DNA of 64,000 bases from Pseudobdellovibrio sp. (GTDB lineage Bacteria; Bdellovibrionota; Bdellovibrionia; Bdellovibrionales; Bdellovibrionaceae). Both the position numbers and the translations under genes were made by a program. The stretch is taken from positions 1 to 64,000 of the forward strand of contig JAMPXC010000008.1 of NCBI GenBank assembly GCA_023701385.1, given 5' to 3'. Below, piece after piece: positions 1 through 64,000 of the stretch. Numbering within the stretch: the first letter of the stretch is position 1; each line of letters begins with the position of its first letter. The notes below the pieces were generated by a model. That model did no database searches and had not been told where the DNA came from. It was given only the letters and a program-made list of their open reading frames with translations.

Positions 1-8187: not shown

Positions 8188-11100
8188 GTGAGCAATGTGG
8201 TGCGGGACGTTTTATTCAAAGGGTTTATTTCGCTGAGTATTTTTATATTCTCGCTCGCATCTTTTGCCATCAACGGCAGAACCACTTACCAGGCCCGTAT
8301 CGTTAAGCCTGATGGTTATCCTTTACAAGCTTCTAGCGTAAATTTTCGTTTTACTGTTTTAGATCAAAGTGGATCTTGCGTAATGTACGTTGAAGATTAC
8401 GCGGCAATCAATATGACAGACACGGGCGGTTTAATTTCTTTTCCTTTAGGATCAGGAGCCAGAACATTTCCGACAAGTGGTACATCGCAAACTTTTCAAA
8501 ATACTTTTGATAATTCGATCACCTCTTTTGCCTGTCAGACTATGGGAATTTACAATCCCAATCCGACAGACACACGTAAGATCGTGATGCAATTTAACGA
8601 TGGTAATGGTTGGCAAACATTGCCGGCTATGTCGATCAATGCTGTACCTTATGCGATGTTTGCCACACGCGCCGATAATTCACGGGCGTTAAACGGAAAA
8701 ACTGATACAGCTTTTGTTGAATATTCTGCTTTAAATGGTCTTGGTTGTGCCGCAGATCAAGCGATCAAATATAACGGCGTCAGTTTTTCTTGTATTACCG
8801 TGGGAACTAGCAGCACGCCAGTCACGTCATCAAGTGTGATTGCAGCTTTAGGTTACACACCGGCACAAGGTGCAAGTTTTACCTCTCTTGATTCAACAGT
8901 GAATTCTGTTTCAGGTGCTGTGTATTCAGTTTCATCGACAGTAAATGGTTTAACTAATTCGGTAACAAGTTTATCAAATACAGTGGCGGCATCTTTTGCA
9001 GCGATCACATCATCACAATGGTCAACATCAGGTACAAATATTTTTTATAACTCAGGTAATGTGGGTATCGGTACAGCAACGCCAAGTGCACTTCTTGATG
9101 TTGGTGATTATGGCAGTTCTGCTTTTGCTAGCTTTAGCTCTGTCGCAAATTTTGCATCCGATGCTGATTCTCAATCTGGCATCGAAATGAAAAATAAAAA
9201 TGTGGGTACATCGGCGGATTTTCGTCTTGCCATTTTTGACACTGGCGGAAATTACATCTCTATTACCCAACCTTCAGTGTCTAACACGGGAACGATTTTT
9301 GGACTTCCGCGTAGCCAGACTTCGATGATTATTACAAGTAATGCGTCTGGTGTTACTGCGCGTGATTTAGCTATAGGAACATATAAACAGAATCATTTAA
9401 TTTTAGGTACGAGCTCTTACGAACGTATGCGAATTACCTCTTCAGGGGCAGTTGGTATTGGTACTTCTGCGCCAACAACTAAATTAGATGTGGCCGGTGG
9501 TATTCGTATCAGCATGGAAGCAGCTACTTGTGCTGTAAGTTTTGCGGGTACTTTACGATATAATACTGGAAGCGTTGAATACTGTAATGGGTCGGCTTGG
9601 TTACCGTTTGGCGTAGCTGGCGCGGGAATCACGTCGATAAATGGTTCTACTTCTGGTTCGCAAACTTTTGCCACTGGAATTACGGGAACAGTTTTTAATA
9701 TCTCATCAGCTAACGGTGTGCACACATTTAATATTCCGTTAGCAGCTTCTGGTTCAGTGACGGCAGGTCTTTTATCAAATGCAGATTATTTAACTTTTAC
9801 AAATAAAGTGAGTGCCACATCGGCCTCTGTGATTTCAGCTTTAGGTTATACACCATTAAATTCTTCAGTTTCTGGAACTTATTTGGTGAAAGCGAATGAC
9901 TTATCTGATTTAGCTTCGGCAACAGTGGCTCGCGCGAATTTAGGTTTAGGTGGATTAGCTACTTTAAATTATATAGACTTAAGCTCAACAGCCACTTCAG
10001 GAACCTTATCGGCTGCAAGCTTACCTGCCGTTGGATCAGGGGTTACAAGTGGTACTCAATACACAAAAGTAACTGTTGATGGTAAAGGTCGTGTGATCAG
10101 TGGATCGCAAGTGACTTTAAATGATATCGTTCATGTATACACGGGCAATGGCGGGTTATTTGTTGGTTCAGGAACTTCGCGTCCATTAGTTGAAGATTCA
10201 AATACGGCAGAAAGTACCGCGTTTGGTGTAAATTCAATGGCAGCCAATCAAAGTGGCGGTCAAAATACAGCTTTTGGTTATGCAACGCTTGAAGCTTCTG
10301 TAACAAGTTATGAAAATGCAGCTTTCGGTTGGTATGCGTTAGCCGCAAATACAACAGGGCAATTTAATACAGCCATTGGTGCTGAAGCCATGTGGGCCAA
10401 CACCACGGGTGTCGAAAATACCGCAGTCGGTGGCGCTGCACTTAATAGTAATACAACCGGATATTACAATAGCGCTGTGGGTATGGTGGCTCTAGGTGCT
10501 AATACATCCGGAACTAATAACGTAGGTGTCGGTTTAGCAGCCGGACGCGCTAATAAAACGGGTCATCGAAACGTTTATTTAGGAGCATGGGCCGGAGATG
10601 GTCCATCGAACAATTCAGATGTAAGTAGTACTGTGATTATTGGTTATAATGCAGCTTCAAATATTTCAACTGGTGCAAATAACAATATCGTGATCGGTGC
10701 AAATGCCGCAGGTAACTTAACAACGGGTCCAAATAATATCGTGATCGGTAATAATGTTAATACTGTAGCGGCCACTTCATCAGGAACATTAAATATCGGA
10801 AACTTAATTTTTGGTAATGGCCTTGATGGAACGGGTTCAACTGTTTCTACGGGCAATATCGGCATTGGAGTTTCAAATCCTACAGCGAAATTTCATTTAG
10901 CAGCTGGTACAGCAGCAAATGCGCCATTAAAGTTTACATCAGGTACGTTATTAGCATCACCGCAATCGGGCACAATGGAGTACGATGGGTCTGAGTTTTA
11001 TTTAACTGATGGAAGCGGTGTTCGCCGGTTTATTGCGACAGGTTCGCTTGATGGTACATATGATTATGTGAACCAATTAACTTCGACCGGAAATATTTCA

Positions 11101-13878
11101 TTAACTCCTGTGGGGTCAGTTATTGTATCTTCGACAACGGCTTCAACATCATCTAATACAGGAGCATTAGTTGTTAAAGGTGGTGTTGGTATCGCTGGCG
11201 ATTTAAACGTGGCGGGCGTTGTAAGTTCATCGTCACAAATAAAAGCCACAGGTTATCGAGCAAACCAAGGTATACCAAATGCAAATGATTCTTCAACTAA
11301 CGGCTATGCCTTTGGCGCAGACGGTGATACCGGTTTATTTTCACCGGGTTCAGGTGGGGCAAATGGTATCGTTTCAATTTTTACAAACAATGTTGAAATG
11401 ATGCGAGTGACACAAACGGCTGTAGGTGTCGGAACCATAACACCAAATTCACAATTAGATGTGGCTGGAAATGCCATCATTTCTAATGGCGCAGCTTGGT
11501 CGACCGGTGGGATTGGCGCCATTACAAGTAAATTGCTTTTAGGGTACGATACCGCAAGCAATGTGGGTTACATTGGTGCTGAAACTACAGGAACAGGATT
11601 TCGTGAAATGCGATATCGCGGAAATTCCCATAGCTTTTGGGTCGGATCGGGAGTCGTGAGTCAAGTAATGACTCTGAACTCCTCGGGAGATCTTGGGATT
11701 GGTACGACAACTCCCGGTTATAAACTAGACATCGCCGGCGATCTGAATGTGACTTCTGGATCGGTGTATAGATTAAATGGTGCAATCATCGCTCAAGCGC
11801 AAACCGCTCTCAACAACTATTATTTGGGGGGTGCTGGTAATTTGGTAGGCACAGGATTAATGAATAGTGCAGTCGGTTATCAAACTCTCGATAGTGTGAC
11901 CACTGGTGGTTACAACTCTGCTTTTGGTGCTTTGGCACTTACCAATAATACGACTGGTTCTTATAATACGGCGGTGGGTCGCACATCTCTTTACGCCAAC
12001 TCGAGTGGTGGATCCAACTCAGCTATGGGTTTTGAAACTCTTTACTTGAATACGACCGGTCTACAGAACTCCGCTTTCGGATTTCAAGCCTTGTACAACA
12101 ATTCTAATGGTGGCCAGAACTCAGCCGTAGGTACTTCCGCTCTTCACGGCAATACTACAGGCTCTCTGAACTCCGCTCTGGGCTACAACGCTGGCAAATA
12201 CATCGCCGATGGCGTTACATCAAATGCCACAAGCTCAAATTCCCTTTATCTTGGTGCAGGCACAAAGGCTCTTGCAAACGGTGACACCAATGAAGTTGTC
12301 ATCGGCTACAATGCAGTCGGACTTGGCTCTAACACTGTCGTACTAGGAAATGACTCGATCGCTACAACTGCACTCAAGGGCAGTGTCGGTGTCGGTACGA
12401 CGGCTCCTGGAGCTAATTTACATGTTTTTGCGCCAGATAATAATGTTGCCAGTATTGCAGCGACGGGCTCAGCTCAGGGATCGGGAATGCTCTATGTCGG
12501 ACAATCAACAGCTTACGGTGCCGGCATGTTGTATAATGGTGATGATTCGCCGAGTATGCTGGGTAATGCTGATGATGTTGTTTTCTTTCGTCGTGATAAC
12601 GGTGTTGATTACGAAGTTTTTAAATATCGTTATAACTCAGACAACGTTGCGTTTAATGGTAATGTGGGTATCGGTACAGCTACACCACAAGGTTCTCTTC
12701 ATATCGTAACAGCAGTTTCACAAACAAATTCTCCGTCAGAAGGTATTTTCTTAGGAAAAAGTCTTGGTAACGATTACCAAATTCAGCTAACTCAAACTGG
12801 CGGAACTCCTCATATTGATTTTAGCCGCGGTGGTAATGCGGATTACGATGCCAGAATTTCAGTGCCTGCAGATAATTCTTTACGCCTAGGAACAACATCT
12901 TCGTCAGCATTATTGAATTTAAGTGGGCTTAATGTTGGTATCGGAGTCACAAATCCACAGCAAAAGTTGGTTGTACAGGGTGGAAATGCAGCGCTTAACT
13001 CGATAGGAAATGCGTCTCCTCAATATGAATGGAGAGCTTCGGACAATTCGCTTCGTGCTTATATTTCCCATGCCACTGAAACGGCTGGTGCAAGCACAGA
13101 TGAAAATCGATTTTATCAAGCATATGGTTACAAAACCTTTTATACTCAGGGAGCTGAAAGAGTAAGAATTGATTCTACCGGAAACGTAGGTATTGGAACA
13201 ACAACGCCGGCGAGCAAATTGGAAGTGCGCGGTGGTAATACGTTTATGGAAGGTAAAGCGTACGTGTATTCAAACTCAGGTTGGGGATCAGTAACTCCAT
13301 CTATCAGTTTGGCGATTGGTGATAACGATACCGGTCTAAACTGGGTGTCGGATGGTGTATTGCAGGTTTATGGAAATAACGCTGTTCGTATGCATTTTGC
13401 TCTTGATGGAAATAACGGTATCGGTACAACAACACCAAGTTACAAACTTGATGTGAATGGAACTATTCGTGGTTTTGGTATCACTGATTCTTCAGATGCA
13501 CGATTAAAGAAAAATATTGTGCCGCTTGATTTTAGTTTAGAGAAAATCTTGCAGATTGAAGGCGTAAGCTATAACTGGATCGATAAAGAAAGATCGCCGA
13601 AAAAACAAATTGGTTTTATCGCGCAACAACTTGAAGAAATTTATCCTGAGCTTGTAGAGACTGATAAACAAGGCATGAAATCAGTGAATTACTCACATCT
13701 GGTGGCTCCGCTGGTAGAGGCTGTTAAAACACTTTATCACAAAATAACTGGCGTTGAGCGTGAGATCGCTTCACTTAAGGCCGAAAACGCTGAATTAAAA
13801 ACTAAAGTTAAAGAATTCGACGAATTAAAAGCCTATATCTGCAAAAAAGATCCAGAAGCTCCGAACTGCAAAAACTAA
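8188..13878 (+). CDS. Giant chimeric fibre / adhesin with S74 chaperone domain
   Basis: 1,896 residues with an N-terminal signal/anchor (about 10-32). Ten copies of a GIGTxTPxxKLDVxG-type motif punctuate the protein, as in phage and bacterial tail fibres. Two arrays of YadA-head-like 14-16-residue repeats (NTAFGxxAL-type) lie near residues 675-800 and 1226-1346, and ALGYTP-type phage tail-fibre motifs near 220 and 550. The C-terminus (about 1770-1880) is a peptidase S74 intramolecular chaperone (SSDARLKKNI, QIGFIAQQLEEIYPELV), normally trimerising the fibre and then self-cleaving, followed by a coiled coil. Bdellovibrio is known to use such mosaic trimeric fibres for prey recognition. The GTG at 8188 is chosen for the signal sequence; GTG 8197 or 8200 are alternatives and no strong ribosome site is seen. 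Confidence 0.85.
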   Translation: MSNVVRDVLFKGFISLSIFIFSLASFAINGRTTYQARIVKPDGYPLQASSVNFRFTVLDQSGSCVMYVEDYAAINMTDTGGLISFPLGSGARTFPTSGTSQTFQNTFDNSITSFACQTMGIYNPNPTDTRKIVMQFNDGNGWQTLPAMSINAVPYAMFATRADNSRALNGKTDTAFVEYSALNGLGCAADQAIKYNGVSFSCITVGTSSTPVTSSSVIAALGYTPAQGASFTSLDSTVNSVSGAVYSVSSTVNGLTNSVTSLSNTVAASFAAITSSQWSTSGTNIFYNSGNVGIGTATPSALLDVGDYGSSAFASFSSVANFASDADSQSGIEMKNKNVGTSADFRLAIFDTGGNYISITQPSVSNTGTIFGLPRSQTSMIITSNASGVTARDLAIGTYKQNHLILGTSSYERMRITSSGAVGIGTSAPTTKLDVAGGIRISMEAATCAVSFAGTLRYNTGSVEYCNGSAWLPFGVAGAGITSINGSTSGSQTFATGITGTVFNISSANGVHTFNIPLAASGSVTAGLLSNADYLTFTNKVSATSASVISALGYTPLNSSVSGTYLVKANDLSDLASATVARANLGLGGLATLNYIDLSSTATSGTLSAASLPAVGSGVTSGTQYTKVTVDGKGRVISGSQVTLNDIVHVYTGNGGLFVGSGTSRPLVEDSNTAESTAFGVNSMAANQSGGQNTAFGYATLEASVTSYENAAFGWYALAANTTGQFNTAIGAEAMWANTTGVENTAVGGAALNSNTTGYYNSAVGMVALGANTSGTNNVGVGLAAGRANKTGHRNVYLGAWAGDGPSNNSDVSSTVIIGYNAASNISTGANNNIVIGANAAGNLTTGPNNIVIGNNVNTVAATSSGTLNIGNLIFGNGLDGTGSTVSTGNIGIGVSNPTAKFHLAAGTAANAPLKFTSGTLLASPQSGTMEYDGSEFYLTDGSGVRRFIATGSLDGTYDYVNQLTSTGNISLTPVGSVIVSSTTASTSSNTGALVVKGGVGIAGDLNVAGVVSSSSQIKATGYRANQGIPNANDSSTNGYAFGADGDTGLFSPGSGGANGIVSIFTNNVEMMRVTQTAVGVGTITPNSQLDVAGNAIISNGAAWSTGGIGAITSKLLLGYDTASNVGYIGAETTGTGFREMRYRGNSHSFWVGSGVVSQVMTLNSSGDLGIGTTTPGYKLDIAGDLNVTSGSVYRLNGAIIAQAQTALNNYYLGGAGNLVGTGLMNSAVGYQTLDSVTTGGYNSAFGALALTNNTTGSYNTAVGRTSLYANSSGGSNSAMGFETLYLNTTGLQNSAFGFQALYNNSNGGQNSAVGTSALHGNTTGSLNSALGYNAGKYIADGVTSNATSSNSLYLGAGTKALANGDTNEVVIGYNAVGLGSNTVVLGNDSIATTALKGSVGVGTTAPGANLHVFAPDNNVASIAATGSAQGSGMLYVGQSTAYGAGMLYNGDDSPSMLGNADDVVFFRRDNGVDYEVFKYRYNSDNVAFNGNVGIGTATPQGSLHIVTAVSQTNSPSEGIFLGKSLGNDYQIQLTQTGGTPHIDFSRGGNADYDARISVPADNSLRLGTTSSSALLNLSGLNVGIGVTNPQQKLVVQGGNAALNSIGNASPQYEWRASDNSLRAYISHATETAGASTDENRFYQAYGYKTFYTQGAERVRIDSTGNVGIGTTTPASKLEVRGGNTFMEGKAYVYSNSGWGSVTPSISLAIGDNDTGLNWVSDGVLQVYGNNAVRMHFALDGNNGIGTTTPSYKLDVNGTIRGFGITDSSDARLKKNIVPLDFSLEKILQIEGVSYNWIDKERSPKKQIGFIAQQLEEIYPELVETDKQGMKSVNYSHLVAPLVEAVKTLYHKITGVEREIASLKAENAELKTKVKEFDELKAYICKKDPEAPNCKN
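10210..10584 (+). repeat. First YadA-head-like repeat array in the fibre gene
   Basis: Consecutive units of the form N-[ST]-A-[FIV]-G-x(6-8)-NTTG, about eight of them (for example NTAFGYATLEA, NTAIGAEAMWANTTG, NTAVGGAALNSNTTG). They are expected to form a left-handed trimeric beta-roll. The DNA uses mostly TTA for leucine. Confidence 0.8.
11863..12222 (+). repeat. Second YadA-head-like repeat array, different codon use
   Basis: Units such as NSAVGYQTLDSVTTG, NSAFGALALTNNTTG and NSALGYNAGKY repeat the same fold as the first array, but the DNA is richer in CTN leucine codons and AAC/TCC codons. This suggests a separate origin from the first array rather than a recent tandem duplication. Confidence 0.78.
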
Positions 13879-13904
13879 TTCATCTGCTCTAGCAAGTTTT
13901 TGCA
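13867..13904. terminator. Shared bidirectional terminator between convergent genes
   Basis: TGCAAAAACT (13867-13876) and AGTTTTTGCA (13895-13904) form a 10-bp inverted repeat that overlaps the 3' ends of the fibre gene and the MocR gene; A and T runs lie in the arms themselves. Confidence 0.5.
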
Positions 13905-15331
13905 AGATTTCCGATTTCGATCAGCGCTTTTTCGATTTCAGAACTCCAAGCGACACCGGCATTGATGCGAAGACAGTTCATATATTTTCCTGTGCTTGAG
14001 AAAGCGCAGCCCGGAACAACACTGATGTTTTTCTTTAAAGCTTTTTCAAAAAGATCAAGTGTGTTCGTGCTTGGTGCAAACTCAATCCAAATTAAACAGC
14101 CCCCTCTGGGGTGTGTGATTTTAATGTCTTCGGGAAAATTTTTTTGAATCGTTGCTGTGATGAGCGCGAAATTCTTTTCAATGGTTTGGCGAAGTTTGCG
14201 TAAATGGCGTTCGTAAGAATGGTTTGCTAAATGGTCAGCAATCGTCATTTGTAAGGCGGCGTTAGTGCTTGAGGTGTTTGTTGATTTGAAAAGTAAAACT
14301 TTTTCTTTTTCAGATTCGGGCGGGATAACCCAACCGATACGATAACCAGCCGATAAAGTTTTTGAAAATGAAGAACAAAGATAGTTTTTATCCTGTTTAT
14401 CAAAAGATTTTAAAGTTAACGGGCGGGTTGGTGTGAAGTAAAGTTCGCCGTAAATATCATCTTCGATAATCGTGATGTTGTGTTTGTAACAAAGTTGCAC
14501 GAACTTTTCTTTGTTTTCATCACTCATTAAACTGCCGATAGGATTTAAAAAATTTGGCGTAACGAGGGCGGCTTTAATTTTAAATTTAGAAGCTTTTTCA
14601 GTGAAAGCGTCTAGATCAATACCCTTATCTGAAGTCGCCGGAAGGTCTAAGAGTTTTAAACCTTGATCTTCGATTAAACGCAAAATTCCGTGAAACGTGG
14701 GGCTTTCAACAGCCACAATATCACCTGGGCTTGTGCAGGATTTTAAAGCTAGGTTTAATGCTTCAGTGCAACCATTCGTGATAATAACTTGTTCTGGATC
14801 AACTACGTAGCCTGCATCAAATGTGCGTTTTGAAATCTCTTTTCTTAATTCGTAGATTCCACCGAGGGGTGCGTAGCGCATCGCTTTGACCGGATCTTGG
14901 CGCATCACTTTTAACAAAGACTTCTGTAAACTCATGGTCGGTAAAAGTGAGGTGTGAATAACCGCTCCACCTAATGGAACTAATTTTTCATTACTGCAAG
15001 AATGAATAATATCTAAATTTCTAGAGCTGTCTTTGACAAAGCGTGGAGTAGGCATGGCTTTCGATTTAAAAGCGGGAGTGTTCACTGTCGTTAATCTTTT
15101 TACGAAGTAACCTGATTGTGGTTTAGCTTCAATATGGCCTTGGGCTTCGAGTAGAGCATACGCTTGATTAACTGTCGAAATACTTACGCTTAATTTTTTA
15201 CTCATAGCGCGTACAGAGGGAATGCGACTTCCGGCTAAGAGTGTGCCGTCGGTAATCCAGTTTTTGATTAAGCCTTCAACCTGGTTATAAAGCGATACAT
15301 CTGATTTGCGTAAAATAGGTGAGCGTGCCAT
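13889..15331 (-). CDS. MocR/PdxR-type regulator (GntR HTH + aminotransferase fold)
   Basis: 480 residues. The N-terminal winged HTH of GntR type spans about 8-76 (SRIPSVRAMSKKLSVSISTVNQAY). A fold-type I PLP-binding domain follows, with the cofactor Lys in CSSFSKTLSAGYRIGWV and conserved TNGCTEALNL and EDDIYGELYF. Members sense PLP or amine metabolites and regulate an adjacent divergent gene. A GGAGG site precedes the start. The divergent neighbour is a DUF2917 gene, and the shared spacer holds a CTGTACT direct repeat that fits the two-site binding of this family. The effector cannot be read from sequence. Confidence 0.88.
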   Translation of the reverse strand: MARSPILRKSDVSLYNQVEGLIKNWITDGTLLAGSRIPSVRAMSKKLSVSISTVNQAYALLEAQGHIEAKPQSGYFVKRLTTVNTPAFKSKAMPTPRFVKDSSRNLDIIHSCSNEKLVPLGGAVIHTSLLPTMSLQKSLLKVMRQDPVKAMRYAPLGGIYELRKEISKRTFDAGYVVDPEQVIITNGCTEALNLALKSCTSPGDIVAVESPTFHGILRLIEDQGLKLLDLPATSDKGIDLDAFTEKASKFKIKAALVTPNFLNPIGSLMSDENKEKFVQLCYKHNITIIEDDIYGELYFTPTRPLTLKSFDKQDKNYLCSSFSKTLSAGYRIGWVIPPESEKEKVLLFKSTNTSSTNAALQMTIADHLANHSYERHLRKLRQTIEKNFALITATIQKNFPEDIKITHPRGGCLIWIEFAPSTNTLDLFEKALKKNISVVPGCAFSSTGKYMNCLRINAGVAWSSEIEKALIEIGNLAKTC

Positions 15332-15358
15332 TTTGGAACCTCCAACTTAAGACCTAAA

Positions 15359-15418
15359 CTGTACTGGTTACAATTCATTTTAGGTGCATCTGTACTCATT
15401 ACTTAAATATCTTATACT
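15359..15418 (+). promoter_or_regulatory. Operator repeats and promoter between MocR and DUF2917 genes
   Basis: CTGTACT occurs at 15359-15365 and again at 15390-15396, a direct repeat with 31-bp phase (about three helical turns). TATACT (15413-15418) is a good -10 box; the second CTGTACT occupies the -35 position. The DUF2917 start codon is 7 nt after the -10, so the transcript looks leaderless. Confidence 0.55.
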
Positions 15419-15424
15419 AGCTGT

Positions 15425-15703
15425 ATGGATCTCACTACTAAAAAACAAATCTTTCTTAAAAAAGGTGACTTGATCGAAGTCAAAGCTAACTCTCAGATCG
15501 TTATCGGTAGCGGTATGGTATGGGTTACATTCACTGGCGACGAGCGCGACTACGTGCTTAAAACCGGAGACCGCTTAAACTGTGATGCTCCAAAACCTGT
15601 TATTGAAGCTTTAGAACCAAGTTATATCGTAATCCACGAGCAGCCGTCGCGTTATAGTCTATTTAGCCTGCTTGGAGCATGGTCAGAAGAAGGTCTTCGC
15701 TAG
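15425..15703 (+). CDS. DUF2917 domain protein
   Basis: 92 residues, cytosolic. Residues 10-75 match the DUF2917 pattern as I know it: a small beta-barrel with the GMVWVTFTGDERDYVLKTGDRL core (here with Trp-Val-Thr and Asp-Tyr-x-Leu). Function unknown; these proteins resemble cupins. Divergent from the MocR regulator, from which it is probably controlled. No Shine-Dalgarno precedes the ATG. The following envelope protein starts 34 nt later and may be in the same transcript. Confidence 0.7.
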   Translation: MDLTTKKQIFLKKGDLIEVKANSQIVIGSGMVWVTFTGDERDYVLKTGDRLNCDAPKPVIEALEPSYIVIHEQPSRYSLFSLLGAWSEEGLR

Positions 15704-15737
15704 CTATTTGATTTCTTCAGTGTTAGAAATCTAGGCT

Positions 15738-16442
15738 ATGTTAAAAAGTATTTTTATTTTCTTATTAGCCTTTTCATCAGGCGCTTTTGCAAACACCCAA
15801 GAAAAAATTGTCGAAGTTTTCAAAGAAGGAAAAGAGCAAGTGGTTCAAGCACTAAGCCACAGCCGCTTGGTTCGAAGTAACTCTAATTATTTTGCGATCG
15901 GAAATTTTGCGCCCGTTGATCTTATTTTACCAAGTAAGTTTGGCTTAACTTTAGGTATAGTGAGCAATGCTGATTACACGTGGGAATTAGAATATTTAAA
16001 AAGCAGTGTTTCAGTTCCTTTTTTAGTTGATGATATCGGTGAAATGACTGACGAACGTTTATCAGTGATTCGCCGTAATTATTTCGGAACTGAAACTTTC
16101 AATTTAAGTTACGGTTTAAGCTACAATAGATTTAAAGTGCATATCGGCAGTAAATACTTGGCATATATAGCAACAAATATTCCTGATGTTGATTTAATGC
16201 AAATTGATTCGTTAGGTTTTTATGTCGGTATCGGAAACCGTTGGATTTTTGCTAATCGTTGGATGGTGGGTGTTGACTGGGTTTCTTGGGCACAACCGGT
16301 ATTTACAACAAAATACAATAATAAATACAGCGACTACTCTACAGATGAAGACAGTAAAGACACTGTTGATACAGTAGCAAAACTCATTCGCTGGGTTCCG
16401 CGTATTACATTACTAAAACTACAAGTAGGATACTCTTTCTAA
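15738..16442 (+). CDS. Exported protein, likely outer-membrane beta-barrel
   Basis: 234 residues with signal peptide MLKSIFIFLLAFSSGAFA. The mature part has alternating hydrophobic/polar strands with many Tyr/Trp, and ends in an aromatic residue (LKLQVGYSF), the usual C-terminal signature recognised by the BAM machinery. No specific family recognised. Its stop codon overlaps the start codon of the GNAT gene (TAATG), implying translational coupling. Confidence 0.7.
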   Translation: MLKSIFIFLLAFSSGAFANTQEKIVEVFKEGKEQVVQALSHSRLVRSNSNYFAIGNFAPVDLILPSKFGLTLGIVSNADYTWELEYLKSSVSVPFLVDDIGEMTDERLSVIRRNYFGTETFNLSYGLSYNRFKVHIGSKYLAYIATNIPDVDLMQIDSLGFYVGIGNRWIFANRWMVGVDWVSWAQPVFTTKYNNKYSDYSTDEDSKDTVDTVAKLIRWVPRITLLKLQVGYSF

Positions 16443-16969
16443 TGAACTTTAATATTAATCACAATAATCAGCACTACATGTTCCGCTTAGCCTCTGACAG
16501 TGATGTTCCTCAGATTCGCACACTTTTAAATGAATCTTACAAAGAGCTAGCTGATATGGGGTTAAACTACACAGCCTCTTATCAAGATGAAGAAGAAACA
16601 CGTAAGCGCATGGCGAAGGGCCGCACTTTTGTTTTGTTATCGGGTAAAGAAATCGTCGGTACGATTTTATATTACCCAAGAAACGAAATTACTGGAAAAA
16701 ATTCGGCTTACTTAGAGCAATTTGCGATTTCTCCAAAGCTTAAACGTTCGGGGCTTGGCTCAATTATTATGGATTTTTGTGAACAGTTAGCTAACGATGA
16801 AAAATATGAAGCCATTCAGTTAAATACAGCACGGCCTGCAACCCACTTGGTAGAGTGGTACAAACGCCGTGGTTATAAGATTGTGGCTGAAACGCATATC
16901 GAAGGTAAAGTTTACGACTCGTATATTTTTGAAAAAACATTACGAGCCGCATTTTCTAAAAAGAAGTAA
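16442..16969 (+). CDS. GNAT-family N-acetyltransferase
   Basis: 175 residues. Typical acetyl-CoA-binding fold: N-terminal MFRLASDSDVPQIRTLL, motif A near residues 85-115 (LEQFAISPKLKRSGLGSIIMDF with the R/K-x-x-G-x-G loop), and a C-terminal YKRRGYKIVAE strand-loop. The substrate is unknown. The start overlaps the stop of the barrel protein by one base, so the two are coupled. It converges on the VanY/CapA gene with 1 nt between stops and no hairpin. Confidence 0.88.
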   Translation: MNFNINHNNQHYMFRLASDSDVPQIRTLLNESYKELADMGLNYTASYQDEEETRKRMAKGRTFVLLSGKEIVGTILYYPRNEITGKNSAYLEQFAISPKLKRSGLGSIIMDFCEQLANDEKYEAIQLNTARPATHLVEWYKRRGYKIVAETHIEGKVYDSYIFEKTLRAAFSKKK

Positions 16970-16970
16970 A

Positions 16971-19034
16971 TTATTGAGCGCCGCAGATTCGAGCGGCGCG
17001 TTCGCCTTTTTCAACACCTGGTACACAGAATACAGCAGTACCATCATTTAACGATTTATATTCAACTGCATTTTCACCTAAAGATTTTTTACTAGCGGCA
17101 TTTAAAAAATCCACATATTGGTTAGCCGTTGCTGCATCCCAGTAAGTAGGGCTGATATGACTGTTTTTTGTCGGAATAATTTGTGAAGCGGCTAACATCA
17201 TATGACCGTTTGTGAATGAGTAGTAATTTTTAACAAATAAACCAAAACGATTCCACAATGGAAATTTATTAGAACTATAGTTCTTACCACCTAAGAATAA
17301 TAAATTACCTAAGCTATAAGCTACGAAAGATTTTTGGTTGAATTCAACCGGACGAACATTGTGTGTATGGTGACCGATCACTAAATCAATGCCATAACTT
17401 TTAATTAAAGCCATTTTAGCTTCGATATTTCTGTTCTCAGAACGTTGACGTTGTTTACCGTCTTCAGTTTGAGTGGTATCGTCGTCAGGTTTAGAACCAT
17501 TTTTCGTGTAAACTGATAACTCCATACCTTCATGGATAGATACGATACGAAGATCAGCTGCCGTATTTTTTAAGTTTTCTAAAATTAATTTTAAATCAGC
17601 GTACTCAGGGCATGGAATCATCGCTTTTTCAACGTTACCGTTTTTGCAAAGGCGCACTGATAACATACCATTCGTAGTTTGAGTCGGCTGCCAAGATTTT
17701 TCCCAGTGAGGGCGATCGTCGCCTTTCATACCAACAGCCACGTAAGCGATACGTAAACCATTTTTTTCAATTATCACAGGATTAACTGTTTCTTCTAAAC
17801 GACCAAGACCAGATAAATACACTTGGTGGCCAGCACGAGATTGAATATCTTTTAAGTTAGCTAAAGTTTCTTCGATACCTAGTTGATCGTAATCATAAGC
17901 GTGGTTGTTTGCTGAAGAGATCATGTTAAAGCCTACTTTATTCACTAAATACTCAACCCCAGCCGGGTGAGTTTTTTGTGGCCATTTTTTACCTTCGATA
18001 ATAGGCATTTCAGCGTTTGTTTTTGATGAAACAACACTTTCAAGATTCATAAAGTTTAAATCATTGCCCGCCGTCATTTTTTTAAGACCAACAGTCATTT
18101 GTTCCCATGTTTGAAAGTTCGTGAATGTGCTGCCTGTAGAATCAAGTTTGTCTGAACCAGGACGAGAAAGACTTACGTCGCCACCCATGCCGATAACTAG
18201 TTCTTGCGTAACCTCAGACTGTGGGGTGCGGTTATTTAAATAACCTTCTGGGTTTTGTAAATTTTCGTAAGATAAGAGGCCTTTTTTTAATTTAGCATAT
18301 TCTAGAACAGATAAGCGGCGGCCGATGTCTTGTGAAATTTTATAAATTTCAGTCGCTGATTGAACGCCGACATAACGCCAGTGCCATGGTTCAAAGTTAT
18401 ATTGAGTCACTGGATTAGATTCTACTTTTAAATCTTTTGAATAGCGCGGGTAGCTCATGGCCATTCCAAAATTATGTGCGTTGTTTAAAAGCCATTCGTA
18501 CTCTTTACATTTATTCTGCGGGCAGCGCTCTTTAATATCTGGATAAGATAATGTGGGGCCTAAGCTTGGGTAAACTAAATCAAACGTAGCACCTAATTGG
18601 TGTTCGCTGCGTCCTGGAACGGCGCTGATACTTTGAACGTATTGAGTCAGTTCTTCTTCAGTTTTGAATTTGTCTTTAAATTTAGGAAATTTGCTCGCAT
18701 AAGTTGAACATTGTTGGTCAAAGCTTCTATAGCCTGAATAGATTTTAATAGTTACATCAGAAGATTTCGCCGCCGTTGTCATGGCGATAAAAGCTTCTAA
18801 GACTTCTTTGCGAAGTTTTTCATTTGAACCTGATTTATTCCAGATTAAGTCTTGCGGTACGGAAACTAAATCAGTGGGTGCGTAAGAGCGTTTTAATTTA
18901 TGGCCTTCTTCTTTGCTGACTAAAGCTAAGAAATCAGCGCCATCTTGTTTGCCGTCATCAAGGCAGTATTTGTTAGGGGCTGCGAAAACATTAACGCTGG
19001 CTAATAATCCTAAAGTTAAAATTAAGTGTTTCAT
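16971..19034 (-). CDS. VanY-type carboxypeptidase fused to CapA-type domain
   Basis: 687 residues, signal peptide MKHLILTLGLLASVNVFA. Residues about 70-225 form an M15B D-Ala-D-Ala carboxypeptidase: SGYRSFDQQ, GRSEHQLGATFDL and EPWHWRYVG carry the zinc ligands and catalytic residues. Residues about 275-650 are a CapA/PGA_cap metallophosphatase-like domain: GMGGDVSLSR, NLESVVS, ANNHAYDYD, GHHTHNVRP. The first half should trim peptidoglycan peptides; CapA proteins act in poly-gamma-glutamate capsule assembly or as phosphoesterases. The fusion is unusual. It is the second gene of an operon with CotH, 1 nt downstream. Confidence 0.88.
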   Translation of the reverse strand: MKHLILTLGLLASVNVFAAPNKYCLDDGKQDGADFLALVSKEEGHKLKRSYAPTDLVSVPQDLIWNKSGSNEKLRKEVLEAFIAMTTAAKSSDVTIKIYSGYRSFDQQCSTYASKFPKFKDKFKTEEELTQYVQSISAVPGRSEHQLGATFDLVYPSLGPTLSYPDIKERCPQNKCKEYEWLLNNAHNFGMAMSYPRYSKDLKVESNPVTQYNFEPWHWRYVGVQSATEIYKISQDIGRRLSVLEYAKLKKGLLSYENLQNPEGYLNNRTPQSEVTQELVIGMGGDVSLSRPGSDKLDSTGSTFTNFQTWEQMTVGLKKMTAGNDLNFMNLESVVSSKTNAEMPIIEGKKWPQKTHPAGVEYLVNKVGFNMISSANNHAYDYDQLGIEETLANLKDIQSRAGHQVYLSGLGRLEETVNPVIIEKNGLRIAYVAVGMKGDDRPHWEKSWQPTQTTNGMLSVRLCKNGNVEKAMIPCPEYADLKLILENLKNTAADLRIVSIHEGMELSVYTKNGSKPDDDTTQTEDGKQRQRSENRNIEAKMALIKSYGIDLVIGHHTHNVRPVEFNQKSFVAYSLGNLLFLGGKNYSSNKFPLWNRFGLFVKNYYSFTNGHMMLAASQIIPTKNSHISPTYWDAATANQYVDFLNAASKKSLGENAVEYKSLNDGTAVFCVPGVEKGERAARICGAQ

Positions 19035-19035
19035 A

Positions 19036-20217
19036 TTATTTAACTCTTTCTAATAGGATGGCACGACGCTCATCAATTTGTTTTTTACGTTTTAAAAAAA
19101 TACTTTCAACTTCTGATTTTGTGTACAGAGCACCTTTACGGCCCGAATCTTTTCCGCTCATTGTAATTACGTTTTGGTTTGTTAAATACTCTTGAAGTTC
19201 TGAGTAGATATGTCTTAACATGCCATCAGTTACATCTGAGTTTAGTCTGGTGATGACCGCACGAGTTGTGGCTTTGAACTGTTCATACATATAGGTATTT
19301 ACCGGCGAAAATGAACGGTCTAATTTATCTTCATAACTATATAAGATGGATTTAGCGTTTTCTGGTTTGGCTGCTTCTGTTGAGTTAATCGATACATTGT
19401 GCATAGCTTTAAATAAATCATCTGTATCCCACGGGGTTACGCGGAAGTAGATTTTACCTTGTTTAAACATCTCGGTATCTACAAAGAAAAAGATCTCATC
19501 TGGAAAGTCACCATTTGTGTAAAGTGAATTCATCGCCATCCAGCGCATGTAAGCATCGATATCCATTTTGCTTTTTAATGAATTAAACAGCGTTTCGCCG
19601 GTTTTAGTCGCGATGTCTGTATAAATAGAGTCGGCTACAGCTTTGATTTCTTCAGCTTGAACCGCAGTTAGTTTTTTAGAAATTTCGGCGCCATCGTGGT
19701 CAAAACGTGATTTATAGCCACGGCGAACCACGTAGGGGCTTTTATTCATCGCTGATTTTGGTTTTTCAACAGCGAGGTACAGGCCATTTGATTTACCATT
19801 TAAAAATAGTTCGAAATAAGCTGTTGGTAACGGTGCACCGATTTCTAAGGCTTCAGCTGTTAATAATCCTAAGCGGGTAGAGATATAACCAGCATCAGCT
19901 GACATACTTAAGAAGTCTAATTTTTTAGATTGAACACGTCCTACGCGAATAGGCGCTTCTAGTTTAATACCGAAGTTTCTACGAGAGTAGGCGATAGAGC
20001 CTTGTCCACGAGTTTCAAGAGCTTCAAAGTTTACAGTAGTTTCACGATTTAATTGTAATTGGCCGGGAGCAAACTCATACTTTTCAGCCAGGTCTTTATA
20101 ATGAGCTAAGTCGTTAGCTTGAATATTTAAGTTAATGGCGTCGTAAGCAAACGCTGAAGTCACAAAAGAGATCTGTGCTAAACCTAGAAGTAAGCCTTTT
20201 TTAAATCTCTGTGTCAT
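19036..20217 (-). CDS. CotH-like kinase family protein, exported
   Basis: 393 residues; signal peptide ending near SAFA. Recognisable CotH pattern: TRGQGSIAYSRRNFGIKLE, the strand-loop YFELFLNGKSNGLYLAVEKP, MAMNSLYTNGDFPDE and the metal-binding VTPWDTDDLF. In spore formers CotH phosphorylates coat proteins; exported homologues occur in many non-spore-formers with unknown targets. First gene of a two-gene operon with the VanY/CapA fusion. A possible sigma-54-like site and a TCTCA/TGAGA dyad lie upstream. A more diverged relative appears at 40718. Confidence 0.78.
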   Translation of the reverse strand: MTQRFKKGLLLGLAQISFVTSAFAYDAINLNIQANDLAHYKDLAEKYEFAPGQLQLNRETTVNFEALETRGQGSIAYSRRNFGIKLEAPIRVGRVQSKKLDFLSMSADAGYISTRLGLLTAEALEIGAPLPTAYFELFLNGKSNGLYLAVEKPKSAMNKSPYVVRRGYKSRFDHDGAEISKKLTAVQAEEIKAVADSIYTDIATKTGETLFNSLKSKMDIDAYMRWMAMNSLYTNGDFPDEIFFFVDTEMFKQGKIYFRVTPWDTDDLFKAMHNVSINSTEAAKPENAKSILYSYEDKLDRSFSPVNTYMYEQFKATTRAVITRLNSDVTDGMLRHIYSELQEYLTNQNVITMSGKDSGRKGALYTKSEVESIFLKRKKQIDERRAILLERVK

Positions 20218-20257
20218 TTGTGTTCTCCTTAAATAAGAATATTCAAGAGTAACAAAT

Positions 20258-20271
20258 GCATAGGTTGTTCC
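20258..20271 (-). promoter_or_regulatory. Possible sigma-54-like promoter of cotH operon
   Basis: On the minus strand GG (20271-20270), ten bases, GC (20259-20258), within CGGAACAACCTATGCATT. This resembles the stronger copy at 26174, but the -12 box ATGCA is off consensus. The dyad at 20359 lies about 95 bp further upstream. Confidence 0.3.
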
Positions 20272-20358
20272 GCTTTATGCGTATTTAAGCGGGTAATAGC
20301 GTATCAAACAAGAACTGGGCTGTTAATGGTCATAACAACTGTTATAAAGCTAACAGCT

Positions 20359-20373
20359 GTCTCATTTTGAGAT
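20359..20373. promoter_or_regulatory. GTCTCATTTTGAGAT dyad in divergent promoter region
   Basis: A perfect TCTCA-TTT... dyad (TCTCATTTTGAGA) located between the cotH operon (minus) and the c-haem lipoprotein gene (plus); same motif family as 8086 and 26254. Confidence 0.5.
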
Positions 20374-20412
20374 CATCAGCCGGACCATTGACTAACTCTA
20401 CATTTACCAGTC

Positions 20413-20441
20413 TTTAAACAAAGAAATATTCTCTCTATAAT
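20413..20441 (+). promoter_or_regulatory. Sigma-70-type promoter of c-haem lipoprotein gene
   Basis: TTTAAA (20413-20418), 17-bp spacer, consensus TATAAT (20436-20441). The ATG at 20449 is 8 nt after the -10, so transcription should begin at or beside the start codon. Confidence 0.6.
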
Positions 20442-20448
20442 TAGCTAT

Positions 20449-21975
20449 ATGAAAAAACTTAAAACTCAAACGGTGTCTTTTGGATTAACGGCTTTAGTTT
20501 CTTTGTCGGGATGTATTTCGAGCGAGAAAAATCGTACGCCGGCCAGAGAAAATAAAAGTGTCGGTTGTGGTACTTTGAATTATCCAGCAGATTCTGCTGA
20601 AAACGGGTTTGTAGTTTTAGATGTGTTACAGCCGACAAAATTATCAAGAAATTCAAATAAAGTTATCCAGCCTTTGATGTGTCCTGAAGACCAGGCCAAA
20701 GTGAAAGAGCTTGATTTAAAGCCTTACAATCCGCTGTTTAAGTTTGTTGAAGACCAACAGACGGTGGCTAAAAAAACAAAAAACAGAAATCGCCAGAAGA
20801 TTAAAGAAGAGCCATGGGTTGGTGAAAATTTAGATGTAACGAATATTCAAGACGCAGAAAAATTAGCTAAAATCTTACAACGTTATATTTTTGAAGGTTG
20901 GTTTGATGCTGATAAAACTCAAGGCAAAACTCAGTATGATAGCCATTTTCGTTCAAACAGCTTACGTACTTGGTGTAATACGCCTTGGTTAAACGTGACT
21001 GAAAAAGGGCGCGAGGCGATTCACGGGTTAACAAAAGAATTTCCAATCAGAAGCACGCATGTGTACACGGTGCCCAGAGATGTTGAAATGACTGAAGATG
21101 CTGTGACTTGGGGAATTTCTTTTTTCAATAAGCCGGTGTGCGGCGAGTATGCCAATTTCTTTAATGAGAAAAATGCCATGCTACCAACAATTACAGATAT
21201 GCGTCCGCAATTTAAATCACCAGATGGTGGTTTAGCGTTCAAATTATTATTTAACACAATGCCTGATTGGCAAAACCAAATGCGCGGCCAGTGGACGTCA
21301 AGTTCACAAGATTTAAAAGCCTACAACTGGTGGACTCATGTAAGCCACGCCCGCCAAGACGACGGAAAAACAGCGCACGATGAAAGTATCCGTGAATTAT
21401 CGAATGTGGCCTTAGTGCAGATTGATATTTCATTAAAAGATTCGCGTTTAAAGGGAACTAATCCTCTTTTAAAAAATTGGATCATGCTGACATATTATTT
21501 TGATCCTAATTTTAAAAATGAATATCTGGCAGATATGAATATTCCAGAGCCTTTAAAATATATGCGTCCTGTTGGTCTGCAATACGGCTTAGGCGCGGGT
21601 GAAAGTCATATTTTCAATGGTTCAAGAAACAATCATCTTATTAAACGATTACCTTTAGGTGATTCTCTTCCTCCGGAATTAGACCGTTATGCGACACGTT
21701 TAAACGGGCCTGTGGATAACATTCAAGGTTCGTGCTTAGGTTGTCACGCAGCTGCCGGGTTAAGATTTAATGTGGGCCCAATGACTAAGACTTCAAAACA
21801 TCCGCCGATGACATTTTTATCTAACCAGGATTACGTTGCTTTTTTAAAGGATATGAAAAAACATCCTGGAATCACTGGGGATTTCGATTTTAACATGCAG
21901 TTAGACAAAGCCATGAGAAACTTTGTTAACCGCAACCGCCCTAAAGAGCAAAAGCTCGAAGAAGCGCCGAAGTAA
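20449..21975 (+). CDS. Lipoprotein with single c-type haem motif
   Basis: 508 residues. The signal has a lipobox near LVSLSGC (Cys about 22), followed by a polar linker. Near the C-terminus a single CLGCH haem-attachment motif (C429, C432, H433) sits in a c-type-cytochrome-like context (GSCLGCHAAAG), with the following MTKTS possibly supplying the axial Met. The large middle part (WCNTPWLNVTEKGREA, TWGISFFNKPVCGEYANF) belongs to no family I can name. Likely periplasmic face of a membrane, electron transfer or redox sensing. Leaderless by its promoter. Transcription would end at the hairpin before lysC. Confidence 0.72.
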   Translation: MKKLKTQTVSFGLTALVSLSGCISSEKNRTPARENKSVGCGTLNYPADSAENGFVVLDVLQPTKLSRNSNKVIQPLMCPEDQAKVKELDLKPYNPLFKFVEDQQTVAKKTKNRNRQKIKEEPWVGENLDVTNIQDAEKLAKILQRYIFEGWFDADKTQGKTQYDSHFRSNSLRTWCNTPWLNVTEKGREAIHGLTKEFPIRSTHVYTVPRDVEMTEDAVTWGISFFNKPVCGEYANFFNEKNAMLPTITDMRPQFKSPDGGLAFKLLFNTMPDWQNQMRGQWTSSSQDLKAYNWWTHVSHARQDDGKTAHDESIRELSNVALVQIDISLKDSRLKGTNPLLKNWIMLTYYFDPNFKNEYLADMNIPEPLKYMRPVGLQYGLGAGESHIFNGSRNNHLIKRLPLGDSLPPELDRYATRLNGPVDNIQGSCLGCHAAAGLRFNVGPMTKTSKHPPMTFLSNQDYVAFLKDMKKHPGITGDFDFNMQLDKAMRNFVNRNRPKEQKLEEAPK

Positions 21976-22030
21976 TTTTAATACCCGGCTGCAAAAAAAG
22001 TAGACTCCAAATTAATCTTTTACTACGCTT

Positions 22031-22060
22031 AGACCTCGTACAATAATACGGGGTCTTTTT
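22031..22060 (+). terminator. Terminator hairpin abutting the lysC start codon
   Basis: AGACCTCGTA (22031-22040), 6-nt loop, TACGGGGTCT (22047-22056; one G-U pair), then TTTTT up to base 22060. The lysC ATG is 22061. The only purine-rich ribosome-site candidate (GGGG) is inside the stem. Confidence 0.8.
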
Positions 22061-23419
22061 ATGTCTTTAGTCGTTTCAAAATTCGGTGGTACTTCAATGG
22101 GAAATGCAGAATGTATGCTACGTTCTGCAGAAATTTCTGTTCAACAGAAGTCTTTTCTAATCTGTGTGTCGGCTACTTCGGGCACAACAAACCAATTAAT
22201 CGCTTTAGGTCAAACTGCGGAAAAGGGCGATTCAGACAAAGTACAAATGTTGGCTGCTGAACTCATTGCGAAACACCAAACAATCGCCAAAGACTTAGGT
22301 TTGCCGCAAGACCACGCTCCCTTAGTTCAATTATTCGAAGAAATGTTATCGATTGCTAAAGGCATGCAGCTTTTAAAAGACTGTTCACCACGTGCTTTAG
22401 ATATTCTATTAAGTTTAGGTGAAAGAACATCTTCAGTCTTATTCGCGCAAGCGGTGAAAACTCAATTAGCCAAAGCTAATGTCAAAAAAGAAGTTGTTTT
22501 ATTCGATGCCCGTGATGTTATAGCAACGGATGATCAGTTTGGTTCAGCGCGACCGCAAATCGCAAAAATTGCTGAACTTGCGCAATCACAAATTTTAAGT
22601 AAATACCCTGAAAGCAAATACGTGATCGTAACTCAAGGTTACATCGGTCGTAGTTTAAGCGGGAATTCGACGACATTAGGCCGTGGTGGTAGTGATTACT
22701 CAGCAGCCCTTTTTGCTGAAGGTTTAAATGCGTCGACATTAGAAATTTGGACAGACGTAACTGGGATTGCCACAACTGACCCGCGTATCTGTAAAGAAGC
22801 TAAATTCATTGATGAAATTTCATTTAAAGAAGCGTCTGAGATGGCCATCTTCGGTGCGAAGGTTCTTCACCCTGCAACCGTTGAGCCAGCGATGCGAAAA
22901 AATATTCCGGTGTTCGTAGGATCAAGCTTTGACCCTGCAAAAAAAGGAACTTGGGTTAAAAAAGAAGTTACGCAAGCGCCATTAATGCGTGCTTTAGCCT
23001 TACGTAAAAATCAAACGCTGGTGACACTTTCAACTCCTGAAATGTTACAAACGCATGGTTTTCTATTTAAAATCTTTAAAGTATTTAACGATCACAAAAT
23101 TTCAATCGATGCGATCACCACATCTGAAATTTCGGTTTCAGTCACTATTGATGGTGAAATCAAATCGCAATCGCAATTAGTGCAAGACTTAAAACAGTTT
23201 GCCGATGTGCAAATTGAAAATGGTTATAGCCTTGTTTCGTTGATTGGTAACAACATCAATCACACTGCAGGCTTAGCAAAAAAGATTTTCTCGGCGATTG
23301 AAGATATTAACGTGCGAATGATCTGCTTAGGTGCGAGTAAACATAACTTTTGCTTTCTGGTAGATGCTGCTAACGGTGAGAAGGCGATTCAAAAACTTCA
23401 CACGGAGTTCATTCACTAA
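22061..23419 (+). CDS. lysC: Aspartate kinase
   Basis: 452 residues, monofunctional. The N-terminal amino-acid kinase domain starts at residue 4 with KFGGTSMGNAE and includes LSLGERTSS, TLGRGGSDYSAAL and EIWTDVTGIATTDPR; the C-terminal part holds two ACT domains (about 300-450) for feedback control. Catalyses ATP + aspartate to aspartyl phosphate, the first step to Lys/Thr/Met and diaminopimelate. The length and ACT layout resemble the LysC (lysine-sensitive) type. Not in an operon with other pathway genes. An intrinsic-terminator hairpin ends directly at the start codon, which may make expression conditional. Confidence 0.93.
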   Translation: MSLVVSKFGGTSMGNAECMLRSAEISVQQKSFLICVSATSGTTNQLIALGQTAEKGDSDKVQMLAAELIAKHQTIAKDLGLPQDHAPLVQLFEEMLSIAKGMQLLKDCSPRALDILLSLGERTSSVLFAQAVKTQLAKANVKKEVVLFDARDVIATDDQFGSARPQIAKIAELAQSQILSKYPESKYVIVTQGYIGRSLSGNSTTLGRGGSDYSAALFAEGLNASTLEIWTDVTGIATTDPRICKEAKFIDEISFKEASEMAIFGAKVLHPATVEPAMRKNIPVFVGSSFDPAKKGTWVKKEVTQAPLMRALALRKNQTLVTLSTPEMLQTHGFLFKIFKVFNDHKISIDAITTSEISVSVTIDGEIKSQSQLVQDLKQFADVQIENGYSLVSLIGNNINHTAGLAKKIFSAIEDINVRMICLGASKHNFCFLVDAANGEKAIQKLHTEFIH

Positions 23420-23464
23420 TTTCAGAGGGGCGAAACGCTCTCGCAACAATTAGCTTTCATCATC

Positions 23465-23499
23465 AAAGGAAGATTTTCATTCGAGAATCTTCCTTTTTT
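23465..23499 (+). terminator. Terminator of lysC
   Basis: AAAGGAAGATT (23465-23475) and AATCTTCCTTT (23486-23496) form an 11-bp stem followed by T's. Confidence 0.88.
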
Positions 23500-23858
23500 A
23501 TTGCTGCGAGAATTTATTTGACTGCGTTGCTCAGTCCCTCCGCAGAATTTTGAATCAAGATTTGTTTGAAAAAACACCGCGCGTTAAAAATAATTTAGCA
23601 CAACATTTAAGCTCACATATAAAATTAACTTATAGTTAATAGCAGTTCTAATTATATTTTATGATATAACCCAATTATTTTGGATTTGGTTCCAGTTTGG
23701 AACTTTAATGAATTTCAGATCATTTCATTTTTTCATTTTTATGTATCTTAGTGAATTTACTGCTTAAAAATATTTTTGCCACTAGTTCCAAATTGGGTTC
23801 AACTTATCTGCATCAGGATCAAGGTCCAGTAAACAAACAATCCAAGGAAAGAGGGATT
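23500..23858 (+). promoter_or_regulatory. AT-rich promoter/leader region of the subtilase gene
   Basis: No gene is seen in this 360-bp spacer. GTTCC-N5-GGAAC forms a perfect dyad at 23689-23703, and a partial copy GTTCCAAATTGG lies at 23785-23796; the two can also pair with each other (12 of 13 positions). TATAAC near 23665 is a possible -10. The Shine-Dalgarno GAGGG lies just before the ATG at 23859. Confidence 0.45.
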
Positions 23859-25523
23859 ATGAAAACTATCAGCATGAAATTAATCGTAAGCGTGCTAGCA
23901 ACTGTTGCTCTAAGCAACGTAGCTTCAGCGAAGGAACGCTATCTTGTTATGTACAAATCACAACAGGGTTACGCAGCGATGAACCAATATATGTTAACTG
24001 AAGGTGTTTCTTCTTTAAAAGTTGAAGACTCTTTAGCAAACATCAACGGTCAAGTTTTAGAGGTATCAAACTCTAAAGCGATCGAAGCTTTAAAAAACCA
24101 CCCCGAAGTTTTAGTTGTTGAAGCTGAAAGATTCACTCCAGCTCCAAAACCAGTTAACGGTTACAAATTAGCAAGAGCCGTTAGAACTTGGAACGAAGTT
24201 GCTCCAGTAGCTTCTGATGACACTCAATCAGTTCCTCACTTAAATGAAGGTGTTGCTACTCCATGGGGTATCATGGCAGTTCACGCTGGCGATGCTTGGG
24301 ATAACGCTCAAGCGGGTCGTAACGCTCGTGTATTAGTATTAGATACCGGTATTGATCCTAAACACCCAGCTTTAAAAGCTAACTTTGAAAAAGGTCGTAA
24401 CTTCTTCCAATCTTTCGATGGTCCAAATCCAGAAGATTTCATTGATAAAGAAGGTCACGGTACTCACTGTGCTGGTACTATCGCAGGTAGCTACAACGAA
24501 AAAACTGGTTTCACAGGTGTTGCTCCTTTAGCGAAAATCTTAATGGGCCGCGTTTGTGGTGACTTAGGTTGTTCAAATATCGCAGTTGCTCAAGGTATCA
24601 ACTGGGGTATCCAAGAAAAAGTTGATGTGATCTCTATGTCATTAGGTGGTCCTTCTTCTTCTTCAGCAGAAAGAACAGCTGTAGCAAATGCAGAAAAAGC
24701 TGGTGTTACAGTAGTTGCCGCTTCTGGTAACGGTGGTAACCCACAAGTTTCTTTCCCAGCAGCATTGCCAACAGTAGTAGCAGTTGGTGCGGTTGATTCT
24801 TCAATCACTAAAACTAGCTTCTCTCAATGGGGTCCTGAATTAGATATCGTAGCACCAGGTGCAGCAGTTGTTTCTACTGTTCCACAAGGTACAGGCCGTG
24901 ATTCTTCAACTGAAATCACTGTTGATGGCAAAGCAACTTTAGTTAAATCTGCAGCATTCGGTGGAACAAAATTATTCGCAACTCCTAAAGTTGGTGAATT
25001 AGTTCCTGCAGGTCTTGGTAAAGTTGAAGACTTCAAAGGTATCAACGTAGCTGGTAAATTTGCTTTAATCAGCCGTGGTGAAATCACTTTCGCTGACAAA
25101 GTTAAAAATGCTTTAGCAGCTAAAGCCGCTGGTGTAGTTGTTTACAACAACACAACTGGTTTAATGCAAGGTGCTTTAACTGAAGATGGTTCTGAATTAG
25201 ACGTAGCCGTAGTTATGATCGAACAAACTGTTGGTCAAAAACTAGTTGAGCAAATCACTGCTGGTCAAAAAGCTTCTGCAGCGATCTCTACTTCAGCTTC
25301 TGACTACGCAATGTTTGATGGTACTTCGATGGCAACTCCACACGTTGCTGGTGTTGTAGCGTTAATCAAATCTGCAAACAAAAAATTAACTCCAGCTCAA
25401 GTAAGAACAATCTTAGCTACTACAGCTACAGCTCTTACTCCGAACGACCAAAACCAATACGGTAAAGGTATGGTTCAAGCTGATAAAGCTGTTCACATGG
25501 CTTTATCTGGTAACGTTGAGTAA
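23859..25523 (+). CDS. Subtilisin-like serine protease (S8) with PA insert
   Basis: 554 residues from ATG 23859 (GAGGG ribosome site; signal peptide MKTISMKLIVSVLATVALSNVASA). An upstream start at 23751 lacks these. An I9-type inhibitor propeptide (about 25-95) is followed by the catalytic domain with D162 (VLVLDTGID), H200 (GHGTHCAG) and S490 (GTSMATPH). A protease-associated (PA) domain is inserted between His and Ser (about 340-460). Expected to be exported, self-processed and broadly proteolytic. The gene uses a narrow set of codons (GCT, GGT, GTT, TTA), typical of very high expression, and ends in a strong terminator. Confidence 0.93.
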   Translation: MKTISMKLIVSVLATVALSNVASAKERYLVMYKSQQGYAAMNQYMLTEGVSSLKVEDSLANINGQVLEVSNSKAIEALKNHPEVLVVEAERFTPAPKPVNGYKLARAVRTWNEVAPVASDDTQSVPHLNEGVATPWGIMAVHAGDAWDNAQAGRNARVLVLDTGIDPKHPALKANFEKGRNFFQSFDGPNPEDFIDKEGHGTHCAGTIAGSYNEKTGFTGVAPLAKILMGRVCGDLGCSNIAVAQGINWGIQEKVDVISMSLGGPSSSSAERTAVANAEKAGVTVVAASGNGGNPQVSFPAALPTVVAVGAVDSSITKTSFSQWGPELDIVAPGAAVVSTVPQGTGRDSSTEITVDGKATLVKSAAFGGTKLFATPKVGELVPAGLGKVEDFKGINVAGKFALISRGEITFADKVKNALAAKAAGVVVYNNTTGLMQGALTEDGSELDVAVVMIEQTVGQKLVEQITAGQKASAAISTSASDYAMFDGTSMATPHVAGVVALIKSANKKLTPAQVRTILATTATALTPNDQNQYGKGMVQADKAVHMALSGNVE

Positions 25524-25551
25524 TTAGATACTCTTTCATCTAACGAAAAAT

Positions 25552-25585
25552 AAAAAACCCAAGGTGTAAAAACCTTGGGTTTTTT
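25552..25585 (+). terminator. Strong terminator of the subtilase gene
   Basis: AAAAAACCCAAGG (25552-25564) and CCTTGGGTTTTTT (25573-25585), a perfect 13-bp stem with flanking A and T runs; works in either direction. Confidence 0.92.
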
Positions 25586-25593
25586 ATTTGGTA

Positions 25594-25638
25594 GGCCGTT
25601 ACTTTTTGAAACGCAGCGCCTTTCAAAAAGTAACGGCC
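25594..25638. repeat. REP-like palindrome, copy A
   Basis: GGCCGTTACTTTTTGAAA (25594-25611) and its exact complement (25621-25638) around a 9-nt loop. It lies 8 bp after a complete terminator, so a termination role alone does not explain it. Shares core with copy D (60848) and half of copy B (26272). Confidence 0.8.
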
Positions 25639-25643
25639 GTATC

Positions 25644-26144
25644 TTACTGAATGATGTTTTTGCCGGAGTTTGGCTGAATCAATGTTGGTGGAGCTTGGTG
25701 TTGTTGCGCAGGTACGTGGTTTGGATCAGTGTTTGGCTGATAGCCGTTGTTCGTAGCTCCCATTGGAAACGACGATCTTAGAACGAATTGTACGTCTCCA
25801 CCGGTCGTCATCACGTTATTATCTTCATTCATAGAGCAAGGTACTTCGTAAGATCCATATTGGTCTTCTGGATCGTCGTAAATAAGATTACCTGAGTTTG
25901 AAACGCCTACTAAAATATTTTGTTTAACAAAGCTTCCGGCTTTTAAAGTGACCGTGCCTTTAGCTCTGCCACCTATGTAGTTTACAGCAATCGTAAATGA
26001 ACCATCAGGGCTGATGTTTAACCACGTGGTTTGCATCGGAGTTCCTTTGGGAGAGTTTCCGACATTTTCAGTCGTGCATTTTTTTGCGTGGGCGAAAGTT
26101 GAAAGAGCTAAAATAGACGCGATTGTTAAAATTTGTTTTTTCAT
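25644..26144 (-). CDS. Small exported protein of unknown function
   Basis: 166 residues from the ATG at 26144 (signal peptide MKKQILTIASILALSTFAHA); an in-frame start 10 codons upstream would break the signal. Two Cys in the mature domain (near residues 23 and 100) could form a disulfide. The central part is beta-rich with Gly/Thr, and the last 50 residues are Asn/Gln/Pro-rich and probably disordered. No family recognised. A strong sigma-54-type promoter lies 15-30 nt before the start and a TCTCA/TGAGA dyad about 110 nt before it. Confidence 0.72.
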   Translation of the reverse strand: MKKQILTIASILALSTFAHAKKCTTENVGNSPKGTPMQTTWLNISPDGSFTIAVNYIGGRAKGTVTLKAGSFVKQNILVGVSNSGNLIYDDPEDQYGSYEVPCSMNEDNNVMTTGGDVQFVLRSSFPMGATNNGYQPNTDPNHVPAQQHQAPPTLIQPNSGKNIIQ

Positions 26145-26156
26145 AACAGGTTCTAA

Positions 26157-26174
26157 TTGCAGCTGTTGTACCAA
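26157..26174 (-). promoter_or_regulatory. Sigma-54-type (-24/-12) promoter
   Basis: On the minus strand TTTGGTACAACAGCTGCAAT, with GG (26172-26171), ten bases, GC (26160-26159). It shares TTGGTAC and CTGCAA with the promoters at 43665 and 49812. Predicted start of transcription is a few bases before the ATG at 26144. Confidence 0.6.
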
Positions 26175-26253
26175 ACACGGTACGAATCAAACTCCATTAA
26201 ATTTTAGTTTAGCTGTCTAAGAAAATTTGAGTGACGAAAAATGAATTACAGCC

Positions 26254-26268
26254 GTCTCATTCTGAGAA
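26254..26268. promoter_or_regulatory. GTCTCATTCTGAGAA dyad, possible enhancer site
   Basis: Identical over 15 bases to the complement of the copy at 8085-8099. Its centre is about 88 bp upstream of the -24 element at 26172, a usual distance for a sigma-54 activator site. Confidence 0.5.
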
Positions 26269-26271
26269 AAC

Positions 26272-26298
26272 CCAAAAAGGTAGGCCGTACCTTTTTGG
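26272..26298. repeat. REP-like palindrome, copy B
   Basis: CCAAAAAGGTA (26272-26282), GGCCG, TACCTTTTTGG (26288-26298). The inner 23 bases are the exact reverse complement of copy C at 57739-57761. Flanking GGAAAGCAGTGC resembles the left arm of copy A. Confidence 0.78.
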
Positions 26299-26344
26299 AA
26301 AGCAGTGCAACAAGAAATAGGACGCGGGCTGCGTGCCCTGGCAC

Positions 26345-26950
26345 CTAGAGCATGATTGATAGAGTGAATGATAAGTCGGTTGAGTCGATTTTGTCGAAGT
26401 AAAGATCTACATCTTTTCCAGATGTGTATTGCGGGCCTTCAACTTCTTTAAATTGGTTCACGTTATACTGAACCCCTAAGCCCACATAACGAAATGGAAA
26501 GAACATTACTCCAGCTGTATAAGTTTGACCGTTTAAAGTCATTTCTTGCACTGAGCCTTCGGCTTCAAAAGCTAATTTGTTCATGGGTGAATAGCCTAAG
26601 TAAATTTTCATCGCGTTCATGGCGCTTACGCCAATTTGAAATCCCGCAATCGTGTGAGTGAAAGCCGGTTTGTCAGTTAAATTACCTTCGATTTCAGCTT
26701 TGCCGCGTAATTGTTCGCCCGCTAATAAAAGGCTAACACCAGCCGCTGATTGCACGCCTAATTTAAGACTGGCCACAGGGCCTTTCATTGAAATTTTAGT
26801 TAAGCTATTAGATAGGGTAGTTAGCTTTAAAGTTTCTTCTTTATAGCCGATTCCAGGTTCGATAATAACAGCACCGGCTGCGTTTGCATTTGATGTAATT
26901 CCAGATGTCGTCACTAGCAAAACTAAAAATAAGATCGCATTTTTGGTCAT
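26345..26950 (-). CDS. Exported protein, probable outer-membrane beta-barrel
   Basis: 201 residues, signal peptide MTKNAILFLVLLVTTSGITSNANA. The mature protein consists of alternating strands (GIGYKEETLKL, GVQSAAGVSLLLAGEQL, YLGYSPMNKLAFEAEGSV, VMFFPFRYVGLGVQYNV) like small OmpW/OmpX-type barrels, without a named family. The C-terminus is LSFTLSIML, hydrophobic but not aromatic. Divergent from msrC across about 60 bp. Confidence 0.65.
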   Translation of the reverse strand: MTKNAILFLVLLVTTSGITSNANAAGAVIIEPGIGYKEETLKLTTLSNSLTKISMKGPVASLKLGVQSAAGVSLLLAGEQLRGKAEIEGNLTDKPAFTHTIAGFQIGVSAMNAMKIYLGYSPMNKLAFEAEGSVQEMTLNGQTYTAGVMFFPFRYVGLGVQYNVNQFKEVEGPQYTSGKDVDLYFDKIDSTDLSFTLSIML

Positions 26951-27012
26951 GGACGTTGTTCTCCGTTTTGGTTGTGGTTTTAATTCATTTTAAGCCAATT
27001 CACTGTGAGAGT

Positions 27013-27555
27013 ATGAGCAATAAATTGCCTCTGGATGTGAAGTTGGACTATAGTCTTTTGCATATGTCATACGGTGCTGAAAAAATTAACTACGCAAACA
27101 AAACTGAATTTTACAAAAAGCTGAACGAAGAGCTTGTTCATAATCTTGATAAGCATTGGTTCACGAATTTATCGCAGTTTTCAGCTCTGGTATTTGATCA
27201 GCTTCCAGATATTAACTGGGTCGGATTTTATTTAAATGTTTCTGAAGAGCTTATCCTTGGCCCATTTCAAGGTAAGCCTGCTTGTATGAAGATTGCTTTT
27301 GGTCGTGGTGTGTGTGGCACTTCTGCAGCTAAGCGCGAACCTATTCTAGTTGATGATGTTGATAGCTTTCCAGGCCATATCGCGTGTGATTCAGCGTCGC
27401 GCTCAGAAATCGTTATTCCGTTAATTCAAGGGGGTAAAGTTTTAGGTGTGTTAGATGTGGATTCACCAAGCTTAAAACGCTTTACCCAAGAAGATGTGAC
27501 TGGACTAAAGGTTATGACGGCAACTCTTCTTAAGACGACGCAAATTACGCTTTAA
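27013..27555 (+). CDS. msrC: Free methionine-(R)-sulfoxide reductase
   Basis: 180 residues from ATG 27013; starts further upstream would run into the divergent gene's promoter. A single GAF domain with the fRMsr cysteines: C in FQGKPACMKI, C in GRGVCGTSA and C in GHIACDSASRSEI. NWVGFYL and VLGVLDVDS are also typical. The enzyme reduces free Met-(R)-sulfoxide in the cytosol with thioredoxin. Useful to an organism taking up oxidised amino acids from digested prey (inference). Followed 75 nt later by the HEAT-repeat gene. Confidence 0.88.
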   Translation: MSNKLPLDVKLDYSLLHMSYGAEKINYANKTEFYKKLNEELVHNLDKHWFTNLSQFSALVFDQLPDINWVGFYLNVSEELILGPFQGKPACMKIAFGRGVCGTSAAKREPILVDDVDSFPGHIACDSASRSEIVIPLIQGGKVLGVLDVDSPSLKRFTQEDVTGLKVMTATLLKTTQITL

Positions 27556-27630
27556 GTTCAGAGTCATTTTTAGAGCTATTCTGGACCAACGATGAGGCCT
27601 TTTTAAACGGGGTTTTGCCGATAAGAAAGC

Positions 27631-30342
27631 ATGTCAGCAATAGCAAAAACTCAAGGTAAAAAGTTAGATTATTTATCAGAACTTCGTTCTTTGTATCATT
27701 CACTTGATACCGAAGAGAGGTTTAAATCCATTAATCAATTAGCGTTAGAAAAAAATTCTGATTCAACTCGTGAATTGATTCATATTTTTAACGAATGTGG
27801 ATGGCGCGAAACAAAGTTTCAAATTCTAAAATCCATCGTCGCAAATCCTGATTTGCGTTGTTTAGAATTTTTGTGTGCGCAAGCGCAACAAACTGAAGAT
27901 ATCCCGTTAGCTGAGGCGGCTCTTCAGGCGTTAGGTGAAACAAAAAGTATTTGGGCGGCCAGATTTTTATCTGAATTTTATAAATTTGCTCCTGAAACTT
28001 TAAAACCAGCGTGCGTGCTGGCTTTAGGAAAATTGTCTGACCGAAGATTATTACCTGAGTTTTTACAAGATTTAGACAGAGCCTTTAAATTACAACAAAC
28101 GTTGTTAGTTAAAAACTTAGTGCTAGCCTTAGGCGAACTAAAAGCGCAAGCCGCGATTCCAATGCTTGTGACTATTGCGAAAAATAAAAACTTTCGTGAT
28201 GTAGCGTTAAGTGCGGTTGTAAGCCTTGGTAAAATCGCTAAGAATACAAAAGTTTTTAATGAGCTTGAAAGTTATTTCAAAAACGATTCTTTTGAATACC
28301 AGATCTTTAACGCGGCTAAGAGCCAATGCCAATTTCGATCGGACTGGAAACTAGAAGATTATTTAAATAAAATTATCACGCAAGGTGCATTTCATCCGGC
28401 GTTGTTATTAGAATTCAATTCCTTTCCGGTAGCTGATGTTAAAGCAGCGCTTGATATGTTAGCTGAAGATGAATTAAGCCCGATGTTATTTCAGATCTTA
28501 GCTAAGATTGAATTTCCAGAAGTTGTGGCTTGGTATAAAGAGTATAGCCATTTAGTGAATGAGAAAAACCAAGAAGAATTTTTATTAAGCGTAAGTGCGC
28601 ATGCTAAAACTGACTTGTTACAAGTTTTAGAGAAGTACGCTGATATTAAAAACAAATACTTTATCAAAGCTCATTTATTAAATTCAGCTAATCCAGAGCC
28701 AGAGCTGAAAAAGTTTATCTTATCTGATGATTTTAAAAATGTTTCTGAAACAGAACAAATCCAGATATTAAATGATTTTTATTATTATCTATTAGCTTAT
28801 AAACCAAACGAAAAACTTTTTAACCAATGCTTAAAAACACTAGAAGCTTTTACTGTTGAAGGTAAAAACTTAAAACCAAAAGCTTTAGGTCGTATGATTC
28901 GTTTATTTGGTCAGTTAGGTTATTCAAGCCCTAAATTAAACCAATTCGTTTTTTCTAAACACACAGATCAGCGTAAAAGCTGCTTAGTGTATTTTGAATC
29001 ACAGGCGCAAAGTTATTTCTGGACCGAGGCAACTCAGACTCCGGTGTTTACGAAAAATCCAGATTTTGAAGAAGACGATATCAATGCCGTTTTAAAAATC
29101 TTAATTAACGGCAAAGAAAATCCATTTACTGAAAGCAAATGGTCTGATTTTTTAAAAACAGCCGCCCAAGATAAATCAGAAAGCACACAAATCTGGTTTT
29201 TAAAATTGATCGCCCAGTTTAAGCCAGTGGCGTATAAAGAGTATTTATTAAAATTAGCAAAAAGCCCAAATTATATCGTGCAATTTCATGTGATCGTGGC
29301 ACTTAAAAGCTTTGGTGATGAAACGCTGTCAGATCAAATCGCTGTGTTTTTAAATTCAAGATCTAAATCAATCTCAGGCCGTGCGTTAGATGCGATGTTA
29401 AGTCTTCCGGGTAATCGTGCAAAACGCCTGGTATTCGAATACTTTGCTGAAAACTATAATACACCGGGTGTGGCTGAAAAAATTGTTCGTTCATTTAAAC
29501 CACCTGAAAACGACACGGATTATTTCGCAGTTCAAGCGACTAAGATTGTTGAGCAATTAGAGCAGCGTGAGCCAGACTTTCACGCTTTACCGCTGCTTCG
29601 TGAATTTAAAGACCAATTAGCCTTACATCAAAAAAGTTTTTCAAAAGCTAAGACAGTTCCAACTGATGCCGACATTTTAGCGATTGATCATGAAATTGAA
29701 AAGCTGGTTCCTTCTTATAAGCACTTCGATGAAGCTTCAAAAGCCGCTTTACGTTCTGCTGAAGTCACATTTAAACATCCAGAGCTATTTGATGCTTTCG
29801 TTGATAAATCAAGTGTTGTACTAGGGTATAGTAAGGCGATTGATATCGTTTTAGAAAAACAATTAGGCCGTAAGATTTTATTTCCCAAGTTAGAATCGAA
29901 ATTAAACGAATTTCAAAATGTGGTGCATTCATTAACTTTAAATGAAGATTATCCACAAGGTGAAAAAGTTTTAAAACTCTTACAGCTTGAAAAACATTTT
30001 AGCGTACAATCGTTACCAGTTCATAAGATGGGGCTAGTGGCTCAAGGTATTATGAATTCTAAAATCATCAACGAACATTTTAAGATTTTAGATGGTTTAA
30101 GAGCCTGGTCTGTGATGTTATTAGTTTTCGCTAGAAAAAGCTCAGCTTTAACTAAGCCTTTACTTTCAGTGATTGATGATGAGCCAAGTGTGGTCTTACT
30201 AGCGAAAAAGTTAATGTGGTTACAAGATGTCAGAAATCCAATCGCGCACAGACAAACTGTGGTCGAGCATAAAGATGTGGAACAGATCCGCGAGGAAGTG
30301 TTCCAGATTTTAAAACTAATGCATAAGATTCTTTTTTACTAA
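27631..30342 (+). CDS. HEAT-repeat protein with C-terminal HEPN-like domain
   Basis: 903 residues, no signal peptide. The first about 650 residues are alpha-helical HEAT-like repeats (PLAEAALQALGETKS, KPACVLALGKLSDRRLLPEFL, AIPMLVTIAKNKNFRDVALSAVVSLGKIAK). The last about 200 residues are an all-helical domain with the RNPIAHR motif (R868, N869, H873), the R-N-x-x-x-H signature of HEPN domains, many of which are RNases. Function unknown; the composition fits a protein scaffold with RNase or RNA-binding output, known from stress and defence systems, but no antitoxin-like partner is adjacent. Its last codons overlap the convergent phosphodiesterase gene by 4 bp. Confidence 0.72.
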   Translation: MSAIAKTQGKKLDYLSELRSLYHSLDTEERFKSINQLALEKNSDSTRELIHIFNECGWRETKFQILKSIVANPDLRCLEFLCAQAQQTEDIPLAEAALQALGETKSIWAARFLSEFYKFAPETLKPACVLALGKLSDRRLLPEFLQDLDRAFKLQQTLLVKNLVLALGELKAQAAIPMLVTIAKNKNFRDVALSAVVSLGKIAKNTKVFNELESYFKNDSFEYQIFNAAKSQCQFRSDWKLEDYLNKIITQGAFHPALLLEFNSFPVADVKAALDMLAEDELSPMLFQILAKIEFPEVVAWYKEYSHLVNEKNQEEFLLSVSAHAKTDLLQVLEKYADIKNKYFIKAHLLNSANPEPELKKFILSDDFKNVSETEQIQILNDFYYYLLAYKPNEKLFNQCLKTLEAFTVEGKNLKPKALGRMIRLFGQLGYSSPKLNQFVFSKHTDQRKSCLVYFESQAQSYFWTEATQTPVFTKNPDFEEDDINAVLKILINGKENPFTESKWSDFLKTAAQDKSESTQIWFLKLIAQFKPVAYKEYLLKLAKSPNYIVQFHVIVALKSFGDETLSDQIAVFLNSRSKSISGRALDAMLSLPGNRAKRLVFEYFAENYNTPGVAEKIVRSFKPPENDTDYFAVQATKIVEQLEQREPDFHALPLLREFKDQLALHQKSFSKAKTVPTDADILAIDHEIEKLVPSYKHFDEASKAALRSAEVTFKHPELFDAFVDKSSVVLGYSKAIDIVLEKQLGRKILFPKLESKLNEFQNVVHSLTLNEDYPQGEKVLKLLQLEKHFSVQSLPVHKMGLVAQGIMNSKIINEHFKILDGLRAWSVMLLVFARKSSALTKPLLSVIDDEPSVVLLAKKLMWLQDVRNPIAHRQTVVEHKDVEQIREEVFQILKLMHKILFY

Positions 30343-31661
30343 TCTTGTAAAATAAACGGGTGAAGAGTCGCAGCTGTTCCATCAAACGGAACGGCTGTGG
30401 TTACACCTAATAGTTCCATAACAAACGGGTACACGTCGATATTGCTGAAATTAGTAATTGGAGCTCTACGTTTAGTAATGTGAGTTCCGGCCGCAATAAA
30501 TAACGCATGCATCGCTTTGTTCGAAGCAGGCCAGCCGTGAGAGCCACCACCTACGCGGTAAGGTTTGTTCGGGTTAAATGTGCGGTCAGTAATATAGTGA
30601 CCTAATTCAGAAATAACTAATAAATCACCTACACGGTCTGGGTTATCTAATTTAAATTCCGCTGGAATTTCGTTACGTAAATAAACTTTGTAGTTATTTT
30701 CTTTAGCTTTTAAATCTTTATAAGCTTGTTGAACACGGGCTTCGTCATCATGATAAAGCATAACAGCGGCACCCTTATCGCTCCATTTAAAGCCGGATAA
30801 ATTTGTTTTATCGCCTAAGAAGATAATTTTATCTTGAAAGTTTTCTTGCATACCGTGGTCTGAAGTAATCACTAAGTTAATCGGTAAATCAGATTTTTGA
30901 ATAAAATCCCATAAACGGCCCACTTCGCGGTCAGCTTCCATCACAGCCTCGCGAACCTCTTTAGAGTTCGGTCCGGCAGAATGTCCGGCGCTATCGATGA
31001 TAGCGATGTAAGTATTTATATAGTGTGGGCGTTTTTCTGCAGGCAGTTTTAACCACTCCATCACAATATTTACGCGTTGAGCGGTATTTACTTTAGATGA
31101 ATAAGGCGCATAACAAGTTGGATCTTGGCCATTCACATGAACTTCTGATCCTACCCATTGGTTGGTGTGAGCGATCATTCCATTTTTTTCAACAACATTC
31201 CAGATCGGGTCGCCTTGGTACCAAGTGCCATCGCCAGATGAATCACCGAAAGCGTCGTATTTTTCTTTTCTTGCTTCATCCCAGAACACATTACTTAAGA
31301 TACCGTGGTGTGAAGGGGTGCGTCCGGTAACAAGTGTAAAGTGGTTGGGGTAAGTGTGGGTCGGGTAACTTGGAATCATGCCCGGAGAGTAAATTCCCGC
31401 CTTAGCGATTTTATTTAAATTCGGTGGATTGATCTTTTGCATATAATCAGCGCGAAAACCATCCAAAGAAACTTGGATAACGATCGGGCGCTCAAAAGTA
31501 TTGGGAGCGTTAGTACGATCAGTGGCGCAAGTTAAATTTAAAGAAGCTTCGCGTACTCGAACTTGATCATCAGGTTTTGGCTTATCGTCTTTACCACATG
31601 AAATTAAAAAAGCTGTTAAAGCGATTGTAGAAAGCGCGATCAACGCACGTGGTGAATTCAT
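30339..31661 (-). CDS. NPP-type phosphodiesterase lipoprotein (alkaline phosphatase fold)
   Basis: 440 residues. Lipobox LISC (Cys 22), then a Lys/Asp linker. Nucleotide pyrophosphatase/phosphodiesterase pattern: metal site VSLDGFRADY, nucleophile Thr in SYPTHTYPNH, VTGRTPSHHGI, and the second metal site in SDHGM and GGGSHGW. Enzymes of this group cleave phosphodiester bonds of nucleotides or lipids in the periplasm or on the surface. A GGGAG ribosome site precedes the ATG. Monocistronic. Confidence 0.88.
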   Translation of the reverse strand: MNSPRALIALSTIALTAFLISCGKDDKPKPDDQVRVREASLNLTCATDRTNAPNTFERPIVIQVSLDGFRADYMQKINPPNLNKIAKAGIYSPGMIPSYPTHTYPNHFTLVTGRTPSHHGILSNVFWDEARKEKYDAFGDSSGDGTWYQGDPIWNVVEKNGMIAHTNQWVGSEVHVNGQDPTCYAPYSSKVNTAQRVNIVMEWLKLPAEKRPHYINTYIAIIDSAGHSAGPNSKEVREAVMEADREVGRLWDFIQKSDLPINLVITSDHGMQENFQDKIIFLGDKTNLSGFKWSDKGAAVMLYHDDEARVQQAYKDLKAKENNYKVYLRNEIPAEFKLDNPDRVGDLLVISELGHYITDRTFNPNKPYRVGGGSHGWPASNKAMHALFIAAGTHITKRRAPITNFSNIDVYPFVMELLGVTTAVPFDGTAATLHPFILQD

Positions 31662-31774
31662 AATTTAACTCCCCTCAAAGCTAAAATATTAACCAAATCT
31701 AAGCTCATTCAAACCCAGATCTTGGTCCGTATCAAGCTCAATGGAGCGCGTTAAATTGTCAGCATTTCGCCAAT

Positions 31775-31798
31775 AAAAAAAGCCGGCGATAGCCGGCT
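31775..31798 (-). terminator. Terminator of the M28 peptidase gene
   Basis: On the minus strand AGCCGGC, TATC loop, GCCGGCT, then a T run (A's at 31775-31780 on the plus strand). Confidence 0.85.
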
Positions 31799-31810
31799 CT
31801 TCAGAATAAG

Positions 31811-31863
31811 GTTCGCCTAAGGCGAATCAAAATAAGAGTATTAATCAGCTTTGCTGATTAATA
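31811..31863. repeat. Two further hairpins at the M28 gene end
   Basis: TTCGCC/GGCGAA (31812-31826) and TATTAATCAGC/GCTGATTAATA (31839-31863). The second contains the M28 stop codon. With the terminator, three stems stand in tandem. Confidence 0.65.
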
Positions 31864-33105
31864 CGGTTGGCGTTGTTCAGAATTTCCTAAGTCCATTGCC
31901 ATAGTTAGAGCAACTTTCGAGAAAAATTTCGCGTGCTCAAAACTCATCACAGGAGAGATCACATCCTTAGGAGTGTGGATATCCTGGAATGAAGAAGCAA
32001 ATTTGGATTCTGTAGGAAACAGTGTAGGGAATCCTTGGCGGTACCATGAAGCATGGTCAGAACAGCCATAGCCACATTTATCTTCTTGAACGGTAGCGTG
32101 AAAGTAAGTGTCGTTAGCAGCTACTAAGTAGTCACGTAACCAGCGGCTCGTAAAGTCCGTCATACTAGCCACTTTTAACACTCCATCACCAGGGAACATA
32201 GTCATATCTAATTGAAGAACGGCGATAATATCTTTGTTATCAGCTTTAGCTTGTTTTGCAATTTCAGCAGAACCAAGTAAGCCAGATTCTTCACCGGCAT
32301 ACCAGTAGAACTCGATCGTTCTTTCTGGTTGCGGTTGTAAAGTTAATACTCTTAAAGCTTCAACTAAAGATGATGATCCAGAAGCGTTGTCATCAGCACC
32401 CGGGGCTTTACCGCCCATACCCATAAAACCAGAGATTGAATCTAAGTGACCACCTAAAACAATAATTTCAGAAGGGCGAGTCGAACCTTGGATAGTCAGC
32501 TTAATTGATTTTTGCGGTGTTGATTTGTGGTCTATAGTTTCGATATGGATTGGATAGTTAGCTTGTTTGGCGATCTCAGCTAGGCGGTCCATGAAAGGTT
32601 GGATATGGCTATTCGGATTTGCGCCGCGGTTATAGCGGGTAGGGAATGAAGATAGAAACTCAACTGTGTTACGGATTTTATTCGCATCAAGTTGTGCTAA
32701 AGCTTCAGTGATTTCTACACGTTCAGCCATTGCGCCAACTTGTGAGAACGAAAGAATTTGGTTTCTTTTATTGTAAGTGTTTAAGGCTTGTAGCTGTTCG
32801 CGAACAGAAATTAGATCGCGAGGCATTTCATCTAAAGCTTCAAAGTTTCCGCAACGACCGGCCGCATGAGCCATGTCAGATAAAGCATTTTCAGCGGCGT
32901 GATTTAAAACCGCGTAACCTACTTGGGTTTCTTCATCTTTATAAAGAACCGGAATGTTAGCTGCTTTTAAAAGTTTTAGATCAGCTAAAACAGGCTTAAA
33001 CACAAGCGGGTCGCCGCTTTGGCTGTGGGCGTTTAGGATCGGTTTAGATGTGAAAACTGTTAATGTAATAAGAGAAGTGGCAATAAGACGTGTGGTGTTT
33101 TGCAT
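31858..33105 (-). CDS. M28-family zinc aminopeptidase, exported
   Basis: 415 residues; N-terminal signal sequence (ATSLITLTVFTSKPILNA). A propeptide-like part (about 30-180) precedes the catalytic domain with the zinc motifs GGHLDSI, PGADDNASGSS (bridging Asp), YAGEESGLLGS (general-base Glu-Glu) and the late His in DIHTPKDV. The layout matches secreted leucine aminopeptidases that finish peptide breakdown outside the cell. A CGYGCSDHASW segment supplies a disulfide and zinc ligands. Followed by three tandem hairpins. Confidence 0.9.
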   Translation of the reverse strand: MQNTTRLIATSLITLTVFTSKPILNAHSQSGDPLVFKPVLADLKLLKAANIPVLYKDEETQVGYAVLNHAAENALSDMAHAAGRCGNFEALDEMPRDLISVREQLQALNTYNKRNQILSFSQVGAMAERVEITEALAQLDANKIRNTVEFLSSFPTRYNRGANPNSHIQPFMDRLAEIAKQANYPIHIETIDHKSTPQKSIKLTIQGSTRPSEIIVLGGHLDSISGFMGMGGKAPGADDNASGSSSLVEALRVLTLQPQPERTIEFYWYAGEESGLLGSAEIAKQAKADNKDIIAVLQLDMTMFPGDGVLKVASMTDFTSRWLRDYLVAANDTYFHATVQEDKCGYGCSDHASWYRQGFPTLFPTESKFASSFQDIHTPKDVISPVMSFEHAKFFSKVALTMAMDLGNSEQRQPY

Positions 33106-33258
33106 AGATAAATGTTAGCAATGAGAACTTTGCTAAATCCACATTTTCACTCGAGAAAACTACAATTCTAGACTAAAGTTGGCGCGCCTGTTTTCATGGC
33201 ATAAAGCTTGAAATACCTCTCTTCAGAGTGCGCCAGAACGCATTTATTTGGAGGACGT

Positions 33259-33705
33259 ATGACGAAGTTTCTGACAGCGATGACAATTATTGGTCTTTTC
33301 GCATTTAAAAGCTTTGCGGGCTTCGGTGATTTACAAAACTTAGCTGAGGCTATTGCTCAGTTTAAGCAAGTTATTACTGAAATGGAGACGATCTATAATA
33401 AGGGTCAAATTCAAGGTAATGTAGTGGTGATCTCAAAGATGAATGCACGCACAGCTGAAGTTCTTAAATATTGCCAAGTGATCGAAGCTAAGTTCGCGCA
33501 AAAAGCCCCGGATGTTTTAACACGCAAACAAGAAGCTAGAAATCGTGCGATCGAAAAAGCTGAAAGTTTATTAGATGCTTCGGATGTTGAACTGCGTGCA
33601 GCCCAAGTGGGTTTAGTTCGTAACTTAGAGACTACGAAATACTGCTTAGGTTTAACTAGCCAATTACACACAGCTATCCGTGCCTCTGTGTCTGGTGGTA
33701 TTTAA
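33259..33705 (+). CDS. Small exported helical protein
   Basis: 148 residues from ATG 33259, backed by GGAGG 4 nt upstream; a start at 33208 is inferior. Signal peptide MTKFLTAMTIIGLFAFKSFA. The mature part is almost entirely alpha-helical with heptad-like spacing and two Cys (KYCQVIE, TKYCLGL). No family recognised. A TGGCATAAAGCTTGAA element at 33198 resembles a sigma-54 promoter except for the C of the -12 GC. The gene ends in a strong bidirectional terminator. Confidence 0.68.
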   Translation: MTKFLTAMTIIGLFAFKSFAGFGDLQNLAEAIAQFKQVITEMETIYNKGQIQGNVVVISKMNARTAEVLKYCQVIEAKFAQKAPDVLTRKQEARNRAIEKAESLLDASDVELRAAQVGLVRNLETTKYCLGLTSQLHTAIRASVSGGI

Positions 33706-33707
33706 TA

Positions 33708-33738
33708 ATTGAAATCGCGTTTTTTTCGCGATTTCAAT
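33708..33738. terminator. Bidirectional terminator
   Basis: ATTGAAATCGCG (33708-33719) and CGCGATTTCAAT (33727-33738), a perfect 12-bp stem with a T7 loop, between convergent genes. Confidence 0.8.
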
Positions 33739-33748
33739 GGTTTACATC

Positions 33749-35368
33749 TTAAAGTTGAACTGACTTGGTGACTTTAAATTTACTATCATACTTTCTTACT
33801 TCAGGTGTTTGTAATTCTACAGACACCTTTATATTTTTAGCCCTACCTAATTGCGCGCGGCTTACCGTAAACTGATCACGTAAAGCTTCAATTTCTGATC
33901 CATCAGAATTATACCAGCGTACCATAAGACCCGAAATTTTTGGAGTCTCAACTTGAACTTTATCGTTATTCACTGTGATCGTATCAACTAAGGAAACTCT
34001 GCTCAAAAATTTATGCCACATGTTTTCTTGGTCAACAGCACAGAAGTGCGTCAGTTTCATATTACGCATTAAGCAGCCATCATGAGTTGGGCGGTATGAT
34101 TTGGTCCCGTAATCACTGTAAGTCGCAAATGAAGCTAAGGCGCCTTTATCAAAATTAAACCCTTGCGGGTAAGCATAAAGAAAAGCTGTAGCGAGTACGT
34201 TGTCGCCATCAACGATGTTTTCTTTAACTTCTAAAGTGTTATTACCTAGTTGCGTTTCTAAGTTATCAAGAACGTAGAAGTTTCTATCGTTATGAAAGTT
34301 ATCGCCAAGATCTAATTTTTTACCATTTACGTAAACGTAAACGTCGTCAGGGCTAGACCAACCCACCGTGCTTAACTCTAAACCTAAAGTTTCGTTGGCT
34401 TGAGTTTTAAAGTTAGTTTTGTAAGATTTATTTCTTAAGTTTTGCCAGATGTAGTTACCACTTAAAAATTTAGCATTGTAAGTGTTTTTATCGTTACGCC
34501 AGTGAGACCACTGCGAAGCTTTTGCGTCAGAGGCTGAATTAGCGCCGGCATAAACTTGGCCGCCATCGTACTCTTCGCCCACTTCACCAAAGTTATGACC
34601 AAGTTCATGGTTTAATACGATCATGCCACTTCTGACTGAACGAGTAGAAATGGCGTATCTTCCGCCAAGACCACCGTAAAAATCATCATTAGCGATAACG
34701 ATCGGATAATCAGTACGAGCCACCAGGCGAAGTGCCTGATCTAGCGCGCGTTCATCACCGGGGTAGATAGCGCGTTTAGAGCCTTTCGGCATGCGGTACA
34801 AACCAAAAGCTGTGTCATTGGATTCACCATCGCCGATACCTGAAGTTTTTGAAGGTGTAAAAACCGCATGAACTTGAAATAGCGGAAGGTAACTAGAAAA
34901 AGTGTCATTTGAAAAAAGATTTTTCGTAATGCGTTCGGCATCGGCAAAAAACTTTTCTTTTTCTTGCAACGTGTAACCATCACCTAAGATTGTTAAGTGA
35001 ATACGGTTAGCCGCTGGGCCTTCAGTGACTAGTTCACGCACTTCGCTTTGGCCTTCAAGATCAGAAGTTTTGATATTTAATTTTCGTTGTAAAAACGAAC
35101 GTTCAGTTTGGCTTAGAATGTTTTTAACTTCTTCTATATATATAGAAGTGGTGTCGATGCCCTTTGTATCGAATCTTGGGCCTTCAGTAATGTAATAAGG
35201 AAGTTTACGTAAAATACGAGCCGGAGCCGTCTCTACGGTTTCGATATCTAAAAGTTCGGTCTTCATGTTTGAAGATAGCTTTTGAGAAACGCGGTAACTT
35301 TCAGCCTGTGCAGATAGTGAAATTCCTAAAGTTGCGATTACTAATGAAATAGTCATTGGTGTTTTCAT
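33749..35368 (-). CDS. M64-family (IgA-peptidase-like) metalloprotease
   Basis: 539 residues, signal peptide MKTPMTISLVIATLGISLSAQA. The zinc site is HELGHNFGEVGEEYDGG (HExxHxxG with the following Glu-Tyr), the pattern of the M64 family. LTILGDGYTLQEKEKF and FQVHAVFTPSKTSGIGD are the typical N-terminal part of the domain. The C-terminal about 170 residues look like beta-sandwich modules. Expected extracellular endopeptidase. The start is supported by signal position rather than a clear ribosome site. Confidence 0.88.
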   Translation of the reverse strand: MKTPMTISLVIATLGISLSAQAESYRVSQKLSSNMKTELLDIETVETAPARILRKLPYYITEGPRFDTKGIDTTSIYIEEVKNILSQTERSFLQRKLNIKTSDLEGQSEVRELVTEGPAANRIHLTILGDGYTLQEKEKFFADAERITKNLFSNDTFSSYLPLFQVHAVFTPSKTSGIGDGESNDTAFGLYRMPKGSKRAIYPGDERALDQALRLVARTDYPIVIANDDFYGGLGGRYAISTRSVRSGMIVLNHELGHNFGEVGEEYDGGQVYAGANSASDAKASQWSHWRNDKNTYNAKFLSGNYIWQNLRNKSYKTNFKTQANETLGLELSTVGWSSPDDVYVYVNGKKLDLGDNFHNDRNFYVLDNLETQLGNNTLEVKENIVDGDNVLATAFLYAYPQGFNFDKGALASFATYSDYGTKSYRPTHDGCLMRNMKLTHFCAVDQENMWHKFLSRVSLVDTITVNNDKVQVETPKISGLMVRWYNSDGSEIEALRDQFTVSRAQLGRAKNIKVSVELQTPEVRKYDSKFKVTKSVQL

Positions 35369-35587
35369 GGCTTAATTGGATCAAGGATTTTGGTTGTGGT
35401 CATGGATTTTAAGATTGGTTATGTGCAGCATTAGGGCATTTTACCCGCGTGGGGAAATACGAAAAGGTGTTTTTGCCACAGAAAAATTCATTTTTTTTAA
35501 TTTTCGCCGCGCCTAGAAGTTTTTACCTGTGGCACTCATGTTGCTCAAACAGCATTAAAACAAAACTATCCTAATGGAGGGATTTTT

Positions 35588-36589
35588 ATGAATAAGAGTT
35601 ATGCGCGTTACTTTAAATTGTTCTCTGTATCAACACTTGCAGTAGCAATGGTTGCTTGTAGCGGTGGTGGTTCAGGGGGTTCTTCTTCAGCAGGTGCACC
35701 AGTAGAAGCTGCGTCATCTGAAATGGTAGCCTCTGGAAATGCGTTACGCATTTCTAAAGTTGCTGATTATCACTTAGCTGCAGGCGGTGAATTATCAGGA
35801 GTTCCAGCGGCGGCTTTAGCTGAGATTTTAGCTAAGCATCCGGCTTTAGCTGAAAAAGCAAATCTATTAGGAACAGTAAATAGAGTTGTAGAAACTGATG
35901 CTGGTACTTGGGATTTATATGCTGGCGAACAAATCGTGATGACATTGTCATCTGCTGATCGCAAAGCATTAAATATCGTAAGAACTCGTTCAGCATTCAC
36001 GGCTGACTTAATTACTTTATTAACTGGTAATGTAGAAGCACGTCCATCTGAGGCGATCCGCTTCGCATTATCTGATTGCTCAACTGTAGCTGCTGAACCA
36101 GGTCAAGGCCAAGATCAGGGTCAAGATAAAGACCAAGACAAAGACCAAGATAAAGATCAAGACAAAGATCAAGACAAAGACCAAGATAAAGACCAAGATA
36201 AAGACCAAGATAAAGATCAAGATAAAGATCAAGATAAAGACCAAGATAAAGACCAAGATAAAGACCAAGATAAAGATCAAGACAAAGATAAAGACCAAAT
36301 GGCTACAACAGCTGATTGCATGAAAATCGAGGCAACTCTTGTGTTAACTCCTGATCAAGGTCAAGACCAAGATAAAGACCAAGATAAAGACCAAGATAAA
36401 GATCAAGATAAAGACCAAGATAAAGACCAAGATAAAGACCAAGATAAAGATCAAGACAAAGACCAAGATAAAGACCAAGATAAAGATCAAGATAAAGATC
36501 AAGACAAAGATCAAGACAAAGATCAAGACAAAGACCAAGATAAAGACCAAAATGGAAGTGGTCAAAGTCCTACGCCAACAACTCCGTAA
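35588..36589 (+). CDS. Lipoprotein with two long Asp-Gln-Asp-Lys repeat arrays
   Basis: 333 residues; GGAGG ribosome site; lipobox VAMVACS followed by a Gly/Ser linker. Residues about 40-170 form a compact domain of unknown family. The rest consists of two arrays of the tetrapeptide DQDK (about 172-237 and 256-321) separated by 18 ordinary residues with one Cys; another Cys precedes the first array. The repeats are extremely polar, near charge-neutral overall, and likely extended or disordered on the cell surface. Possible roles are spacer, ion binding or adhesion, none proven. The near-identical 12-nt DNA units make length variation by slippage likely. Confidence 0.85.
   Translation: MNKSYARYFKLFSVSTLAVAMVACSGGGSGGSSSAGAPVEAASSEMVASGNALRISKVADYHLAAGGELSGVPAAALAEILAKHPALAEKANLLGTVNRVVETDAGTWDLYAGEQIVMTLSSADRKALNIVRTRSAFTADLITLLTGNVEARPSEAIRFALSDCSTVAAEPGQGQDQGQDKDQDKDQDKDQDKDQDKDQDKDQDKDQDKDQDKDQDKDQDKDQDKDQDKDQDKDKDQMATTADCMKIEATLVLTPDQGQDQDKDQDKDQDKDQDKDQDKDQDKDQDKDQDKDQDKDQDKDQDKDQDKDQDKDQDKDQDKDQNGSGQSPTPTTP
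36101..36299 (+). repeat. First 12-bp tandem repeat array (DQDK codons)
   Basis: Unit GACCAAGATAAA with synonymous C/T changes (GAC/GAT, gat/gac), about 15-16 copies including irregular edges. In frame. Confidence 0.92.
36352..36551 (+). repeat. Second 12-bp tandem repeat array (DQDK codons)
   Basis: Same unit as the first array, about 15-16 copies, introduced by the same GGTCAAG(A/G)CCAAGAT edge, suggesting the two arrays arose by duplication. Confidence 0.92.
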
Positions 36590-36612
36590 TGAAGTTGTAA
36601 AATTCAAGAGTG

Positions 36613-36651
36613 AAAAAGGGTGGGTAGCAGTCAAATGCTGCCCACTTTTTT
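36613..36651 (+). terminator. Terminator of the DQDK lipoprotein gene
   Basis: GTGGGTAGCA (36620-36629), 6-nt loop, TGCTGCCCAC (36636-36645; one G-U pair), then T6. Confidence 0.88.
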
Positions 36652-36668
36652 AAGCAGAGGGGGATGTT

Positions 36669-37478
36669 ATGAACGTTACGAAAAAATTGTTACTTGTGTT
36701 TCTGCCTTTAGCCTTAGTGTCTTGTAAATCAAATAAAGAAGAAGCCATTGAAGAAACTGTTATTCCTTCAGAAGTAGCTTTGGCTGACGTGTCTTCGGGA
36801 AGTTGTCTGGATTTAGAAAAATTATCCCGCGCTTTACAAAGCCCGCAGTTTTCCGTGCCTGCCGCGATGATGACAACAAGCCTAAAACCGCTTGATGTTA
36901 TGCCGCAAGCAAAGATCAATTATTTTTCATACGCTACTTTTAATTACAAAGTTTCAGCCGTGAATGAGATGGGTTTGTTCACGCAGATTCGCCAGAAAGA
37001 TTGTAAAACAGTGCAAATGCTTTCGGCGTCTGAAGAAGTGATGACTTTTGAAATTATCGATTCTTCAGATAAAGAAATTACTATTAAACTCAAAGATAAA
37101 TTTCGCGATACGATGATTGCCGCTCAGAAAAAAGCTTTATTTGATCGCCAACAGCCGTATCAAATAACCTATAAGTATCTTTCACCACATAGTTTATCAA
37201 TCACCGAAAAGTACAGCACCGTTGATCCTATTTGTATTTCAAAGACAGCACTTTCTTTTGAAATCCGAAAAGATCTTCACTGGGCAAGCCGGGTGGGTGA
37301 ACTTCCGCAAAGTTATGAAATCGATACCCAGTATCTAAATCAAGTTAAAGAATCGGTTACGCCAGAAGCTTTAGCGCAAGTTTCTTCTTTAGAAGCGCCT
37401 GAAAATATTCCGGTAGAATCTATTCGCGCAGTTATGCGTTCGCCACTTAAAGAAGAGCTTAAGTTGTGCGTGCAATAA
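36669..37478 (+). CDS. Putative lipoprotein of unknown function
   Basis: 269 residues. Ribosome site GAGGGGG; lipobox LALVSCK (Cys 19). Acidic linker (NKEEAIEETV), then a mixed alpha/beta domain without recognised family. Two Cys near SSGSCLDLEKL and RQKDCKTV may pair, as may DPICISK and the final KLCVQ. The last 13 bases overlap the start of the S8 lipoprotein gene, so both are translated together; it could be that protease's inhibitor, partner or substrate, but no sequence evidence decides this. Confidence 0.72.
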   Translation: MNVTKKLLLVFLPLALVSCKSNKEEAIEETVIPSEVALADVSSGSCLDLEKLSRALQSPQFSVPAAMMTTSLKPLDVMPQAKINYFSYATFNYKVSAVNEMGLFTQIRQKDCKTVQMLSASEEVMTFEIIDSSDKEITIKLKDKFRDTMIAAQKKALFDRQQPYQITYKYLSPHSLSITEKYSTVDPICISKTALSFEIRKDLHWASRVGELPQSYEIDTQYLNQVKESVTPEALAQVSSLEAPENIPVESIRAVMRSPLKEELKLCVQ

Positions 37479-38608
37479 GAGCTGTTTTTTTTACTCTGTG
37501 TGCTTTGCTGATGGTGGCCTGTGCTAAAGACAAAAAGTATGTCGAAGCCTCGTCACCATATTGCCAAAGCAATATGGTAAAAAACCAGTTCATCGTTCAT
37601 TGGAAGAAAAAAAGTCCGTCACTTATAGATTCAGAAAATCTAGATCACTTTATTAACATTAACCGCGACGATATTGATTTCGTCGAACCTAACTACACCA
37701 TCTTCGCAAAACTTGTAAAAACGGAAGAAGAAGAACCAGTAACTCCGTCATTTGGAACTCCTGAATCGGCTCAAACAGTTTACGAAACGATTCATGTTCG
37801 CTCGGCGTGGTACCGGGGATTTTTCGGCCAAGGGTTAACGGTAGCGGTTGTTGATACGGGAATAGATCAAAAACATCCAAGTTTGCGCCGTCGTATGGTG
37901 CCGGGATGGAATTTTATTTCAAATGCTGAAAGTGTAGATGATGAAACCGGACACGGAACCGCCATGGCTGGCATTATCACCGGACCCTACCTGAATAGTT
38001 CAAGTTTAAGTTTAGCTCCTGATGTAAAAATTCTTCCGGTTGATTTTATGACGGCAGATGGTGGCACTGAGTATCATGCGCAAGAGGCTTTGGCCTTTGC
38101 TATCGCCCACAACGCTAAAATTATTAATAATTCATGGACCGTGAATTGTTCAGAATTATTGCGAACGTCGTTTGTCGGATGGGCTGGCGCCAATGTGGTC
38201 TTTGTGAACTCATCCGGAAACGAGCCAGTCGATGTCATCAGTCACGGCGTTTTACCGGCGGCTCTGAGCTTAGGAAATCACGTGCATGTCGGATCGCTCG
38301 ATGATCGGGGGCATCGTTCAAGTTTTAGTGGCTTTGGTCAAACGGTTCACATCTACGCGCCAGGTGAACATGTTCCAAGCTTTGCACAAACAGATACTGG
38401 TAGTCGCAGTGTGCGCATATCAGGAACCAGTGCTTCAACAGCCATTGTTTCTGCGGCAGCAGCACTTTTATGGAGTGCATTTCCAAAAGCGACCGCTCAA
38501 GAAATTGTAAGTTTATTGATTGAAGGAGCTCAGCAAGAGCCAACTGTTGAACCCACGTTAAATATTCAAGAGTCGTTACGTTTGGGTCGCGAACGCTTTC
38601 GTGAATAA
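37466..38608 (+). CDS. Subtilisin-like (S8) protease lipoprotein
   Basis: 380 residues from GTG 37466, overlapping the upstream gene; AAGAAGAG about 10 nt before. Lipobox LLMVAC (Cys 19). A short I9-like part (NMVKNQFIVHWKKK ... DFVEPNY) precedes the catalytic domain: D130 (VAVVDTGID), H163 (GHGTAMAG), N in NNSSGNE-like VNSSGNE, S322 (GTSASTA). Membrane-anchored and probably facing the periplasm or outside. Compared with the gene at 23859 it lacks a PA insert and uses different codons. Operon with the lipoprotein upstream. Confidence 0.88.
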   Translation: MRAIRAVFFTLCALLMVACAKDKKYVEASSPYCQSNMVKNQFIVHWKKKSPSLIDSENLDHFININRDDIDFVEPNYTIFAKLVKTEEEEPVTPSFGTPESAQTVYETIHVRSAWYRGFFGQGLTVAVVDTGIDQKHPSLRRRMVPGWNFISNAESVDDETGHGTAMAGIITGPYLNSSSLSLAPDVKILPVDFMTADGGTEYHAQEALAFAIAHNAKIINNSWTVNCSELLRTSFVGWAGANVVFVNSSGNEPVDVISHGVLPAALSLGNHVHVGSLDDRGHRSSFSGFGQTVHIYAPGEHVPSFAQTDTGSRSVRISGTSASTAIVSAAAALLWSAFPKATAQEIVSLLIEGAQQEPTVEPTLNIQESLRLGRERFRE

Positions 38609-38617
38609 AAGCAATTA

Positions 38618-38645
38618 AAAACACCCCCTGTTTTTGGGGTTTATA
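38618..38645 (+). terminator. Weak terminator after S8 lipoprotein
   Basis: ACCCC/GGGGT stem around CTGTTTTT, followed by TTATATAT. Short stem. Confidence 0.5.
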
Positions 38646-38722
38646 TATGGCTTATTGTTTAGATTGGATTATTTTTTAGTCAATAACAATTTATTTATTT
38701 ACAATAGCGTAGGCTGTATCCG

Positions 38723-39175
38723 ATGCTAGGGTTATCCATGATCTTAAACGTCGTATTAGCCGGTATAGTGTTGTTTTTTATTAATAGCTGTAGGACACCC
38801 ATCCACTTCGTCGGCTATCAGTTCCGGTCGTTAAAGCAGCCTAAAGAAATTATTTTAAGTAATTACATAACTGATCTTACTGAAGATAAATATAAACATT
38901 TTATTAGTAACAATTGTACTTATTACTTTCATAAAAAAAGTGCTCATTACTTTACTGTTTGCAAAAAAGATGAAGATATATTTTTCGTCGGAACTGATGT
39001 GCGTTTAGACGAACTTTCGCCAGAAAGCAGCGAAGAAATTTTGCAAAAGATGGATCTTGAGGCTTCAGAGCGAATCACAAAAATTAAAGCCACGTTGCAA
39101 AATCTTCAGCCCGCAGCTATTTCAGGTCCATCTTTTGTCGTTTACAAAAGTCACGATTTAGAAAATTCTAACTAA
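38723..39175 (+). CDS. Hypothetical membrane-anchored or lipoprotein
   Basis: 150 residues. One N-terminal hydrophobic segment (about 4-22) ending in FFINSC, which could be a lipobox or a membrane anchor. The rest is soluble, mixed, with Cys pairs (NNCTYYF, FTVCKKD) and a helical C-terminal third. No family recognised. A TAGGCT -10-like box lies 8 nt before the ATG and no ribosome site is seen. Convergent with the transglutaminase-elicitor gene, 1 nt apart. Confidence 0.6.
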   Translation: MLGLSMILNVVLAGIVLFFINSCRTPIHFVGYQFRSLKQPKEIILSNYITDLTEDKYKHFISNNCTYYFHKKSAHYFTVCKKDEDIFFVGTDVRLDELSPESSEEILQKMDLEASERITKIKATLQNLQPAAISGPSFVVYKSHDLENSN

Positions 39176-39176
39176 A

Positions 39177-40472
39177 TTATTCATTAACACTTTCATTTAA
39201 CAAAGCTTCGGCAATTCGGCTTAAGACCTTGCCTTTTTGCGAGGCTTCGATGGCACGGGCCGCGTAACTGTCTGGTAGGCGGTTATCTAAATCCCAAGAT
39301 TCAGAAAGTGCCAGATCTTCTGTGGTCATAGCGCGCCCTGTGGCTCCGTATGACCAGATAAAATCAGGACGGGCATGTGAATGCCATTCTCCACCTATAA
39401 TATTGTAGCTTTCATCTAATTCTAAATCATAAACAAAGTTATAAGACTTAGTACGGTCATTTCGCCCTTCATTTACAGCAGGGGTTACAAGTGACGGAAT
39501 AAAAGCATCCATTACTACACCAACAATATATTTAGTACGTGGGCTTCTGTAATTTTTAAACTTGTCAGCCGTCATATTTTCGACTGGTTCTAAAGCTGCT
39601 TTTAAACTGTGAGTTGTTTCAAAAGTGCGTGGATTAAAATAGCTATAATCATAACCTTTCACCGCAAAGTTCCAGACTTCAGATCCTGTTGTTGAATCCA
39701 TCACGAAACTTTTTTGGTACATGCCGATACGGTTTGTAACACCTAAGTGCCAGCTCATAGGATTTGAATCTAAACACGAAACATCCATGGGGCGTTGATA
39801 TTGGTCTTTTAACACGACGTCTTGACGGCAGCGATTACCAGCCTGAATTGAATCAGTGCTTGATTCAGCCCACAGGTAGGACATTAAAGCTTTGATATCT
39901 TGTTTGTAGAATTCGATCGTGTAATGGCCAGTCACATCGGTTACAACCACAGACTGGCGAGGCGCCTTGACGCCCATGTGTGCTGCGGCTGACCAGCCAT
40001 GGCAAATACCTGTCCAGGTCGGCACATAGCCGTATTGCTGTAATGTTTTTTGTCCACGGGCCCACATGGCTTTTGTTAATGTCCAGTTTGAATCACCAAC
40101 AAGTAAATCATATTTTTCTGCGGGCGACAGGCGGTTGATACTTCCAGCGATCACTAAAAGTTCAGACGGGCGAAGTAAATAATCATTATAATTAGTCAGA
40201 TAATCTTTTGATTTTGGAAAATCAGGATCTGCATAGCGTTGTCCTAAAAGGCCTTGATGAATGGGCCAATAAGATCCGGCCCAGATTTCATACTGCGAAT
40301 GGCCTTGCGTTAGACGCGTGCTTTGTAAACTAAAAATGTTTGCAACATAAGACTGGTTATCAAGAAATATTTTAAAATCGTCATCTCTTGCAGGTTCTGA
40401 AAAAGGCGTAACTGATATCGTAGACATCGCCATTAAAGATGAAACAGTTAAGTTTAAAATTGGTTTTATCAT
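39177..40472 (-). CDS. Transglutaminase-elicitor family protein, exported
   Basis: 431 residues with an N-terminal signal sequence. The pattern matches the oomycete GP42-type transglutaminase elicitor family as I know it: SQYEIWAGSYWPIHQGLLG, RYADPDFP, LSPAEKYDLLVGDSNWTLT, and the catalytic Cys in WTGICHGWSAAAHM; candidate His/Asp in GEWHSHARPDFIW. Members cross-link proteins through Gln-Lys isopeptide bonds. In a predator it could modify prey or the predator's own envelope (inference). Monocistronic, with a promoter region of 245 bp shared divergently with the gene at 40718. Confidence 0.75.
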   Translation of the reverse strand: MIKPILNLTVSSLMAMSTISVTPFSEPARDDDFKIFLDNQSYVANIFSLQSTRLTQGHSQYEIWAGSYWPIHQGLLGQRYADPDFPKSKDYLTNYNDYLLRPSELLVIAGSINRLSPAEKYDLLVGDSNWTLTKAMWARGQKTLQQYGYVPTWTGICHGWSAAAHMGVKAPRQSVVVTDVTGHYTIEFYKQDIKALMSYLWAESSTDSIQAGNRCRQDVVLKDQYQRPMDVSCLDSNPMSWHLGVTNRIGMYQKSFVMDSTTGSEVWNFAVKGYDYSYFNPRTFETTHSLKAALEPVENMTADKFKNYRSPRTKYIVGVVMDAFIPSLVTPAVNEGRNDRTKSYNFVYDLELDESYNIIGGEWHSHARPDFIWSYGATGRAMTTEDLALSESWDLDNRLPDSYAARAIEASQKGKVLSRIAEALLNESVNE

Positions 40473-40717
40473 AGTTCACACTCCACACGAATTAGTAACA
40501 ATACTTTAACAACTGTGAATAAGTGCACTATCTATTCCACGCTTTTACTTGGCCTAAATTGCCCGAGGCGTGGGGAATGAGGCAATGTGGAACTTGAAGA
40601 CGGGCGAATTGGGATAAGTCAGATTCTTGGCTAGTGTTTAACAGATCAACACACAAGCTTAGTTTAAAGTGTGTTCTATCACATTTGGCGAGCATGCATT
40701 TAGCTACGTAAAGTCTC

Positions 40718-41776
40718 ATGCGCCAGAGCTTCTTTAATTCTTTTATTCTGCTTTTTACTTTCTTGTTTTCGGCTTTGGCTTTTTCTCAAACTGAGGCAGT
40801 GTTTTCTTCTAGCGAAGTGATGCGTTTGCGTGTTGAAGGAGCTTGGACAGAACTTTTAAAACAACGCTTCTATGCTCCCGAAGTGGCTAAGCAAGCCCGT
40901 ATTCCGGTTAAGGTTGTCATCGAAAACTCTGATAAATCAGAAACTCTTATTTACGCTGAAGTGGGTTTACGTGGCAACACAAGCCTGTCACCGCTTGAAT
41001 GTAATTTTCCAAAATACAGTTTATATTTTTTCGCTGAAAATGTTTCTGGAACTTCATTAGCCGGTCGCGAACAATTAGCTGTCGGAAGCCACTGCAGTTA
41101 TCAAGGTGGAAATTCACAGCTTTACGGTCGAGCTTACGATGGTAAATCACCTCTGCGAGAAGCTTTGGTTTATCGCTTTTTAGAAATTTTAGAAATTCCT
41201 TCGTTTAAAACCAGGCCGGTTATGGTTCAGTATATTGATTCGTCAAAAGAAGAAAAGGGCAATGCCGTCGCGTGGAACCAAGCTTTTTTAATGGAAAGTT
41301 TAAAACAGTTTTCTCAGCGCATGGGCTATGAATTAGTTGATGAAGACAGTGCTAATCAAGTTGATTTAGGAGAAGCGGGTTTAACAGATATTCAAAAACT
41401 AGCGCGAGTTATTTTGTTTCAAGAAATGATCGGCAATAACGACTGGAAAGTAAATTTCAACGAACTTCCCGGAGTTAGGCAAACCTGGAATATGTTTTTA
41501 GCTAAAAATATTGAAACTTCTCATGTTGAAGTCGTGCCTAGTGATTTTGATTTATCATCAGCTGTAACATTATTGAATGAGCCAGCCTCGGCCCCGCAAG
41601 AAACCTTAAAAAAACTGCCCCCTGAACAGGTGGTCTTGGCTAAAACGTTTTACCGCAGCAAGCGTGTTAAACTTTTTGATGAGCTAAAAAGTCTTAAAAA
41701 ACTAGATTCTGCAGGGTATCAACATATCAAAACGAAACTGGAGCAGTTCTTTAACGTCAAGCTTAAGCAGAGATAA
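40718..41776 (+). CDS. Exported CotH-like protein (diverged)
   Basis: 352 residues, signal peptide MRQSFFNSFILLFTFLFSALAFS. Traces of a CotH fold: VGLRGNTSLSPLECNFPKYSLYF, PLREALVYRFLEILEIPSFKTRPVMVQY, EMIGNNDWKVN, and VVPSDFDLS in place of the usual PWDxD. The key metal-binding Trp-Asp pair is thus altered, so activity is doubtful. Compared with the CotH protein at 19036 the arrangement of motifs is the same. Divergent from the transglutaminase-elicitor gene; the upstream spacer has no clear ribosome site. Confidence 0.6.
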   Translation: MRQSFFNSFILLFTFLFSALAFSQTEAVFSSSEVMRLRVEGAWTELLKQRFYAPEVAKQARIPVKVVIENSDKSETLIYAEVGLRGNTSLSPLECNFPKYSLYFFAENVSGTSLAGREQLAVGSHCSYQGGNSQLYGRAYDGKSPLREALVYRFLEILEIPSFKTRPVMVQYIDSSKEEKGNAVAWNQAFLMESLKQFSQRMGYELVDEDSANQVDLGEAGLTDIQKLARVILFQEMIGNNDWKVNFNELPGVRQTWNMFLAKNIETSHVEVVPSDFDLSSAVTLLNEPASAPQETLKKLPPEQVVLAKTFYRSKRVKLFDELKSLKKLDSAGYQHIKTKLEQFFNVKLKQR

Positions 41777-41823
41777 GTAGAAAAGTACATATCAGTCTAA
41801 CACGAAGTTTACAACTTTGTTAG

Positions 41824-42183
41824 ATGATAGTTTATATGACGGACCATAAAAATTTATTTACAATAGGAAATATGACGATACTAAGCGAAAAGCGTAGCGT
41901 GGTTATTAAAGATGAACACAACCTAGAACACACTGTGAAATTCACACACACAGAATTTCGTCTTTTAATCTGCTTGGCCAGCCAACCCGAAAAAGTGTTT
42001 TCACGTGAAGAACTCTTTAAACTAGCCTGGAACGGCAGTGACCCTAATGTTATGGGCCGCAATGTCGATGTGCATATCTGCCAGGTTAGAAAAAAATTAA
42101 ATGCTGTCAGCACTCATACAGTTAAGGCTTTATCTGGTGTAGGCTACAAGCTCACTATAAACCGCAAAAAAATTACGGCTTAA
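41824..42183 (+). CDS. Stand-alone OmpR/PhoB-type winged-helix protein
   Basis: 119 residues; start at ATG 41824 or 41836, both without a good ribosome site. The whole protein is one Trans_reg_C DNA-binding domain: KFTHTEFRLLICLASQPEKVFSREELFKLAW, then the recognition helix and wing NVDVHICQVRKKLNA and TVKALSGVGYKL. There is no receiver domain, so it cannot be phosphorylated in the normal way. It may be a degenerate response regulator, or be controlled by partner binding or amount. Its end overlaps the convergent P-loop gene by 11 bp. Confidence 0.8.
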   Translation: MIVYMTDHKNLFTIGNMTILSEKRSVVIKDEHNLEHTVKFTHTEFRLLICLASQPEKVFSREELFKLAWNGSDPNVMGRNVDVHICQVRKKLNAVSTHTVKALSGVGYKLTINRKKITA

Positions 42184-42697
42184 AAATCTGGTTTAAGTCG
42201 TTCACTGATCGAATGATCGTGGTCTTTGATTTAAGTGATTCACGCGATAAAATGCGCAGCATTTCAGGCCGCATTTTAGTGTGAACCTGATGAATCGTTT
42301 TAAATAATTTTAAGATATGTTGTAGATCACGCTCGCTGCTATTTTGAGGAAGCTCTTTTCTTTGTCCGAAGAATAAATTTTTAAGCACACGTTTGACGGC
42401 CCAAAAATAATGAGTAGTTAAAGGCAGATCAATCATGATCACCCAATCAGCTTTTTGCAGACGGTTTTCTAAAATGTCTAAAGGGCCAAAACCGTCAATA
42501 ACCCATTGCGATTTGTTTTGTTCAGCTTGAAGAAGGCGGATTGATTCAGGGTACGGGCGAAACTTTAAACCTTCCATAAATTGGATTTGATCTACATGGG
42601 TTAAAGGTAGGCTGTAGCGTTTTGCCAAATGGTGAGCCAATTTGGTTTTGCCAGCGCAAGAGTTTCCGATAATGGCAATGCGTGAATAAGTCGTCAT
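42173..42697 (-). CDS. P-loop NTPase, adenylate-kinase-like (FlaR-type)
   Basis: 174 residues, cytosolic. Walker A IIGNSCAGKTKLA at residues 9-21, then VDQIQFMEG and WVIDGFGPLDILENRLQKADWVIMIDLPL, the pattern of small kinase-like proteins often annotated as DNA topology modulation protein FlaR. The substrate is unknown and the FlaR name should not be taken as function. Divergent from the MBL hydrolase across 50 bp. Confidence 0.75.
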   Translation of the reverse strand: MTTYSRIAIIGNSCAGKTKLAHHLAKRYSLPLTHVDQIQFMEGLKFRPYPESIRLLQAEQNKSQWVIDGFGPLDILENRLQKADWVIMIDLPLTTHYFWAVKRVLKNLFFGQRKELPQNSSERDLQHILKLFKTIHQVHTKMRPEMLRILSRESLKSKTTIIRSVNDLNQIFKP

Positions 42698-42747
42698 CTT
42701 TTAAAAAGATAGCAGGATCAAACTGTTTAAGCTAGACTTAAAAGCCT

Positions 42748-43590
42748 ATGAGTTTACGTGTGGGTGAAGTTTGGCAATATGGTGATTTTAAATTCTTCGG
42801 CACTTCTTTAGCCGGAGTACGTACCGCTATTTCAATGCCTGAGTTTTCGCTAAGTTTCGATGTGGCTCAGGGTTTTCCGTACCTGTTTAACATGACAAAG
42901 TTTTTTATTTCACACGGGCACTTAGATCATGCGGCGGGTATTCCCTATATTATTTCACAAAAAATGATGACCTCGCAAAAAGCGGGCGAATTTTATATGC
43001 CGCACTCTTTAGTACATCCTTTAACCGAGATCATGGGGTTATGGAGTAAGATCGAAGGTTTTCCCTACAATTTTAAGTTTGTCGGGATTAAAGCAGACGA
43101 CGAGATTCAGATTAATAACCATCATTACATGAAAGTATTTCCGACAACTCATAGAATTGAATCTTTTGGTTACACGCTGTTTGAATCAAAGAAAAAATTA
43201 AAGCGTGAGTATCTAAACCTTCATAAAGACCAGATCGTCGAAATGCGAAAAAAAGGTGTTGATGTGAACGAAGTGGTTCACACACCGATGGTAAGCTTTA
43301 CCGGAGACACACAAATAGAATTTTTAGAATCGCGCCCATGGGTTAAAAAATCAAAGATCCTTATTATGGAGACAACCTATTTAGATTCGCAGCGCTCGGT
43401 GGCCCGTGCGCGCGAATGGGGGCATACGCATTTAGATGAGTTAATTCCGCATCTGGATTCGATCGAAAGTGAGCGTATCGTTTTGATCCATGCATCAAGC
43501 CGTTATGGTGTGGCCGAGATGAATAAGCACTTAGATGAAAAAATACCGAAAGCCCACCGCGAGCGCGTTGTGTGCTTTCCTGGAAGATAG
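42748..43590 (+). CDS. MBL-fold metal-dependent hydrolase (RNase Z-like)
   Basis: 280 residues, cytosolic. The metal motif is ISHGHLDHAAGIPYI (HxHxDH), followed by later His/Asp ligands in TTHRIES, SFTGDTQIEF and EWGHTHLDE / LIHASSRY. The layout fits the RNase Z / ElaC-like subgroup, but the protein lacks the typical exosite arm as far as I can see, so the substrate is open. TAGACT lies 10 nt before the ATG and there is no ribosome site. Confidence 0.82.
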   Translation: MSLRVGEVWQYGDFKFFGTSLAGVRTAISMPEFSLSFDVAQGFPYLFNMTKFFISHGHLDHAAGIPYIISQKMMTSQKAGEFYMPHSLVHPLTEIMGLWSKIEGFPYNFKFVGIKADDEIQINNHHYMKVFPTTHRIESFGYTLFESKKKLKREYLNLHKDQIVEMRKKGVDVNEVVHTPMVSFTGDTQIEFLESRPWVKKSKILIMETTYLDSQRSVARAREWGHTHLDELIPHLDSIESERIVLIHASSRYGVAEMNKHLDEKIPKAHRERVVCFPGR

Positions 43591-43664
43591 TGGCTAACAG
43601 TTTTAGTCACCATCTTAGGCTGATACAAGTAAGCCTTGTTTAATTAGATTTGGTCTTTAATGTC

Positions 43665-43682
43665 TTGGTACGCTGACTGCAA
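43665..43682 (+). promoter_or_regulatory. Sigma-54-type (-24/-12) promoter
   Basis: TTGGTACGCTGACTGCAA: GG at 43667-43668, ten bases, GC at 43679-43680. Nearly identical to the element at 49812 (one base differs within 18). The ATG follows about 6 nt after the predicted transcription start. Confidence 0.65.
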
Positions 43683-43696
43683 TACCTAAAACCACT

Positions 43697-44197
43697 ATGA
43701 AAAAACAAATCATCTTATTAGCGTCTTTATTGGTTTTATCGGTTCAAACTTTCGCAGCTAGCACAACAGAGCCTATTCTTTGTGAATCTGATGAGCGCAA
43801 AGAGTTAATCGAAGCGATGGTTAATGAAGAAAGTGGCGCGACTTGGAAAGAGTCGTTTAAAGCGGCCGGCGAAAAACTAAGTAAACAGATTGATAATATT
43901 TTATATAATGCAGATGCTGCAGCTAAAACGAATCCAAACGAAGTTCGTTTTTTACTAAAAAAAGCCTCTTGTATCAGAGCAACTGGTACTGGCATGAATG
44001 TGTCAGATGAATTTATGGTAAAATACAAAGCTCATGATAAAGAAATTCGTTCAAAAAGTGGTTCTAACTTCTCAAAAATGGCGACTACTCCAAAAACCGT
44101 TGAAGAACAAAATCAAGTGACTAACTTTGAGCTTGTGTTTTTTAACCGTGACTCTATAGCCTTTATGCGCACTCTGATCGAAGAGTTTGATAACTAA
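43697..44197 (+). CDS. Small exported protein, paralogue of 49842 gene
   Basis: 166 residues, signal peptide MKKQIILLASLLVLSVQTFA. Mature part helical with two Cys (ILCESDERK, ASCIRA). The C-terminal NFELVFFNRDSIAFMRTLIEEFDN aligns with the end of the protein at 49842 (EILFANRGAVAFIITTFENY), and both genes share the same promoter, so they are paralogues. No wider family recognised. Ends in a strong bidirectional terminator. Confidence 0.72.
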   Translation: MKKQIILLASLLVLSVQTFAASTTEPILCESDERKELIEAMVNEESGATWKESFKAAGEKLSKQIDNILYNADAAAKTNPNEVRFLLKKASCIRATGTGMNVSDEFMVKYKAHDKEIRSKSGSNFSKMATTPKTVEEQNQVTNFELVFFNRDSIAFMRTLIEEFDN

Positions 44198-44208
44198 TAA
44201 AATAATTA

Positions 44209-44247
44209 AAAAAAAGCGCAGACTTAAAAATCTGCGCTTTTTTATTT
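44209..44247. terminator. Bidirectional terminator
   Basis: AAAAAGCGCAGA (44211-44222), 8-nt loop, TCTGCGCTTTTTT (44231-44243); serves the exported-protein gene and the convergent pirin gene. Confidence 0.9.
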
Positions 44248-44267
44248 TTGTAAAACCCTTAAGCCTT

Positions 44268-44966
44268 TTAAGCTAAGTCAAACAAGATAATTTCACTCTT
44301 ATCGTTAGCTGTAAATTTCAAAAGCTCTTCATCTTGAAATGATAAAGCATCTCCGGTTGTTAATTCTTTACCATTCACGGTTAAATTGCCGCTCACGACT
44401 TGAACCCACGCGCCGCGAGTCGGGCGGAGTTTAAATTCTAAATCATCACCAGTTTTTAAACGTGAAATGTACATATCAGCGTCTTGCTTGATGCTGATCG
44501 AACCATCACGCCCATCTTCAGACATAACTAAAACTAACTTTTTTGAGTTTAAGTCATCTTCAAAAGATTTTTGTCCGTACCCTGGGGTTCCACCACGGGC
44601 TTTTGGCTGAATCCAGATCTGAAAAAAATGCGTCTCATTGTTTGGATCTGCATTGTATTCTGAATGCACAACACCTGTTCCAGCGCTCATTCTTTGAACT
44701 TCGCCTGGTTTGATGATGGCTTTAGTACCCATTGAATCTTTATGCTCTAACGCGCCCTTGACGACGTAAGAGATGATTTCCATACTTTGATGAGGATGGG
44801 CGCCAAAACCAGTTCCACCTTCGATACGATCTTCATTGATTACGCGAAGTGAGCGAAAGCCCATTTGCTCTGGATCATAGTAATCCGCAAAAGAGAAAGT
44901 GTGTTTTGATTTAAGCCAACCGTGATCTGCAATACCGCGGTCTTGTGATTTTCTAAGCTGTAGCAT
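44268..44966 (-). CDS. Pirin family protein (YhhW-type)
   Basis: 232 residues. N-terminal cupin with the iron-binding pattern GFGAHPHQSMEIISYVVKGALEHKDSMG and MSAGTGVVHSEYN; a second, degenerate cupin follows. Homologues have quercetinase activity in vitro. Paired head-to-head with a LysR regulator 106 bp away, the usual arrangement for regulator and target. Confidence 0.92.
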   Translation of the reverse strand: MLQLRKSQDRGIADHGWLKSKHTFSFADYYDPEQMGFRSLRVINEDRIEGGTGFGAHPHQSMEIISYVVKGALEHKDSMGTKAIIKPGEVQRMSAGTGVVHSEYNADPNNETHFFQIWIQPKARGGTPGYGQKSFEDDLNSKKLVLVMSEDGRDGSISIKQDADMYISRLKTGDDLEFKLRPTRGAWVQVVSGNLTVNGKELTTGDALSFQDEELLKFTANDKSEIILFDLA

Positions 44967-45072
44967 AACGCCTCCAATACAAAGTACTTTACGGTAAAAC
45001 AGATGTTTTTAATAGACTGTTTAATCTAGATTAATTGTTCAACCTAATGCATAATAGGTTTTCGAGGTACGA

Positions 45073-45960
45073 ATGGATTTAAACGAAATCTCAATCTTTA
45101 TTAAAGTGGTAAATAGCGGAAGTTTCGCCGGAGCAGCAAAATTACTCGATATGCCAAAATCAACAGTCAGCGCCAAAGTCTCTGCGTTAGAAAAACGTTT
45201 AGGCGTCACACTGATTCGCCGGACAACGCGAAAATTACATGTCACTGAAGCTGGTCAAAATTACTTTGATAAGTGTGTACTGGGTTTAAATCAAATCACT
45301 CAAGCTGAAGAGCAAGTTACCCAAACACAATCAATCCCGCAAGGGGTTTTAAAAATCACAGCGCCGGTTGAGCTCGGTTCGATTCTTTTACCAGATGTAA
45401 TTACACAGTTTCAAAAACAGTATCCGAAAGTAAAACTTGATTTGATGTTAACAGATAGAACTGTTGATTTAATTTCTGAGGGTATTGATTTAGGAATTCG
45501 AGCCGGGCAGTTAAAAGATTCAACATTAATTGCTAAAAAAATTGGTTCAGTTTTCTTTGCGCCTTTTGCAAGCCCTAAGTATTTAAAAGCCCATGGCACA
45601 CCTAAATCACCGAAAGATTTAAAAGAGCATAGCTGTATTATCTTTTCGCCCTTTGGTTTAGACGGGTGGCAGTTAAGTGGCTCAGGCACTTCACAGTTTG
45701 TAAATCTAGATTCTTCACTTACCGTGAACGATTTAAGTTTAGCTAAATCACTGGCTGTAAGTGATGTGGGTATTGCGCTACTTCCAACGTTCTTTTGTGC
45801 GGCAGAAGCAGGTGATAAGTCATTAGTGCGCGTTTTAGATGATTATAAGTCGAATATGCGGCAAGTCAGTTTTGTGTACCCGCAACAGCAGTTTGTGCCG
45901 AAGAACTTAACGGCTTTTATAACTGTTGCGAGCGAAATTATTCGAAGAAAATTAGTTTAA
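45073..45960 (+). CDS. LysR-family transcriptional regulator
   Basis: 295 residues. Winged HTH at 1-60 (FAGAAKLLDMPKSTVSAKVSALEKRLGV) and a LysR substrate-binding domain (about 90-290). A GAGGT site precedes the ATG. The subgroup resembles the DsdC/AaeR-like regulators common next to pirin genes. Presumed to bind the 106-bp spacer and control the pirin gene; the inducer is unknown. Confidence 0.92.
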   Translation: MDLNEISIFIKVVNSGSFAGAAKLLDMPKSTVSAKVSALEKRLGVTLIRRTTRKLHVTEAGQNYFDKCVLGLNQITQAEEQVTQTQSIPQGVLKITAPVELGSILLPDVITQFQKQYPKVKLDLMLTDRTVDLISEGIDLGIRAGQLKDSTLIAKKIGSVFFAPFASPKYLKAHGTPKSPKDLKEHSCIIFSPFGLDGWQLSGSGTSQFVNLDSSLTVNDLSLAKSLAVSDVGIALLPTFFCAAEAGDKSLVRVLDDYKSNMRQVSFVYPQQQFVPKNLTAFITVASEIIRRKLV

Positions 45961-45962
45961 CG

Positions 45963-47702
45963 TTATTTTCTGATAAAACGTAATTCTTGCGGTTGGTCTT
46001 CTCCGTCTGGGCCAGTGGGTAACATACGAATTAAGACCAACTCATCTTTATTACAGCGAAACTTTGTCGAACCTTGTGCAAATTCATCAAAGTTTGAATA
46101 AGGGTTTGTGCTATCAGCAACCCCCATCGGAAAGAACACCTGAATACGAATCGCGTAATCGCTTCCGATATCAGAAAAACAGATTTCGTTTTTACTTAAA
46201 AGTTTAGCCTGGGCATCGGTGCTTCCGTTCATTGTCACTAATACGCGGATATCACCATGCTCGTCGTCTTTAATAATTACTGAGGCGTTAAAATCAGTTT
46301 CAGTAAAAGTAAATTTTTGCCCAGGGTTTACAGATAAGGTGTAACTGCCTGATGAATTTTCTACGACATAATCTTTATGGTTGAAGATACGCGCAAAAAC
46401 TTTATCTAAAGATGGCTTATCTAATTCGTAATCGCCCACCAGGCATTTATCAAATTCAACTTTTTCGACGCACTGGCAAGTGGCTTTTTCGGCTTTGATC
46501 TTAAGTTTGAATTTTTCATTCGTTGGGTCGCTACCAGCATACGATGATAAAATATCAATACTTTTCGGAAAAGCCTTACAAGACATATCAACTGTTGAAG
46601 GGTAACCAACGATTAATGGATTCCATTCGCCCACAGTTCCCGTGGCACGCATATCCATAGGGTTAACCGTGCTATCTGGATCAGAAACATTATCAATCGT
46701 TACAATCGTTTGTGGTGGTAGCTGAATATCAGTGATTCTGATCGTTAGAATTTCATTAAACCATTCAAAGTTATTTTCGCCTTCTTTAACTTTGTATGAA
46801 TCATTTAAAGTTGAAAGTGACGTTGCCATAAAAGCGCCATCAGCATCTTTAACACGGTTACTCGTAACTTCTTGGGCGAAGCGGTGAAAGTGAAGTTCAA
46901 TCGACGGGTAGTCTAGAACAGCGCTGAACTGATCTGCGGTACCACCTTCTTCGGGCATATCTTCAATCATACTTAAGACAGCATCATTACCAATCCAGCC
47001 CTGTGAAAAAGATTGAAAGAAAAGGTATGTGCCGTAAGAGTCATCTTCTTTTTGTAAAACCAGAGGGCTATTACCCATATAATCATCGTTATAGTCGAAC
47101 TCTTGATTGGCTTTTGGGTAAACTAAATTACTAAACCAAACGGCCGAGCCTTCGCTCCACCATTCGTGAGCACGTTTTGGGGTATCAATAATTTTTTCGC
47201 GCCAGATCGTGTCTTGAATGCAGTGAAAGATTTCGTGCGCTAACATTTGTTGTTGGCGCTCAGGCGTTTGTTTTTTGAATGAATCAATATAAACGATGAT
47301 AGGGCATGACTCATCATCGCCAGCATGACCTACGCGAACCATGGCGATTTCATTTTTGATCGCTTTCTGGTCAGTGAAGATAAAAGTTAAAGGCTTAAAG
47401 TAAAGTTTGATCGAACTTTCTTCGCGAAGAGCTAAGACTTTGTCGCTCACAGCTTTAAAAACTTCGCGGGCACGGAAAGTAAAGCCCGTGTCATCCGGAG
47501 ATAGGGGAAAGCCCTTGGTGTAATGGTAAACTTCGCCAGTACCTACTGAAGTTTCCCATTTTTCACTGAATGTGCAATCTAGACCTTCTGGAAAACGTGG
47601 GTCAGGATACCCCTTGGCCCATAGGGTGTTGCAGTTAATCGAGGCGGCTTCAGTAACGCCAGAGAGAAGTAAAAATAGACTTAAAAAAATCAGTTGTTTC
47701 AT
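45963..47702 (-). CDS. Exported protein with HExxH metallopeptidase-like motif
   Basis: 579 residues, signal peptide MKQLIFLSLFLLLSGVTEA. Residues about 165-205 contain LAHEIFHCIQDTIW and, 25 residues on, WWSEGSAVWF, the HExxH plus downstream Glu of gluzincin-type peptidases. The C-terminal half has several beta-rich segments with Cys and looks like binding modules. No exact peptidase family assigned. It starts 3 bp from the LysR stop in convergent orientation, without terminator. Confidence 0.75.
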   Translation of the reverse strand: MKQLIFLSLFLLLSGVTEAASINCNTLWAKGYPDPRFPEGLDCTFSEKWETSVGTGEVYHYTKGFPLSPDDTGFTFRAREVFKAVSDKVLALREESSIKLYFKPLTFIFTDQKAIKNEIAMVRVGHAGDDESCPIIVYIDSFKKQTPERQQQMLAHEIFHCIQDTIWREKIIDTPKRAHEWWSEGSAVWFSNLVYPKANQEFDYNDDYMGNSPLVLQKEDDSYGTYLFFQSFSQGWIGNDAVLSMIEDMPEEGGTADQFSAVLDYPSIELHFHRFAQEVTSNRVKDADGAFMATSLSTLNDSYKVKEGENNFEWFNEILTIRITDIQLPPQTIVTIDNVSDPDSTVNPMDMRATGTVGEWNPLIVGYPSTVDMSCKAFPKSIDILSSYAGSDPTNEKFKLKIKAEKATCQCVEKVEFDKCLVGDYELDKPSLDKVFARIFNHKDYVVENSSGSYTLSVNPGQKFTFTETDFNASVIIKDDEHGDIRVLVTMNGSTDAQAKLLSKNEICFSDIGSDYAIRIQVFFPMGVADSTNPYSNFDEFAQGSTKFRCNKDELVLIRMLPTGPDGEDQPQELRFIRK

Positions 47703-47777
47703 AGAGAGCGTTTTTAGCCAATTTTTTCACTTTGCAAAAGCAAAAAAAGATGTTCAGCTTATTAAAAAGGACTTTGT

Positions 47778-48221
47778 ATGAAAACTCTTCTATTTGCAGT
47801 ATTAATTTTACCTCAATTCGCGATGGCCGCTCTTAACGGAACTTGGACAGGCTGGGCTTACTGGCGCTATCAAGGTGAAGGCCCTAAGTGCTTTGCGCAG
47901 ATGAAGTTTTCTGAAAATCCAGAGAAATTTGTTCTTAAGGGCGGTTTAATTGATTGTGACGTGGTTTACATGGAAACCGACAAACGTGAATTTACAAAAG
48001 ATGTAAACGGTGAATTGATCTTAGATGGTCAAGTAGCGGGTGCTTGGAGTGTTGACGGTGCTGTTAGCACTTATAAATGGGAAGAGCAGTATAATGAAAC
48101 GACTGTGGTTCATGTGAACATGCGTGTTGAAGGTGGGCATATGGATTATAAAGAGCAGTGGATCGAGTCTGATGGCAGTCTTCTGTACGATATCGAGGGC
48201 CGTCTGTTTCAAGGACAGTAA
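47778..48221 (+). CDS. Small exported beta-rich protein
   Basis: 147 residues, signal peptide MKTLLFAVLILPQFAMA, ribosome site AAGGA. The mature protein is Trp/Gly-rich with an alternating strand pattern (LNGTWTGWAYWRYQGEG, VNMRVEGGHMDYKEQW) similar to lipocalin-like or calycin folds, without a definite family. Two Cys could form a disulfide. Followed 31 bp later by another small exported protein. Confidence 0.68.
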   Translation: MKTLLFAVLILPQFAMAALNGTWTGWAYWRYQGEGPKCFAQMKFSENPEKFVLKGGLIDCDVVYMETDKREFTKDVNGELILDGQVAGAWSVDGAVSTYKWEEQYNETTVVHVNMRVEGGHMDYKEQWIESDGSLLYDIEGRLFQGQ

Positions 48222-48252
48222 TAGCCCTGTTTTTATTTTTAGAGGGTTAATT

Positions 48253-48552
48253 ATGAAATTGAGTTCAACTTTGTTAGCGGTCGTAATTTTAGTATTTTCA
48301 TCGCAAGTTTTTTCTGCTGCAGAAGTGTCTTGCCAAGAGCAGGCCGAAGCCGCAGCCATTGCCGCTGAAAAAGAATCCAATAAAAAAGAAAAGTTTCAAG
48401 TAAAGAACACAGTTAAAGAAGTAACTGATTCTAAAACTGAAGAAACTTATACGACTGAAGTTTATAATTCAAATGGCGGCTTTGTTCCTTACGATATAGT
48501 TGTGAAAAAAACAGGCTGCAAAATTTTATCAGTAAAGGCTACGACTCTATAA
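48253..48552 (+). CDS. Small exported protein
   Basis: 99 residues from ATG 48253, chosen for the AGAGGG ribosome site and signal peptide (MKLSSTLLAVVILVFSSQVFSA); longer starts overlap the upstream gene. Lys/Glu-rich mature part with two Cys (SCQEQ, TGCKI). No family recognised. The cystathionine beta-lyase gene follows 4 bp later. Confidence 0.65.
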   Translation: MKLSSTLLAVVILVFSSQVFSAAEVSCQEQAEAAAIAAEKESNKKEKFQVKNTVKEVTDSKTEETYTTEVYNSNGGFVPYDIVVKKTGCKILSVKATTL

Positions 48553-48556
48553 TACT

Positions 48557-49714
48557 ATGCACTGGCGCTCGAAATTACTTCATCCAACTAATCATGCTCC
48601 TAAAGACTATAATTCATTAACAATTCCGGTTCACCGTGCTTCAACAGTGGTCTTTGAAAATACCAAAGGTATTATCGATAACTGGAGGCAGAAAACTCAC
48701 GGTTATACTTACGGCCTTTTTGGAAGCCCAACGGTTGTTGAGCTTGGGACGCGTATCGCTGAAATCGAAGGGGCAAACCACACATTTATTGTTCCTGGTG
48801 GACAGGCTGCAATTTCAACGGTGTATTTAGCTTTTTGCAAAACAGGCAGTCATTGTCTGGTACCGTATAGTGCTTACGGCCCTAATAAAGAATTAGCGTA
48901 CGGTTTACTTAAAAACATGGGCATCGAAGTGCAAACTTATGATGCTTCAATCGGTGCTGGTATCGCCGATCTTATCAAACCAAATACTCATCTTATTTGG
49001 ACAGAAAGCCCTGGTTCAATCACCATGGAAATTCAAGATGTTCCAGCGATTATTAAAGCTGCTAAAGCGCATAATGTGGCAGTGGCGATTGATAACACGT
49101 ATTCAGCGGGTGTGCTGTTTGATGCGTTTAAACACGGTGTTGATATTAGCGTACAAGCTCTTACAAAATACATCGGTGGTCATAGTGATATCGTTCTTGG
49201 TTCGTTATCAGTGGCCAATAATGCTCTTTATGAAAAAGTAGGATCTATCTGGGCCCAGCTTGGAATGAATGTTTCTCCTGATGATGCAAGTCTTGCTTTA
49301 CGTGGGCTTCAAACTTTAGGTGTGCGTTTAGAAAAGTTAGAAGCCAGCAGCTTAAAAATTGCTAAGTGGCTTAAAGCGCACGCAGATGTTGAATTGGTTC
49401 TCCACCCGGCGTTACCAGATTGCGGTGGGCATGATATTTGGAAGCGTGACTTTACAGGATCGGCCAGTGTTTTTTCATTCGTGTTTAAAGAGCATGTAAC
49501 AAAAGAACAGGTGCTTAACATTGTTGAAAGTTTAAAATTTTTTAAGCTGGGGTTTAGTTGGGGCGGAACGCAGTCGCTCGTGATGGTTTATCCCGGGCTA
49601 CATCGCCCCAATCGCGATTATAAAGATCGTTTAGTACGTCTAAACATTGGCCTTGAAGAAGCAGATGACCTTATTGCTGATCTGGCCGCAGCGATCGAGA
49701 AGATTAGAAAGTAA
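48557..49714 (+). CDS. metC: Cystathionine beta-lyase (Cys/Met metabolism PLP enzyme)
   Basis: 385 residues. PLP Lys is K204 in QALTKYIGGHSD; also GNPT-like SPTVVELGTRIAEIE, VPGGQAAISTVY, TESPGSITMEIQD and the C-terminal GFSWGGTQSLVMVYPGLHRP. The family cleaves cystathionine to homocysteine, pyruvate and ammonia. The overall pattern fits MetC better than the gamma-synthases, but related lyase activities cannot be excluded. The position right after a small secreted-protein gene is probably coincidental. Confidence 0.88.
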   Translation: MHWRSKLLHPTNHAPKDYNSLTIPVHRASTVVFENTKGIIDNWRQKTHGYTYGLFGSPTVVELGTRIAEIEGANHTFIVPGGQAAISTVYLAFCKTGSHCLVPYSAYGPNKELAYGLLKNMGIEVQTYDASIGAGIADLIKPNTHLIWTESPGSITMEIQDVPAIIKAAKAHNVAVAIDNTYSAGVLFDAFKHGVDISVQALTKYIGGHSDIVLGSLSVANNALYEKVGSIWAQLGMNVSPDDASLALRGLQTLGVRLEKLEASSLKIAKWLKAHADVELVLHPALPDCGGHDIWKRDFTGSASVFSFVFKEHVTKEQVLNIVESLKFFKLGFSWGGTQSLVMVYPGLHRPNRDYKDRLVRLNIGLEEADDLIADLAAAIEKIRK

Positions 49715-49723
49715 CGGATTCGC

Positions 49724-49789
49724 TTCATCTTGAGACGTAAAACAATTTTTGTTTCTTTGAAGTCTTTAGACACCTGTAGGGCGTCTAAA
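49724..49789. promoter_or_regulatory. Possible activator sites upstream of sigma-54 promoter
   Basis: CTTCATCTTGAGAC (49723-49736) is a degenerate TCTCA-N3-TGAGA dyad centred about 84 bp before the -24 box. TTTAGAC-N11-GTCTAAA at 49765-49789 is a separate perfect 7-bp inverted repeat. Confidence 0.35.
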
Positions 49790-49811
49790 TTGTCTCTGAG
49801 TTCTATTGTCG

Positions 49812-49829
49812 TTGGTACGCTGGCTGCAA
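49812..49829 (+). promoter_or_regulatory. Sigma-54-type (-24/-12) promoter
   Basis: TTGGTACGCTGGCTGCAA, with GG at 49814-49815, ten bases, GC at 49826-49827. The ATG at 49842 is about 4 nt after the predicted start of transcription. Confidence 0.65.
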
Positions 49830-49841
49830 ATTAAGGCCAAT

Positions 49842-50366
49842 ATGAAAAAACACATCTTATCATTAGCGTTAGTTTTAGTAACATCAACTTCTGCAATGGC
49901 TCAATCTGTGAACTGGTTTGTAGGCACAGATGAACGCATGACTTGTGACGGTGATGGTGAAGCTGACCAAGTTGTTCTTGATATGGCTATTGATGGCGGC
50001 GGTCAAAGTAAGTTTAAAGAATCAATCCGTGTTTCAGGTGTTAAATTGCGTAAAAAGTTAATGGAATTATTAACTGATAAAGGTATTAGCGGAACTACTC
50101 TTCCCATGGAAATGGACGACTACGTTAAGCAAGCCGTGTGTTTTACTAAGGTTGTTGTAGAAGGTAAAGTTGCTGACGGTTTTGATTTAAGATTTAAAAA
50201 AACATTAACCACGCTTGAAGCGCAGTTAGAGAAAAATAAAAAAGACACATTAACAGGTGAAGATGCTGTGACGAATTCAGAAAAAAGTATGGCTTACGCT
50301 AATGAAATCCTGTTTGCGAATCGCGGTGCTGTTGCTTTCATTATAACTACGTTTGAAAATTACTAA
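49842..50366 (+). CDS. Small exported protein, paralogue of 43697 gene
   Basis: 174 residues from ATG 49842, signal peptide MKKHILSLALVLVTSTSAMA; an in-frame start at 49806 is inside the promoter. Mature part helical with two Cys (MTCDGDG, QAVCFTK). The C-terminus resembles the protein at 43697, and the same promoter type precedes both. Function unknown. Confidence 0.72.
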   Translation: MKKHILSLALVLVTSTSAMAQSVNWFVGTDERMTCDGDGEADQVVLDMAIDGGGQSKFKESIRVSGVKLRKKLMELLTDKGISGTTLPMEMDDYVKQAVCFTKVVVEGKVADGFDLRFKKTLTTLEAQLEKNKKDTLTGEDAVTNSEKSMAYANEILFANRGAVAFIITTFENY

Positions 50367-50677
50367 TTAATAGGATCGGCTCTACTCCGGAAAAGTGGAG
50401 CGTTGAATTTTGGGTCAAAAAAATTACGTTTCTATTTCGTCTTTAAGTTTTAGCGGTAGCGAAACAGCTAAAACGGGAGTGAAAATTAAAAGGAGCGTTT
50501 CTTTAAGCGGAAAAATTCGTCACATTAGATATCACTAATTTGAATTCAAACGACAAATAATTTTTTTAATTAGGAAGCTGTTTTTTTACAGCGATTAATG
50601 TTTGATTTTCGTAAATTTAGTGATCTGGCGGCCGTCTTTTTCTTTAAACATTAAAAAAAATCGACTACAACTAAAAG
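50367..50677 (+). other. 311-bp intergenic region with hairpins, no gene seen
   Basis: GCTCTAC/GTGGAGC (50379-50401) and GTTTTAGC/GCTAAAAC (50447-50474) can form stems; GGAGCGTT occurs twice (50397, 50492). No ORF with a ribosome site. It may hold the 3' end of the previous transcript, a small RNA, and the promoter of the PLD gene. Confidence 0.35.
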
Positions 50678-51859
50678 ATGAAAAAAATAATCTCTCATCT
50701 TTTAGTTTTGTTTTTTGTTTGTTTATCTTTAGCTAATTGCACACCTTCATCAGATGGTAACTCTTCGGTTTTTTCAGAGATTAATTCGCCGGCCGCAATG
50801 CCCCCAACCACTACAAATCCACCAGCTACAAGCTCATCGCCACCAGTGGTGACTTCGCCCAATGAAACTGTGGTTGCTTTGCCCTTACTTAAAGGTGATG
50901 TTCAGCTGATCGTGACTCCGAATGCGAAAGGTCATGTCGAGTTTTTACAGAGCATTAATAACACCAGAAGTGGTGATGTGATTCGCATGGCAATGTTTCA
51001 TTTAACAAGTAATGAAATTATTAATGCTTTAGTGTCAGCACAGAAAAGAGGAGTTACAGTTAAAGTTATTTTAGACAGCGTAAGTTTAAACCTTCCGAAC
51101 TTTAATTTAGGTTTTCAGCAGTTAAAATCAGGCGGTGTTGATGTGCGCGCCAGCACTTCGGCTTTTACCATTAGTCACCAAAAATCGATGGTTATTAATA
51201 ATTCAGAAGCATTTATTACAGCGATTAATTTAACGAAGTTAGAAGATGTGACCCGCGATTTTGGTTTAATTGTGCATGACCCTGATGTGATCAGTGAGGT
51301 GATTAGTGTTTTTGAACAAGATTGGGTAAATGCCAATACTAAGCAGGGGCTTACTCCTCAAGTGAGCGAGCTTCATCTTGTGTGGAGTCCTGTTAATTCT
51401 TTGACTAAGTTAGTAGGTCTTATTTCATCGGCTAAAAAGTCATTGGTCGTGCAGGTTGAAAATCTTGGGGATTCGCAAATTCAAGCCGCACTGATTGCGG
51501 CAAGAAAGCGGGGAGTCGCAGTTAGAGTTCTTGTTCCGATGTGCAGTAAAGGCAATGCAAAAATTAATTACCCATATTTAAAAGAACTAGCTTCTGGTGG
51601 CGTGCAAACTAAGGTGATGCCAATTCCAGAAACTGTTACGCAGCCTTATATGCATTCAAAGATGATGGTTGTTGACGGCGTAATATCGTACATTGGTTCG
51701 GTCAATTTTTCGAAGAACTCAACATCAAGGGCACGTGAATTAGGGATTCTATTTTCAGAGGAAAAACCTATTCAAACAATGTCAGCTATTTTTGAATTAG
51801 ACTGGAAGGCTGCAGTATCTGTTCCAGATGAAACCACAGTGAATTGTCCTTTAATTTAG
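50678..51859 (+). CDS. Phospholipase D-like lipoprotein
   Basis: 393 residues; lipobox LSLANC (Cys 21), Pro/Thr/Ser linker. Two PLD catalytic repeats: the first with ISHQKSMVINNSEAFITAINLT and the second with YMHSKMMVVDGVISYIGSVNFS (HxK followed by Asp/Asn-type residues). The first lacks the usual Asp of HxKx4D (position held by Asn), so it is slightly atypical. Related to cardiolipin-synthase and PLD nucleases; as an anchored lipoprotein it probably acts on lipids or nucleic acid outside the cytosol. Confidence 0.85.
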   Translation: MKKIISHLLVLFFVCLSLANCTPSSDGNSSVFSEINSPAAMPPTTTNPPATSSSPPVVTSPNETVVALPLLKGDVQLIVTPNAKGHVEFLQSINNTRSGDVIRMAMFHLTSNEIINALVSAQKRGVTVKVILDSVSLNLPNFNLGFQQLKSGGVDVRASTSAFTISHQKSMVINNSEAFITAINLTKLEDVTRDFGLIVHDPDVISEVISVFEQDWVNANTKQGLTPQVSELHLVWSPVNSLTKLVGLISSAKKSLVVQVENLGDSQIQAALIAARKRGVAVRVLVPMCSKGNAKINYPYLKELASGGVQTKVMPIPETVTQPYMHSKMMVVDGVISYIGSVNFSKNSTSRARELGILFSEEKPIQTMSAIFELDWKAAVSVPDETTVNCPLI

Positions 51860-51879
51860 CATTAAGAATCAGCTAAAAA

Positions 51880-51909
51880 TACCATAAGGCGTTATGGGGT
51901 CTTATGGTA
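51880..51909. terminator. Hairpin after the PLD gene
   Basis: TACCATAAG (51880-51888) and CTTATGGTA (51901-51909), 9-bp perfect. No T run on the plus side. The shorter CCATAA/TTATGG stem is shared with 56260. Confidence 0.45.
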
Positions 51910-51997
51910 CGGACAATCTCTCAGATTAAGTATTGTTTAATAGCATAATTAGTGATTACATTAACATTCGGGATTTTTACTTCTAGGAGAGCTGTGT

Positions 51998-52390
51998 TTG
52001 GAATCTCAAAATCAAAACGAACAACCTGAAAAAAGTATTCTGGTCGTGGATGATGATGAAGGGATTCGCGAGATCTTACAAATGGCTTTTATGACAGAAG
52101 GCTATTCGGTGACAACAGCAGCCAATGGCAAAGAGGCACTGGATATTCTTTCTCATTCACCTCACTATGGGCTTATTCTTTTAGATCTTATGATGCCTAA
52201 AATGAACGGGTGGGAATTCGTTGAAGCCTTTCAAAAAAGTAATCACCCTCAAATTCCCATTATCCTTATGACGGCCTATACTGATCGAGTTAAAAATATT
52301 GACGTCAAAGAAGTCATCTCAAAGCCAATGGATTTTGAGGCTCTTTTACAAAGAGTTCAGGCAAACTATAAAGAAAATTATCAATCTTAA
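51998..52390 (+). CDS. Single-domain response regulator (CheY-like)
   Basis: 130 residues from TTG 51998, the start giving AGGAG at 8 nt distance. One receiver domain: acidic pocket VVDDDEG, phospho-acceptor D63 in LILLDLMMP, Thr in LMTAYTD and Lys in EVISKPM. No output domain. It is the first gene of an operon with a periplasmic binding protein and a histidine kinase, which is probably its phospho-donor. Confidence 0.9.
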   Translation: MESQNQNEQPEKSILVVDDDEGIREILQMAFMTEGYSVTTAANGKEALDILSHSPHYGLILLDLMMPKMNGWEFVEAFQKSNHPQIPIILMTAYTDRVKNIDVKEVISKPMDFEALLQRVQANYKENYQS

Positions 52391-52405
52391 GATTGGCGGA
52401 AAAAT

Positions 52406-53443
52406 ATGAAAATTCTAGCATTGCTAACGATTGTATCTAGTTTAGCTTACACATCTCATGCTTATGCCAAAGAATTTCGCGTCGGCGTTCTTTATTGGTC
52501 AATGAATATCGAAGGCCAAGTGGCCATGCGAAAAGGCGTTGAAGAAGTTGCCGCACAAATTAATCAAGACTTAAAAAAATATAAAGACCACTTAAAACTT
52601 ATTCCCTATGTGGCTGGTGACGGAGATGAAGGCGTAGCTAATCAGATTAAGCAAATGGATCAGATGATCGATAAAGATCATGTCGATCTGATCATCGTAC
52701 AACCGACTGACAATGCAGCTCTTGTAGCTCCGCTCATGAAAGCTAACGCCAAAAAAATTCCGGTTGTAGCTTATGACCAATACGTCGTTAAAGGCGAAAT
52801 TGCTTCTTACATTACGTCAAACAATTACCAAGCGGGCTATTTGGGTGGGGAATATTTAGCCTCGTTATTTGCAGACGACTATGAAATGAAGTTAGTGTTA
52901 GTTGAATATCCAAAAGTTTCATCGACTGTTGAAAGAGTTGACGGGTTAATGGATGCTTTAAAAACAGAAAAACAAAAATTTAAAGTCATCGGCTCTTTTG
53001 AAGCTGTTGAGCCCGTTGCCGGTAAAAAAGCTGGCGCTGATATTCTAGCTAAGTTTCCGAAAAAAAATTCAGTTGATGCTATCTTTACGGTCAATGATGG
53101 CGGGGGCCTTAGTGTTGTAGAAGCTATAGCGAAAGCTAAGCGTAATGAAATCAAAATTGCCACAGTCGATGGTGATCCTCGTTCGGTAAAAAATATTAAA
53201 GCAGGTCTTACAGTTATTGATTCAGCCCAGTTTTGTGCAGAGCTTGGCAGGCAAAGTATGAGTGTTGCCTGGAAAATTTTAAAAGGTGAAAAGTATCCTA
53301 AAAAAATTCTTGTGCCGACATTTCCGATCGTTAAAACAACAGTCGGTTTTTATCCTGGGTGGCTGGGTAAGATACCAAATAAGTTTGAAAAAGCGTGGAA
53401 GAAAGGAAGCTTCTGGGATAACCAGTTTATTGAAAAGTATTAA
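52406..53443 (+). CDS. Periplasmic sugar-type binding protein
   Basis: 345 residues, signal peptide MKILALLTIVSSLAYTSHAYA. Type I periplasmic binding protein fold of the ribose/xylose family: VLYWSMNIEGQVAMRKGVEEVA, DLIIVQPTDNAALVAPLMKA, KIPVVAYDQYV, AIFTVNDGGGLSVVEAIAKA, KIATVDGDPRS. No permease or ATPase gene is nearby. Between a response regulator and a histidine kinase it is more likely a ligand sensor than a transport component. Confidence 0.88.
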   Translation: MKILALLTIVSSLAYTSHAYAKEFRVGVLYWSMNIEGQVAMRKGVEEVAAQINQDLKKYKDHLKLIPYVAGDGDEGVANQIKQMDQMIDKDHVDLIIVQPTDNAALVAPLMKANAKKIPVVAYDQYVVKGEIASYITSNNYQAGYLGGEYLASLFADDYEMKLVLVEYPKVSSTVERVDGLMDALKTEKQKFKVIGSFEAVEPVAGKKAGADILAKFPKKNSVDAIFTVNDGGGLSVVEAIAKAKRNEIKIATVDGDPRSVKNIKAGLTVIDSAQFCAELGRQSMSVAWKILKGEKYPKKILVPTFPIVKTTVGFYPGWLGKIPNKFEKAWKKGSFWDNQFIEKY

Positions 53444-53453
53444 AAAGCATGTT

Positions 53454-55580
53454 GTGGAAAAAGTATTGAAGAAGTTCGACAGAGATAATTTCAAAAATAT
53501 CAATTTTAAAATTGGTGGAGCATTTTTTGCCGTTTTTGCTTTGTTGATCGGTATTTTAATTTCGATTACTTCCTATCTTTTTCATAATGTTATTGAATCT
53601 TCTGAAAATAGACTTTCACAAAACATCACAAACGTCTTGTCTATTTCGATTTCAAGAATCAGTTTTTCCGGTAAATACCATGCTCAGATTTTTTCTGACC
53701 AGCTCATCGAAAAAGAAGATTCGCTTAAATATATCGTTATTCTAGATGATTCAGGAGACATCATCTCTAAGAGTTATAACCCTGACTATCAAGAGTTTAT
53801 TGAAAGCAAACATCTGAATTCTCTTAAAAGTTACACGTCTCAAATTTCTGATTTAAACAAGGCTGGAAATAAAATAAGTTACGTCACCTGCTGCGAGAAC
53901 CAAACGATCAAAGAAATTGCGATGCCTTATTACGGAAGTTTTGATCAGGGGCAAATCGGCGTTATCGTTGCCGGGATTTCAAGTTTTACAACTCATAAAG
54001 ACATTACACGAAGCCGGTTAATTCTCATGCTTCTGGGTCTATTCGTGACCATTATCGGGGTAATTATTATTTATGTTGTTACTAATTATATTTCGTATCC
54101 GATTATTAGACTTGCGACAATGTTTCAGGGGATTCTTGAGTTTGCGCCAATATCGGTAATGGTGAATGATAAAGACGGGCGAACTATCGCCCTCAGCGAT
54201 GAGTTTAAAAAGAAATTTCTCGATAAAGCCGATGAATTCGTTGATGTAAATCAAGCGACACAGTTATTTAAAGGCCCTGATTTAGAAAAAATGTTAACCG
54301 ATGTGCCAACCCGCCATGAGGGGATTTTAACTTATTTAACACTTAAGTTTCCGCTTTTTGATTCGATGGGAAAATTTTATGGTGTATGCGGCATTGCCAC
54401 TGATGTAACAGAGCGAGAAAGATTTCAAAAAGCTCTGTTAAAAAGTGAAGCTGATTATCGTTCTATTTACGAAACTTCACCGGTAGGTATTTTAAATATT
54501 GGTCCTGATGGACACTTTCAGAGATGTAACCGGGCCTTTGAAGAGTTCGTAGGTTATTCAGAAGCTGAACTTATTGCTTTTAGTTTTAAACATACGACTC
54601 ATCCGGATGACGTGGAAGTTTCGGCCCAGGAAATGAAGGCTCTACTAGCTGGAAGTAAATCTAATGTTAGTTTTGAAAAACGCTTTATTAGAAAAGATGG
54701 AAAAACTGTTTGGGGTCACGTTTCAGCCTCTGTTCTTCGAAATGAAAAGGGTGAGTTTGTTAAAACGATTTCTATCGTTGAAAATATAAATGAGCGCAAG
54801 ATGGCTCAAGAAGCGCGGGATAAATTACTTGTGCAAGAACAGATTGCGCGCTTAGAGGCGCAAAAAGCCGTGAATGCCCGCGATGAATTTTTATCGATCG
54901 CTTCGCATGAATTAAAAACTCCACTGACAACGTTAGCGCTACAAACGCAGTTGTTAAATCGTCTGATCGAGCAGGGGCGTTTAAATACGTTAAGTAAAGA
55001 AAAGCAACAAGACATGCTCCGTATTTCAAGACAGCATCTTGAACGCCTATCATTACTGATTGACAGTCTTTTAGATGTTTCACGTATTGGAGCGGGCAAG
55101 TTAGCTCTTCAAAAGGTCGATATTAACTTGTATGACCTGTTAAATGATATACTTCAACACTTTCAAATGGAGTTTAAAGAAAAGGGATGTGCGATTAGCT
55201 TAGCTGGAGACACCAAAATTATCGGGCACTGGGATAAACTTCGTCTTGAGCAGGTGATTGTAAACCTTATTTCAAACGCCATTAAATTCGGCGCGGGAAA
55301 ACCTATTGCTGTTAAGGCTTTCGTAGAAAATGGCAAGGCTAAATTTACTGTGCGTGATATGGGAATTGGTATTTCAAAAGAAAATCAAACTAGAATATTC
55401 GAGCGTTTTGAAAGAGCTGTTTCGATCAATAGCTTTGGTGGTTTAGGTTTAGGTCTTTATATCGTTAAAGAATTAGTCGAAACTCATGGCGGACATATTT
55501 CAGTAGAAAGTGAACTCGGCGAAGGAGCTATGTTCATTGTTGAATTACCGTTAAATCATGGTGCGCGAAGAGGGACTTGA
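53454..55580 (+). CDS. Membrane sensor histidine kinase with PAS domain(s)
   Basis: About 708 residues from GTG 53454; an ORF start at 53286 overlaps the previous gene by 157 bp and is rejected, TTG 53430 is possible. Two membrane segments (about 18-42 and 190-215) flank a periplasmic domain of 150 residues, then one or two PAS domains (the second with a PAC tail near 330-450), HisKA with H485 (ASHELKTPL) and an HATPase domain (NLISNAIKF, DMGIGI, GLGLGLYIVKE). Likely works with the binding protein and response regulator upstream. The last seven codons lie inside an antisense tRNA-Leu gene. Confidence 0.88.
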   Translation: MEKVLKKFDRDNFKNINFKIGGAFFAVFALLIGILISITSYLFHNVIESSENRLSQNITNVLSISISRISFSGKYHAQIFSDQLIEKEDSLKYIVILDDSGDIISKSYNPDYQEFIESKHLNSLKSYTSQISDLNKAGNKISYVTCCENQTIKEIAMPYYGSFDQGQIGVIVAGISSFTTHKDITRSRLILMLLGLFVTIIGVIIIYVVTNYISYPIIRLATMFQGILEFAPISVMVNDKDGRTIALSDEFKKKFLDKADEFVDVNQATQLFKGPDLEKMLTDVPTRHEGILTYLTLKFPLFDSMGKFYGVCGIATDVTERERFQKALLKSEADYRSIYETSPVGILNIGPDGHFQRCNRAFEEFVGYSEAELIAFSFKHTTHPDDVEVSAQEMKALLAGSKSNVSFEKRFIRKDGKTVWGHVSASVLRNEKGEFVKTISIVENINERKMAQEARDKLLVQEQIARLEAQKAVNARDEFLSIASHELKTPLTTLALQTQLLNRLIEQGRLNTLSKEKQQDMLRISRQHLERLSLLIDSLLDVSRIGAGKLALQKVDINLYDLLNDILQHFQMEFKEKGCAISLAGDTKIIGHWDKLRLEQVIVNLISNAIKFGAGKPIAVKAFVENGKAKFTVRDMGIGISKENQTRIFERFERAVSINSFGGLGLGLYIVKELVETHGGHISVESELGEGAMFIVELPLNHGARRGT

Positions 55581-55641
55581 ACCCTCACGCTTGCGCATAC
55601 GCCCCTCAAACGTACGTGTCTACCAATTCCACCATTCGCGC
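55559..55641 (-). tRNA. tRNA-Leu (anticodon GAG)
   Basis: Minus strand: acceptor GCGCGAA (from 55641) pairs with TTCGCGC, discriminator A, encoded CCA. D-loop GGAATTGGTAGACA, anticodon loop TTGAGGG giving GAG, long variable arm, and T-arm GGGTTCAAGTCCC. Class II structure as required for Leu. The 3' end overlaps the end of the histidine kinase ORF by 22 bp. Confidence 0.95.
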
Positions 55642-55695
55642 GCACTCATTAATTAAATTAAAGCAAAAGCTGATAGGGTGGTCAATGTGATCACT

Positions 55696-55710
55696 GTCTC
55701 ATTTTGCGAA
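55696..55710. promoter_or_regulatory. Degenerate GTCTCA-TTT-TGCGA dyad
   Basis: GTCTCATTTTGCGAA is a one-base variant of the motif at 20359. A TGGCA-N6-TTGAT element lies 45 bp downstream (55746), before the gene at 55778. Confidence 0.35.
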
Positions 55711-55777
55711 TCGCTAAAATTCTTTATTAAAAGTGATAATTTCCATGGCAGACTAATTGATTCTAAGGGGTATAGGG

Positions 55778-56203
55778 ATGTCTAAGTTTTTAGTTTTACT
55801 TTTATCAGTAAGTTTAATGGCTACAACAGTAAGCTTTGCTGAAGAAGACATCGACCCAGCCTTAAAAGATGTGCAAGACTTACTGCGCACAGAATCTAAA
55901 CGCAATGAAGCTATTAAAGCTGATCCTAAAGCGCAGCAGGCTGATAGCTTTGCGTTACAAGCCGTGGGTGGCAATCAACAGTTAAAGAACGAAGTTTATG
56001 ATGTGTCGGCTGATATTATGGCCACAGTTCAAAAACTAAGTGGTGGCGACACGGCAAAGATGCAACAGCTACTGCAAAAAGCTTTGCAAAATCCCGGTGA
56101 ATTTTTAAAGTCATTACCCGCTGATCAGCAGGCAAAAATTCGTGGTATTGCGAATCAAGTGCAAAAGAACAAATCTTCGGCGCAAGCCGCTCCTAAGCCA
56201 TAA
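55778..56203 (+). CDS. Small exported helical protein
   Basis: 141 residues from ATG 55778 (AAGGGG and AGGG upstream; signal peptide MSKFLVLLLSVSLMATTVSFA). Mature part all-helical, Gln/Lys/Ala/Asp-rich, no Cys, with a Gln/Ala tail. No family recognised. A degenerate TCTCA dyad lies upstream; a CCATAA/TTATGG hairpin with T-rich tail lies downstream. Confidence 0.68.
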   Translation: MSKFLVLLLSVSLMATTVSFAEEDIDPALKDVQDLLRTESKRNEAIKADPKAQQADSFALQAVGGNQQLKNEVYDVSADIMATVQKLSGGDTAKMQQLLQKALQNPGEFLKSLPADQQAKIRGIANQVQKNKSSAQAAPKP

Positions 56204-56259
56204 GGCGTTTACTAAAAGCCTTAAAAACTCCTTAATGTTTATAGATAGTTACTAGAGTC

Positions 56260-56292
56260 CCATAACCCTAGCTTATGGTCTGGATTTTTATT
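56260..56292 (+). terminator. Possible terminator
   Basis: CCATAA (56260-56265), 7-nt loop, TTATGG (56273-56278), then TCTGGATTTTTATTTC. Confidence 0.45.
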
Positions 56293-56344
56293 TCTTTTGC
56301 TCTTTTTTTAACCCCAAAGTGGAACCGAATCATCTAACCATTAA

Positions 56345-56492
56345 GAGCAAGGACGCTCCCCCAAGACGACTAAGGGGTGCATACAGCTAGGATGGCTGTT
56401 TCCGAAGTCGTCGATAGAGTTGCCAAGGAAGGCGACGAGCAAACAAGTCGGGTCGCAGACGCGCGAGACTTAAGAGACGAACGAAGAAGGAG
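56345..56492 (+). ncRNA. Candidate structured leader RNA
   Basis: Several helices can be drawn: GACGACT (56365) with AGTCGTC (56406); ACAGC/GCTGT (56383/56395); GTTGCC/GGCGAC (56419/56431); AAGTC/GACTT (56445/56467) with inner TCGC/GCGA; and CTCCCC (56357) with GGGG (56374). CGTCG (56409-56413) can instead pair with CGACG (56433-56437), so two folds compete. This density is well above that of the surrounding DNA. It ends in the ribosome site of a 41-residue ORF, so it may be a regulatory leader. It does not match the riboswitch consensus sequences I can recall. Confidence 0.45.
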
Positions 56493-56498
56493 TTTCCA

Positions 56499-56624
56499 GT
56501 GAGTTTCGAATTAAATGAAGTTTTAATTTTTTGCGGGTTTTACTCAAGCCTAGTGATCTATTCCCTCTGGATCACGGTGGCAGATAGAAGAGTAAAGGTG
56601 CCAGCAAAAAGATTTTATAAGTAA
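56499..56624 (+). CDS. 41-residue single-span membrane protein
   Basis: GTG start with AAGGAG six to seven bases before it; 41 codons, TAA at 56622-56624, then a clear terminator. The product starts MSFELNE, continues with a hydrophobic helix of about 21 residues (VLIFCGFYSSLVIYSLWITVA) and ends in a basic tail (DRRVKVPAKRFYK): one transmembrane helix, N-out/C-in by the positive-inside rule. The size and form recall KdpF-like or other small regulatory membrane proteins, but I find no definite relative. Preceded by a long structured leader, so expression may be conditional. Confidence 0.6.
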   Translation: MSFELNEVLIFCGFYSSLVIYSLWITVADRRVKVPAKRFYK

Positions 56625-56663
56625 GAATAAGTTGGGTTTTGGTGGTTCCCTAACTTAATCTTC

Positions 56664-56698
56664 AGCGGAAAGCCTAAAAAGCTTTCCGCTTTTTTTTA
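56664..56698 (+). terminator. Strong terminator before queA
   Basis: AGCGGAAAGC (56664-56673), CTAAAAA loop, GCTTTCCGCT (56681-56690), then T8. Confidence 0.92.
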
Positions 56699-56717
56699 TT
56701 TGTGTTAACAACAAACC

Positions 56718-57725
56718 ATGAAACTTTCTGATCTGACTTATGATTTTCCTGAAGAGCTTATTGCCACGTCACCATCGCGTCCAACGCGTGTGATGTTTGT
56801 TAATGAAAAGGGAAATCCTTCGGAGTTAACCGTTTCTGATTTAATTAACAAAATTCCAGCGGGTGATGTTTTAGTTTTAAATGACACTAAAGTTTTAAAA
56901 CGCCGTGTGTTTGTGAAAACATCTGATACAGCCGAGTTAGAAATTCTTTTTTTAGAAGAATTACCAAACAGTACACAAAAAGTTTTATTTCCTTCAAAAA
57001 AATATAAAGTCGGTGACGAGATCACATTACCTAACGGCGCAAAAATGAAGCTGTTAGAAAAAGGTCTACCGCAATTAGTTGAAGTAACTCCAAGATTAAC
57101 TGAAAGTGATTTTGAAAAGTTCGGTGAACTTCCGCTTCCACCGTATATTCAAAAAGCGCGTGAAGAGCGTCATAACGTGCAAGCCGATGAGTCTTGGTAC
57201 CAAACAGCCTGGGCGAAAAAGCCAGGAAGCTTTGCGGCTCCTACGGCAAGTCTTCATTTTTCAGATGCTGATTTAGCCAAGCTTCAAGCTAAAGGCGTAA
57301 AAGTAGAAAAGATCACGCTGCATGTGGGTCTTGGTACATTCTTGCCAGTTAAAGTTGAAAACTTAGACGATCATAAAATGCACGCCGAAGTTTACGATAT
57401 TCCTGAAACTGTATGGGCGGATATTCAAAAAGCTAAAGCTTCTGGTCATAAAGTATGGGCTTTAGGTACAACAGTAACCCGTACTTTAGAAACAGCTGCG
57501 CGCACACAAAAGCTATCAGGCGCATCAGAATTATTACTGCAAGAGGGTAGTGAATTTTTAGTTGTCGATCGTTTAATGACCAATTTCCATCAACCAGAAT
57601 CAACATTACTTGCCTTGGTTTCGGGTTTTTCATCATTAGCCAATGTTAAAAAGAATTACGCTTGGGCGATCGAGCGAAAATTTAAACTTTTCAGCTACGG
57701 TGATCTTTCAGTGTGGATGAAGTAA
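56718..57725 (+). CDS. queA: S-adenosylmethionine:tRNA ribosyltransferase-isomerase
   Basis: 335 residues, cytosolic. Hallmarks: YDFPEELIATSPSRPTRVM at the N-terminus, VLNDTKVLKRR, FGELPLPPYI, the conserved GSFAAPTASLHF and HVGLGTFLPV, and FHQPESTLLALVSGF. Transfers the ribosyl moiety of SAM to preQ1-tRNA to form epoxyqueuosine. Slightly shorter than the usual 345-355 residues. tgt, the preceding enzyme of the pathway, begins 5.9 kb further on in the same direction but is not co-transcribed. No ribosome site is obvious. Confidence 0.95.
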   Translation: MKLSDLTYDFPEELIATSPSRPTRVMFVNEKGNPSELTVSDLINKIPAGDVLVLNDTKVLKRRVFVKTSDTAELEILFLEELPNSTQKVLFPSKKYKVGDEITLPNGAKMKLLEKGLPQLVEVTPRLTESDFEKFGELPLPPYIQKAREERHNVQADESWYQTAWAKKPGSFAAPTASLHFSDADLAKLQAKGVKVEKITLHVGLGTFLPVKVENLDDHKMHAEVYDIPETVWADIQKAKASGHKVWALGTTVTRTLETAARTQKLSGASELLLQEGSEFLVVDRLMTNFHQPESTLLALVSGFSSLANVKKNYAWAIERKFKLFSYGDLSVWMK

Positions 57726-57726
57726 C

Positions 57727-57763
57727 ACGCTGTTGCGTAAAAAGGTACGGCCTACCTTTTTAC
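57727..57763. repeat. REP-like palindrome, copy C
   Basis: Small hairpin ACGC/GCGT (57727-57738), then GTAAAAAGGTA (57737-57747), CGGCC, TACCTTTTTAC (57753-57763). The inner 23 bases are the exact reverse complement of copy B. Overlaps the stop codon of the hybrid kinase gene. Confidence 0.78.
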
Positions 57764-60306
57764 CTATAATTCATCGACACATTGTGAATCGTATCAAACA
57801 ACAATTTTTTCTTAATCGGCTTAGCTAACAAGGTGACTTCATCAAACGTCTTAGCCGTTCGAGCGGTGAAATCCAGTAAATCCGCAGTCACTAAAATCAC
57901 CGGAATCGGTTTGATGTTTCGGCCTTTTTCGTACTGTCTGATTTTTTGTAAGAGTTCAAAACCATCCATATTCGGCATGCGCACATCTAAGATTAATAAA
58001 TCGGGCAGTTTCTTTTCAAAACACTGCCATGCACTTTCGCCGTCATAATTGTAATGAATCTGCCACGAAGATTTTGCGAAATAAGCTTTATAAAGCTCGA
58101 TATTACCATGATCATCATCAGCTACGATGATTGATAGATCATCTTTCGGAAATACAATAGGTGGCTGCGCAGCGCTTTGGGCTGCGGCCTGGTTGGCGGC
58201 GGCAAGGCTACTTGATAAATGTTTTCTTTGGCGGCTACGGCTAGAAAAACCATTCACCGTTAATAGTTCATACGGTAAGAACGGCACGTTGTTTAGATAA
58301 TTAACTGTCGTGTTTACACCATTGTTAGATTTATTATGGTGGCCTAAAACAAATACATGACGACCAAATGTTTTAGCTAAGATATCTAAATCCATTGAAG
58401 CGGTATCTGGATCATACACAATCCAGTAGCGTCTGTTCGGGTCAGATAAAAGTAAAACTTTAGCAAAGTCTTCGGTAATAAAAATAATCTCTTCGATATT
58501 TTGGTGAAATGCTAAAGCCGCAAAAGATTTTTGCAATAACGGATCTCTCGACATTAATACAGCCGTGTATTTTGTTGGATCTGGTGTTTTGTAGATTTCA
58601 TACCAGTTTGTGTGCTCTGGACGGTTAAATTCTAAATCAACGGTAAATATAGAGCCATGTCTAGGGGTCGAATTTACTGAAATTTTACCATGCATTTTTT
58701 TAACGATATCTTTAACAATCGATAAACCAAGACCCACGCCACCTTCGGCATAAGTTTTAGAATTTTCAACCTGAAAGAACGCATCAAAAACTTTATTGAT
58801 TTTATCTGACGGTATACCAATACCACTGTCTTTAATTTCAAATTTAAGTTTTACGCGGTTAGCCCCTAAAGTATCGGCGGCTTGCACGGCTAAGATCACA
58901 TGGCCTTGTTGTGTGTACTTAGTGGCATTACGTAATAGATTTAATAAGACCTGACGTAAACGGTTAGGGTCAGTCACAATACAAGCTGGCATTGATTTAT
59001 CTAAATGCAGATAGATGTTTAAACCTTTATGTTTACAGTCTTGGCCAGCAAGTTTAACCACATCACCTAAGAACTGAGCCAGGTAAATAGTGCGTTCTTG
59101 AAATGTCATTTCATTTTTTTCGGCCTGAGCAAGTTCAATTAAGTCATCTAGCATTGAAAGTAAATGTTCGCCTGATGTGTGCATGGTTTTTAAATAGTTT
59201 TGCACAATATTATCAGTGTTAGCTTCATTACATAAATCAATCATCCCTAAAATTAAATTTAACGGGGTTCTGATTTCATGTGAAATTTTACCAAAGAAAT
59301 GGGCTTTCGAATTTAAGGCTTGCTGTAGGTCGTGCGCGGTTTTTTCTAAATCTAAAGTTTTGCTGATAATCAAACGATTCGCCATACGATTTTGGTGAAT
59401 CAAGTGATACATTAAATACGAAATCGCAAAAGTTAATAAAATACCTAATAATGCCGCCGTATTTTCAGGTGATAAGTAATTTGTTTTAATCGGCGAATAC
59501 CTGAAATCAATTGATAAATTCACATTCGATTGTGGCAGTGAATTTAAAAAGTGCACATTCACCATATCTTTATTCGATTTAGGTATATATCGAGCAATTT
59601 TTTTACTACCATCGCCGGCATTCGTGATCATCCACGAATTTGGATTGGTATCGGTTTTAACAACGATATTGCTCGAATCAGAAATAATCGTCTGATTAAA
59701 TAAATTACTTAAAGGTGTAGTGAATAAAAAATAAATTTTTCGGTGAAACCTAGAGCGTAAAATCACCGAAAGGTAAGGTCGGTTGTTGCTTTCAAAAACT
59801 AAGGTCGTAAGTAATCCAGAAGTCTTTTTTAAGTCTTGAATAATATGTTTAACTTCTGGCGCTTTCAGGTAATTCGATGTGGGTTCTGGTATCGTTGAAT
59901 CTGGTGTATTTACACGTAATAGGGCTTTATATTGTTGATTATTCTGTTCTTGAATAATCGTCATACGCTGAAAAAGCGTATGGCGAAGCACTAGGTCTAA
60001 ATAGGGTTCATCTTTGGTGTAATTCGCCGGCCTATCTTCAAGATTGTTTTCATAACTTTGAATTTTAAGTATACTGTTTGTAAGTAACAGATCAATCTTA
60101 GTCAGCTCTTCGCGGGCTGTTTGGGTAAAGATGGTTTTTTGGATAAAATCATCACGTTGTTTTAAGTGCGTGTAGATATAATAACAAAAACCCAAGCCAG
60201 AAATTAAAGTCAAGACAGGAGCCCAGAGAATAAATCTCTGCAACTGGTTGACATGATGGCTTAGACTTAGGATGACACGGTTGTAAATTCGTTTTGAAGC
60301 TTTCAT
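57760..60306 (-). CDS. Hybrid sensor histidine kinase
   Basis: 848 residues. Membrane segments at about 22-46 and 280-303 enclose a periplasmic sensor of about 230 residues without named fold. HisKA with H343 (KISHEIRTPLN), HATPase with NLLRNATKY, DSGIGI and GVGLGLSIVKD (to about 555). A region (about 570-700) has receiver-like strand order but no acidic pocket, probably a pseudo-receiver. The C-terminal receiver (about 735-848) has VADDDHGN, LLILDVRMPNMDG and the late Lys in LAKPI. A phosphorelay HPt protein is encoded divergently just upstream. Confidence 0.92.
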   Translation of the reverse strand: MKASKRIYNRVILSLSHHVNQLQRFILWAPVLTLISGLGFCYYIYTHLKQRDDFIQKTIFTQTAREELTKIDLLLTNSILKIQSYENNLEDRPANYTKDEPYLDLVLRHTLFQRMTIIQEQNNQQYKALLRVNTPDSTIPEPTSNYLKAPEVKHIIQDLKKTSGLLTTLVFESNNRPYLSVILRSRFHRKIYFLFTTPLSNLFNQTIISDSSNIVVKTDTNPNSWMITNAGDGSKKIARYIPKSNKDMVNVHFLNSLPQSNVNLSIDFRYSPIKTNYLSPENTAALLGILLTFAISYLMYHLIHQNRMANRLIISKTLDLEKTAHDLQQALNSKAHFFGKISHEIRTPLNLILGMIDLCNEANTDNIVQNYLKTMHTSGEHLLSMLDDLIELAQAEKNEMTFQERTIYLAQFLGDVVKLAGQDCKHKGLNIYLHLDKSMPACIVTDPNRLRQVLLNLLRNATKYTQQGHVILAVQAADTLGANRVKLKFEIKDSGIGIPSDKINKVFDAFFQVENSKTYAEGGVGLGLSIVKDIVKKMHGKISVNSTPRHGSIFTVDLEFNRPEHTNWYEIYKTPDPTKYTAVLMSRDPLLQKSFAALAFHQNIEEIIFITEDFAKVLLLSDPNRRYWIVYDPDTASMDLDILAKTFGRHVFVLGHHNKSNNGVNTTVNYLNNVPFLPYELLTVNGFSSRSRQRKHLSSSLAAANQAAAQSAAQPPIVFPKDDLSIIVADDDHGNIELYKAYFAKSSWQIHYNYDGESAWQCFEKKLPDLLILDVRMPNMDGFELLQKIRQYEKGRNIKPIPVILVTADLLDFTARTAKTFDEVTLLAKPIKKKLLFDTIHNVSMNYR

Positions 60307-60445
60307 CTTCTTCTATAGTAGTTGAAACAATTTGATATTAATAATAATTTCGTTTGAAGAAATCTTCAAATGACCTTCAAACGTCCTTTATTTGGACATG
60401 ATTTAGTCAAAATTAAGGAAGATTGTGGCATATGCGAGGGGTATT

Positions 60446-60847
60446 ATGCAATTTCAAGAGATATTGACAAAATTCAAAGCGGTAAAGGATTTTAACCCAC
60501 AAGGTTTAGAGCAACTTAAAGAAGATACCGATGAAAAAGTGGCTTTAAAAATTTTGGCGCGCTTTTTTATTACCCTTGAAGAATCTTTGGCTCATGTGGC
60601 CACAAGTTTAAATTCAGGAGAACTTGTCGAAGTGTCTAAAGGTTCACACAAAATCGCAGGATCGGCAGATCTTGTAGGTTTTAGCACTTTTGCGCAACGC
60701 TCACGTAAGATTTCACGCGATGTTAAAGGAACTCCTGAAATGTCGTCAGCAGATCTTCATCATGAAGTCGTTGATTATTTGAATGACGGAAAAACCATGT
60801 TGGGCCAAATGAAACAGGCCTTTTCAGATTACCAAAATTACATTTAG
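60446..60847 (+). CDS. HPt-domain phosphotransfer protein
   Basis: 133 residues from ATG 60446 (GAGGGG site; an upstream ATG 60425 adds seven residues over that site). All-helical; phospho-accepting H68 in KGSHKIAGSADLVGF, matching the HxxKGxA/S pattern. Divergent from a hybrid kinase and convergent with an OmpR-type regulator, so it likely passes phosphate from the former to the latter or to the receiver at 62193. Confidence 0.85.
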   Translation: MQFQEILTKFKAVKDFNPQGLEQLKEDTDEKVALKILARFFITLEESLAHVATSLNSGELVEVSKGSHKIAGSADLVGFSTFAQRSRKISRDVKGTPEMSSADLHHEVVDYLNDGKTMLGQMKQAFSDYQNYI

Positions 60848-60898
60848 GTATTCGTTTACTTTCTGAAACGCTCTGCGTTTCGAAAAGTAAACGAATAC
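60848..60898. repeat. REP-like palindrome, copy D
   Basis: GTATTCGTTTACTTT, CT, GAAACGC, loop TCT, GCGTTTC, GA, AAAGTAAACGAATAC: a 24-position stem with a two-base interruption. It shares TTACTTT-TGAAACGC with copy A. Sits between convergent genes, directly after the HPt stop, and could act as a terminator too. Confidence 0.8.
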
Positions 60899-60904
60899 TC
60901 TTAT

Positions 60905-61603
60905 TTACGCAGGTTTTACTTCGATTTTATAACCGGCGCCAAGCACAGTTTCTACTTTAGCTGTGCTTGAAGAAATCTTTTTACGAAGATGCGAAATATG
61001 CGCATCCACCGTACGCTCGGTAATATGTTTTGAAATTCCCCAGACGTGGTCGATCAAATAATCACGTGAATAAACTTGGCCTGGGCGGGTAGAAAGAATT
61101 TTTAAAAGTTTAAATTCAGACGGCGTTAAATCGACATTTTCTGATTTGTCAGCGAGCTGAATTTGCACACTCATTTTATCAGAGTCGATAATGAGATTTC
61201 CTAATTTAATAAATTGTGTGTCTTTGGCTTGCGCTTGCGCCGTACGCAGGCGAGCCTCAATGCGTGCTTTAAGTTCCGCTGAGTGAGGTGGTTTTACGAT
61301 GTAATCATCAGCACCAACACCGAAAGCGGCCACTTTGCTTAGAATATCGTTATCAGCACTTAAAATAATAATGGGAATATCTTTAGCACTAAACGCATCT
61401 TTGAATTGTGATAACGCTTTAATGCCGTTTCCATCAGGAAGTGACACATCAAGTAATATTAAATCAAAACTTTCGCGTCCGTTTTGCACGTATTTAAAAG
61501 CGTCATTTAAAGTGGGGGCAAAAGACAACGTGTGGTCTTTTAAAACAGAAGTAAGATAGATTACAAAATCTTGGTTATCTTCGATGCACAGTATTTTCGC
61601 CAT
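60905..61603 (-). CDS. OmpR-family response regulator
   Basis: 232 residues. Receiver (1-120): CIEDNQD acidic pair, acceptor Asp in LILLDVSLPDGNG, Lys in DDYIVKPPHS. Winged-helix output (130-230): DLTPSEFKLLKILSTRPGQVYSRDYLIDHVWG, TERTVDAHISHLRKKI and GAGYKIEV. Likely final target of the phosphorelay encoded around it. Its DNA targets are unknown. Confidence 0.93.
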   Translation of the reverse strand: MAKILCIEDNQDFVIYLTSVLKDHTLSFAPTLNDAFKYVQNGRESFDLILLDVSLPDGNGIKALSQFKDAFSAKDIPIIILSADNDILSKVAAFGVGADDYIVKPPHSAELKARIEARLRTAQAQAKDTQFIKLGNLIIDSDKMSVQIQLADKSENVDLTPSEFKLLKILSTRPGQVYSRDYLIDHVWGISKHITERTVDAHISHLRKKISSSTAKVETVLGAGYKIEVKPA

Positions 61604-61768
61604 AAAATCTACCCTATTACAAATAAAACAGCATTTACTACTTAGATCCTGATTCGTTGCTTCACTCTCTAAAATTACTGTGATTTTGCGTAATCTTCAA
61701 ATGATTTTAATTAGAATCCCAAATTTACCCCACACACTTATTATACGGCATAGCTCAAGGAGGAATTT

Positions 61769-62149
61769 ATGACCATTAACTTGCATTTCTCACACGTCGA
61801 GGTTCCAGATTACTTACGTTACAATATCGAAGGTTACATTACCGAGATGTTTGGCGGATTATCGCAAAAACACAATTTATTTGTGGATCTGTATTGCAAA
61901 AAAGAAGTCACCTCCAAAAATCACGGAGAAAAATTTAAATGCCATATTGAGGCACATGCACCGTGGTTACATCGAAAAGTCTACGTGCAATCTGCAGGTG
62001 ACGAATGTTGGGAAACCATTACAAATGCAAGTGGCAAAATGAAACGTAAATTATTTAGTCAAAAAAAATCAGATCACAGAAAACGAGGGCGCACAGATTG
62101 GAGTTTAGCAGAGAATGATTATGTCAATGAACAAGAACTAGCGATTTAG
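61769..62149 (+). CDS. HPF/RaiA-like ribosome-associated protein (short form)
   Basis: 126 residues, strong AAGGAGG site. The sequence fits the S30AE fold: INLHFSHVEVPDYLRYNIEGYI..LS, KFKCHIEAHAP, and the helix DECWETITNASGKMKRKLFSQKK with a basic C-terminus. Family members dimerise or silence 70S ribosomes in stationary or non-growing cells. A free-swimming predator in non-replicating attack phase is a fitting context (inference). Upstream of a response regulator and an SDR gene, likely in one operon. Confidence 0.68.
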   Translation: MTINLHFSHVEVPDYLRYNIEGYITEMFGGLSQKHNLFVDLYCKKEVTSKNHGEKFKCHIEAHAPWLHRKVYVQSAGDECWETITNASGKMKRKLFSQKKSDHRKRGRTDWSLAENDYVNEQELAI

Positions 62150-62192
62150 ATGATGTACAGCATGTACAGCTCTTGTTGAAAGAGAGTGTGTT

Positions 62193-62603
62193 ATGATCTA
62201 CAGAGTATTAATTATCGAAGACGATTTGGCTTATAAGCCTTTATGGGCCGATATCTTGCGCCGAAATTTAGGCGGAAATATCGCAGAAATCCATTGGGCG
62301 GTTAGTGCTGAAGAAGCGAAAGTAGAATATGAAAAAGCAATTGCGACAGGGCAGTTCTTTGACTTCATTATTACTGACGTATTCTTGGCGGGATCAGACA
62401 CAGGTCTTGATTTTGTTGAAAATATTTTTGCCGATGATCAGGAAGCCCCTCCCATTATTCTGATCTCCTCAGTGGATAAAGACGAGGTCGAAGAAATTGT
62501 CGACACCGAATCTCGTCGCATTGAAGTCTTATCAAAACCAATTAACCCTAATGTATTTAAAGAGGTCTTGCACCGTTTGACAGAAGACCGAAAGGCAATG
62601 TGA
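62193..62603 (+). CDS. Single-domain response regulator
   Basis: 136 residues. Receiver with acidic pair IIEDDLAY, acceptor Asp in FIITDVFLAG, Ser in LISSVDKD and Lys in VLSKPINP. No output domain; the length of the loop after beta-3 is slightly unusual. A GAGTG site precedes. The SDR gene starts 5 bp after its stop, so they are co-transcribed. Confidence 0.88.
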   Translation: MIYRVLIIEDDLAYKPLWADILRRNLGGNIAEIHWAVSAEEAKVEYEKAIATGQFFDFIITDVFLAGSDTGLDFVENIFADDQEAPPIILISSVDKDEVEEIVDTESRRIEVLSKPINPNVFKEVLHRLTEDRKAM

Positions 62604-62607
62604 GTTT

Positions 62608-63543
62608 GTGAATCAAGTCGATACTACGCAAAAAGTAGTTTTGATTACAGGTTGTGCCACCGGGCTTGGAAAAGCCCTGGTGGAAACCTTAGCCCGTAAT
62701 CCTACTTACAAAATCATTGCGACTGCTCGTTCGCACAGGCTCGAGCATCTTCGTGAATTATTTCAGGAATCAGATAAGCTTTTGATTCGTGAATTAGATG
62801 TCACGAATGAATCTAATGTTTTTTCATTGGTGAACGAGATTGCAAACCTATGGGGCCGGATTGATGTGTTAGTTAATAACGCCGGTATCTGTTATCGTTC
62901 CGTGGTTGAGCATATGGACCGCGAATCAGAAATGATTCAGTTAGAAACCAATTACTTAGGACCGATGTCATTGATCCGTTCAGTGCTTCCGATTATGCGT
63001 GAGCAAATGCACGGGCATATCATCAACATTTCTTCAGTGAGTGGTATGGTCTCGATGCCAACCATGGCCTCTTATTCAGCTTCTAAGCATGCGCTTGAAG
63101 GTGCTACTGAATCTTTATGGTATGAGGCAAAACCTTACGGTATCAAAGTAAGTCTTGTAGAGCCTGGGTTTATTAATTCAGATTCATTTAAAAATATATT
63201 GCTTCCGAAAAAAGCAAAACTATCAGCAAAACTTAAAGGCCCGCATTCGGAGTATTATAATTCCATGTCGCCCTTTATCGAAAGCCTGATGAAATGGGCG
63301 TTTGCCACTCCCGAATCGATCGCGCACAAGGTAGAAAAATTAATCGAAAGGAAAAATCCGCCACTTCGTTTGCGGGTCACTTTAGATGCTGTCGTTTTTT
63401 CGATCTTAAGAAAGTTGTTGCCGGAATTTATGTTCCACAAGGTGATGTTTTTACTTTTGCCTGGATCACGCTTATGGGGTCACCGCAGTTATTTCGGTAA
63501 CCGTGTAAGAGCCAAAAAAATAAACACCTCAGCCCATGCTTAG
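62608..63543 (+). CDS. Short-chain dehydrogenase/reductase (SDR)
   Basis: 311 residues from GTG 62608, just after the regulator's stop (TGAGTTTGTG). Rossmann motif TGCATGLGKAL (TGxxxGxG), NNAG, catalytic Ser in ISSVSG and YSASK. The C-terminal extension of about 90 residues has hydrophobic stretches (FSILRKLLPEFMFHKVMFLLLPG), as in membrane-associated SDRs of lipid or retinoid type. Substrate unknown. Last gene of the apparent HPF-regulator-SDR operon. Confidence 0.88.
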   Translation: MNQVDTTQKVVLITGCATGLGKALVETLARNPTYKIIATARSHRLEHLRELFQESDKLLIRELDVTNESNVFSLVNEIANLWGRIDVLVNNAGICYRSVVEHMDRESEMIQLETNYLGPMSLIRSVLPIMREQMHGHIINISSVSGMVSMPTMASYSASKHALEGATESLWYEAKPYGIKVSLVEPGFINSDSFKNILLPKKAKLSAKLKGPHSEYYNSMSPFIESLMKWAFATPESIAHKVEKLIERKNPPLRLRVTLDAVVFSILRKLLPEFMFHKVMFLLLPGSRLWGHRSYFGNRVRAKKINTSAHA

Positions 63544-63561
63544 AGGGTGCCAGGCCTTTTT

Positions 63562-64000
<439 letters not shown>

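Follow-up and report, generated by a model that had tools for sequence, protein, structure and literature searches.

Described CsrA-binding RNAs and the locus in the window

CsrB/CsrC and RsmX/Y/Z of Gammaproteobacteria are short intergenic RNAs that carry several GGA-loop hairpins, possess their own promoter and an intrinsic terminator, and occur in genomes with csrA. Hairpin loops of the AYGGAY type are also found in the TwoAYGGAY RNA of Rfam, and the fimAICDHF leader of Salmonella is an mRNA leader that both binds and titrates CsrA. In the glgC leader of E. coli, a GGA overlaps the ribosome site and a GGA hairpin lies upstream; to our knowledge, no trans role has been attributed to glgC. 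The leader hairpins of flaA mRNA in Campylobacter jejuni likewise bind and titrate CsrA, with a GGA near the ribosome site (PMC4894983), and SR1 of B. subtilis is a dual-function sRNA that base-pairs with ahrC mRNA with CsrA as a helper (PMC8501984). The published CsrA/RsmA site is a GGA in a short hairpin loop, preferably a hexaloop, with the SELEX consensus RUACARGGAUGU (PMC7652899).

We analyzed a window of 64,000 nucleotides (the whole stretch of Pseudobdellovibrio sp. DNA under study), in which one unit spans about 56,341–56,697 and combines an ECF-type promoter, GGA-loop hairpins, an ORF, a 3' hairpin and a terminator. An earlier note on this DNA had described a self-contained transcription unit; its leader, ORF and terminator are present, but the unit is larger than proposed and includes the promoter at 56308–56336 and the hairpin at 56629–56656. 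The elements named there, i.e. hairpins from 56345, AAGGAG at 56487–56492, a GTG ORF at 56499–56624 and a terminator at 56664–56697, were all found in place. The features are as follows.

55559–55641, minus strand: tRNA-Leu(GAG), upstream of the RNA in opposite orientation; synteny marker outside the RNA
56308–56336, plus strand: ECF-type promoter, -35 TTAACC (56308–56313) and -10 region CATCTA (56331–56336), at a conserved position upstream of hairpin 1
56345–56358, plus strand: hairpin 1, GAGC-AAGGAC-GCUC, GGA in the loop; covariation
56365–56412, plus strand: hairpin 2, outer stem GACGACU/AGUCGUC and apical ACAGC-UAGGAU-GGCUGU (56383–56399), GGA in the loop; comparison with genome G013
56419–56436, plus strand: hairpin 3, GUUGCC-AAGGAA-GGCGAC, GGA in the loop; folding and family comparison
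56445–56471, plus strand: extra lineage-specific hairpin without GGA, missing in G013, whose leader is shorter there
56483–56496, plus strand: weak hairpin GAAG/UUUC with the ribosome site AAGGAG (56487–56492) in its loop; candidate CsrA-type GGA
56499–56624, plus strand: ORF of 41 residues from a GTG start, with a short N-terminus, a single transmembrane helix and a basic tail
56629–56656, plus strand: 3' hairpin AAGUUGGG-UUUUGGUGGUUC-CCUAACUU; stem covarying and loop almost invariant in the family
56664–56697, plus strand: intrinsic terminator AGCGGAAAGC-loop-GCUUUCCGCU followed by a U-run, from the sequence

The window RNA shares the listed traits of CsrB/CsrC and RsmX/Y/Z, with a promoter and terminator predicted from sequence. 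It differs from them in that its family has no Rfam match, fewer sites, an ECF-type promoter and no GacA/UvrY-type palindrome above chance; in addition, most members are coding (with an ORF under selection), the loop of the 3' hairpin is almost invariant, and the family is restricted to Bdellovibrionaceae. Whereas flaA and fimAICDHF encode large structural proteins, the product of the window family is a membrane protein of 28–60 residues, and, unlike in those two systems, the RNA part has persisted where the ORF was lost. As in glgC, a GGA overlaps the ribosome site with a GGA hairpin (hairpin 3) upstream, but, unlike in glgC, orthologues without the ORF exist. TwoAYGGAY RNA has a similar loop type; its model had no match in the window and ten relatives. 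Like SR1, the window RNA is a small RNA that encodes a small protein and has a putative CsrA link, and, unlike for SR1, no base-pairing target was found.

Distribution of the RNA family and its GGA-loop hairpins

The covariance model R1, built on the 3' part, matched 55 of 66 Bdellovibrionaceae genomes, including B. bacteriovorus HD100 (locus at about 2,159,840–2,160,190, plus strand), and not one of 75 genomes from elsewhere in the order; among 291 genomes drawn from the phylum, matches were confined to Bdellovibrionaceae. Scanning 84,980 species for the exact pattern gave apparent members only among Bdellovibrio-type records and vaguely named MAGs that match Bdellovibrionaceae genomes. The upstream tRNA-Leu(GAG) in opposite orientation was present in 28 of the 35 loci scanned, indicating that the loci are orthologues, and the RNA is usually single copy and vertically inherited at one syntenic site. 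We regard it as practically certain that this Bdellovibrionaceae RNA family is real. At both gathering and permissive thresholds, Rfam searches of the window and of ten relatives returned only tRNAs and sub-threshold noise, with no match to the CsrB, CsrC, RsmX/Y/Z or riboswitch aptamer models, in line with the earlier note, which had matched the leader to no riboswitch consensus. Two genomes carry two copies each, namely G010 (L027 and L183, both with the ORF) and G024 (L081 and L133, neither with it). Between tRNA-Leu and the RNA, the window also holds a 148-codon ORF (55757–56203), probably for a secreted protein, with weak Pfam matches only; it looks inserted in the window lineage, because the tRNA lies much nearer the RNA in most relatives.

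The predicted 5' end of the RNA falls immediately 5' of hairpin 1, at about 56341–56344. All three GGAs of the window leader sit in hairpin loops, and one further GGA lies inside the ribosome site. Across 53 RNAs (G003 was excluded, and its entry in the promoter listing is mis-anchored), predicted hairpin loops held 120 GGAs compared to 20.9 ± 4.7 in dinucleotide shuffles. The minimal clean case, L058, consists of GAGAGC-AUGGAU-GCUCUC and GACCGC-AAGGAU-GCGGUC. Hairpin 1 has the family form GAGC-ANGGAN-GCUC, and its stem is completely swapped in places (CUUC/GAAG, GAGCC/GGCUC, GAAGC/GCUUC) with the GGA unchanged. In an alignment restricted to rows of the same loop length, this hairpin showed 24 double-change cells, 85% of all cells were paired compared to 69% in shuffles, and its covariation score was reached by none of 500 shuffles. 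The covariation agrees with the structured leader described in the earlier note. That note had also drawn two foldings: AGTCGTC with GACGACT, the outer stem of hairpin 2 (56365–56371 with 56406–56412), is preserved in G013 through the compensatory change GACGACA/TGTCGTC, whereas CGTCG with CGACG (56409–56413 with 56433–56437) has no counterpart there. The folding energy of the leader is unremarkable (z = -1.6), so the case for the leader rests on comparison. Relatives have leaders of between about 80 and 200 nt, and the spacer that precedes the ribosome site varies freely as well. In G031 (L037), G020 (L073) and G019 (L080), hairpin 1 reads GAGCAUGAUGCUC, in which the first-loop GGA is lost and the stem retained. 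An overlapping 41-residue ORF across the leader (56377–56502) was rejected as a gene in view of this variation in leader length.

The hairpin around the ribosome site is weak in the window (p about 0.19). AAGGAG lies in a clear hairpin loop in G011, G001, G013, G010, G026, G031 and G022, i.e. in part of the window's own genus and a few others, and the hairpin was absent from the loci of the genus Bdellovibrio that were compared.

The GGA loops of the leader fit the published CsrA site (PMC7652899), and each of the 60 genomes searched (60/60) has one csrA. On this pattern, CsrA is highly likely to bind the RNA. Antagonism of CsrA in trans is also probable; the 2–4 strong sites per RNA, fewer than in CsrB, count against a sponge. 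The earlier note had overlooked the GGAs in hairpin loops, the relatives without the ORF, and the position of the best-conserved part, which is downstream of the ORF. We infer a new Csr/Rsm-like family with an embedded small membrane-protein ORF, and the whole reading, in which a Bdellovibrionaceae-specific Csr/Rsm-type regulatory RNA doubles as an mRNA, is given a probability of roughly 0.6. Weighing against this reading, besides the number of sites, are the members whose hairpin 1 lacks GGA, the stronger conservation of the 3' loop, the restricted spread of the ribosome-site hairpin and the deviating -10 region of the window.

The 3' hairpin, the embedded ORF and other readings

The 3' hairpin carries the loop consensus UUnGGUGGUUC; no other sequence in the RNA is as well conserved, not even the GGA part. 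The stem of this hairpin showed 60 double-change cells, and 91% of all cells were paired compared to 65% in shuffles, with none of 500 shuffles reaching the score; these are loop-anchored counts, used because the stems are of unequal length and RNAalifold, run on a MAFFT alignment of the 3' module, counts too few pairs. Given its even higher conservation, the 3' loop must serve another purpose than the GGA part. This conservation is what speaks for an sRNA that acts by base pairing or protein binding through the 3' loop, with CsrA only protecting or chaperoning it, much as CsrA helps SR1 in B. subtilis. Conserved complementary targets were not found: in the own-genus genomes, a long complement of the loop occurred only at the RNA locus itself, and complements near ATG showed no clear excess over controls; pairing through short seeds may still occur. 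We consider an RNA acting through this loop alone unlikely.

A protein search covering 60 relatives recovered the 41-residue ORF from 12 of the 14 genomes in its own genus (E <= 1.3e-4), as well as from other genera of the family. A core of the type FC..YS[GS].V...LW and a short N-terminus recur in nearly all of 39 aligned ORFs, mostly with a basic tail. In all 12 ORF pairs compared, pS exceeded pN (pS 0.29–0.70, pN 0.01–0.26; 0.40 and 0.05 against the nearest relative), indicating purifying selection. These results show that the unannotated membrane protein proposed earlier is genuine; it is very probably translated, and a membrane location of the product is predicted. A Pfam search with the small protein matched no family. 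The ORF is present in its own genus, in genus g6 (Bdellovibrio) except G061, and in G014, G019, G022, G025, G026, G031, G033, G034 and G088. It was not found at the inspected loci of genera g5 and g8 and of G015, G016, G021, G024, G027 and G061; a weak ORF call in G017 has a sequence unrelated to the family ORF. The orthologues without the ORF retain the promoter, the GGA hairpins, the 3' hairpin and the terminator at the same site beside tRNA-Leu. Differences within genera (G016 and G034; G061 and the rest of its genus) indicate that the ORF was lost and the RNA kept, and, because several orthologues keep the RNA without the ORF, the RNA has a function of its own.

This pattern bears directly on the reading that the locus is an mRNA only, with a CsrA-repressed 5' UTR of the glgC type before a small membrane-protein gene and no action in trans. 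The selected ORF, together with a ribosome-site GGA and upstream GGA hairpins in the glgC arrangement (PMC7652899), is as such a leader would have it, but retention of the GGA hairpins and the 3' hairpin in orthologues without the ORF is left unexplained by a leader-only role, and we find this reading distinctly improbable. A type I toxin mRNA, i.e. a small hydrophobic peptide behind a long structured 5' UTR, would match the size, single helix, basic tail and leader, but it is hardly credible for an RNA that is usually single copy, inherited vertically at one syntenic site and kept after loss of an ORF that is itself under purifying selection; a sigma-70 scan showed no antisense promoter, which is weak evidence, as other promoter types lie outside such a scan. 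A riboswitch or attenuator with alternative folds has very little to commend it beyond the two pairings drawable in the window, given that one of them is missing from the nearest relative, that leader length and spacer vary freely, and that the conserved bases are hairpin loops with no aptamer core and no Rfam match; the regulatory switch near the ribosome site suggested in the earlier note fails on the same missing pairing.

ECF-type promoter and a putative CsrA circuit

By sequence, the conserved promoter-like element and the terminator suggest that the RNA may be a stand-alone transcript. The promoter has the family form TTAACCC-N16-(C)GTCTTA a short distance before hairpin 1, from which the -10 region of the window departs. 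In three Bdellovibrio genomes, a similar promoter, GTTAACCGAA..GAGTC, precedes an ECF sigma gene. The gene in HD100 (G060) contains both published bd0743 RT-PCR primers and is therefore bd0743; the form TTAACC-N-GTC precedes it and most of ten orthologues, a link of sequence similarity only. With 12 fixed bases only, the pattern should turn up by chance about once or twice per genome. No GacA/UvrY palindrome was found near the promoter, and the count in the window was at chance level. ECF control of the RNA appears probable. In a published study, groES/groEL expression rose when Bd0743 was lost, and bd0743 and its neighbor are not co-transcribed, unlike usual sigma/anti-sigma pairs (PMC3464611). 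Speculatively, a sigma factor that drives this RNA, or some other negative or indirect regulator, would be expected to give such a groES/groEL rise on its loss.

In the proposed mechanism for the Csr/Rsm-type RNA that doubles as an mRNA, a transcript of about 355 nt would be made by a Bd0743-type ECF sigma factor, and its GGA-loop hairpins would bind CsrA dimers; free CsrA would fall and CsrA targets would be derepressed. Free CsrA would also occupy the ribosome-site GGA, so that the 41-residue protein would be made mainly when the RNA outnumbers CsrA, and from this arrangement we infer translational gating of the ORF by CsrA. The fixed-loop 3' hairpin may have a second role in protein binding, base pairing or turnover. 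That the embedded membrane protein is a read-out of CsrA exhaustion, translated only once the RNA has saturated CsrA and then feeding back from the membrane on the ECF sigma pathway or a predatory life-cycle switch, is a doubtful extension; if true, the RNA sponge and the peptide would form one self-limiting circuit. We know of no Csr system with such a sponge-plus-peptide design.

A combined sponge-like RNA and membrane protein could help explain lifestyle switching in Bdellovibrio-type predators. The HD100 locus offers a tractable entry into post-transcriptional control of a model predator, and the constant sponge-like part, with an ORF that comes and goes, provides a natural series for the study of dual-function RNAs. 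In a literature search whose scope excluded most subscription papers and preprints, CsrA and Bdellovibrionota were never combined; judging by titles and abstracts, the literature on CsrA and Bdellovibrio appears not to treat a Csr RNA there. The RNA is missing from the table of eight attack-phase sRNAs of HD100 (PMC3627812, Table 2), which speaks against the proposed reading; that list was restricted to attack-phase-enriched RNAs.

Similar promoters were seen before two other genes. The form TTAACCGG-N-GTGTCTTA, of the sRNA type, lies about 23 nt before fliW, directly downstream of csrA, at L206/L237 (G000, the genome of the window, contig C52, 10047–10076, minus strand) and L238 (G013). FliW is a CsrA antagonist (PMC4894983), and, if the fliW promoter is real, one ECF sigma factor might raise both RNA and protein antagonists of CsrA; it is a lead only, because it was not seen in the other genera read. 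In two genera, TTTTTTAACC-N-GTCTTA precedes a DksA/TraR-like gene (L207 in G060, L209 in G002, L210 in G008), which probably belongs to the same ECF regulon. Immediately before the -35 box, L184 and other g6 (Bdellovibrio) loci, from several genomes, carry an inverted repeat of the type TTTTGC-N12-GCAAAA (TTTTGCCCACAAATTTAGCAAAA), not seen in the window, which is possibly an activator site. In L060 (G062), an 18-bp duplication separates the -35 and -10 elements of the sRNA promoter.
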